NCBI GenBank assembly: GCA_019748065.1
Contig: JAIEQB010000039.1
Coordinates: 1 to 42,040, forward strand
Reading direction: 5' to 3'
DNA: 42,040 nt
From: Alphaproteobacteria bacterium
Lineage (GTDB): Bacteria > Pseudomonadota > Alphaproteobacteria > UBA9655
Below, piece after piece: positions 1 through 42,040 of the stretch; within the stretch, counting starts at the first letter, position 1; every line of letters starts with the position of its first letter. Under the pieces are notes generated by a model. The model had not been told where the DNA came from. It ran no database searches and saw only the letters and a program-made list of their open reading frames with translations. Both the position numbers and the translations under genes were made by a program.

Positions 1-528
1 CATGCTCAACCTTGGAGGTATGGAATGAAAATCATAAAACCAGGTCAAATGATTCAAATTGATCATATGACTGTCTCTAAAAATGGCTTCTCTGCTAAGC
101 ATTTCCAAGCCTGGGATCCCACATCCAAGTTTATCCATGCGGGCCTTTATTCTAACGCTAAAAGCCGTACCGCTAAAAAATTCTTGAAAGAGCTTATTCA
201 AAAGGCCCCCTTTAAAATTGAATCAATTCAAGTGGACGGAGGATCTGAATTTATGAAAGACTTTGAGGAAACCTGTTCTGAGCTCGGAATTTTACTCTTC
301 GTTCTTCCTTCGAAACGACCCCAATATAACGGGGGTGTTGAAAGAGGAAATCGCATCTTTAGAGAAGAATTTTATTCGCGAAAAGATCTCTTTCCTAGTT
401 CTGTCCATGGTCTGCGTTCCCATCTCTCTCATTCACTCGAAAAATATAATTCTTTCAGACCTCATTTTAGTTTGAATGGAGTCACTCCTTTGCAGTATAT
501 TCATGAATCCTATCCTATGGCCTCTTGA
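1..528 (+). CDS. IS481-like transposase, integrase core (5' end outside window)
   Basis: DDE/rve integrase catalytic domain of a transposase. The frame is open to the left edge, so the internal ATG at 25 is probably not the start and the N-terminal helix-turn-helix part lies outside. The catalytic triad is visible: Asp in QIDHM, Asp in QVDGGSEF, Glu in GGVERGNRIFREEF, followed by the NSFRPHFSLNGVTPLQY tail common in IS481/IS3-type enzymes. The stretch RYGMKIIKPGQMIQIDHM recalls IS481-family proteins. The domain looks intact to its stop. I see no terminal inverted repeat in the 70 bases after it, so activity of the element cannot be judged. Family assignment (IS481 rather than IS3) is inferred from memory of the motif style. 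Confidence 0.85.
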   Translation, partial: HAQPWRYGMKIIKPGQMIQIDHMTVSKNGFSAKHFQAWDPTSKFIHAGLYSNAKSRTAKKFLKELIQKAPFKIESIQVDGGSEFMKDFEETCSELGILLFVLPSKRPQYNGGVERGNRIFREEFYSRKDLFPSSVHGLRSHLSHSLEKYNSFRPHFSLNGVTPLQYIHESYPMAS

Positions 529-600
529 GTCTCATATGTACTGAACTCATACAATTTGAATTTTTTTATTGTTGTTACAAAAAATAATAGATAAAATTTC

Positions 601-1026
601 TTAATTTTTTATTAAAAAATGAAAATTTTTTCTCATTTGAATGGTTAGATCAGGATTAGATTGTTTAAAGAGAGCTTGAAGAAAACCTTTGTTTTTTTGT
701 TGGTCATCTCCTTGGAAAAATAAAATTAGGTTAAGCGTTGTAAGGTTTTTTAAATTTAAAGCAGCAATATCTCGCAATGTGTGACCAAGAAGAACCACTT
801 TTCCTTCTACACTAATTTCAGCAATTTCATCTTTTTTTAATTTATCAATTATTGGTCTTCTAAGATGACCTTTCTCCAGTAATCCCATCAGTTCAGTATG
901 TAGATGGAGTTTATTTCCAGTTATTTTAGTTGCAGGCGGTAGTCCATCATCATCTATAGCAAAAGAAGGACAAATAAGTTGGGTAAAAGACATAATAAAA
1001 AAAGAAGTAGTGAAATTTTTTTTCAT
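601..1026 (-). CDS. small exported protein of unknown function
   Basis: Unrecognised 141-residue protein. Residues 1-23 look like a Sec signal peptide (MKKN basic start, hydrophobic core, cleavage after PSFA before IDDD). The mature part is mixed charged/leucine-rich, with a short leucine-periodic stretch (AALNLKNLTTLNLIL) that hints at one or two leucine-rich-repeat-like turns, too little to name a fold. The ribosome-binding site is weak (TGAGAT about 8 bases before ATG). It sits alone in very AT-rich DNA between the transposase and mltG and may be lineage-specific. Its base composition resembles the accessory genes of this window rather than the fab block. Confidence 0.5.
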   Translation of the reverse strand: MKKNFTTSFFIMSFTQLICPSFAIDDDGLPPATKITGNKLHLHTELMGLLEKGHLRRPIIDKLKKDEIAEISVEGKVVLLGHTLRDIAALNLKNLTTLNLILFFQGDDQQKNKGFLQALFKQSNPDLTIQMRKNFHFLIKN

Positions 1027-1135
1027 AATTAAATCTCATAATAATTTTTAGTATATATTATGTGTGTTATAATATGATTATTTAAAAAACAATTTATATT
1101 AAGATATTATTTTATAAAATAATTGCAAAATGGTA

Positions 1136-2128
1136 TTACTTTTTATCGCGAATCTTGCGCCAGTTGGCATGATGCTTTTGATGATCTCCGAGGGTTTCGG
1201 AGAAAGCATGACCACCAGAGCCATCCGCCACGAAGTAAAGGTAGGCAACATTAGCGGGATGGGCAGCCGCCTTGAGGGAAGAAAGGCTTGGATTTGCAAT
1301 GGGGGTGGGAGGAAGGCCTCTATAAAGGTACGTATTGTAGGGACTTTCAAATTTCAAATCTCCACGAAACAGTGCGCGTCCCAGCCCTTCTCGACCATTT
1401 GTTAAGGCATAAATCACCGTTGGATCGGCTTGAAGGGGCATTCCTTGTTTCAGACGATTTAAAAAGACAGCTGCAACCAGAGGTTTCTCGGGTGTTTTTG
1501 AGGTTTCCTTTTCGATAATAGAGGCTAAAACTAAAAGCTCCTGAGGGGATCCAAGGGGGTGGTTGTCACAGCGCTCTGCCCAAGCCTCTTCAAGAGCATG
1601 GGCCATCGCCTTTTGCATGCGACTCAAGATGATGGAACATTCCGTTCCATGGGGAAAGTGATAGGTCTCTGGCAAAAGAGCGCCTTCTTCAGGTGTTTCA
1701 CAAGCTCCTTGAAAATGCGCATTTGAAGTAATTTTTTCAACGAGCCTGTGGCATGTTTCTCCTTCAATAAGAGTAACACCATGGAGAATAACTTCACCTG
1801 ATTTTAAGATATGAATCAGTTGGGCTGGAGTTATGGAAGGAGGAATGAGATATTCCCCAGCCTTTAATTTTTGAGAGACTCCTGTTGCGTAAACGACCAC
1901 TTTAAAGAGGAGAGGGGAATTTAAGATTTCATACTGGCTAAGGGTTTCTGCAATTTGAGAAAGAGAGGCACCTTTTTCGATAAAAATGGTGGTTTTCTCA
2001 TTTTTTTGAGGGTGTTGAAACCAATAGGCCACATAGCCTGCAAAAGTAGAAAGAAGGGCAATCATGAGGATAATAAGGGCAAAAATTATGCAGAGTGGTC
2101 TTTGTTTAAAACAACTTACGCCCACCAA
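1136..2128 (-). CDS. mltG: endolytic peptidoglycan transglycosylase MltG (YceG-like)
   Basis: Membrane-anchored lytic transglycosylase that cuts nascent glycan strands in the periplasm. 330 residues. A single N-terminal membrane anchor lies at about 12-36, then a LysM-like segment (IEKGASLSQIAETL), then the YceG catalytic domain with the signature ASIIEKET (probable catalytic Glu206), LQADPTVIYAL and YNTYLYRGLPPTPIANPS. The length is normal. The chosen start is TTG at 2128, three bases after the fabF stop; a GTG follows at 2125 and no Shine-Dalgarno site is evident, so translational coupling to fabF is likely. Last gene of the fabD-fabG-acpP-fabF-mltG operon, an arrangement common in Alphaproteobacteria. 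Confidence 0.93.
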   Translation of the reverse strand: MVGVSCFKQRPLCIIFALIILMIALLSTFAGYVAYWFQHPQKNEKTTIFIEKGASLSQIAETLSQYEILNSPLLFKVVVYATGVSQKLKAGEYLIPPSITPAQLIHILKSGEVILHGVTLIEGETCHRLVEKITSNAHFQGACETPEEGALLPETYHFPHGTECSIILSRMQKAMAHALEEAWAERCDNHPLGSPQELLVLASIIEKETSKTPEKPLVAAVFLNRLKQGMPLQADPTVIYALTNGREGLGRALFRGDLKFESPYNTYLYRGLPPTPIANPSLSSLKAAAHPANVAYLYFVADGSGGHAFSETLGDHQKHHANWRKIRDKK

Positions 2129-2131
2129 GGC

Positions 2132-3382
2132 TTAGATGGCTCCCATCACAAGGGAGGCATTGGTTCCGCCAAAGCCAAAGGAATTAGACATGGCATAGCG
2201 AATTTTTTGTTCTTTAGCTTTATGAGGAATAAGATCAATCCCATCAGTTCCTTCTGAGGGGTTATCCAAATTGATCGTGGGCGGCAAAATACCGGAATTT
2301 AAAGCAAGGATTGAGAAAATAGCCTCAACTCCGCCTGCAGCTCCTAATAAGTGACCTATAGCTGACTTTGTAGAAGACATATTCGCATTATGGGTAAAGA
2401 GGCGTTTAACGGCTCCTAATTCGATCATATCACCGATAGGAGTTGCCGTGCCGTGGGCATTGATATATCCAATGTCCTCTGGATTCAATTTAGCATGGCG
2501 AAGGGCCCCTTTCATAGCTCTAAAGCCCCCATTTCCATCCTCAGCAGGGGCTGTGATGTGGTGGGCATCGCCTGAAAGACCATAGCCTAAGACTTCAGCA
2601 TAAATCTTAGCACCACGTTTTTTCGCGTGCTCATATTCTTCCAAAACAACAACACCAGCCCCTTCTCCAATCACAAAACCATCCCGGTCACGATCCCATG
2701 GACGGGACGCCCTTTCCGGCTCATCATTGAAATTAGTGGAGAGGGCTCTTAAGGCCGCAAACCCAGCAACACCAATCTCGCAAACTGCAGCTTCGGCGCC
2801 ACCCGCAACCATGACATCTGCATCACCCCATTGAATGAGGCGAGCGGCATCTCCAATAGCATGGGCACCTGTAGAACAGGCCGTCACCACAGCATGATTA
2901 GGCCCTTTAAATCCATAACGAATAGAAACTTGGCCAGAAACAAGGTTAATGAGACAAGAGGGAATAAAGAATGGGCTTATTTTCCGAGGTCCGCCCTCCT
3001 TTAAAAGGACAGAGGCTTCATAAATGCGAGGAAGCCCACCCACACCGGAGCCGATCATAACGCCGGTCATTTCTCTTTGCTCTTCTGTTTCAGGAACCCA
3101 TCCCGAATCAGTAAGTGCTTCTTCTGCCGCCGCAATGCCATAGAGGATAAACGTATCTATCCTTCTTCGTTCACTGGGGGTCATATAATCTGTAGAATTA
3201 AATTGGCCCTTTTCAGTTCCCAAAGGAACAAGGCCGGCAATTTTTGAAGGGTAAGCCTCCGTATCAAAGGTATCTATGCGCCGAACACCTGACTCACCTT
3301 TAATAAGGCGCCCCCAGGTGGTTTGAACACCATTCCCTAGAGGGGTCACAAGACCCAAACCTGTTACAACAACTCGACGCAT
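2132..3382 (-). CDS. fabF: beta-ketoacyl-ACP synthase II
   Basis: Condenses malonyl-ACP with acyl-ACP in fatty acid elongation (cytoplasm). 416 residues, normal length. The thiolase-fold Cys-His-His triad is visible: Cys in VTACSTGAHAIG, His in NAHGTATPIGD and His in SAIGHLLGAAGG. The N-terminus RRVVVTGLGLVTPLG and C-terminus SNSFGFGGTNASL are canonical. It lies 20 bases downstream of acpP and directly upstream of mltG on the same strand. The start ATG at 3382 is fixed by the conserved N-terminus. Confidence 0.97.
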   Translation of the reverse strand: MRRVVVTGLGLVTPLGNGVQTTWGRLIKGESGVRRIDTFDTEAYPSKIAGLVPLGTEKGQFNSTDYMTPSERRRIDTFILYGIAAAEEALTDSGWVPETEEQREMTGVMIGSGVGGLPRIYEASVLLKEGGPRKISPFFIPSCLINLVSGQVSIRYGFKGPNHAVVTACSTGAHAIGDAARLIQWGDADVMVAGGAEAAVCEIGVAGFAALRALSTNFNDEPERASRPWDRDRDGFVIGEGAGVVVLEEYEHAKKRGAKIYAEVLGYGLSGDAHHITAPAEDGNGGFRAMKGALRHAKLNPEDIGYINAHGTATPIGDMIELGAVKRLFTHNANMSSTKSAIGHLLGAAGGVEAIFSILALNSGILPPTINLDNPSEGTDGIDLIPHKAKEQKIRYAMSNSFGFGGTNASLVMGAI

Positions 3383-3402
3383 AGATTTATACCATTAATA
3401 AT

Positions 3403-3642
3403 TTACTTAGAGGCACGCTCTTGAACATAGTCAATTGCGTTCTTCACGGTAATGATTTTTTCAGCGGCATCATCAGGGATTTCGCATCCAAATTCTTCTT
3501 CAAAAGCCATGACAAGTTCAACGGTATCGAGGCTATCCGCGCCAAGATCATCCACAAAACTTGCACTGTCTATGACTTTGTCTTCATCGACACCTAAGTG
3601 TTCAACGACAATTTGTTTTACACGTGCAGCAACGTCACTCAT
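3403..3642 (-). CDS. acpP: acyl carrier protein
   Basis: 79-residue carrier of acyl intermediates. The 4'-phosphopantetheine attachment Ser lies in [18 protein letters not shown], and the protein is strongly acidic as expected. The start is supported by AAGGAAAA upstream of ATG 3642. It lies between fabG (129 bases upstream) and fabF (20 bases downstream). The longer fabG-acpP gap holds an inverted repeat and could contain a separate acpP promoter, which would fit the high demand for ACP. Confidence 0.97.
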
Positions 3643-3676
3643 TTCAACTTTTCCTTACGTTGTTGACAATTACATT

Positions 3677-3705
3677 GTTAAGGTAAAAACTTTACCTACT
3701 TTAAC
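3677..3705. promoter_or_regulatory. inverted repeat in the fabG-acpP gap
   Basis: An imperfect palindrome with core GGTAAA-aac-TTTACC and outer GTTAA/TTAAC lies about 35 to 63 bases upstream of the acpP start, in the 129-base gap after fabG. It could be an operator or an RNA hairpin in the acpP leader. No regulator can be named from sequence alone. Confidence 0.3.
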
Positions 3706-3771
3706 TATGGCTTGCTAGCATACTCTTTCACGTTTGGCTAGTCTAGAGTAAAAAAATCCTGTGAAAAAAAT

Positions 3772-4509
3772 CTACACCATAGTCATTCCGCCATTAATAT
3801 GAAGAGTTTGACCTGTCATATACTTGGCTTCATTGCTGGCTAAATACACAACTGCAGCCGCAATATCAAGAGGGGATCCAATTTCTCCTTGTGGAATTTC
3901 CCCTAAAATTTTTTCTCGCTGCTTTTCATTCAGCACATCGGTCATAGGAGATTCAATAAATCCAGGGGCAATGCAGTTTACTGTAATGCCTCGGGTAGCG
4001 ACTTCTGCAGCCAAGGATTTAGAAAGTCCAATCAAGCCTGCCTTTGAGGCCGCATAGTTGGCTTGCCCCGCATTGCCAGTCACACCCACAACTGAGGTAA
4101 TATTGATAATTCTTCCGGCCCGTTGTTTCATCATGCCCTTAAGGGCTTCACGAGACAGGCGGAAAGCAGAGTTTAAATTTACCTCAATCACTTTACTCCA
4201 TTGGGCGTCACTCATGCGTAGCATAAGCCCATCTTGGGTCAACCCCGCATTATTGACCAAAATATCAAGCCCCCCTAACGCTGCTTCCGCTTCAGAAATA
4301 AGCTTTTGCGTAGATTCTATATTAGAAAGATCACATGGAAGAATAGTGGTGCGGTCTCCCAGCTCTTTGGCGAGCGCCTCGAGCTTTTCCTTGCGAGTTC
4401 CCGAAAGAGCCACATGGGCGCCTTGCCTGTGAAGGGCGCGAGCTATTTCAGCTCCTAAACCGCCTGTCGCTCCTGTGACCAGGGCTTTTTTTCCTTTAAG
4501 TTCAAACAT
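3772..4509 (-). CDS. fabG: 3-oxoacyl-ACP reductase
   Basis: NADPH-dependent reduction of beta-ketoacyl-ACP, the first reductive step of fatty acid elongation. 245-residue short-chain dehydrogenase. Visible motifs are the nucleotide-binding TGATGGLGAEIA, NNAG near residue 87, and the catalytic Ser (NITSVVG) and Tyr/Lys (NYAASKAG). The C-terminus GQTLHINGGMTMV is typical of FabG rather than a generic SDR. It lies 10 bases after fabD and belongs to the same operon. Confidence 0.96.
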   Translation of the reverse strand: MFELKGKKALVTGATGGLGAEIARALHRQGAHVALSGTRKEKLEALAKELGDRTTILPCDLSNIESTQKLISEAEAALGGLDILVNNAGLTQDGLMLRMSDAQWSKVIEVNLNSAFRLSREALKGMMKQRAGRIINITSVVGVTGNAGQANYAASKAGLIGLSKSLAAEVATRGITVNCIAPGFIESPMTDVLNEKQREKILGEIPQGEIGSPLDIAAAVVYLASNEAKYMTGQTLHINGGMTMV

Positions 4510-4519
4510 GATAAATCCT

Positions 4520-5476
4520 CTACGCTGCTATGTCTTGCTTGAGAAGAGACTCTATATCATAAGGCGTGTTCAAAGCAATACCATTGAGCGTAGGGCAAAT
4601 ACGCTTTGAAAGACCAGTAAGGACCTTTCCTGCACCAATTTCGAGTGTTGTCGTCACTCCAGCTTCAGCCATTTTTTCGATGCTCTCGCGCCACCGAACG
4701 CGTCCTGTGACTTGGTCAATCAAAAGCTTAGTTAGGTTTGGGGCCTCTTGAATAGCTTCAGCTGAAACGTTATCAAAAACGGGAACACAAGGATTTTTCA
4801 TCATAACTTCTTGGAAAGCTTCTGCCATTCGATTTTGGGCGGGCTTCATAAGGGTACAATGAAAGGGGGCGCTTACGTTCAGGAGTATGCTGCGTTTGGC
4901 GCCTCGTTCCTTTGAAATTTCAACAGCTCTTTCCACGGCTTCCTTATGGCCACTAATCACTACTTGATCGGGGCTATTGTCATTGGCAATCTCGCAAACC
5001 TGACCTTGAGCTGCCTCATGCACAATGTTTTCCACATCGATCATCTCAAGTCCCAAAAGGGCCGCCATAGCACCTTCACCTAAGAGCACCGCCTTTTGCA
5101 TGGCTTGTCCCCTGATTTTAAGAAGACGCGCTGTGTCCGCAAGGCTTAGGGCACCTGCTGCACAAAGGGCTGAATATTGACCCAAAGAATGGCCGGCAAC
5201 GAAGGCAGCTTCCTGAGAAAGGTTCAGGCCGCCTTCTTTCTCCAAAACCCGCATAAGGGCCATACTTACGGTCATAAGGGCCGGCTGGGTGTTTTCGGTT
5301 AAGACAAGGTCGGATTCAGGTCCTTCAAAGATTATTTTTGTTAGATTTTGTTTGAGTGCTTCATCAACTTCTTGAAAAATGTCCTTTGCGCAGGGAAATG
5401 CGTCATAAATATCACGCCCCATGCCAATGCTTTGGGAGCCTTGTCCTGGAAAAAGAAATGCTTTCATGCGTATCAT
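4520..5476 (-). CDS. fabD: malonyl-CoA:ACP transacylase
   Basis: Loads malonyl groups onto ACP. About 315 residues. The nucleophile Ser is in GHSLGQYSALCAAGAL and the partner His in SAPFHCTLM; FPGQGSQSIGMG is the canonical N-terminus. Two starts are possible: ATG 5476 (AGGTA five bases away) or ATG 5467, which gives the more usual MKAFLFPGQG beginning. First gene of the fabD-fabG-acpP-fabF-mltG operon, divergent from recN; fabH and plsX, often placed upstream in other bacteria, are absent here. Confidence 0.96.
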   Translation of the reverse strand: MIRMKAFLFPGQGSQSIGMGRDIYDAFPCAKDIFQEVDEALKQNLTKIIFEGPESDLVLTENTQPALMTVSMALMRVLEKEGGLNLSQEAAFVAGHSLGQYSALCAAGALSLADTARLLKIRGQAMQKAVLLGEGAMAALLGLEMIDVENIVHEAAQGQVCEIANDNSPDQVVISGHKEAVERAVEISKERGAKRSILLNVSAPFHCTLMKPAQNRMAEAFQEVMMKNPCVPVFDNVSAEAIQEAPNLTKLLIDQVTGRVRWRESIEKMAEAGVTTTLEIGAGKVLTGLSKRICPTLNGIALNTPYDIESLLKQDIAA

Positions 5477-5614
5477 CCATTACCTATTATTGTTCTTAAG
5501 AGATGGCGTGTGCTGGAGCAGATGTCAAGAGATCTTGAGAAATACACTTTGCAGCATCTGCATAAAATATTATATTGTCCATGGGATTAAATGAATTTTT
5601 AAAGATGGACGTTA
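5477..5614. promoter_or_regulatory. divergent fabD/recN intergenic region
   Basis: This 138-base gap must hold promoters for both directions. Toward recN, TTTGCA and TATATT separated by 17 bases (about 5549-5577) are a reasonable -35/-10 pair. No alphaproteobacterial LexA box (GTTC-N7-GTTC) is seen, although recN is SOS-controlled in many bacteria. The promoter call is by eye only. Confidence 0.3.
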
Positions 5615-10140
<4,526 letters not shown>

Positions 10141-10144
<4 letters not shown>

Positions 10145-11031
10145 TGAATTTTTTTATATTGCGTTTGATGCCAATCAGACCATTTTTGAAGTCCTCCAGC
10201 TTTTCTTTGACAAATAAATTGATAAAATTTTTCAACGAATTCTTTGCGATTTTCAAGTTGCTCCTTGGTATAAGTTCCATTTTCCCAAACTTCCGTATTA
10301 AATAAATCTTCAGAACCAAGAAGATGCTGACGTTTGACGATATCTTTAACAGAAACTTGAGGCGCATTTTTCATCGTATCCAACATTACAAGCATTAGAG
10401 AAGTTCTTCCCTTTCCATGGGAACAATGGAAATGAAGCCAAGTGTTTTCAGGGATGTTATCATAAAAAGTAAGAACGTTATCAATAGCTTCATCGCTAGA
10501 AATAAAGGTGCTGCCAACGTTAACTTTTTTATAATCAAGGTTATATTTTTTGGCTTCTTCTTCCTCAGAAACAACCAGTTCTGGATGTATATTTGTGGAT
10601 CCAGTTAGTAGAAAACGTCTCACGAGATGTTTAAGCTTTGCTGGTTTATGGTAGCCTAAAAGTGCAGTGGGAATGCTGTTGACAAATCCATGATATTCAG
10701 ACATGGCATCAACAATAATAATTGGTCCATCAATATGGCACAGTTTCCATTTAAGGAAAGTGAAACAAGTTGGGGATCCTCCAGAAGCGCGGATGTCTTG
10801 CAACCCTCTTAGATCAACCTCTTGAACTGGACCAATCTTATCCTCCATAGAACGAAAGTTTCTTCCATAAAAAGCATCAAAAAAGAGAAGAGATATAACA
10901 AGGACAAAAGTGCCTATCCCTCCAAAAATAACTTTTTTTAAGCTTATTTTTTTTAGCAAAGTACTAGCTTTCACTCTTCCAGGCAGACCATGTTTGCTGG
11001 CCACCTGCTTTTCTTTGACAAATGAAGGCAT
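10141..11031 (-). CDS. PTP-like phytase family protein, copy 2
   Basis: Second tandem paralogue with the same plan: N-terminal membrane anchor (about 34-55 in the longest frame), DLRGLQDIRASGGS, SEYHGFVN, P-loop HFHCSHGKGRTS (Cys203, Arg209 counted from 11031). Ser174 replaces the general-acid Asp of characterised relatives. The longest frame overlaps copy 3 by 68 bases, and its first 19 residues are encoded out of frame within the conserved 3' end of copy 3, so a later start such as GTG 10974 is equally plausible. It ends in an ATGA overlap with copy 1. Because of the anchor, the catalytic domain is probably outside the cytoplasm. Confidence 0.78.
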
Positions 11032-11773
11032 AAAAGTCTTCGATAAATTTTTTACGGTTTGTAAGCATTTCTAATGAATAGCTCCCTCTTGCCCATGGAA
11101 CAACGTCAAATAAGTCTTCGGATCCTAGGAGATGTTGGCGCTTGATAATATCTTCCAAGGCTACTTGAGGGGCATTTTTCATAATATCAAACATAGCAAG
11201 AGCTAAGGACGTTCTTCCATTTCCTCTTTCACAATGAAAGTGAACCCATGTTCCAGGAGGGAGGGACTCTAGAATTGTGACAAATCTATCAACGTCTTCT
11301 GCAGAACTTATGTATCGACTTCCAATAGGGGCTGAGATGTAAGCGAACCCATAAATTTTCGCTTCCGCTTCTTCATTACGGAGCCATTCAGGATGTGCTT
11401 TTAAAGTTCCAGAATATAAAAGTCGTCGCAAATAATGCCTTAATTCGGGTTGTTCATAGTGATAACCAAAGTAACGATGGGGAATACCATTAAGGTAAGT
11501 GGAAGTTGATCCTTTAACGTCAAAAATGAGTTTCTTTTCCTTTACAGAATTTAGTCTTTGTTGTAATTGCGAAAACAGTGGGGCATTGCTTCCTGAAGCA
11601 TTGAGTGCTTTCAACCCTTCTAAATTAACCTTTTCTGAGGTTTGAACTTCATCTTGCATGGTACGCATTTTGTTAGTAGGATATCTATCTACGTACATAT
11701 AGATTCCAAAACTTGCAAAAAGAACCAAAGTAATTCCAAGGGAAATTAAAGTGGTTTTTAGGAGTTTATTCAC
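10964..11773 (-). CDS. PTP-like phytase family protein, copy 3 (first in operon)
   Basis: First gene of the three-copy operon. It starts at GTG 11773, supported by AGGAG seven bases upstream; the nearby ATG frame stops at once. 269 residues: anchor at about 7-28, LEGLKALNASGSN, P-loop HFHCERGNGRTS (Cys181, Arg187), then DIIKRQHLLGSEDLF and the KAGGQQTWSAW tail. Ser152 lies at the general-acid position. This copy also departs from the EFHG/EYHG motif of the other two (STSTYLNG instead), so substrate contacts may differ. Inferred extracytoplasmic enzyme or phosphoinositide/phosphotyrosine-binding protein; function unproven. Confidence 0.78.
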   Translation of the reverse strand: MNKLLKTTLISLGITLVLFASFGIYMYVDRYPTNKMRTMQDEVQTSEKVNLEGLKALNASGSNAPLFSQLQQRLNSVKEKKLIFDVKGSTSTYLNGIPHRYFGYHYEQPELRHYLRRLLYSGTLKAHPEWLRNEEAEAKIYGFAYISAPIGSRYISSAEDVDRFVTILESLPPGTWVHFHCERGNGRTSLALAMFDIMKNAPQVALEDIIKRQHLLGSEDLFDVVPWARGSYSLEMLTNRKKFIEDFYAFICQRKAGGQQTWSAWKSES

Positions 11774-12008
11774 TCACCATCTCCTATAATTTTACTTAGC
11801 ATAAGTGGTATTTAAAACTACAATTTTGTAGAAGAGTTTTTCTAGAGACGCAAGATATAAATTCTATTTGTTTTTTAAGAAATGAGAATATTTAATTTTT
11901 TCTGTATGCTACTTATTGGTTTTAGACTTGATTTTGTTAGTAATTTTTTTAGAGATTTTTACAAAAAGTTTTGGTATAGTTAACTTAAGATCAGTAGTAA
12001 GTGGTATA
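11774..12008. other. AT-rich promoter region of the phytase-like operon
   Basis: This non-coding, very AT-rich stretch separates the divergent phytase-like operon and DUF465 gene. A short dyad, CTACAA-tt-TTGTAG, lies at 11818-11831, about 45 bases before the GTG start of copy 3. I cannot single out a convincing -35/-10 pair. Confidence 0.3.
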
Positions 12009-12026
12009 ATGATGAAGGAAGATCTA

Positions 12027-12206
12027 ATGCATAAACTTGATAGACTCAAAGATGAACATCGAACATTGGAAGATAAAATATTAAATCTTATGTCAACAAC
12101 TTTATATGACCAGGTTAATGTTCAAAGACTCAAGAAGAGAAAACTCCAAATTAAAGATGAAATCACAAAACTTAGGACAAAGCTTATTCCTGATATTATC
12201 GCTTAA
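12027..12206 (+). CDS. DUF465 (YdcH-like) small coiled-coil protein
   Basis: Short cytoplasmic helical protein of the DUF465/YdcH family, whose role is unknown. From the chosen start it has 59 residues: MHKLDRLKDEHRTLEDKI, then LKKRKLQIKDEITKLR, the family hallmark. The ATG at 12027 is preferred because AAGGAAGA lies five bases upstream and family members are 55-75 residues; a longer frame reaches back to 11916 but adds hydrophobic, AT-rich sequence with no ribosome-binding site. Eight bases separate its stop from the convergent acyltransferase gene. Confidence 0.8.
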   Translation: MHKLDRLKDEHRTLEDKILNLMSTTLYDQVNVQRLKKRKLQIKDEITKLRTKLIPDIIA

Positions 12207-12214
12207 AGCGTTTG

Positions 12215-13318
12215 TTAGGTTATAGTAGTTTTCTTTTGCTTGAAAAGGATAAGGAATTTTTTCTCAACCTGCTCGTGAACAATTTCCGCCATAAGGAAAA
12301 CATAAACCAAACCAAGACCAATTCCCCAAAACACGTTAATACCTTGGCTAATCATGAAATACATCAGCATATAGCCGGGTAAAACGTGACCGATATAAAG
12401 GGGATAGCTAATATTTGATACCCACTCGAGAAATTTGTTGTTTTTCCGTTGTCCTTGTAAGCTTTTCTTATCAAAGAGAATAAAATAACTAAACACAATA
12501 AGACCTATAAGATAGCTATGAGTTTTTAACGCGTCGGGTGAGCTAAATAAAGGGGACAAAAATGCACTCAAGAAGAGTGCGCCTAGTAAAAGGCCTCGCT
12601 GCGGAAAAAGAGTTTTTTTATAATAAGCATAGAGAACGGTTCCTAAGAGGATCAACATATAATATTTGAGATTTTTCCGCGCCAATACCACAAGATAGCC
12701 CCACCAGAGGTCATCTCCAGCTGTAACGCTGTAAAGAATATAAATAAGGAGGCTGAGCCCAAGGGTTGTAGCACACATTTTCTCAGGGAAATTTTTCTTG
12801 CCAAATTGCCATATCAGAGCAGAAAGAAGATAGAATTTGATTTGAATTTCCAACGTCCACACAGCTCCGTCAATATAGGGGTAGTGATAAAGGTCGCGTA
12901 CCCAAAAGAAATAGGACAGAACATGGCCAACAGTATAGGGAAACTCCCATCCCTGAAGGGCAAAAAATCCATAGACAAAAAGAAGTCCTAAGGCAAAACA
13001 AACAACGTATGTCGGCCAGAGGCGAAGAATCTTGTGGATAAGAAAGTGTTTGAAAGTTCCATAGCGCTCTAAGGAGGGAATAATAAGGAAACCTGAAATT
13101 AAGAAAAAGAAGGCAACGCCTAAATGACCAATATCAAAGGGCAAGGCATTAACCATGTCTAAATAAAAGGGCCGCGCAAGCTCTATCTCTTCCATGTTAA
13201 ACAACCCAGCTGAAAAGCTTTGATGGTCAAAGAAGAATACAAAAAAATGATAGAATATCACAAAAAGAGCGCCAAGCCCTCTTAAAATATTTAATATATA
13301 ATATTCTTTCTTTATCAT
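12215..13318 (-). CDS. acyltransferase family 3 (OafA/YrhL-like) membrane protein
   Basis: Integral membrane O-acyltransferase that would transfer acetyl or other acyl groups to an envelope polysaccharide or lipid; the acceptor is unknown. 367 residues with roughly ten hydrophobic helices. It begins ILNILRGLGALFVIFYHF, where the R and the H of FYHF match the conserved family pair, followed by GVAFFFLISGFLI. The C-terminus is a basic cytoplasmic tail. No glycan gene cluster surrounds it, so context gives no substrate. Stand-alone gene, convergent with the DUF465 gene. Confidence 0.85.
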   Translation of the reverse strand: MIKKEYYILNILRGLGALFVIFYHFFVFFFDHQSFSAGLFNMEEIELARPFYLDMVNALPFDIGHLGVAFFFLISGFLIIPSLERYGTFKHFLIHKILRLWPTYVVCFALGLLFVYGFFALQGWEFPYTVGHVLSYFFWVRDLYHYPYIDGAVWTLEIQIKFYLLSALIWQFGKKNFPEKMCATTLGLSLLIYILYSVTAGDDLWWGYLVVLARKNLKYYMLILLGTVLYAYYKKTLFPQRGLLLGALFLSAFLSPLFSSPDALKTHSYLIGLIVFSYFILFDKKSLQGQRKNNKFLEWVSNISYPLYIGHVLPGYMLMYFMISQGINVFWGIGLGLVYVFLMAEIVHEQVEKKFLILFKQKKTTIT

Positions 13319-13454
13319 ATACTTAAATTAATAACAGAGAGGTTAAATTTCAAGGGAAAATGTGAGAAATTTTTTCATAAAAATAAGAGTAAACTTTAAG
13401 AAGGACTGTGTTAGTACATATTTATACATAGTCACATAACCATGTTCATATGCA
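13319..13454. promoter_or_regulatory. probable toxin-antitoxin promoter region
   Basis: This 136-base gap lies between the divergent acyltransferase and antitoxin genes. A possible -10 TATACA lies at 13423-13428, inside a near-dyad region bounded by TGTG and CACA (about 13407-13435). Type II antitoxins usually bind such sites to repress their own operon. No ribosome-binding site is visible before ATG 13455, so a very short leader is possible. Confidence 0.3.
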
Positions 13455-13685
13455 ATGATTCAAATAAGTGCTGGAGAGTTTAAAGCAAAATGCCTCAAAT
13501 TGATGGATTTAGCTGAACAAGAACATGAAACCATCGTTATTTCAAAGCAAGGGAAGTTTATTGCAAAGCTTGTCCCTTATGAAGAATTCCCCCCAAAGCT
13601 TTTTGGTTTTCTCAAGGGTTCTGTCCATATAGAAGGTGATATTATTCATCCTTTAAAGGAATCTTGGGATGCAGAAGAAGCTTGA
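13455..13685 (+). CDS. Phd/YefM-family antitoxin
   Basis: 76-residue antitoxin that would neutralise the adjacent PIN toxin and autoregulate the pair. The N-terminus MIQISAGEFKAKCLKLMDLA and TIVISKQGKFIAKLVP match the Phd/YefM DNA-binding fold; the acidic C-terminus (HPLKESWDAEEA) is the usual toxin-binding tail. It overlaps the toxin gene by 17 bases. The pairing of a Phd-type antitoxin with a PIN toxin is common. Confidence 0.88.
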   Translation: MIQISAGEFKAKCLKLMDLAEQEHETIVISKQGKFIAKLVPYEEFPPKLFGFLKGSVHIEGDIIHPLKESWDAEEA

Positions 13686-14097
13686 TATCCATCTTTTGCT
13701 TGATACGCATGCTTTTATTTGGCTTATGAATGGCGATACTACTTTATCCCCAAAAATATGTTCTCATATTGAAAACATTTTAAAAATAGGTGGGGGAATT
13801 GGTCTTAGTGCCATTTCCCTATGGGAAATCAGCATGCTCGTGATGCGAAAAAAGATTCTTTTAAATCAGCCCCTGTATTGGATACAAAGTTGTCTCAAAG
13901 CTCCGGGAGTTTATTTGTGTGAGATTACCTCCGAAATAGCGGTTGATAGCTGCTCTCTTCCGAACAACTTTCATGGTGATTCCACCGATCAAATGATTGT
14001 AGCTACAGCAAGGGCACTTAACATTCCCTTGCTCACCAGAGATGAAAAAATTCTTGCCTATGGTCAACAGGGCTATGTTCAAACGATGAAAACTTAA
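13669..14097 (+). CDS. PIN-domain toxin (VapC type)
   Basis: Metal-dependent ribonuclease toxin, expected to cleave tRNA or rRNA when free of antitoxin. 142 residues. The acidic PIN residues are all present: Asp12 (LLDTHAFIW), Glu53 (LWEIS), Asp104/Asp107 (GDSTDQMIVATA) and Asp125 (LLTRDEKIL). It therefore looks catalytically complete. Its start lies inside the antitoxin gene, which suggests coupled translation with antitoxin first. It is followed by decayed DNA that holds a GGDEF remnant. Confidence 0.88.
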   Translation: MQKKLDIHLLLDTHAFIWLMNGDTTLSPKICSHIENILKIGGGIGLSAISLWEISMLVMRKKILLNQPLYWIQSCLKAPGVYLCEITSEIAVDSCSLPNNFHGDSTDQMIVATARALNIPLLTRDEKILAYGQQGYVQTMKT

Positions 14098-14145
14098 CTC
14101 CTAAAATTAATCAAAATTTAATTTTACTCCGCTATTCTACTATGG

Positions 14146-14244
14146 TAAATTAAATTTTCTCTTTACATCCCGATCCTCTCACAGGTGGCTATGTATAAGG
14201 CTAAAGAGGCTGACCGAAACTGTACGCGTCTATGGGAGCCTTAA
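14146..14244 (+). pseudogene. C-terminal remnant of a GGDEF (diguanylate cyclase) gene
   Basis: A short frame ends in VAMYKAKEADRNCTRLWEP and a TAA at 14242. This is the characteristic end of GGDEF domains (A-x-YxAK-x-x-GRN). Only about 20 residues are recognisable; upstream the frame meets a stop at 14146 and no GGDEF motif is present. I read it as the surviving tail of a deleted c-di-GMP synthase gene between the toxin gene and dcd. Confidence 0.6.
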
Positions 14245-14334
14245 AGTTAAAATCCAAGTTAAAACCTTCTTGTGAGGGAAGAGATCTTGCTCTAGAAATA
14301 AATGAGTTTTAATTCACAAGCAGGAGCAAACTCC

Positions 14335-14901
14335 ATGTCTATTTTACCTGATACTTGGATTCGTGAACAGGCCCTTAAGGGAATGATTGACCCTTTTGTG
14401 GAAAATCAAGAAAAGCAAGGGGTGATTTCCTATGGGCTTTCTTCTTATGGATATGATGCTCGAGTTTCCGATGAATTTAAGATTTTTACTAATGTCGACA
14501 GTGCAGTGGTAGATCCAAAAGATTTCTCAGCCCATGGTTTTGTGGATAGAAAAACGGATGTGTGTGTCATTCCCCCTAACAGTTTTGCCTTGGCCCGCAC
14601 CACGGAATATTTTCGCATCCCCCGGGATGTGTTGGTCATTTGCCTTGGGAAATCTACCTATGCGCGCTGTGGGATCATTGTGAATGTCACTCCTCTTGAA
14701 CCTGAATGGGAAGGTCATGTGACCTTAGAGTTTTCTAACACAACGCCCTTGCCGGCAAAGATTTACGCCAATGAGGGAGCCTGTCAGTTTCTCTTTTTAA
14801 AAGGCCAGGGGACCTGTGAAGTTTCCTATCGCGATCGATTAGGCAAATATATGGGACAAACGGGAGTCACCCTTCCCAAAATCATTAAAGCGGCTTCTTA
14901 A
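14335..14901 (+). CDS. dcd: dCTP deaminase
   Basis: Deaminates dCTP to dUTP, supplying dUMP for thymidylate synthesis. 188 residues from ATG 14335, which has AGGAG upstream and gives the conserved start [14 protein letters not shown]; a longer frame from 14302 adds 11 unconserved residues. Family motifs are [16 protein letters not shown], the KSTYAR nucleotide-binding loop and the active-site [16 protein letters not shown]. The length is that of the monofunctional enzyme. It lies 17 bases upstream of murA and is probably co-transcribed. Confidence 0.96.
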
Positions 14902-14918
14902 AGAGGAAAGAAAAGTAA

Positions 14919-16178
14919 ATGGATAAAATTCGAATTCGGGGCGGCGTGCCTCTTCAAGGAGAAATTAAGATAAGCGGTGCAAAAAATGCCGCCCTTCCGC
15001 TTATGGCGGCCTGTCTTCTTACAGATAAACCCCTTCATCTTCTGAACGTTCCTGATCTTTCGGATATTGATAGTATGGGGCAGCTTCTCTCTCAAATGGG
15101 CGTTTCTCTTGACGGGGATAAGGATTCAAATATCCTTGAGCTGTGTGCCAAAAACCTTTCAAGTATAACAGCGCCCTATGATATTGTTCGGAAAATGCGG
15201 GCCTCCGTCCTTGTTTTGGGCCCCCTCGTTGCTCGTGAAAGGGAAGCTCATGTTTCCTTGCCGGGCGGCTGCGCCATTGGCATTCGCCCTATTGACCTTC
15301 ACCTCAAGGGTCTCGAAGCCCTTGGGGCTCAAATTACTCTTGAAGATGGTTATGTGCATGCCCATGCGCCTCAAGGTTTGAAGGGCGGATCCTTTACCTT
15401 TCCCGTAATTTCTGTCACGGGCACTGAAAATCTTCTTATGGCGGCTACCCTTGCAGAGGGGCAGACCCGACTCATTAACGCGGCAAGAGAGCCTGAAATT
15501 GGGGATCTGGCCCACTGCTTGAATGCCATGGGCGCAAAGATTTCAGGAATAGGCTCTGACACCCTTGTGATTGAAGGCGTTGACCGTCTAGAAGGGACAC
15601 GCCACCGTGTGATTTCCGATCGGATCGAGACGGGAACCTATGCCATGGCCGCAGCGATGACGGGAGGGAGCCTGCGTCTTCATCATGGACGTCTGGATTT
15701 GATTCCAACAGTGGCGCCTCTTTTGACCCAAGCAGGTGTCTGTTTAGAGGAGGAAGAGGAAATTCTTATCGTTAAAGCTCCATCCTCCCGCCTTCAGGGT
15801 GTGGATATGATGACCGAGCCTTTTCCCGGCTTTGCTACTGACTTGCAAGCTCAATGGATGGCAGTTATGAGCCTTTCTGCGGGAGCGGCCATGATTACAG
15901 AGACGATTTGGGAAAACCGTTTTATGCATGTGCCTGAGCTTTGCCGCATGGGGGCCAACATCACAGTTCATGGCTCCTCAGCCCTTGTGCGGGGGGTAAA
16001 AAATTTAAAAGGGGCGCCGGTGATGGCAACGGACCTTAGAGCCTCTGTCTCCCTTGTTTTGGCGGGCCTTGTAGCCGAGGGAGACACCATTATCAACCGC
16101 GTTTACCATTTGGATCGAGGTTATGAGAAGGTAGAAGAAAAATTACGGGCTTGTGGGGCTGACATTGAGAGGATGTGA
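14919..16178 (+). CDS. murA: UDP-N-acetylglucosamine 1-carboxyvinyltransferase
   Basis: First committed step of peptidoglycan synthesis: transfer of enolpyruvate from PEP to UDP-GlcNAc. 419 residues, normal length. Lys in [13 protein letters not shown] and the active-site Cys in [18 protein letters not shown] are present; the Cys makes it the usual fosfomycin-sensitive type by family knowledge. AGAGGAAAG precedes the ATG. It is followed by a DUF2948 gene, as in many Alphaproteobacteria. Confidence 0.97.
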
Positions 16179-16196
16179 TCCTATATAATAGGAAGA

Positions 16197-16658
16197 ATGG
16201 ACTTAACACATGAGAAAAAGACAATGCCTTATGCACCTTTAAAGATTATTGCTGAGGATCATGAGGACCTTAAAGTAATTGCTGCGTGCCTTCAAGATGC
16301 CCTCATCCCTCTTTCTGGTATGGAGTATGATGTAAAACAGGGCCATTTTCATATTGTTGCCAACCGTTTTTGCTGGGAATGTGAGCCTGAAACCCTTGAA
16401 GGACAGCCCTATTACGCCCGCGTTGTATCGGGACTTGCCTTTCATCATGTAAAAGAAGTGCAAAAAAAGTGCCTAGATCTCCATAATGAAAATGAACTCG
16501 TGAACCTGTTGACCATCCATAATATGGAAGATGGTTGTGTTCACCTTATTTTTTCAGGAGGCTCAGAAATCAAACTCAAAGTGGACAAACTTTGCTGTCA
16601 TCTCAAAGACGTGAATGAACCCTACCCCACTTCTCACAAGCCCTCTCATACCACTTAG
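16197..16658 (+). CDS. DUF2948 family protein
   Basis: Conserved alphaproteobacterial protein of unknown function, 153 residues. Family features are LKIIAEDHEDLKVIAACLQDA near the start, then VANRFCWE and ARVVSGLAFHHVKEVQ. The genomic position directly after murA is the one usually seen. The alternative start ATG 16224 would remove nine residues that are not conserved in my memory of the family. A strong terminator follows immediately, closing the dcd-murA-DUF2948 unit. Confidence 0.85.
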   Translation: MDLTHEKKTMPYAPLKIIAEDHEDLKVIAACLQDALIPLSGMEYDVKQGHFHIVANRFCWECEPETLEGQPYYARVVSGLAFHHVKEVQKKCLDLHNENELVNLLTIHNMEDGCVHLIFSGGSEIKLKVDKLCCHLKDVNEPYPTSHKPSHTT

Positions 16659-16673
16659 CTCTTAAAAAAAGAC

Positions 16674-16703
16674 CGCACTTCATAAGAAGTGCGGCTTCAT
16701 TTC
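16674..16703 (+). terminator. Rho-independent terminator after the murA unit
   Basis: A perfect nine-base stem, CCGCACTTC/GAAGTGCGG, with an ATAA loop (16674-16695) is followed by a T-rich run and preceded by a run of A. It lies 15 bases after the DUF2948 stop. The flanking A tract means it might also work on the opposite strand, ending the Ser-rich gene. Confidence 0.8.
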
Positions 16704-16709
16704 TAATAT

Positions 16710-17194
16710 TATTTTTTTGTTTCAGTCGTTGGACTAGCAGGTTTAGCTATTGTAGATGAAGATGAAGATGAAGATGAAGATGAAGATGAAGTTGAAGTTG
16801 AAGTTGAAGTTGAAGTTTTAGTGCTGTCAGTAGTAGGAGGTACAAGAGGAGTTGATGGTGTATAGGGTTGAGATAAACAAACAACCACTCCTTTTTTTTG
16901 TGTAAGCGGATCTGTACCTAATGTGGATCATAAAAAGTTAATGCTCCAGCCATGGTTGTAATTATTCCTGTAACTTTTTCTCCTGTGTATGTTTTGCAGA
17001 CTCCAGGATAGTCCGTAGATGGTGTAATAGTGTTTAAATAGGCAAGCAAGAGAGAAAGCCCTGCAAGGTTAGAAGATACAGTGTTGTAAGCTTTTAACAA
17101 CGGAGGGAAGAACAAGTTGAGACGTGTCAATTTCTGCAGAAAGGGCCGTTCCTGAAAGACTAAGGAGAATTGTAGCAAGGGCAAAATTTTTCAT
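16710..17194 (-). pseudogene. frameshifted secreted protein with Ser/Thr-repeat tail
   Basis: Three frames chain into one plausible protein. Frame 1 starts at ATG 17194 with GGAGA upstream and gives a signal peptide (MKNFALATILLSLSGTALSA). After LVLP the sense continues in a second frame (LLKAYNTVSSNLAGLS to GALTFYDP, stop 16918), then in a third (GTDPLTQKKGVVVC to the Ser/Thr tail, stop 16710-16712). Each junction needs about one extra base. A run of eight T at 16892-16899 and the hexamer repeat mark slippage-prone sites. No homologue is recognised. Sequencing error, true decay or phase variation cannot be told apart here. Confidence 0.55.
16755..16814. repeat. hexanucleotide tandem repeat (GATGAA x6, GTTGAA x4)
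   Basis: Ten consecutive 6-base units. Read on the minus strand they encode alternating Ser-Ser and Ser-Thr pairs in the tail of the broken secreted protein. The unit length is a multiple of three, so copy-number change would alter tail length without shifting frame. Confidence 0.95.
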
Positions 17195-17268
17195 TTTTAT
17201 CTCCTTTTACGTTTAGACGTTTTTATGTTATAACACAATTAATTAAAAATTTATTTATAATTTCTAAA

Positions 17269-17793
17269 ATGGGGATAGCGACAATGGGCCTTATGAGATT
17301 GTTTTTTTTAAGCTTTTTAATTTTAGGCTGTGTGCTGCAAACGTCAGGATTTGCTGAGTCGGAGCCGGTTGTTTGTGCTGAATCTGAGGCTACTCCTGAG
17401 CCTGTTTTTTCTGCTCAACCCGTGATTTGTGATCCTTTGCAAGAAGTTTGTATGAAGATGGAAATTGCCATTGAGGCTCCTATTTTGGCAAGTTTACAAG
17501 AAATGGGTATTACAGAGATGACCCTCACCCCCGCCATTGATGGTGCATGGAGCCGGACATTTCCCGTTAAAAACGGAACGATTGAAACTTTTTCAGATAA
17601 GGCGGATCCGTTGAGTCTGAATTTTGAAGATGGTGTTCTTGTGACCTATGCCACCTGTGAAGGAAAAAAGGTTTATGCTTTTTGCCAAGTCCAAGAAGAT
17701 TTAAAAGGGCAATATCCTGCGGAGATGCGTCTGAACCTTAATCCTATTTTAGGGGAGTGTAATATTGAGGTTTTCTATGCCCAGTGCCCTTAA
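17269..17793 (+). CDS. cysteine-containing exported protein of unknown function
   Basis: Unrecognised protein of 174 residues, or 169 from ATG 17284, which has GGGGAT at the right distance and is the better start. A signal peptide (RLFFLSFLILGCVLQTSGFA) is followed by a mature domain with at least seven Cys, suggesting disulfides in the periplasm or outside. LILGC resembles a lipobox but the cleavage site after GFA fits better. Its TAA stop interlocks with the stop of ntrX on the other strand. No known domain is evident. Confidence 0.65.
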   Translation: MGIATMGLMRLFFLSFLILGCVLQTSGFAESEPVVCAESEATPEPVFSAQPVICDPLQEVCMKMEIAIEAPILASLQEMGITEMTLTPAIDGAWSRTFPVKNGTIETFSDKADPLSLNFEDGVLVTYATCEGKKVYAFCQVQEDLKGQYPAEMRLNLNPILGECNIEVFYAQCP

Positions 17794-19169
17794 GCCCGCT
17801 TTTTGCGTTCAACTTGTAGCTGACGAAGCTTGCGGTGAAGAGCGGACCGCTCCATCCCAATGAAAGTGGCGGTACGGGAAATATTTCCAGCGAATTTCTG
17901 AACTTGAGCCAAAAGATACTCCCGCTCAAAATATTCCCGTGCCTCCCGTAAGGACATAGAAAGAAAGTTAGGAGCATTCTGAGTAGTAAGGGAGGATAGA
18001 TCTTCTCCCTTCACCTCGGGGGGCAGCTCATCGGGCATGACAGGCGCATCATTTGCGGCAGGCGAAAGAATCAGTGCCCGCTCCACCACATTTCTCAATT
18101 CGTACACATTGCCGGGCCAATTATACATTTTCATGAGAGCAAGGGTGGGCTCAGCAAATTGGCGTTTTGGAACTCCCACATGCTTTGATAGACTTTCCAC
18201 AAAATAAGTTACTAAATCAGAAAGATCCTCGATGCGTTCCTGTAAAGGAGGCAAATGAAGGGTGATGACATTCAGGCGAAAATAGAGATCCTCACGAAAA
18301 AAACCTTCTTCAATACATTGTTTGATGTCTTTTTGAGATCCCGCAAAGATACGTACATCGGCAATGACCTTTTGATCGCCACCCATCCGTTTAAAGGACT
18401 GCTCATGCAGAAAGCGCACCAATTTAGATTGAACATCAAGGGGAAGTTCGGTGACTTCATCTAGATAGAGAGACCCTCCATGGGCTTGCTCAAGCATTCC
18501 TAATTTACGGGGTGCACTTTTGCTTACTTCCTCACCAAAAAGTCTTTTTTCTAAGGAATCTTCTGAATCGGATTTACAATGTAAAATAAGAAAAGGGCCT
18601 GAGGCTCTTTTTGAAGCTTTATGAATTTCACGCGCTGCAAGCTCCTTACCTACGCCAGAGCCTCCCAACATAAGAACGCGGCTATTAGTGGGAGCGACTT
18701 TCTCAATGGTTTTACGGACGGTTAAAATGGCTGAAGAAGTACCAATCATTTCTGTAGGTTGGGATTCATCCTTTAATTGACGATTTTCCCGACGCAAATT
18801 GGCAGCCTCAATGGCCCTTGCAATAACAAGCAGAAGTCGATCCGTCTTAAAGGGTTTTTCAATAAAATCATAGGCACCCAACTTAATGGCATTGACAGCT
18901 GTCTCAACAGTTCCATGGCCGCTAATCATCAAAATGGGGAGATCAGCGTTTGTTTTTTTTATGTGCTCTAAGATTTTTAATCCATCGTATTTGGGATCGC
19001 CTAACCACACATCCAATATAAGAAGATGAGGCTGGCGCAGGGAAATTTGCTCAAGGGCTCCTTCTCCTGTTGAGGCCACGCGACAAACATAGCCTTCATC
19101 GGTCAATATTCCCGCGACAAGATCTCGGATATCGGGCTCATCATCAACGATAAGAATGTCTTGGCTCAT
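17790..19169 (-). CDS. ntrX: nitrogen-regulation response regulator NtrX
   Basis: Response regulator partner of NtrY. 459 residues: receiver domain with phospho-acceptor Asp53 (LLILDVWLG) and conserved Lys in DFIEKPFK; AAA+ domain with Walker A GGSGVGKE and Walker B SLYLDEV; Fis-type helix-turn-helix at the end (NISRTATFIGMERSALHRKLRQL). The sigma54-contact GAFTGA loop is missing (EEVSKSAPRKLG in its place), as in alphaproteobacterial NtrX generally, so it is not expected to activate sigma54 promoters. It lies 12 bases after ntrY. Known NtrX proteins respond to envelope, redox or nitrogen state; the target here is unknown. Confidence 0.94.
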   Translation of the reverse strand: MSQDILIVDDEPDIRDLVAGILTDEGYVCRVASTGEGALEQISLRQPHLLILDVWLGDPKYDGLKILEHIKKTNADLPILMISGHGTVETAVNAIKLGAYDFIEKPFKTDRLLLVIARAIEAANLRRENRQLKDESQPTEMIGTSSAILTVRKTIEKVAPTNSRVLMLGGSGVGKELAAREIHKASKRASGPFLILHCKSDSEDSLEKRLFGEEVSKSAPRKLGMLEQAHGGSLYLDEVTELPLDVQSKLVRFLHEQSFKRMGGDQKVIADVRIFAGSQKDIKQCIEEGFFREDLYFRLNVITLHLPPLQERIEDLSDLVTYFVESLSKHVGVPKRQFAEPTLALMKMYNWPGNVYELRNVVERALILSPAANDAPVMPDELPPEVKGEDLSSLTTQNAPNFLSMSLREAREYFEREYLLAQVQKFAGNISRTATFIGMERSALHRKLRQLQVERKKRA

Positions 19170-19181
19170 AATTAAAATTCC

Positions 19182-21365
19182 TTAAGTTGGGAATCGCGTA
19201 AATAGAACTTGCACAAGAGCGCCTCCTTCTGAGGAATCTTTAAACATTAAACTTCCCCCATGATCTTCTACGATTTTTTTCACAATCGCAAGCCCTAGTC
19301 CTGTTCCTTTTTCGCGATAGGTAATATAGGGTTCTGTTAGGCGCTCTCTGCCTTCCGGCGGCAATCCAACCCCATTATCCGAAACTGTCAAAGTCACTTT
19401 TTTCCCTTCTTTTTCCAAATTCACCTGAATATGCCCGTTTGCCTTGGCCTTTGTCTCGATGGCTTGAACGGCATTTTGCAAAAGATTTGTCAGCACCTGA
19501 CCCATCTGTCCACGATCACAAGGAAAAGAGAAGGATTTTAAGGGGGAAATAAAGTCAATCTCTATGTTTCCATGAGCTTGTTGCTGTAAAAAGATTTCTT
19601 CCTTGCAGATTTGAACCAAGTTTTCTGGCTTAATATCTGGAGCAGGCATGCGCGCAAAAGAAGAAAATTCACCCACCATCTCTCCAATATGCCCCACCTG
19701 ACGAATAATTGTGTCCACACAATTATTAAAGGTGTCAGAGTCTTGAGTTATTTGATTTGTATACCTTCGCTTTAAACGTTCGGCAGAAAGCTGTATGGGC
19801 GTTAAGGGATTTTTTATTTCATGGGCAATGCGGCGCGCCATCTCGGCCCAAGCGGCTTTACGCTGTGCAATTTGTAGCTGGGTAATGTCATCAAAGGTGA
19901 TTACATAACCTGTAAGCTTCTTTCCCATTTGATTTGCTGAGAGGCGGACAACAAAAGTATACCCATGGCCTCCTCGATTAATGGTGATGTGTTTTTCAAC
20001 AAATTCAGTGGCGGCTGCCTTAATTTCTTGCAAAAGAGAGGCCATTTCAGGAATAATTTTTTTAATGCTTTTTCCAATCGACTTTCTTAGGTCGAGACCA
20101 AGAAGGCTACTGGCAGATTCATTAGAAAGTTGAATAGCGCCCTTTGCGTCCAAACTGATCACGCCTGCAGAAACCCCTGAAAGCACCGCTTCCGTAAATT
20201 GGCGCCGCTCATCGATTTGTTCATTAGCAACCATTAACTCATCCCTTTGAGATTCAAGTTGAGATGTCATTCGGTTAAAGGCGGATGTGAGAGACGAAAG
20301 TTCCGGCGTTTCTTCCTCTGCCTTAATGCGCACAGAAAGATTTCCTTTACACACTTCCTCAGATACTTGAATCAGACGCCTTATAGGACCTGCTAATTTA
20401 TTCGCAAAAAGAAGGCCCCCTAAAACAGCAGCCAACAAGAGGAGGATGGCAATGCCCACGAAAATGCCTGCCAATTTGAATGCATAAGACGATCCTTCTC
20501 GTTGAAGTCTTTTATATTCACGGGCCGCCTTTGAGGAATTTTCAACACGACTTAGAACGGTGGGAGAGACGCGCCGTCCCACTAACAAATAGGTACTCGT
20601 GAGAGGATCAATAGCTACAAGAGCTCGTACTCGGGCACTTTCTTTGTCTGCATGGAGTACAGGAGAGGTACTGGCCTTACTAAGATCACTCGCAGGGACT
20701 TTTTCAAAATCCAAGGAGTAGGAAAAACGTGAGCGCCCTAATACAGCCATATTATCATTAAAAATAATTGCCTCATCCAAGGATCTTATTTCTGTCTGAT
20801 CGGTCAGTTTGCTATTTAAAACCAGGGGGTCATGTTCATAAGAGCGTACAAGCGGCATTAGTTCTGCTGCCATGGCTTGAGCATTGGCGCTGACCACATT
20901 TTGATGTTCTTCTAAGTAAGCTTCAGAAACAGTTTTAGACTCATTAATTGCGGTTTCAACCCGCTGGTTAAACCAACTTTGAATACCGATATTAAAGAAA
21001 AGAACGGAGCATCCTGCCACAAGAATTGTGGGAACAATAGCTAAGAGACTGAAGATGGCCACAATGCGGCTATGAAGCATTGAGCCCGCTTGATCACTCT
21101 TCCTTTCTGCCCAGAGAGAAGCGACAGATTTTGCAATCACAGCGATAAAAATCATTAAAAAGACAAAGTCGATTAAAAGAAAGGTAAGGAGGTTCCGACT
21201 CATGGAAAGATTTGGGGTATTTTTAAGCATAATTGAGGTAATCACAACGGAAACAATCGAGCCTAAAACGCAGATGAATAATAGTTTCCGTCCCAAATGA
21301 TGGCGGAGGGTCCAGTCTCTAAATTTGCCGTAGACTTGGTTAAATTTCATGGGTGTCCTTATCAA
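19182..21365 (-). CDS. ntrY: sensor histidine kinase NtrY
   Basis: Membrane sensor kinase for NtrX. 727 residues. Two hydrophobic segments near 27-80 and a third near 92-118 precede a periplasmic region; a further helix (about 293-320) leads to a HAMP domain (NKLAGPIRRLIQVSEE), a PAS-like domain, the H-box RIAHEIKNPLTPIQL, N-box TNLLQNAVQAIE and G-boxes SDNGVGLP and GTGLGLAIVKKIVEDHGG. All catalytic boxes are intact. The start (21365, or 21350) lies inside the upstream NtrC-domain gene, showing tight coupling. Confidence 0.94.
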   Translation of the reverse strand: MIRTPMKFNQVYGKFRDWTLRHHLGRKLLFICVLGSIVSVVITSIMLKNTPNLSMSRNLLTFLLIDFVFLMIFIAVIAKSVASLWAERKSDQAGSMLHSRIVAIFSLLAIVPTILVAGCSVLFFNIGIQSWFNQRVETAINESKTVSEAYLEEHQNVVSANAQAMAAELMPLVRSYEHDPLVLNSKLTDQTEIRSLDEAIIFNDNMAVLGRSRFSYSLDFEKVPASDLSKASTSPVLHADKESARVRALVAIDPLTSTYLLVGRRVSPTVLSRVENSSKAAREYKRLQREGSSYAFKLAGIFVGIAILLLLAAVLGGLLFANKLAGPIRRLIQVSEEVCKGNLSVRIKAEEETPELSSLTSAFNRMTSQLESQRDELMVANEQIDERRQFTEAVLSGVSAGVISLDAKGAIQLSNESASSLLGLDLRKSIGKSIKKIIPEMASLLQEIKAAATEFVEKHITINRGGHGYTFVVRLSANQMGKKLTGYVITFDDITQLQIAQRKAAWAEMARRIAHEIKNPLTPIQLSAERLKRRYTNQITQDSDTFNNCVDTIIRQVGHIGEMVGEFSSFARMPAPDIKPENLVQICKEEIFLQQQAHGNIEIDFISPLKSFSFPCDRGQMGQVLTNLLQNAVQAIETKAKANGHIQVNLEKEGKKVTLTVSDNGVGLPPEGRERLTEPYITYREKGTGLGLAIVKKIVEDHGGSLMFKDSSEGGALVQVLFTRFPT

Positions 21366-21621
21366 GGCAAATGTTCAGTTCTGTAATTTTACGTCTAAGG
21401 GTATTGCGGTTAATTCCTAAAAGTTGGGCCACTTTTACCTGATTTCCCTTTAAACGCTTGAGAGTCACTTCAATTAAAGGTTTCTCGATTTCTTTGACCA
21501 AGAACGGATGAAGTCCACTTGCTGGCAAGATATCACCATGAAGGTCGAAATAATGGTTTAAATATCGCCCAATAACTTCTCCAAGCCCTAATGTGAAGAG
21601 TTGTTGATTAAAGTCATTCAT
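21340..21621 (-). CDS. stand-alone NtrC-type Fis DNA-binding domain
   Basis: 93 residues matching only the end of NtrC: a linker like that of alphaproteobacterial NtrC ([13 protein letters not shown], then [18 protein letters not shown]) and the helix-turn-helix [21 protein letters not shown]. Receiver and AAA+ domains are missing, and no ntrB is present. It occupies the usual ntrC slot between dusB and ntrY, overlapping dusB by four bases (ATGA) and ntrY by 26, so it is embedded in a live operon and has an intact frame. It probably acts as a Fis-like DNA-binding protein, or is a remnant kept by overlap. Independent origin as Fis is less likely given the linker match. Confidence 0.8.
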
Positions 21622-22601
21622 AAAATTCCTTCTCTATTCCTCTCGTAAAGTTCTGTGATAAGTTTTTTTACCTTATCTGCGCAAGTCGACTGATTTATGG
21701 CGACACGAAACTCTGCAGACTCCATTAATCCTTTGCTGTACCATCCTAGATGTTTGCGGGCTATTAAAAGGCCTGTCTGAATGCCATAGTGGCTGAGCAT
21801 ATCTTCAAAATGCTCTAAGACAAGACTTTTTTGCTCTGTAAGGGAAGGAGATGGAATTTTTTCTCCCGTTTTAAGAAAATGACTTACCTGTTTTAAGAAC
21901 CAGGGTCTACCGTAAATGCCACGACCCACCATAACCCCATCAGCCGTTGATGCTTCTAATAATTTTTGAGCGTCCTCTTCAATCACAACATCGCCATTAC
22001 CAATGACGGGAATAGTCACAGCTTCTTTCACTTTTCGAATAAATTCCCAATCGGATTTACCCCTATAAAGCTGGCTGCGTGTTCTTCCGTGGATGGTGAC
22101 CATTTGAATGCCGCACTCTTGAGCAACTTTGGCAAGGCGCGGTGCATTTCGATTATTGTCATCCCACCCCGTTCTCATTTTTAAGGTCACAGGAATGGTA
22201 ACCGCATTAACTGTGGCTTCAATAATTTTAGCAGCATGAGCTTCATCGCGCATGAGGGCCGATCCCGCATAACCATTCACAACTTTTTTTACAGGGCAAC
22301 CCATATTGATATCAATGAGTGTAGCCCCACGATCCATGTTTAATTTGGCGGCTTCTGCCATGACATCAGGTTCGCATCCCGCTAATTGAACAGCGCGGGG
22401 ATATTCCTCAGGAGAGTGAGCTGCCATAAGCAAGGATTGCCGCGTTTGGCGAATCATGGCTTGGCTTGCAATCATTTCAGATATCACAAGTGAGGCTCCT
22501 TGCTGCTTAACAAGGCGCCGAAAGGGCATATCTGTGACGCCGGACATAGGGGCCAAAATAACGCCATCTTCGAGATGAATATCGGCAATTTTCAAGGACA
22601 T
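21618..22601 (-). CDS. dusB: tRNA-dihydrouridine synthase
   Basis: Flavin enzyme reducing specific uridines in tRNA. 327-residue TIM barrel: [15 protein letters not shown] at the start, [11 protein letters not shown] with the catalytic Cys, [19 protein letters not shown] and the FMN-binding GNGDV and GVMVGRG. This is the gene once called nifR3, which leads the ntr operon in Alphaproteobacteria. First gene of dusB-ntrC'-ntrY-ntrX, with ATGA overlap to the next gene. Confidence 0.96.
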
Positions 22602-22762
22602 GAGATTCCTATTTTAACTAAAACAACCTAACTCTTTTTTAAATTTGAGTTCAAGAGTCAAATAACAGAAAAACTAATTATTTAGAAAGAAAATTTTAAC
22701 GAAGATTTAATCCTTACTTGTTATCCTATAAATGAGTTAGAATAACTTATAGGGAGGGAATT

Positions 22763-22975
22763 ATGAAAACAAAAGCAATTTCTCAAAAGAAGCTTACAAA
22801 AAAAGAATTTTTTCTTCTTATGATTGCTCCACTCCTTATTGGCGCCTTTATCACTCTTTTTTCAGTGTCCAGCGCACATGCCAGCTGGAAAGATAAGGAA
22901 GAGGTTAACAAATCTCCTTTACTGCAAGGATGGGTTGAATTTCAAGATAAGGCTTCCTTAAAGACTATTCTCTAA
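22763..22975 (+). CDS. small exported or membrane peptide
   Basis: 70-residue protein with a strong ribosome-binding site (AGGGAGGG six bases before ATG). A lysine-rich start is followed by a hydrophobic segment (about 16-38) and a probable signal peptidase site after AHA, leaving a roughly 30-residue charged product with two Trp (SWKDKEE to LKTIL). Alternatively it stays membrane-bound. No family is recognised. It is a single gene between dusB and a long hairpin. Confidence 0.6.
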   Translation: MKTKAISQKKLTKKEFFLLMIAPLLIGAFITLFSVSSAHASWKDKEEVNKSPLLQGWVEFQDKASLKTIL

Positions 22976-22981
22976 TTTTCT

Positions 22982-23045
22982 CATATACTTCGCCTTTCAA
23001 GTTCCAGGTACGTTGCTTTGAAACTTGAAATCATTTGAGTATATG
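22982..23045. repeat. 64-base nested inverted repeat
   Basis: Outer arms CATATACT/AGTATATG enclose inner perfect nine-base arms TTTCAAGTT/AACTTGAAA (22995-23003 and 23022-23030). It lies seven bases after the stop of the small exported gene. No T run follows, so it is not a standard terminator; a REP-like or MITE-like element, or a processed RNA hairpin, fits better. Confidence 0.55.
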
Positions 23046-23085
23046 CCAGCAGTTAAGTAAAAAAATCTGCAAAAATCGGAATGCT

Positions 23086-23147
23086 ACTCCTAAAATTTCT
23101 GAATTTTTAGGAATATAACTCCTAAAATTGTTGCATTTTTAGGAGAG
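23086..23147. promoter_or_regulatory. two tandem palindromes upstream of the ATPase gene
   Basis: Two copies of ACTCCTAAAA...TTTTTAGGA occur exactly 32 bases apart (left arms at 23086 and 23118, right arms at 23104 and 23136), each an imperfect dyad of about 27 bases. The spacing is three helical turns, so a protein dimer could bind both on one DNA face. They lie 30-90 bases before the ATPase start, the right place for an operator. Confidence 0.5.
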
Positions 23148-23177
23148 TATTGTAGACTTTTTTTAAAGGAGTTAGGA

Positions 23178-24365
23178 ATGGCTGGACTCAAAAGATATCT
23201 GGATTTATCACTTCCGCTGGGGCAATCCGCCTTTTTATGGGGGCCTAGAAAAGCAGGGAAATCAACTTATTTAAGGCACCGCTACCCGCAGTCCTCTTAT
23301 TATGATTTGCTGGACTCATCCGTATATTTAAGGCTATTAGAAGCTCCTTATACCTTGCGTCAGGAAGTCTCACTTATTTCTGAGGAGAGGCAACAGTATC
23401 CCATTATTATTGATGAAATTCAAAAGATTCCTCTCCTCCTGGATGAAGTTCATGGAATTATTGAGAGTATGAAGCCCTTATATTTTATTTTATGTGGCTC
23501 GAGTACGCGGAAACTACGGCAAAGCGGAGCAAATTTCTTAGGAGGCAGGGCATGGCGTTATTCTTTTATGCCTTTGGTATTTCCAGAGCTTCCCCATTTT
23601 GATCTGCTTCATATTTTTAAAACGGGTCTTTTACCTTCTCACTTCTTACGTCCCCTAACGGCAACAAAGTCAATAAAGTCTTACATCAGTGATTATTTGA
23701 TTCAAGAAGTTCAATATGAAGGAACTGTCAGAAACCTAAGGGCTTTTCTGAAATTTCTTGATGTCATGGCCTATAGTCAAGGAGAGATCATTAACTTCTC
23801 AAACATTGCTCGCGATTGTGCTGTTGATGCGAAGACCATCAAAGCTTATTTTGAGATTATCCAAGATATGTTGCTTGGAAGCTTTGTGGAGCCTTATGAT
23901 AAAACTCCTGGGCGTGATGTTATCAAGGCGCATCCAAAGTTTTATTTTTTTGATGTGGGGATTGCAAACCAATTGGCCCAACGGAAAATAGAAGAGCTAA
24001 AGGGAAGTGATGCAGGGCGTGCTTTTGAGCATTACTTATTTTATGAACTCAATGCCTATAAGCAATTGAATGATCTTGATTTTAAGATTAATTACTGGCG
24101 GACTCGATCGGGGAGTGAGGTAGATTTTATTATAGGACACGCAACCATAGCTATTGAATCCAAGATGACTCGCCTTGTTCAACAGCGTGATTTACAGGGC
24201 CTTATAGCCTTTCATAAGGAGTGTCCAAAGGCTAAGTTATATGTGGTAAGTCTGGAGCCCAGGGCCCGTCTTATCACCCTTGATACTACAAAAATCCAAG
24301 TTGTTCCGATTAAAGAATTCTTAGAAAATCTCTGGGAGGGAAAGATTATAGAAAAGACTCATTAA
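23178..24365 (+). CDS. AAA ATPase with C-terminal DUF4143 domain
   Basis: 395 residues. N-terminal AAA domain: Walker A WGPRKAGKST near 23-33, Walker B YPIIIDEIQ near 75, and sensor-like LCGSSTRKL. The C-terminal DUF4143 domain resembles restriction-endonuclease-like folds (RAFEHYLFYEL, SGSEVDFIIG with a conserved Glu/Asp, then AIESKM, the usual ExK end). Function is unknown in the family; such genes spread horizontally and are often found near toxin-antitoxin or defence loci. AAGGAG supports the start. Its stop codon interlocks with that of the convergent pmtA-like gene. Confidence 0.9.
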   Translation: MAGLKRYLDLSLPLGQSAFLWGPRKAGKSTYLRHRYPQSSYYDLLDSSVYLRLLEAPYTLRQEVSLISEERQQYPIIIDEIQKIPLLLDEVHGIIESMKPLYFILCGSSTRKLRQSGANFLGGRAWRYSFMPLVFPELPHFDLLHIFKTGLLPSHFLRPLTATKSIKSYISDYLIQEVQYEGTVRNLRAFLKFLDVMAYSQGEIINFSNIARDCAVDAKTIKAYFEIIQDMLLGSFVEPYDKTPGRDVIKAHPKFYFFDVGIANQLAQRKIEELKGSDAGRAFEHYLFYELNAYKQLNDLDFKINYWRTRSGSEVDFIIGHATIAIESKMTRLVQQRDLQGLIAFHKECPKAKLYVVSLEPRARLITLDTTKIQVVPIKEFLENLWEGKIIEKTH

Positions 24366-24976
24366 CCCCTTTTATACTGCCACACAGTAGCAGGCGGAAT
24401 GTTCAGAAAGATAGTCCCTATACGTTCCTTGCTAAGACCGTAGGTTTCAGCCTTAATGGAGGAGCGCGGTGAGTAGGTATATTGGAGATAAGCTCCGTTG
24501 GGGCTCATAATCTCAAAACAGCTTTCTAAAATTTCCCGGCGCACACTTTCTGGCATATTAATCATGGGAAGCCCAGAGACAATACGGTGGACCTTCCCAA
24601 TAATATGCGGTGGAAGAATTTCCCCAAGCTCAGTTGCATTGCCATGGATAACATTAACCTGGGGAAAAGCGGACTTAAGATAAAGAGCCAATGCCTTGTC
24701 TAATTCAATCACATAAATGCGCCCCGGTTCAATGCCGGTTTTAATAAGTGCGCGGGTGAGGGATCCACTTCCTCCGCCCAATTCCACAATTGGGGAATGG
24801 TCATCTACCGCAGCATGGCGAGCCAGAAGGGCACCTAAATGACGAGAACTGGGAGCAACAGCGCCCAGCTGTCGAGGATTTCTGAGAACGCGAGATAGAA
24901 AAAGTTTCGTTCCAAGTAAATTATGTGTTTGAACCTGCATGCCTTTTTCCTCAATATTACTACCAGGAATATTCAT
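24362..24976 (-). CDS. pmtA: phospholipid N-methyltransferase, PmtA-like
   Basis: SAM-dependent methyltransferase of the Rhodobacter/Sinorhizobium PmtA type, which methylates phosphatidylethanolamine toward phosphatidylcholine. 204 residues. The LGAVAPSSRHLG start, SAM motif VELGGGSGSLTRAL, acidic VIELDKAL, and SGLPMINMP followed by the C-terminal GTIFLNIPPATVWQYKR agree with the family. Soluble, membrane-associated enzyme. The upstream ATG is chosen; ATG at residue 13 is an alternative. It lies 41 bases after xerC on the same strand. A related methyltransferase of another substrate cannot be excluded. Confidence 0.75.
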   Translation of the reverse strand: MNIPGSNIEEKGMQVQTHNLLGTKLFLSRVLRNPRQLGAVAPSSRHLGALLARHAAVDDHSPIVELGGGSGSLTRALIKTGIEPGRIYVIELDKALALYLKSAFPQVNVIHGNATELGEILPPHIIGKVHRIVSGLPMINMPESVRREILESCFEIMSPNGAYLQYTYSPRSSIKAETYGLSKERIGTIFLNIPPATVWQYKRG

Positions 24977-25017
24977 GCTCTTTCTTCATTCAAATGTCAA
25001 GCGAGTGACGCATTGCC

Positions 25018-25971
25018 TTATAATCTCTTCTTTGAACGTGGATGGGCCTTTTGATAGGCCTCAAAAACCTTGTCTTGAGTGAGATCTGTATAGATTTGCG
25101 TTGAACTTAAGGACGCGTGGCCCAACAGATCCTGAATATGGCGCAAATCGCCTCCGCCTTCGAGAAGGTGAGTTGCAAAGCTGTGTCTTAAGGCATGGGG
25201 CGTTGCCGTTTCCGGCAAGCCCAGTTCAAAGCGTAGATCTCTGAGGGCCTTTTCAGCCACACTTGCGTTGAGACGATCCCCCCGGCTTCCCCGAAAAAGG
25301 GGGGCTTCTCCCGTGAAAGGATAGGGAGAGGCTTTCAAATATTTCTCTACTTTGTGGGCAACGTTTTCCAGAAGCGGCACATGACGCTCCTTGCCGCCCT
25401 TCCCTTTGATGAGGAGGAATGAAGGTTTCCAATCGGCTCCATTTAAATTCAAGGCTTCTGAAATACGAAGACCACATCCATAAAGCAGTATGAAAAGAGC
25501 TTGATTGCGCAGCTCGACCCACGTATCCGAGGGCCTCTCCACAAGATTAAGGGATTGAATTTTCGAAAGGGGTCGGGGAAGCCGCTTGTCAAGGCGGGGG
25601 GCCGAGATAGCCTCAAAGGCAGAGGAGACGGGTAGCTCCTGCTGGCGCAAATATTTAACAAAGCCTTTCAAGCTGGAGAGAAGGCGGGCATTGGAGCGTT
25701 TGCTAGCCTCTTTTTTCATGCGGTGGGCGAGAAAGGACCGTAAATCCATGGGTTTTATGGTTTCAAAGTCTTTAAGACGAAAAAGGCTTCCGCAATGATT
25801 TTTAAGGAAAGTAAAAAAAAGTTTTAAGTCAGAAAATGAGGCATGTACCGTGTGCCAGGAAGCTCTTCGCTCATATACCTGTTTCTGATAAAAACCTTCG
25901 AGCCATTGGCCGAGCTCTGGAGAGACAAGCTGCCGCGTTTCTTCAAGGCGACGTTTTGACCGCTCTTCCAT
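25018..25971 (-). CDS. xerC: tyrosine site-specific recombinase XerC
   Basis: Resolves chromosome dimers at dif with XerD. 317 residues: N-terminal SAM-like core-binding domain (about 15-110), then the catalytic domain with Arg in GCGLRISEAL, Lys in GKGGKERHVPL, HALRHSFATHLL, the second His in LLGHASLSSTQIYT and the nucleophile Tyr in that same motif. The short insert-free architecture and the neighbourhood (tal, priA) indicate chromosomal Xer rather than a phage integrase; XerC versus XerD is inferred from context. It begins three bases after the tal stop. Confidence 0.88.
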   Translation of the reverse strand: MEERSKRRLEETRQLVSPELGQWLEGFYQKQVYERRASWHTVHASFSDLKLFFTFLKNHCGSLFRLKDFETIKPMDLRSFLAHRMKKEASKRSNARLLSSLKGFVKYLRQQELPVSSAFEAISAPRLDKRLPRPLSKIQSLNLVERPSDTWVELRNQALFILLYGCGLRISEALNLNGADWKPSFLLIKGKGGKERHVPLLENVAHKVEKYLKASPYPFTGEAPLFRGSRGDRLNASVAEKALRDLRFELGLPETATPHALRHSFATHLLEGGGDLRHIQDLLGHASLSSTQIYTDLTQDKVFEAYQKAHPRSKKRL

Positions 25972-25974
25972 ATC

Positions 25975-26637
25975 TTAGGCCGGAAGGATGGATTGACCGG
26001 TCTTTTTCCAGTCCGCTAAAAAGTCAGCCAATCCTTTATCCGTGAGGGGATGGTGATAGAGCTGGTGCAAAATTTTTGGCGGCATTGTTGCAACGTGAAC
26101 GCCCATGCGAGCTACTTCCACTACATGGAGGGCACTGCGGATAGACGCAGCCAACACTTGGGTTTTGAGATGGGGGTACTGGCTATAAATTTCCATGATT
26201 TGATGGATCAAATCCGATCCAGTCTCGCCAATATCATCGAGGCGGCCGATAAAAGGAGAAATATAGGTAGCGCCAGCTTTGGCAGCCAATAGGGCTTGCC
26301 CTGCCGAAAAGCAGAGAGTTACATTGACCGGTGTGCCCTCATCGGTGAGGTGGAGACAGGCCTTTAAACCATTAGGGGTGAGGGGCACTTTTACAACAAT
26401 GTTTGAAGCAAGTTTTGCAAAAAAGCGTCCTTCTTTGAGGATGCCTTCCAGATCCGTTGCCGTAACTTCTGCACTGACAGGACCTGTGACAAGCCCGCAA
26501 ATTTCCTTAAGAACTTCTTGAATGGGGCGCTTTGATCTGGCTATCAAAGAAGGGTTGGTCGTGACCCCATCTACAAAACCAGTTTTAACAAGGGTACGAA
26601 TTTCTGTCACATCGGCAGTATCAACAAAAAACTTCAT
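25975..26637 (-). CDS. tal: transaldolase / fructose-6-phosphate aldolase family
   Basis: Class I aldolase of the small TalC/FSA group, 220 residues. The Schiff-base Lys lies in [12 protein letters not shown]; the N-terminus [13 protein letters not shown] and [11 protein letters not shown] are family signatures. It serves the non-oxidative pentose phosphate branch or fructose-6-phosphate cleavage; sequence alone does not separate these. AGAGGATC precedes ATG 26637. Divergent from priA with only 38 bases between start codons, so the two promoters must overlap. First gene of tal-xerC-pmtA. Confidence 0.92.
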
Positions 26638-26675
26638 GGGGTATGATCCTCTATAAATGTAAGAATGTGAGTATT

Positions 26676-28673
26676 ATGAGTTCGAATCAATCTGCTGTAA
26701 AGGTACCTGCACAGGTTTCTGTTCTCTTGCCCCTTCCCTTGAAGGAAACCTTTGATTATACGTGTGATTTCGCACCTGTTGGGACACTTGTCAAGGTACC
26801 CTTTGGTGCGCGAAAATCTTATGGGATTGTTTGGAAAGGGAAGGGAACCTATCCCTCCAAAAAATGTAAGCCAGTCTTTGAGGTTTTCGAAAATGTGTGC
26901 CTTCCGGAGGTATCCCTCAAATTCATCGAATGGGTCAGTGAATATACCATGACTTCCCCAGGGCAGATTTTAAAGATGGTTTTGCCCTTACCTGAAGCCT
27001 TTGACATGAAGCGTAAAAGCACTTTGAAGCTACTGAATTTCACCCCCATCGGTACGCCTCAAAAACCCCAACTGTCCATGGATCAATGGGCGGCTGCTGA
27101 AGATATAAAACGGAGTCTTGAAAGTGGAGGGTTTCAAACTTTTCTTCTCGAAGGAGTTACCGGGTCGGGTAAGACAGAAGTTTACTTTGATGCCATAGAA
27201 AATGTCCTTGCGAGCAAGGGGCAAGCTCTTGTGTTGTTGCCAGAAATTGCTCTCACGGCTCAGTGGTTGCAGCGGTTTGAGGCGCGCTTTGGCTTTCGTC
27301 CAGCTCTGTGGCATTCGGAAACTAAAAAGAGTGAGAAAAAGCAAACCCTAAAGGCCCTCATGGAAGGCCAGGTTCCTGTAGTGGTGGGGGCACGTTCATC
27401 CCTTTTCCTGCCCTTTTCGGATTTGAAGCTCGTTATCGTGGATGAAGAACATGATGGATCCTACAAGCAAGAGGAAGGTGTAATCTATAATGCGCGGGAT
27501 ATGGCCATTGTGCGGGCGCGCTTGAGTGGTGCTACTTGTGTTTTGGCGTCCGCAACGCCTTCCCTTGAAACGGAACTGAATGCCCGCGTCGGTAAATATC
27601 GCGAGCTTCACTTAATGGATCGTTATGGCGGTGCCCATATGCCTGATGTGCACTTGATTGATCTTCGCAAGGAGAAGGTCGCCAAACAGACCTGGCTTTC
27701 AGAGCCCCTGCGGGAAGCTATGAAAACAACGTTAAATCGTGGAGAGCAAGTCATGCTCTTTTTAAACCGTCGTGGTTATGCGCCTCTTGTGGTATGTCAG
27801 GGGTGTGGTGAGCGGGTCATGTGTCCTCACTGTAGCCTTCCTCTTGTGTATCATAAGTTTCATGCACAGCTTTTGTGTCATCATTGCGGTGCCAAGGGAC
27901 GTCTTCCCGACTCTTGTCCTAAGTGTCAGGAAAGAGATACCTACAGCCCCTATGGGCCAGGCGTAGAGCGTATTTATGAGGAGGTCCAGGCCTTCCTTCC
28001 TGAGGCTCGTTGCGCACTGCTCAGCAGTGATCATATGACTAATTCCAAAACGGTTTTTGAGCAAATTAAGGCGATCCAAGACCATGAGGTGGATATCCTG
28101 ATTGGCACCCAAATCATGGCCAAGGGACACCATTTCCCGCTTCTTACCCTGGTTGGAATTGTGGATGGGGATGCAACCCTTTCGGGGAGTGATTTGCGGG
28201 CGTCGGAAAAGGCTTTTCAATTGCTTCATCAAGTTTCAGGGCGATCAGGGCGGGAAAAGCACAAAGGACAAGTTCTTCTTCAAACCCATATGCCGGAGCA
28301 TCCGGTGATGAAGGCTCTTGTAGATCAGGATCGGGGAGAGTTTTTTGCCCTGGAGTCGGACCAACGCTTGATCCATGGTTTTCCGCCCTATGGGCGGTTG
28401 GCAGCTCTTATTATTTCAGGAATGAGAAAAGATGAGGTTGAAAAATTTGCTCGTCATTTAGCACGGACGTTTCCTTTGACTCAAAAGGCTGATCTCCTGG
28501 GCCCAACGCCCGCTCCAATCCCGCTTTTGCGGGGCCAATACCGGTGGCGGCTTCTATTGCGTACATCCAAAGAAGTAGCGCCGCAGCCGTTGTTGAAAAA
28601 ATGGCTCGCCCAAACTTCCGTGCCACATTTTTTGAAGCTGCAGATCGATATTGATCCTTACAATTTTTATTGA
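26676..28673 (+). CDS. priA: primosomal replication restart helicase PriA
   Basis: Superfamily 2 helicase restarting collapsed forks. 665 residues from ATG 26676; a longer frame from 26643 adds 11 residues that overlap the tal control region and look unconserved. It has an N-terminal 3'-DNA-binding domain (VSVLLPLPLKETFDY), Walker A GVTGSGKTEVYF, VIVDEEHDGSYKQEE, and zinc-binding Cys pairs (CQGCG, CPHC, CHHCG, CPKC) within the helicase core. All parts are intact. In many Alphaproteobacteria priA precedes atpH, as here, except that two secreted-protein cassettes have come between. Confidence 0.95.
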   Translation: MSSNQSAVKVPAQVSVLLPLPLKETFDYTCDFAPVGTLVKVPFGARKSYGIVWKGKGTYPSKKCKPVFEVFENVCLPEVSLKFIEWVSEYTMTSPGQILKMVLPLPEAFDMKRKSTLKLLNFTPIGTPQKPQLSMDQWAAAEDIKRSLESGGFQTFLLEGVTGSGKTEVYFDAIENVLASKGQALVLLPEIALTAQWLQRFEARFGFRPALWHSETKKSEKKQTLKALMEGQVPVVVGARSSLFLPFSDLKLVIVDEEHDGSYKQEEGVIYNARDMAIVRARLSGATCVLASATPSLETELNARVGKYRELHLMDRYGGAHMPDVHLIDLRKEKVAKQTWLSEPLREAMKTTLNRGEQVMLFLNRRGYAPLVVCQGCGERVMCPHCSLPLVYHKFHAQLLCHHCGAKGRLPDSCPKCQERDTYSPYGPGVERIYEEVQAFLPEARCALLSSDHMTNSKTVFEQIKAIQDHEVDILIGTQIMAKGHHFPLLTLVGIVDGDATLSGSDLRASEKAFQLLHQVSGRSGREKHKGQVLLQTHMPEHPVMKALVDQDRGEFFALESDQRLIHGFPPYGRLAALIISGMRKDEVEKFARHLARTFPLTQKADLLGPTPAPIPLLRGQYRWRLLLRTSKEVAPQPLLKKWLAQTSVPHFLKLQIDIDPYNFY

Positions 28674-28795
28674 GAATCGCTCTAATAATTATAAAGATCT
28701 AAAAATTGAACTTTATTTCAATTTTTGTCTGGAGTATGAATATATCAGTTCGTTTTTTTCGAGCGATTATAAAAACAACAGAGAGGAAAAAGAAA

Positions 28796-29086
28796 ATGAA
28801 TAAATCTATGAAATTCGTGGCCGTTGCGGCCTTAGGGCTAGGTGTTTTTCAAAACTTTGGAGTAGAAGCTGTTAAAATAATAAGTTCCGATTGTTCGACT
28901 GAAGAACCATGTGCTAATAAGGCAGATAACGATAAGACATATATATTAGATAATGCTTCCAGGCAGCGTATAATGGACGCTTGGAATAAGGATACGGACT
29001 TTAGAGTATCAGGTTCAAAAATAGAGGGGACAGTAAAAATCAATGGGGAGGATGTTAAGCTTTCATTTGATGAACAAAAAAAGTAA
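28796..29086 (+). CDS. small secreted protein, duplicated cassette copy 1
   Basis: 96 residues from ATG 28796 (GAGAGGAAAA upstream); the frame runs back to 28706 but without support. Signal peptide MNKSMKFVAVAALGLGVFQNFGVEA. The mature part has two Cys, KTYIL, and SGSKIEGTVKINGEDVKLSFDE, probably a small beta-rich domain. It is clearly paralogous to the next gene, including leader and terminator. No known family. The tandem pair separates priA from atpH, which are normally adjacent, so it is likely a late insertion or lineage-specific gene. Confidence 0.75.
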   Translation: MNKSMKFVAVAALGLGVFQNFGVEAVKIISSDCSTEEPCANKADNDKTYILDNASRQRIMDAWNKDTDFRVSGSKIEGTVKINGEDVKLSFDEQKK

Positions 29087-29104
29087 TCTTCCTACCTAAA
29101 ATTT

Positions 29105-29148
29105 GAGTCCTGAAGCATTTCTTCTGAAGGAAAATTCAGGACTCTTTT
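29105..29148 (+). terminator. terminator after cassette copy 1
   Basis: A ten-base stem GAGTCCTGAA/TTCAGGACTC with a 20-base loop is followed by TTTT, 18 bases after the stop codon. The same stem recurs after copy 2. Confidence 0.7.
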
Positions 29149-29324
29149 CAGAGTCGATCTCTAGGTCCTGAATAGTTGTAAAGGTTTTCTAAGAACATCT
29201 TAATGTTTTCAAAAAAAGGTGCTGTTGATGCAAATTAAAGCTTTATTTCAATGCACTTCTAAGATAGATTACCCCAGTTCGTGTTTTCGAGCTATTAATA
29301 AACAACAGAAAGGATAATTAGAGA

Positions 29325-29648
29325 ATGAGTAAATCTATGAAACTCGTGGCCATTGCAGCGTTAGGATTAGGTGTTCAAAACTTTGGAGTAGAAGCTGATA
29401 AAATGGTAAGTTTTGAATGTTCGAAAGGGGTATGTGTTGTTAAAGGAAGTGGAGATAAAACATATATTCTAAGTGATGATTCTCTCAAGGCTATACACGA
29501 AGCTTTGAAGAATAAAGATTTTAAGATATCAGATTCAAAATTATCGGGAACAGTAAAAATTAATGGGAAAAGCGTTGACCTTTCATTTGAGCAACAAAAA
29601 GCTCCTGAAAAAAAAGCTGATCCTACACCAGCCCAACCAAAAAAATAA
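29325..29648 (+). CDS. small secreted protein, duplicated cassette copy 2
   Basis: 107 residues, paralogue of the gene 240 bases upstream. Signal peptide MSKSMKLVAIAALGLGVQNFGVEA; mature KTYILSDDSLKAI and SDSKLSGTVKINGKSVDLSF align with copy 1, with two Cys. It differs by a proline/lysine-rich tail (APEKKADPTPAQPKK). The leader preceding it (AGTTCG, TTTTCGAGC, then AACAACAGAAAGGA) is nearly the same as that of copy 1. Probably periplasmic or exported; function unknown. Confidence 0.75.
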   Translation: MSKSMKLVAIAALGLGVQNFGVEADKMVSFECSKGVCVVKGSGDKTYILSDDSLKAIHEALKNKDFKISDSKLSGTVKINGKSVDLSFEQQKAPEKKADPTPAQPKK

Positions 29649-29667
29649 CCTTTTTACCTAAAAATTT

Positions 29668-29712
29668 GAGTCCTGAAGTATTCTTTTTTGAAGAACACGT
29701 TCAGGACTATTT
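29668..29712 (+). terminator. terminator after cassette copy 2
   Basis: A nine-base stem AGTCCTGAA/TTCAGGACT (29668-29676 and 29699-29707) with a long loop is followed by ATTTTT, 20 bases after the stop. It shares its stem with the terminator of copy 1, so the duplication covered the whole transcription unit. Confidence 0.7.
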
Positions 29713-29845
29713 TTAAAGTTATTAACTGATTATGTAAAACTTTAAGAGCATTTCTGTACTCTCCTTTCACTAACTCCATGTTGTCAGCCTGCGTTTCATG
29801 TGATAAACCAATAAGCATGCAGGAAAAAAACACGGGGCTTGGTTT

Positions 29846-30400
29846 GTGGCAAATTTAGAGATCAAAGGCTACGAAGTTGCAAAGCGCTATGGAGGCGTCC
29901 TCTTTGATTTGGCTCAAGAAAATAAAAAAATAAAAGATATTTTAAAGGAAACGGCTCTTCTGCAACAGTGTGTAGAAAAAGAACCCCGTTCTTGGGCGCG
30001 TGTTGCAAGTCCCGTCCTTCCTCCCCAAACTCAACAAAAGATTATCGAAAAATTAACCAAATCCTTGAATTTAAGCTCCATGATGACTCATTTCTTGTTA
30101 GTTTTGTGCCAAAATCGACGTCTTCAGAATTTAAAGCTTATTTTGGATGACTTTGTGATCCGTTCTCAAGTGGCAGAAGGCCTTGTAAAGGGCATTGTTG
30201 AAACGCCTCTTGCCTTGACAAAAGCACAGCAACAAAATCTTGAAAAAAACTTGGAGAAACATTTAGGAAAAAAGATTTCTCTCACGCAAGTAATCAAGGA
30301 AGATCTTATAGCAGGCGTTGTCTTGCATTTGGGATCTTTGATGATTGATGCCTCAATAGGTATGCGCTTAAACAAATTACGACATGAAATGAAAGGGTAA
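29846..30400 (+). CDS. atpH: ATP synthase F1 delta subunit
   Basis: Connects F1 to the Fo stator. 184 residues starting at GTG 29846 (MANLEIKGYEVAKRYGGVLFDLA). Typical elements are the N-terminal helical bundle and the C-terminal VKGIVETPLALTKAQQ and VIKEDLIAGVVLHLGSLMIDAS. First gene of atpHAGDC; the Fo genes are elsewhere, as usual for Alphaproteobacteria. The preceding gap (29713-29845) should hold the operon promoter, which I cannot pinpoint. Confidence 0.95.
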   Translation: MANLEIKGYEVAKRYGGVLFDLAQENKKIKDILKETALLQQCVEKEPRSWARVASPVLPPQTQQKIIEKLTKSLNLSSMMTHFLLVLCQNRRLQNLKLILDDFVIRSQVAEGLVKGIVETPLALTKAQQQNLEKNLEKHLGKKISLTQVIKEDLIAGVVLHLGSLMIDASIGMRLNKLRHEMKG

Positions 30401-30403
30401 AAG

Positions 30404-31933
30404 ATGGAATTACGAGCAGCTGAGATTTCATCCATCTTAAAACAAGAAATTGCGAACTTTGATGAAAGTGCGGAAATTGCTGAAGTCGGACAAGTCATTT
30501 CCGTAGGCGATGGTATTGCGCGGGCTTGGGGTCTTGATAAGGTTCAAGCGGGTGAGATGGTCGAATTTTCCTGTGGTATTCAGGGAATGGCCCTGAATCT
30601 TGAAGAGGACGATGTGGGAATCGTCATTTTTGGCGATGATCGGGAAATTCGTGAAGGGGATACGGTAAAACGTACGGGGCGCATCGTGGAAGTTCCTATG
30701 GGGCGCGGTCTTTTAGGGCGGGTTGTGGACGCCCTCGGCAATCCCATTGATGGCAAAGGTCCCCTTAAAAATGTTAAAATGTCTCGAGTAGAAATCAAAG
30801 CGCCAGGAATTATTTCCCGTCGTTCGGTTTATGAGCCCATGCAAACTGGCCTTAAAGCCATCGATTCCTTAGTTCCTATTGGACGCGGCCAGCGAGAATT
30901 AATTATTGGGGACCGACAAACAGGAAAAACGTCTGTGGCAATCGATGCCATTTTAAATCAGCGGGCCGCTAATGAAGGAGATGATGAGTTTAAAAAACTC
31001 TATTGCGTCTATGTGGCCATTGGTCAAAAGCGCTCAACGGTAGCGCAAATCGTTAAGGTTTTAGAAGAACGGGGAGCCATGGAGTATTCCATTGTAGTTG
31101 CGGCTACGGCTTCCGACCCTGCGCCGATGCAATTCCTCTCCCCCTATACGGGATGTACCATGGGAGAATATTTCCGGGATAATGCAAGTCATGCCTTGAT
31201 AGTATACGATGACTTATCAAAGCAAGCCGTGGCCTATCGCCAGATGTCTCTTTTGCTGCGCCGTCCTCCGGGTCGTGAAGCCTATCCTGGCGATGTTTTC
31301 TATCTTCACTCCCGCCTTCTTGAGCGGGCTGCGAAGCTCAATGATGAACAAGGGGGCGGCTCCTTAACGGCCTTACCCATCGTGGAAACTCAAGCTGGGG
31401 ACGTGTCTGCGTATATTCCCACCAACGTGATTTCCATCACCGACGGGCAAATCTTTCTTGAAACTGATCTTTTTTATAAGGGAATTCGCCCTGCGATTAA
31501 CGTGGGCCTTTCCGTCAGCCGGGTAGGCTCTGCGGCTCAAATTAAAGCCATGAAGCAAGTGGCAGGCTCCATCAAGCTTGAATTGGCTCAATACCGAGAG
31601 ATGGCCTCCTTTGCTCAGTTTGCCTCCGACTTGGATGCGTCTACTCAAAAGCTTTTAAATCGTGGTAGTCGGTTGACGGAGTTGCTTAAGCAACCGCAAT
31701 ACTCTCCTATGGCAGTGGAAGATCAGGTGATCTCCATTTTTGCAGGAGTTAAGGGGTATTTGGATGGACTTCCGGTGCACGACGTGAACCGTTTTGAACA
31801 AGCCGCTCTCAGTTCCCTGCATCATGAACATCCTGAAATTGTGGAATCTATACGAGCAGAAAAAGCTATTTCAGAAAAAACAGGCGAAAAGCTCCATGAC
31901 TTCTTTAAGAACTTTGTAAAAAAATTCACCTAA
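30404..31933 (+). CDS. atpA: ATP synthase F1 alpha subunit
   Basis: Non-catalytic nucleotide-binding subunit. 509 residues, normal length. P-loop [14 protein letters not shown] near 170; signature [30 protein letters not shown]. Three bases separate it from atpH. Its TAA overlaps the ATG of atpG by one base. Confidence 0.98.
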
Positions 31934-32820
31934 TGGCTACATTAAAGGCACTGCGCGATCGCAGAAAAACTGTTCAATCCACACAAAAAATCACCCTAGC
32001 CATGAAGATGGTGGCGGGAGCAAAGCTCCGCCGTGCCCAAGAAAATGTGGAAGCTGGGCGCCCTTACGCGTATGTTATGGGACAAATTTTGCGAGACTTG
32101 GCTGCGGGGGCTCAGGCCCTTGAAACACCCCAGCCCCTCCTCACAGGAAGGGGACAGGATTTTGTGCATTTGTTATTGGTTGCTACCTCCGATCGGGGAC
32201 TTTGTGGTCCCTTTAACTCTTCCATCGTACGTCAAGCGCGCAAGCTGATTGAGGAGCTCCAAAGTCAGGGGAAGACTGTTCAGATCTGCACCATTGGGCG
32301 TAAAGGAAGGGACATGCTTTCCCGTGAATATGGCGAGCTTATCGTTGAATCCTTTACGGAGGTGGGGTCTCCTCGTCTTCGCTATTCTGATGCCGAGCGT
32401 ATTGGGGATAGTATACTCAAAATGTTTGAGGATGGTCTTTTTGATGTGTGCAACCTCATTTACAATCATTTTAAGTCAGCTTTGGTGCAAGAGGTGACAA
32501 CACAGCAAATTATTCCTGTGCCCATCGAAAATGGACAGCAAATTCAAGACAAATCCTTAAAGGCTATTTATGATTATGAGCCTGCGGAGGAAAAGATTTT
32601 AGGCCAGCTTTTACCCCAAAATGTGACTGTTCAAATTTATAACGCCCTTTTAGAAAATGCTGCAAGTGAGCAGGGCTCGCGTATGACAGCGATGGACAAT
32701 GCCAGCCGAAATGCGGATGATATGATTCGCAAGTTGACGCTGACCTACAATCGATCCCGTCAAGCCCAAATTACGCGCGAGTTAAACGAAATTATATCTG
32801 GAGCAGAGGCCCTGCAGTAA
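31933..32820 (+). CDS. atpG: ATP synthase F1 gamma subunit
   Basis: Central rotor shaft. 295 residues: N-terminal coiled coil (ALRDRRKTVQSTQKITLAMKMVAGAKLRRAQ), the conserved TSDRGLCGPFNSSI, and C-terminal helix with MDNASRNADDMIRKLTLTYNRSRQAQITREL NEI. It starts within the atpA stop codon (TAATG). Confidence 0.97.
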   Translation: MATLKALRDRRKTVQSTQKITLAMKMVAGAKLRRAQENVEAGRPYAYVMGQILRDLAAGAQALETPQPLLTGRGQDFVHLLLVATSDRGLCGPFNSSIVRQARKLIEELQSQGKTVQICTIGRKGRDMLSREYGELIVESFTEVGSPRLRYSDAERIGDSILKMFEDGLFDVCNLIYNHFKSALVQEVTTQQIIPVPIENGQQIQDKSLKAIYDYEPAEEKILGQLLPQNVTVQIYNALLENAASEQGSRMTAMDNASRNADDMIRKLTLTYNRSRQAQITRELNEIISGAEALQ

Positions 32821-34263
<1,443 letters not shown>

Positions 34264-34267
34264 GTCC

Positions 34268-34684
34268 ATGGAAACCTTTCCGTTTACTCTTGTTTCTCCT
34301 GAAAAAATTCTTCTTGAAAAAGAGGTGAGCATGGTAGTGATTCCTGGTCTTAAAGGGGATATAGGTGTATTGCCAAATCATGCACCTCTTTTGACCCTCC
34401 TACGTCCTGGTGTTGTGCGGGTTTATGACGGCGCAGAAGTATTTATGCAGATTTTTGTGAATGGGGGATTTTCAGAAATCACCCCGGAGAAATGCGTTTC
34501 TCTTGTTACTGAAGGGACTCTCTTAGAATTCTTGAATAAATCAACTTTGGAAATTGAAATTAAGAACTTGCTTGAAGATATTGAAATAAGTAAAACAAGG
34601 GAAGAGCGTGAGCAGGTCGGTGAGAATCTAGATATTGCACGGGCAAAGCTTATGGAAATTCTAACTCACGAAAAAATGCAGTAA
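34268..34684 (+). CDS. atpC: ATP synthase F1 epsilon subunit
   Basis: Rotor subunit that can inhibit ATP hydrolysis. 138 residues: N-terminal beta sandwich (TFPFTLVSPEKILLEKEV, VIPGLKGDIGVLPNHAPLLTLLRPG) and a C-terminal helical hairpin. It begins four bases after atpD; the ferritin-like gene starts 11 bases after it and is probably in the same transcript. Confidence 0.96.
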   Translation: METFPFTLVSPEKILLEKEVSMVVIPGLKGDIGVLPNHAPLLTLLRPGVVRVYDGAEVFMQIFVNGGFSEITPEKCVSLVTEGTLLEFLNKSTLEIEIKNLLEDIEISKTREEREQVGENLDIARAKLMEILTHEKMQ

Positions 34685-34695
34685 GATTTGAAGTT

Positions 34696-35520
34696 ATGTC
34701 ACAATATTGGAAATTTGAAGATATCGACTGGTCTCGTTTTAATTCCCAAAAAATAAATCCCACTCACCTTGCCCTTGTTAAAGCCGGTAGTGTTATTGAA
34801 CATAATGGTAGTGATTATGGGCGTTATCTTAAAAATGTGTTTAAGGGCGATGCGGCTCTTGAGAAGGAGATTGACGCTTGGGTGTTAGATGAAGTTAAGC
34901 ATGGGAAAGTCTTGGCTGAATGGATCAAATTTGCTGATCCTTCCTTTGATTTTGAAGAGCGTTTTAAAGCTTATATAACAGGTTTTCCTATTAATACTGA
35001 AGCAGAAGAATCTATTAGAGGCTCCCGCGCGTCTGAACTTTTAACCCGGTGTATGATCGAAATTGGCACCAGTACTTTTTATACAGTCATTAAAGATGGT
35101 ACAGAGGAGCCCCTTTTAAAGCAAATCTGTAATAAAATTGCTGCTGATGAGCTGCGTCACTACAAATTATTTTACACTCACCTTCAAAGGTATCAAACCC
35201 AAGAAAAACTTAACTTCTTCAAGCGATTTTGGGTCACCTTTAACCGCCTTAATGAAGATCAGGATGATGAACTTCCCTTTGCTTATTACGTCGCGAATAA
35301 GGGAACAGTTCCTTACACACGCCAACATTATACAAAAGTCTATAGTCAGGCTGTCTATAGCCTTTATGGAAAAAAACATGTTGATCAAGGAATGGCCCTT
35401 TTCTGTAAGGCCATTGGTGCCAGCCCACGGGGTTTTCTTCAAAAGCTGATGACCTTTATTGTTCATAACCGCATGGTGTCTCGCAGTGTTAAGTATGCAG
35501 GAGAACTAGGTCTCTCTTAA
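34696..35520 (+). CDS. di-iron ferritin-like protein of unknown function
   Basis: 274 residues with a full set of ferritin-type di-iron ligands at regular spacing: Glu35, Glu66-x-x-His69, Glu122, Glu152-x-x-His155. This is the four-helix layout of rubrerythrin, desaturase and COQ7-like oxygenases. The C-terminal third (about 170-274) is an extra helical region with many basic and aromatic residues. No transit or membrane segment. Eleven bases after atpC, so likely co-transcribed. An oxidase/oxygenase or peroxide-handling role tied to respiration is possible; the exact family is not recognised. Confidence 0.75.
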   Translation: MSQYWKFEDIDWSRFNSQKINPTHLALVKAGSVIEHNGSDYGRYLKNVFKGDAALEKEIDAWVLDEVKHGKVLAEWIKFADPSFDFEERFKAYITGFPINTEAEESIRGSRASELLTRCMIEIGTSTFYTVIKDGTEEPLLKQICNKIAADELRHYKLFYTHLQRYQTQEKLNFFKRFWVTFNRLNEDQDDELPFAYYVANKGTVPYTRQHYTKVYSQAVYSLYGKKHVDQGMALFCKAIGASPRGFLQKLMTFIVHNRMVSRSVKYAGELGLS

Positions 35521-35631
35521 AGCTTTCCATGTGACAACCCTCTGGATTGCTTGTACTTAGTATTTATTTATTTCTGTAATTAATTATAAATAAATGATAA
35601 AGACTTAATCTTTTTATAATGAGGTGATTTA

Positions 35632-35961
35632 ATGCTTTATCTTCGATTGTTTTTCTATGTAATGGTGTTGGCGAATTTTCCTTCTTTTGTTTTCGCCAAT
35701 TTCGAGACAATATCTTCTGTCGTGGCTGTAAAAGATAAGGTTAATTCTCTTCAAATTCAGGGAGCAAGACCTGAAGATATTGTTGTGGTGTGGGATTGCC
35801 ATGGAGTCATTACGCCTCAAGGGACTCCCAGAAAAGGTGTTGAATCGACTTTGAGTCCAAATGTTTTAACTGTTCTTGGCGACTTAAATGCCGAGGGCAT
35901 TCCTCAGGTTATTTCGACAGCATGGCATGATCCTTATGAAGTACAAAAAGATCTTCTGTGA
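35632..35961 (+). CDS. HAD-like exported protein, N-terminal part (stops at TGA)
   Basis: 109 residues from ATG 35632 (GAGGTGA upstream). Signal peptide to about residue 22 (FPSFVFA), then HAD motif I VVVWDCHGVIT, where nucleophile Asp55 is present but the usual second Asp is His57, and a motif II-like QVISTAWHD. The frame ends in TGA at 35959 and continues without shift to 36369, so a single nonsense change splits one gene of about 245 codons. Confidence 0.55.
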   Translation: MLYLRLFFYVMVLANFPSFVFANFETISSVVAVKDKVNSLQIQGARPEDIVVVWDCHGVITPQGTPRKGVESTLSPNVLTVLGDLNAEGIPQVISTAWHDPYEVQKDLL

Positions 35962-36369
35962 CTTCAAGTGACTCCTTATTTTGATGCTGAAAACATTGAG
36001 GAGGGAAATTTAGAAATTGTCCCTCTTGGGAAAAATAAATCCTTGTTGGAGGGACATAAAATTGGAAGAATAACGGCTTTAAGGGAACGTGAAGATTTTC
36101 CTAGTCCTTATTTTCGTAAAAAAGCTTTTGGAGCGGAATGGTGTTTCCCAGAGAATAATTTTAAGCATGTTATTTTTGTTGATGATGATAAGCGTAATTT
36201 AGAAATATTTGAAAAAGATTTTAAAGAAACTATTCATTACAATAGTGAGGAAGATATGGAAAAATTGACCCTCTATCACTTTTCTTCCTCGATGGTAAAG
36301 CCTAATCCAAGATATGCCAAATTTCCTCCTAATTCTCTTTCAGATGATGAGAGTGTTGATGAGTTTTAG
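35962..36369 (+). pseudogene. HAD-like exported protein, C-terminal part after in-frame TGA
   Basis: In-frame continuation of the preceding gene. A GTG at 35968 could restart translation but has no ribosome-binding site and would lack signal peptide and nucleophile. The part carries HAD motif IV (HVIFVDDDKRNLEIFE) and an acidic end (SDDESVDEF). Both halves keep good coding character, so the TGA is recent, a sequencing error, or occasionally read through. Related small exported HAD proteins occur in intracellular bacteria; that comparison is from memory. Confidence 0.55.
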
Positions 36370-36445
36370 GTTGTAGCATCTTTAGGAGTGATCACTTTTA
36401 GCTCTTGATATCCCCTTCAATTACATTAATCACTGCTTTATGAGC

Positions 36446-36477
36446 ATAAAAAAACACCACCCCTCAGGGTGGTGTTT
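36446..36477 (-). terminator. Rho-independent terminator of pal
   Basis: On the minus strand a nine-base perfect stem ACACCACCC/GGGTGGTGT with a four-base loop (36454-36475) is followed by seven T. It lies about 25 bases after the pal stop and closes the tolB-pal unit. Confidence 0.85.
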
Positions 36478-36501
36478 GTCAAAGTTACGACTAAGCTATA
36501 A

Positions 36502-37005
36502 TTAGTCCAAAACTGTGATCGCAACACGGTTTTGTTGGTAAGCCCACTCGCTGCCATCTTGTTCAACGATTGGACGGTTTTTACCATAGCTAACAACTTT
36601 GATGCGGCTTGCGTCAACACCAGCTGCAATAAGCTTTTCTTTCGCAGCGTGTGCACGGCGCTCACCGAGAGCCAAGTTGTACTCCGTTGTTCCACGCTTG
36701 TCGCAATGACCGTTGATGGTTACAACGTAGTTGCCATAGGTGTTTAACCAAGCAGCTTGACGTTGTAATGTTTCCATCCCGTCAGAACGAACTGTTGAAC
36801 GATCGAAGTCGAAGAAGACCCGATCGCCAACGTTGTCAACGAAATCAGCGACTGTACCTGGTACGCAAGCTTCTGCTGCTGCTGCTGCTTCTGCAGCTGC
36901 AAGAGCGCCTTGGCCTGACGCATCAAGACATTCGTCTGTGCAAGAATCACAAGCAGACAGAGCAAGAGCAGCTGTTGCTAGAAGACTAGAAATTTTTAAG
37001 CGCAT
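36502..37005 (-). CDS. pal: peptidoglycan-associated lipoprotein
   Basis: Outer-membrane lipoprotein of the Tol-Pal system. 167 residues. Lipobox LSAC gives lipidated Cys19; an Ala-rich linker with four more Cys (CDSCTDEC, EAC) follows; the OmpA-like domain contains VFFDFDRSTV and NGHCDKRGTTEYNLALGERRA, the peptidoglycan-binding signature. The extra Cys right after the lipid anchor are unusual. AAGGAGAAAAA precedes the ATG. No ybgF/cpoB follows; a terminator does. Confidence 0.95.
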   Translation of the reverse strand: MRLKISSLLATAALALSACDSCTDECLDASGQGALAAAEAAAAAEACVPGTVADFVDNVGDRVFFDFDRSTVRSDGMETLQRQAAWLNTYGNYVVTINGHCDKRGTTEYNLALGERRAHAAKEKLIAAGVDASRIKVVSYGKNRPIVEQDGSEWAYQQNRVAITVLD

Positions 37006-37192
37006 TTTAGTTTTTCTCCTTTTTTGGTTTTCATTCGCCCACTGTAGCGGGAGAACATTAAAAAAATATTAAAATCAAATCTTTTTTTTTGTGTCCTTCG
37101 CCTTATGCAGCGCCATGCCTTGTCCGAAGACTTAAGACATCTTAGGCCGTAATATAACCTATTGATTGAGTGGGATCAAGAGGGACATTGCA

Positions 37193-38491
37193 TTACCACG
37201 TTGGATAGGATCCTTCGCCGGGAATGTTAACTTCCCGCTTATGAAAACCTACAATATCTACGCTGCGAAGCTTCACTTTTGCGTTAGAACTTGCTTGATA
37301 TGTGTACATAACTTCCCGTCCGTTGGGGGACCAGGTGGGTCCTTCAAGAAGGTAGCCGGTGTCCAGCATGCGCTCTCCCGATCCATCCGGGCCCATCACT
37401 CCAATATAAAATGTACCCCCATTTTGACGTGTAAAGGCAATTAAGTCTCCGCGAGGAGACCAAACCGGATTGTCATAACGACCTGGGCTAAAACTAATGC
37501 GTGTTTCGTTACCCCCTGAAGCATCTCGTACATAAATTTGAGGTTTTCCACCCCGGTCAGAAATATAAACAATTTTAGACCCATCGGGGGAGTAGCAAGG
37601 GGAAACGTCGATGGTGGACGTGGCGGTGGTGAGCCTATCAAACTTTTTGGTTGCCAAGTCCATTTTATAAAGAGAAGCAGCTCCCTTGTTAGCGCTGCTT
37701 AGGATAATGTGATCCCCTTTGGGAGAAAACCTTGGGGACATTCTTTGTCCGTCAACGGATCCTAAAGCATCAGATTGGCCCGTAGCCAGGTTATGGATAT
37801 GAAGAGTTGGGGTTTTATCATTAGCGCCAAAATCCACATAGGCAATTTTTGTTCGACAAGGAGACATGCGAGGAGTTAATACTCGCCGGTTACCTGTTGA
37901 AATAAATTGATGATTCTCTCCGTCTTGGTCCATGATGGCTAAGGAGTATTTACGGCTCATTTCAGGACCGCTTTCCGCGACATAAACAATGCGGGTGTCA
38001 AAATAACCCTTGTCACCTGTGATACGCTCATAAATCTCATCGGCAATTTTATGGGCAACTCTGCGCCAATTAGAAGGCTCGGTTTCAAGGGAGAGACCCG
38101 CAAGCTGAGATTCCGTAAAGACGTCAAAAAGGCGAAAGTCGACTTGGAAGTTCTGGCCGTTACGCTTGACAAGGCCACCGACAAGGGCTTCGGCGTGGAG
38201 AATTTTCCAGTCAGGAAAACGAGGATGGGACATGACCTCACGTGCATTTTGAATATAAGCATTTGGATTTACAACTTTAAAAAGGCCGCAACTTTCCAAG
38301 TCATTTGAAATAACCTTGGAGATTTGACTCGCGACTTGCGTTAAAGCAGCATCTCCACCTCCATCAAAGGGAGTGATGGCAATTTCAACAGGCTTAAAGG
38401 TGCCCTCAGTAATATCAATGTGAAGATCTGCCCAGCTAGGACTGATGAGACTCAAAAGGATGATTAGGGAGAACAGGAATTTTTTTAGCAT
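37193..38491 (-). CDS. tolB: Tol-Pal system protein TolB
   Basis: Periplasmic partner of Pal. 432 residues from ATG 38491 (AAAGGA upstream); a TTG three codons earlier is less likely. Signal peptide MLKKFLFSLIILLSLISPSWA, N-terminal domain with ITPFDGGG, then a six-bladed propeller of PD40 repeats (MSPCRTKIAYVDFG, PRFSPKGDHIILSS, CYSPDGSKIVYISD, PVWSPRGDLIAFTR, PTWSPNGREVMYTY). It is 187 bases upstream of pal. tolQRA are not next to it; an SAH-hydrolase-like gene lies upstream instead. Confidence 0.96.
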   Translation of the reverse strand: MLKKFLFSLIILLSLISPSWADLHIDITEGTFKPVEIAITPFDGGGDAALTQVASQISKVISNDLESCGLFKVVNPNAYIQNAREVMSHPRFPDWKILHAEALVGGLVKRNGQNFQVDFRLFDVFTESQLAGLSLETEPSNWRRVAHKIADEIYERITGDKGYFDTRIVYVAESGPEMSRKYSLAIMDQDGENHQFISTGNRRVLTPRMSPCRTKIAYVDFGANDKTPTLHIHNLATGQSDALGSVDGQRMSPRFSPKGDHIILSSANKGAASLYKMDLATKKFDRLTTATSTIDVSPCYSPDGSKIVYISDRGGKPQIYVRDASGGNETRISFSPGRYDNPVWSPRGDLIAFTRQNGGTFYIGVMGPDGSGERMLDTGYLLEGPTWSPNGREVMYTYQASSNAKVKLRSVDIVGFHKREVNIPGEGSYPTW

Positions 38492-38579
38492 TAATAACAA
38501 TCCTTTAAATGGGGTTCATGAAGTTAAAAAAATAATATAGAGTTCTTAGTGAAAAAACAAGAATATCGATCTTTCAATA

Positions 38580-39722
38580 TCATTGGTGTGAAGTTTTTTC
38601 TTTAAGAAAGATCTCCAAAGCCTTTTGTTCAAGGTCTTGCGGTACTTTACAAAGGCCAGAGTAGTTCCCTTTTTTAGAGATCAGTTCTTGAAAACAAAGA
38701 GTAGAAAGAGCAAAGTTTAGATCAATTTGTTCGACTGGCCAACCATTTCCTGATGAAATATTGACAAGATTTCCTTTGGATAAAATGGTTATCTTTTTCC
38801 CACTCTTTAATGTAAATGTATCTACGCAATTATTTGAATTCTGGTGGTAAATTGAATTATCCTCAATAAACTTAAAGTCTATTTCAGAAGAAAAACACCC
38901 AACGTTTGCGATTATGGCTTCATCTTTAACTTTACTAAGCTCATCTTTACCAAAGGCATTTATATCACCTGAACAAGTAATAACTATATGAGCCTTATCT
39001 AAGAGCATTTTTTCAGGATCGGGTTTATAACCATTAAAGTAAGCAGCTACTAAATTTTGTACACTCTTATCCCAAACAATAATATTTGAACCATTTTGTG
39101 AGAAAAATTTAGCAACACCCTTACCTACTTCCCCATAGCCTATAATCAGAACATTCTTTCCTGCAGGATTTATATTTACCAAATTAAAAATGGTTATAAG
39201 GGTGGAAAATCCAGTTCCGGACTCATTGCAAAGCTTGTGCTTACAGTAACTGTCTCCTACATCAAATATCGGAAAGCAAGCGGAATCATCCTCATACTTT
39301 TTAAGTGTATTTGACCCTGTTGTTGTAAATTCAATAGCTCCAATAAGTTGAGGAAAATCCTTTCTATTATCAACGCAATAATCGATTAAGACAGCGCCAT
39401 CATCAAAAATGAGATGAGGAGAAAAACTTTTAATCATTTCCAAGTCATTAGGCAGTAAATTGTCGTTTACTCTAGGTATATATTTAATTTTATTTTCTTT
39501 TAAGTAATTTACAGCTTTTGAAGAGACTGAAGAAGGGTGACTTGGATAAACAAGCGTATTAAACCCCCTTTCGTGGAACATGAGAACCCATTCAGCTAAC
39601 TTCATTTCAGCGTGTGAAGAAAAAATTATATTGATTGGTGCATCTGCTAACTTTGATAAATTTTCCATGATTTGACTAGTTGTTTTAAGCTTGGGAATTT
39701 TTACAATATGATTATTTTTCAT
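38580..39722 (-). CDS. divergent S-adenosylhomocysteine hydrolase-like protein
   Basis: 380 residues from ATG 39722 (GGAG seven bases upstream); the frame reaches 39755. The SAHH plan is recognisable: FDDGAVLIDYC, IGAIEFTTTG (compare GVTEETTTG), FPIFDVGDSYCKHKLCN keeping one Lys of DSVTKSKFDN, the NAD-binding VLIIGYGEVGKGVAKFF, NVGCFSSEIDF, and VNISSGNGWPVEQID. It is shorter than true AhcY (about 430-470), many catalytic blocks differ, and the DNA is more AT-rich than neighbours. Probably an NAD-dependent relative acting on another thioether or nucleoside. No methionine-cycle gene is near. Confidence 0.7.
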   Translation of the reverse strand: MKNNHIVKIPKLKTTSQIMENLSKLADAPINIIFSSHAEMKLAEWVLMFHERGFNTLVYPSHPSSVSSKAVNYLKENKIKYIPRVNDNLLPNDLEMIKSFSPHLIFDDGAVLIDYCVDNRKDFPQLIGAIEFTTTGSNTLKKYEDDSACFPIFDVGDSYCKHKLCNESGTGFSTLITIFNLVNINPAGKNVLIIGYGEVGKGVAKFFSQNGSNIIVWDKSVQNLVAAYFNGYKPDPEKMLLDKAHIVITCSGDINAFGKDELSKVKDEAIIANVGCFSSEIDFKFIEDNSIYHQNSNNCVDTFTLKSGKKITILSKGNLVNISSGNGWPVEQIDLNFALSTLCFQELISKKGNYSGLCKVPQDLEQKALEIFLKEKTSHQ

Positions 39723-39858
39723 TATTTGCTCCATGTGATTTTTGATCTGTTTCATAACGCAGCTTCATTAAAAATTAAACATCTCTGATTTAGAGGAGGT
39801 TTAAAATTCTGACATATATGTTCTGAAAATAAGTTTTAAGGTTTGTGGTGAAAGACTT

Positions 39859-39888
39859 TTTCCCTTTTTATTATTAAAAACAGGGAAA
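39859..39888. other. AT-rich hairpin TTTCCCTTTTT/AAAAAcAGGGAAA
   Basis: Arms at 39859-39869 and 39876-39888 form a stem of about 12 pairs with one bulge and a short loop. It lies about 140 bases upstream of the SAHH-like start. It could be a transcription terminator or attenuator; the strand cannot be told. Confidence 0.35.
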
Positions 39889-40102
39889 CATAAATGTCTC
39901 TCTCAGGTCAAGAAAGGTTTTTCCATTTTATTCTTATGTAAAATCAAATTATTATCCCTTTTTCATTGAGATCATATAGAGAAAGATGATATTAATAACT
40001 TCATTGAAAATGATTATAAACATGAAAATATTATTAAATTACTCTACGTTCCTCATCAGAAATGTTTTTGTTTCCAAAAGGCCTGAATAAGGACTTACTC
40101 GT

Positions 40103-40145
40103 ATTTGAAGTTCAGGATAGACGAATTTCGTCCGCCGCTTCAAAC
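40103..40145. repeat. nested inverted repeat upstream of the redoxin gene
   Basis: Outer arms TTTGAAG/CTTCAAA (40104-40110, 40138-40144) enclose GACGAA-t-TTCGTC (40120-40132). The layout and parts of the arm sequence resemble the nested repeat at 22982-23045 (TTTCAAGTT...CTTGAAA), so both may belong to one dispersed family. It ends about 55 bases before the redoxin start. Confidence 0.4.
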
Positions 40146-40199
40146 ATATCAGAAATAATGATATCATAGTAAGAAAAGTCATAAACGGAGGGGATAGGA

Positions 40200-40814
40200 A
40201 TGCGTAAGGAGATAAAAGTAGGAGCTATACTTCCTGATTTTGAGTTACCCGATCACACGAATGTAAAACGAAAATTGTCATTTCTTCAAGGAAATGACCC
40301 AATGATTCTTATGCTTGGCAGGGGAATTTATTGTCCAAAAGATCGGCAACAATTACATCAATTGGTAAAATTTTCTTCTCAATGTGATGTAGGTTTTACC
40401 CGCATTGTTACCATTAATTGTGATAATTACATTTTAATTAATGATCTTCGCCTGGGTGTAGGGGCCCATTGGCCTTTTTTATATGATGAAGAAAAAATTA
40501 TTCTCAAGGACCTTGAGATTGAAGAGTATACTGATGTTCTACATAGGCCAATGATTCCTCACACCTTGGTTTTAGAGCCGGGTTTAAAAATATATAAGAT
40601 TTATAATGGGTACTGGTATTGGGGGCGTCCCTCAACTGCTGAGCTTCATCAGGATTTGCGGGAAATTTCCATGAAATATCGTCCTGACTTTAAAATTGAC
40701 ACTCCTGAAATGCGAAAGAAATGGGAAAGTGAACAAAGGGATGATTTTTATCCTTATGGTAAAAGTTGGGAAGAAGTTTTTATTCGCATGTCAGGTGACG
40801 TTAACCAATTTTAG
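40200..40814 (+). CDS. peroxiredoxin-like (AhpC/TSA superfamily) protein
   Basis: 204-residue thioredoxin-fold protein. GAILPDFELPDHTN is the typical start of the AhpC/TSA fold; LGRGIYCPKDRQQL places the probable peroxidatic Cys45 after RGxx as in the RGxWCPYC group of peroxiredoxin-like proteins, but without the second Cys (CPKD). PMIPHTLVLEPGLKIYKIYNGYW is the following strand-cis-Pro region. The C-terminal 50 residues (from SMKYRPDFKID) are an extra charged tail. GGAGGGGAT precedes the ATG. Likely thiol peroxidase or redox sensor; reductant unknown. Confidence 0.75.
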   Translation: MRKEIKVGAILPDFELPDHTNVKRKLSFLQGNDPMILMLGRGIYCPKDRQQLHQLVKFSSQCDVGFTRIVTINCDNYILINDLRLGVGAHWPFLYDEEKIILKDLEIEEYTDVLHRPMIPHTLVLEPGLKIYKIYNGYWYWGRPSTAELHQDLREISMKYRPDFKIDTPEMRKKWESEQRDDFYPYGKSWEEVFIRMSGDVNQF

Positions 40815-41097
40815 AGGTATGCTTTAGGATGCGCAAGTCAATCATCATGCGAGACAGAATGCCAAGACGACCATTTTCAGAAAAGAACTTTCCAAAATGA
40901 TCATCGAGTCGTTTCCAGTCAATCTCATGAGCAAGAATCACTAGCTCGTGTCTTATGTTGAATGCTGTTCTCAAGTCGATGTCTGAATAAATCTTGTTGA
41001 TTGTCCGGTTAAGCTTTTGGAGGTCGCATAATTCCCTGTAAATAATTACAAGTTTTTGAGGCCTATAAAGTTCAACTCGGTCTTCATTGATGATGCG
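40801..41097 (-). pseudogene. IS5-type transposase N-terminal relic
   Basis: A frame without start codon, open from 41097 to the stop at 40801. It contains LRTAFNIRHELVILAHEIDW, then FGKFFSENGR and MIDLRILKHTSKIG, which match the DUF772 N-terminal domain of IS5-type transposases (HPLVxLAxxIDW...GRPGxPxRLMVGLxxLKH). The catalytic DDE part is absent and the motif bases GRPG/RLMVG have drifted. It overlaps the end of the redoxin gene by 14 bases. Confidence 0.6.
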
Positions 41098-41154
41098 CTA
41101 GAAGAACTAGAAGGTGCTGTTTTAAACAAGGAAGAGAGATCAAAAACTTGGTCA

Positions 41155-41541
41155 CTAAAACCCGCGGATTGGTGATAAGCTCCCTAAGTCAATGTAAGTT
41201 TTAGTGTTGGGGTTGAAGACTCTTACATCTGGACCTTTATCTTTTGTTCGATGATTAATAATTAGTGAATATTCTCTGTCTGGCTTGTTCTGGTAAAGAA
41301 ATGACGCATAAATGGCAGAGTGCTTAATCTCGACCATTTCATTCGCACCCGTTGTTCGAAAGGTTGTTGGTGCTGAGTATACTGAACTGCTGCTTGAAGA
41401 AGATGATGAAAATGGAGACGGGTTATATGGTTCTGATGGCGTTAAGTCACTTTCAAATTCTGGTTCTTGCTCATCACCTCTTATGAAAAAATTAGTCTTA
41501 GCGATTTCTAACCTATCTACTTTTAAAAATATTTCAGTCAT
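41155..41541 (-). CDS. C-terminal part of a TGA-split unknown gene
   Basis: 128 residues from ATG 41541; the frame is open upstream to the TGA at 41659. Unrecognised. It has a low-complexity linker (PSP followed by nine Ser) and a C-terminal domain (IKHSAIYASFLYQNKPDREYSLIINH to DLGSLSPIRGF) with beta-strand character. The part encoded between 41542 and 41658 (SSDLKRLQKLETAVAILLL and onward) also has coding character, so the true gene extends upstream. Confidence 0.45.
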   Translation of the reverse strand: MTEIFLKVDRLEIAKTNFFIRGDEQEPEFESDLTPSEPYNPSPFSSSSSSSSSVYSAPTTFRTTGANEMVEIKHSAIYASFLYQNKPDREYSLIINHRTKDKGPDVRVFNPNTKTYIDLGSLSPIRGF

Positions 41542-42040
41542 CTTCGTAGCGTCCTCTCTTTCTGTTTCGGGAACAGTTAGTAAAAGAATCGCGACAGCAG
41601 TTTCTAATTTTTGTAGTCTCTTCAGATCAGATGATCCCTCTGAATCAGATGATTCCCCTCAATAAATTGACATTAATTTATCAAAGAATTTAATCATGCT
41701 TGAGTATTTTTTAAAAAACTCCTGCTTAATTGAATTATTAGTATCATTCTCTTCTTTGCTTAATTCTTCAAGCCGTCTCTCCATATTTACAATTGTTTCT
41801 CTAGCTTTACACCTTAATAGCTTTTGTATGGGTAATATTAGTTTTAGAACCTTTTCTGAAGTATTTTTAAAATTAATATATTTATTAAATTCAATATTTT
41901 CTACGTCTTTTCTGCGCAACAATTCATCAAGTAATTCTTTACCTTTTGTCGTGAGTTTTTTTAAATAGATCTGCTGCGAAAGTTGAAGTTTCAGTAAAAA
42001 TGTAGGAAAGTATGGGGCCCCTCATTGCAAAAAGGAACCC
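41542..42040 (-). pseudogene. decayed upstream part of the same unknown gene, cut by window edge
   Basis: The frame of the 3' part continues through a TGA at 41659-41661 into a Lys/Glu-rich helical region (LRRKDVENIEF, LRCKARETIVNMERRLEELSKEE). Further up, sense appears to move to another frame that enters from the right edge (GFLFAMRGPILSYIF to ADLFKK), with the switch near a run of seven T at 41956-41962. One nonsense codon and one probable frameshift therefore break the gene. The only start in the middle frame is TTG 41922. No family recognised. Confidence 0.4.

Follow-up and report, generated by a model that had tools for sequence, protein, structure and literature searches.

SAHL, encoded in a stretch of 42,040 nucleotides from an alphaproteobacterial genome (contig JAIEQB010000039.1; the whole stretch analysed is called here the window), represents by its sequence a variant subfamily inside the known SAH hydrolase (SAHH) superfamily, a new specificity being the best reading of its residue pattern. 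The protein looks like an active NAD-dependent member of that superfamily with a substrate other than SAH, a proposal drawn from the sequence and a structural model and about evenly balanced between being right and being wrong; the odds given to this and to three competing explanations are a matter of judgement. The SAHHs have been described as very uniform, the residues for ligand binding and catalysis being conserved between species (PMC4647836, PMC13406329). SAHL, which has lost both 2'-OH ligands and the gate histidine while keeping the chemistry and staying under purifying selection, offers a natural test of the roles of these residues, and automatic annotation would probably label it adenosylhomocysteinase. 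No paper on the subfamily was found in the open-licence literature. The positions of the relevant features are collected in Table 1.

Table 1 SAHL, its neighbours and its sequence features (positions in the window; residue equivalences refer to canonical SAHH numbering)
Feature	Position	Strand	Remark
tolB, downstream neighbour of SAHL	37193..38500	-	name presumed, as in the earlier note
SAHL, SAHH-superfamily protein, 391 aa as longest frame (stop included)	38580..39755	-	
AhpC/TSA-like protein, 204 aa, divergent neighbour of SAHL	40200..40814	+	
Putative RBS GGAG, 6-nt spacer and start codon M12	39720..39732	-	ATG 39722-39720
D118-D119	39399..39404	-	kept; D119 = Asp131, C4' acid/base
E142-F143-TTT-G147	39315..39332	-	Glu156 replaced by Phe143 (2'-OH ligand lost); three Thr kept
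K172, N177	39225..39242	-	Lys186 and Asn191 kept; Asp190 replaced by Cys176 (2'-OH ligand lost)
G206-Y-G-E-V-G211	39123..39140	-	NAD-binding glycine loop; D229 = acidic end of strand 2
N284-V-G-C287-F288	38892..38906	-	molecular gate; His301 replaced by Cys
G338-W339-P340	38736..38744	-	His353 replaced by Trp
HxExK fingerprint, H48-x-E50-x-K52	39600..39614	-	H48 = His55; Glu/Lys bind base (PMC10978960)

Concerning the family assignment, SAHL is matched by PF00670 (AdoHcyase_NAD) at 2.1e-28 and 99.9 bits, above the cut-off of 27 bits, and PF05221 (AdoHcyase) is not found in it up to an E value of 1. The curated equivalog cut-offs are missed both for NF004005 (NCBIfam; 1e-64 over residues 41-385, 218.9 bits, cut-off 275) and for TIGR00936 (180.7 bits, cut-off 497.6). 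Among solved structures, 7r39 (Sulfolobus, 1.4e-43) and 5tov (Thermotoga, 3.5e-43) match best by sequence. The earlier note's description of an SAHH-like but divergent protein is supported by these values, the identity to archaeal SAHHs being 26-28%. An ordinary AhcY was rejected as a candidate, SAHL lying under two curated cut-offs and having changed pocket residues. The claim that the protein is 60-90 residues shorter than AhcY stands against the AhcY of a sister genus (451 aa, a difference of 60 aa) and fails against the short-type enzymes (404-425 aa), where the difference is about 15-35 residues.

The structure prediction proposed along with that description gave a full SAHH fold. The AlphaFold2 model, built of the protein alone from 31 aligned sequences that are mostly canonical AhcY from viral contigs, has a mean pLDDT of 88.8 and a pTM of 0.83, with residues 1-3 and 7-19 under 50, and in it the substrate and NAD domains are complete over the full length. 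Foldseek and VIA-align both put SAHHs first, all 50 of the 50 rows shown being SAHHs. The closest is the Pyrococcus furiosus SAHH with inosine (7r37; Z 46.3, rmsd 2.8, 374 residues, 26% identity), with 7r39 adjacent (Z 46.2, 28% identity); the archaeal, Synechocystis and Thermotoga SAHHs range over Z 44.5-46.3, 5tov excepted (41.6), and the human SAHH 1li4 scores lower (42.9). The model thus shows that the sequence fits the SAHH fold, pocket details not being proven thereby.

The active site may be read against mouse SAHH, in which Glu156 and Asp190 hold the 2'-OH, Thr157 and Lys186 the 3'-OH, and His55, Asp131 and His301 the 5'-OH (PMC4647836). For the reaction itself, the lysine is the base in 3' oxidation with two asparagines assisting, the C4' proton goes to the aspartate, and the leaving sulfur is protonated by the histidine (PMC13406329). 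SAHL keeps His55 (H48), Asp131 (D119), Thr157 (T144), Lys186 (K172) and Asn191 (N177), together with the NAD-site residues, that is GxGxxG, Thr145/Thr146, Asn332 and the acidic residue ending strand 2; the retention of the NAD core GYGEVGKG, pointed out previously, is borne out against both the solved SAHHs and 14 canonical rows. Replaced are Glu156 (F143), Asp190 (C176), Asn181 (G167), His301 (C287), His353 (W339) and Met358 (I344). The earlier note was accordingly right that the ETTTG block (EETTTG to EFTTTG), the NxGHFDxE block (now NVGCFSSE) and the C-terminal blocks (GHP to GWP, with the C-terminal end lost) have changed; of the lysine block said to be kept, K172 and N177 in DSYCKHKLCN are indeed there, and Asp190 has become Cys176. 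A broken active site, which it had also considered, did not appear, the chemical core being intact and the sugar-binding residues changed.

Among 79 columns invariant in the 14 canonical rows, SAHL keeps 41, including H48, D119, K172, N177 and the NAD residues, and loses 38, including Glu156, Asp190, His301, His353 and Asn181. F143 and C176 are found in all three genomes with SAHL. A survey of homologues comprised 126 distinct frames, five of them whole or fragmentary SAHL sequences in three genomes and 121 others, with the very distant L058 left outside. Lys186, Asn191, Glu155 and Thr157 are identical across all 126 frames. In the 121 non-SAHL frames the column of Glu156 holds Glu (118), Ala (2) or Gln (1) and that of Asp190 holds Asp (114), Glu (5) or His (2), counts to be read with the bias of the survey, since its viral loci were chosen by patterns containing E[EQ]TT or FDN. 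The combination of SAHL—both 2'-OH ligands lost with His55, Asp131 and Lys186 kept—occurs in no non-SAHL frame among the 126; in the Klebsiella and Yersinia rows both 2'-OH ligands are lost, and Asp131 is lost too.

With regard to the known systems, SAHL most resembles the short archaeal and Thermotoga AhcY (EC 3.3.1.1; 7r37, 7r39, 3x2e) in fold (Z 44.5-46.3), in the NAD site, in the Lys/Asp/His/Asn core and in lacking the Lys/Tyr tail, and differs from it in the low identity (26-28%) and in the substitutions of Glu156, Asp190, Asn181, His301 and His353 listed above. The tail is absent from short SAHHs in general (PMC13406329); SAHL, in addition, has about 18 C-terminal residues fewer than the short-type L014, and this shorter C-terminus would imply an oligomer interface other than that of SAHHs and probably weaker NAD retention. 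The HxExK fingerprint retained in SAHL is shared with the SAHHs of P. furiosus and Methanococcus maripaludis, and it goes with a preference for hypoxanthine substrates in several euryarchaeal SAHHs (PMC10978960). Those preferring S-inosyl-L-homocysteine (7r3a, Z 45.5) carry it as well; SAHL differs from them in its replaced sugar and gate residues and in a genome without a PF01979 match.

If SAHL is an active enzyme with another substrate, bound NAD would oxidise a sugar hydroxyl with Lys172 as the base, Asp119 would take the neighbouring proton, His48 would aid departure of the leaving group or addition of water at the 5' substituent, and NADH would reduce the ketone back. Because both 2'-OH carboxylates are lost, one of them to a bulky Phe, the substrate would probably not be SAH, its sugar not being gripped via the 2'-OH, as in a 2'-deoxy or 2'-unrecognised nucleoside-like compound; should SAHL bind a purine, HxExK would favour a hypoxanthine-like base. 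The fully specified version, in which SAHL is encoded by one moving gene, in a lineage without the methionine cycle, and acts on a nucleoside thioether or related compound that is 2'-deoxy or 2'-unrecognised and possibly hypoxanthine-like, is unlikely to be correct in every part.

A precedent for a changed substrate is AgmF, an enzyme annotated as SAH hydrolase that does not use SAH and acts as the angustmycin A dehydratase, dehydrating angustmycin C, with oxidation by NAD and elimination at the sugar as the proposed route; its essential residues are His56, Asp129, Lys184, Asp188 and His299, the D188A and H299A changes abolishing activity (PMC8599513). Like SAHL, it is an SAHH relative with, as would hold for SAHL too, a substrate other than SAH; unlike SAHL, it is encoded in a biosynthetic cluster. 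Compared by role, from the published description, H48, D119 and K172 of SAHL are kept, and Asp188 and His299 correspond to C176 and C287. Since AgmF needs the two residues that are Cys in SAHL, the latter is probably no AgmF; if it does have another substrate, it would be a further neofunctionalised SAHH alongside AgmF.

The same two positions may be read the other way, namely that the chemistry has been lost instead of redirected, since AgmF dies on exactly these alanine changes, and SAHL may, by this analogy, be catalytically weak or a sensor. Further points against an active enzyme are that Asn181, the support of the base lysine, is Gly167 and that the 38 canonical invariant columns lost go beyond the sugar ligands. 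The animal protein AHCYL1/IRBIT has the SAHH fold and acts as a sensor or partner. A non-catalytic binder of a nucleotide or metabolite, with the fold still binding NAD or a nucleoside, would suit the loss of both 2'-OH ligands, Asn181, the gate histidine and the C-terminal end, the replacement of residues essential in AgmF and the patchy presence in three of 17 genomes. Nevertheless, Lys172, Asp119, His48 and Asn177 are kept in all three copies, and such a binder has no clear need for Asp119, His48 and Lys172 together. This explanation is regarded as rather unlikely, though to be taken seriously. Measured by the loss of catalytic residues expected of the AHCYL1/IRBIT type, SAHL gives a mixed picture, with the chemical core kept and binding residues lost.

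SAHL is to be seen against the metabolism of its host. The genome of the window (1.93 Mb, 97.3% complete) has metK, and the absence of methionine-cycle context noticed around the gene holds genome-wide: no matches were obtained in this genome for PF05221 (AhcY; the one genome searched, the control being found in 9/14 genomes), PF02574 (MetH type; control in 9/14) or PF01717 (MetE type; control in 10/14), nor for PF01979, the family of the deaminase for S-inosylhomocysteine (control in 14/14). The check for a canonical ahcY or mtn elsewhere thus gave no PF05221 match and a single PF01048 protein, a frame of 503 aa, which by its length we take to be AMP nucleosidase; a short SAH nucleosidase was not found in this genome by the PF01048 search. 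Of the 17 genomes in the order, 16 match PF01048 in frames of 442-532 aa, G016 having a second one of 276 aa.

It could therefore be asked whether SAHL is a true SAH or S-inosylhomocysteine hydrolase with a drifted pocket replacing the missing AhcY, as metK without a PF05221 match, the sole PF01048 protein of AMP-nucleosidase length and the HxExK of hypoxanthine-preferring SAHHs (PMC10978960) would allow. As a query, however, SAHL matches 308 of 385 genomes of the class, so it finds AhcY in most alphaproteobacteria, and it has no match in 12 of the 15 genomes of its genus (three of the 12 being 63, 82 and 83% complete). Because these congeners show neither AhcY nor SAHL, SAHL is not, as judged from gene content, simply a replacement AhcY, and it is not generally needed for SAH removal in the genus; SAH disposal there must then run another way, and our guess is export or exchange with a host. 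With both 2'-OH ligands gone that are present in nearly all other homologues examined, no protein family of the MetE or MetH type that would consume homocysteine and no PF01979 deaminase to supply S-inosylhomocysteine, a drifted hydrolase seems distinctly improbable.

Concerning the distribution, SAHL was found in three of the 17 genomes of the order—those of the window, G010 (88%) and G014 (94%)—all of one genus and all with open frames; G001, from another genus, has a normal AhcY of 451 aa in its place. The order of genes is AhpC-like-SAHL-tolB in the window, rpoH-SAHL-AhpC-like-tolB in G010, where the insert is barely more than the SAHL gene, and rpoH-AhpC-like-SAHL-tolB in G014, an order inferred over a break between contigs that falls within SAHL; the fourth congener, G009, has the empty site rpoH-AhpC-like-tolB. 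SAHL thus occupies two positions, one gene apart, among congeners. The neighbour called rpoH belongs by profile search to the sigma-70 family, and we presume it to be rpoH. Inspected by eye, the junction sequences of SAHL show neither a transposase gene nor a clear terminal repeat. As a side observation, the G014 gene is split between two contig ends (L045:1-11 and L006:1504-1576) not far from a 4-residue gap that the window copy shows against G010, and mixed alleles in the population may be the cause.

In the wider searches, a scan of genome contigs gave 216 candidate stretches with two true relatives (L044, L045). Viral contigs contained no member with either P0001 or the three-copy alignment as the query, and the plasmid and phage scan matched 99 plasmid and three phage records, all at less than 60% identity. 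No further member was recognised by score in the 385 genomes of the class, among the matches listed, or in 398 genomes of the phylum and 369 gammaproteobacterial genomes, all nine gammaproteobacterial matches carrying canonical SAHH residues. Phyla beyond Pseudomonadota were covered by the genome-contig (near-exact short peptides), plasmid, phage and viral scans only.

In the main evolutionary tree—prepared without L018, L020 and L025 (in wrong frames in the first tree), without the very distant L058 and also without L064—the three SAHL copies form a group of their own, set apart by a long branch (6.3 changes per column). Their nearest neighbour has a support of 34/63, and a long-branch warning applies. 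In the first tree SAHL had fallen within the short-type rows (88/90), but the set used contained the wrong-frame rows and L058. When constrained to group with proteobacterial-type AhcY, SAHL gives a p-AU of 0.0546, not rejected at 0.05. The phylogenetic comparison with AhcY suggested beforehand therefore shows no close clustering and a long separate branch, whereas a grouping with AhcY is not firmly rejected.

SAHL is under purifying selection. Its dN/dS (Nei-Gojobori) over the three pairs is 0.142, 0.116 and 0.159, close to that of pal (0.133-0.211), with tolB (0.058-0.101), the AhpC-like gene (0.017-0.043) and atpD (0.010-0.012) all below it. At the 29 positions chosen for the pocket and the NAD site the three copies do not differ, 46 of 352 columns varying overall (P = 0.014, a soft value because the positions were picked after the alignment had been seen). 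These values bear on the idea that the gene is decaying, or newly acquired, and at present without function: its low GC (33.1%), patchy presence, differing position between congeners and promoter and terminator signals not above shuffled DNA would agree with it, but dN/dS of 0.116-0.159 in three pairs, frames open in three genomes and a pocket invariant in three copies make it very improbable.

As for the gene itself, translation probably starts at M12 and not at M1, yielding a product of about 380 aa, because DNA likeness to both relatives ends just upstream of M8 and because GGAG lies 6 nt ahead of the M12 ATG in all three copies. The gene had been said to stand next to tolB in AT-rich DNA, and so it does: what we take to be tolB adjoins it, and its GC is 33.1% (26.9% at third positions) against 42.4% for the window, the AhpC-like neighbour having 36.8%. 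Promoter-like and terminator-like sites around SAHL show no excess over shuffled DNA, and no pathway genes hinting at a substrate lie beside it. The AhpC/TSA-like neighbour shows weak similarity to SelL-related redox proteins in a profile search; its gene (window:40200-40814; L142:1480-2091) is present in 11 of the order's 17 genomes, lies next to tolB and in close relatives also adjoins rpoH. A functional tie between SAHL and this neighbour was rejected as unsupported, since eight of the 11 genomes carrying the AhpC-like gene have no SAHL. Elsewhere in the window, two adjoining short frames at 35632-36369, the first of 109 aa and the second of 133 aa, may be one gene split by a stop or frameshift; the second matches DUF2608 below the threshold.

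Several other SAHH relatives emerged from the survey. Those of the Vibrio/Photobacterium/Rhizobium type (L013:7842-9050, L046:1345-2553, L052:4001-5041, L054 and L059:6001-7023) have Asp131 replaced by Asn and Asp190 by Glu in common and are grouped in the tree (82/84). They are short and carry HxExK, like SAHL, and L046 ranks with the better matches from outside the subfamily (135.8 bits); unlike SAHL, they keep Glu156 and the gate histidine, so that theirs is another change of the pocket. The Vibrio relative is annotated as adenosylhomocysteinase, and so is the distinct relative on a Klebsiella plasmid (L010:7998-9107, NZ_CP129873.1). A protein of the same type as the latter lies on a Yersinia plasmid (L009:8001-9078, NZ_MT039226.1), where no gene is listed and the match is in two pieces, as if frameshifted. 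With Asp130-Asp131 changed to Glu-Met, EETTTG to EATGSG and Asp190 to His, these two are likely not SAH hydrolases either. On a Roseateles plasmid (L011:7845-10357, NZ_CP084754.1), two adjoining SAHH relatives neighbour sugar ABC transporter genes, an amidohydrolase and a nucleoside hydrolase (PF01156), which looks like a locus for nucleoside use. Finally, L058:2731-3885, on a contig classed as viral (IMGVR_UViG_2718218029_000001), encodes a very divergent SAHH-like protein of 385 aa with many active-site residues changed.
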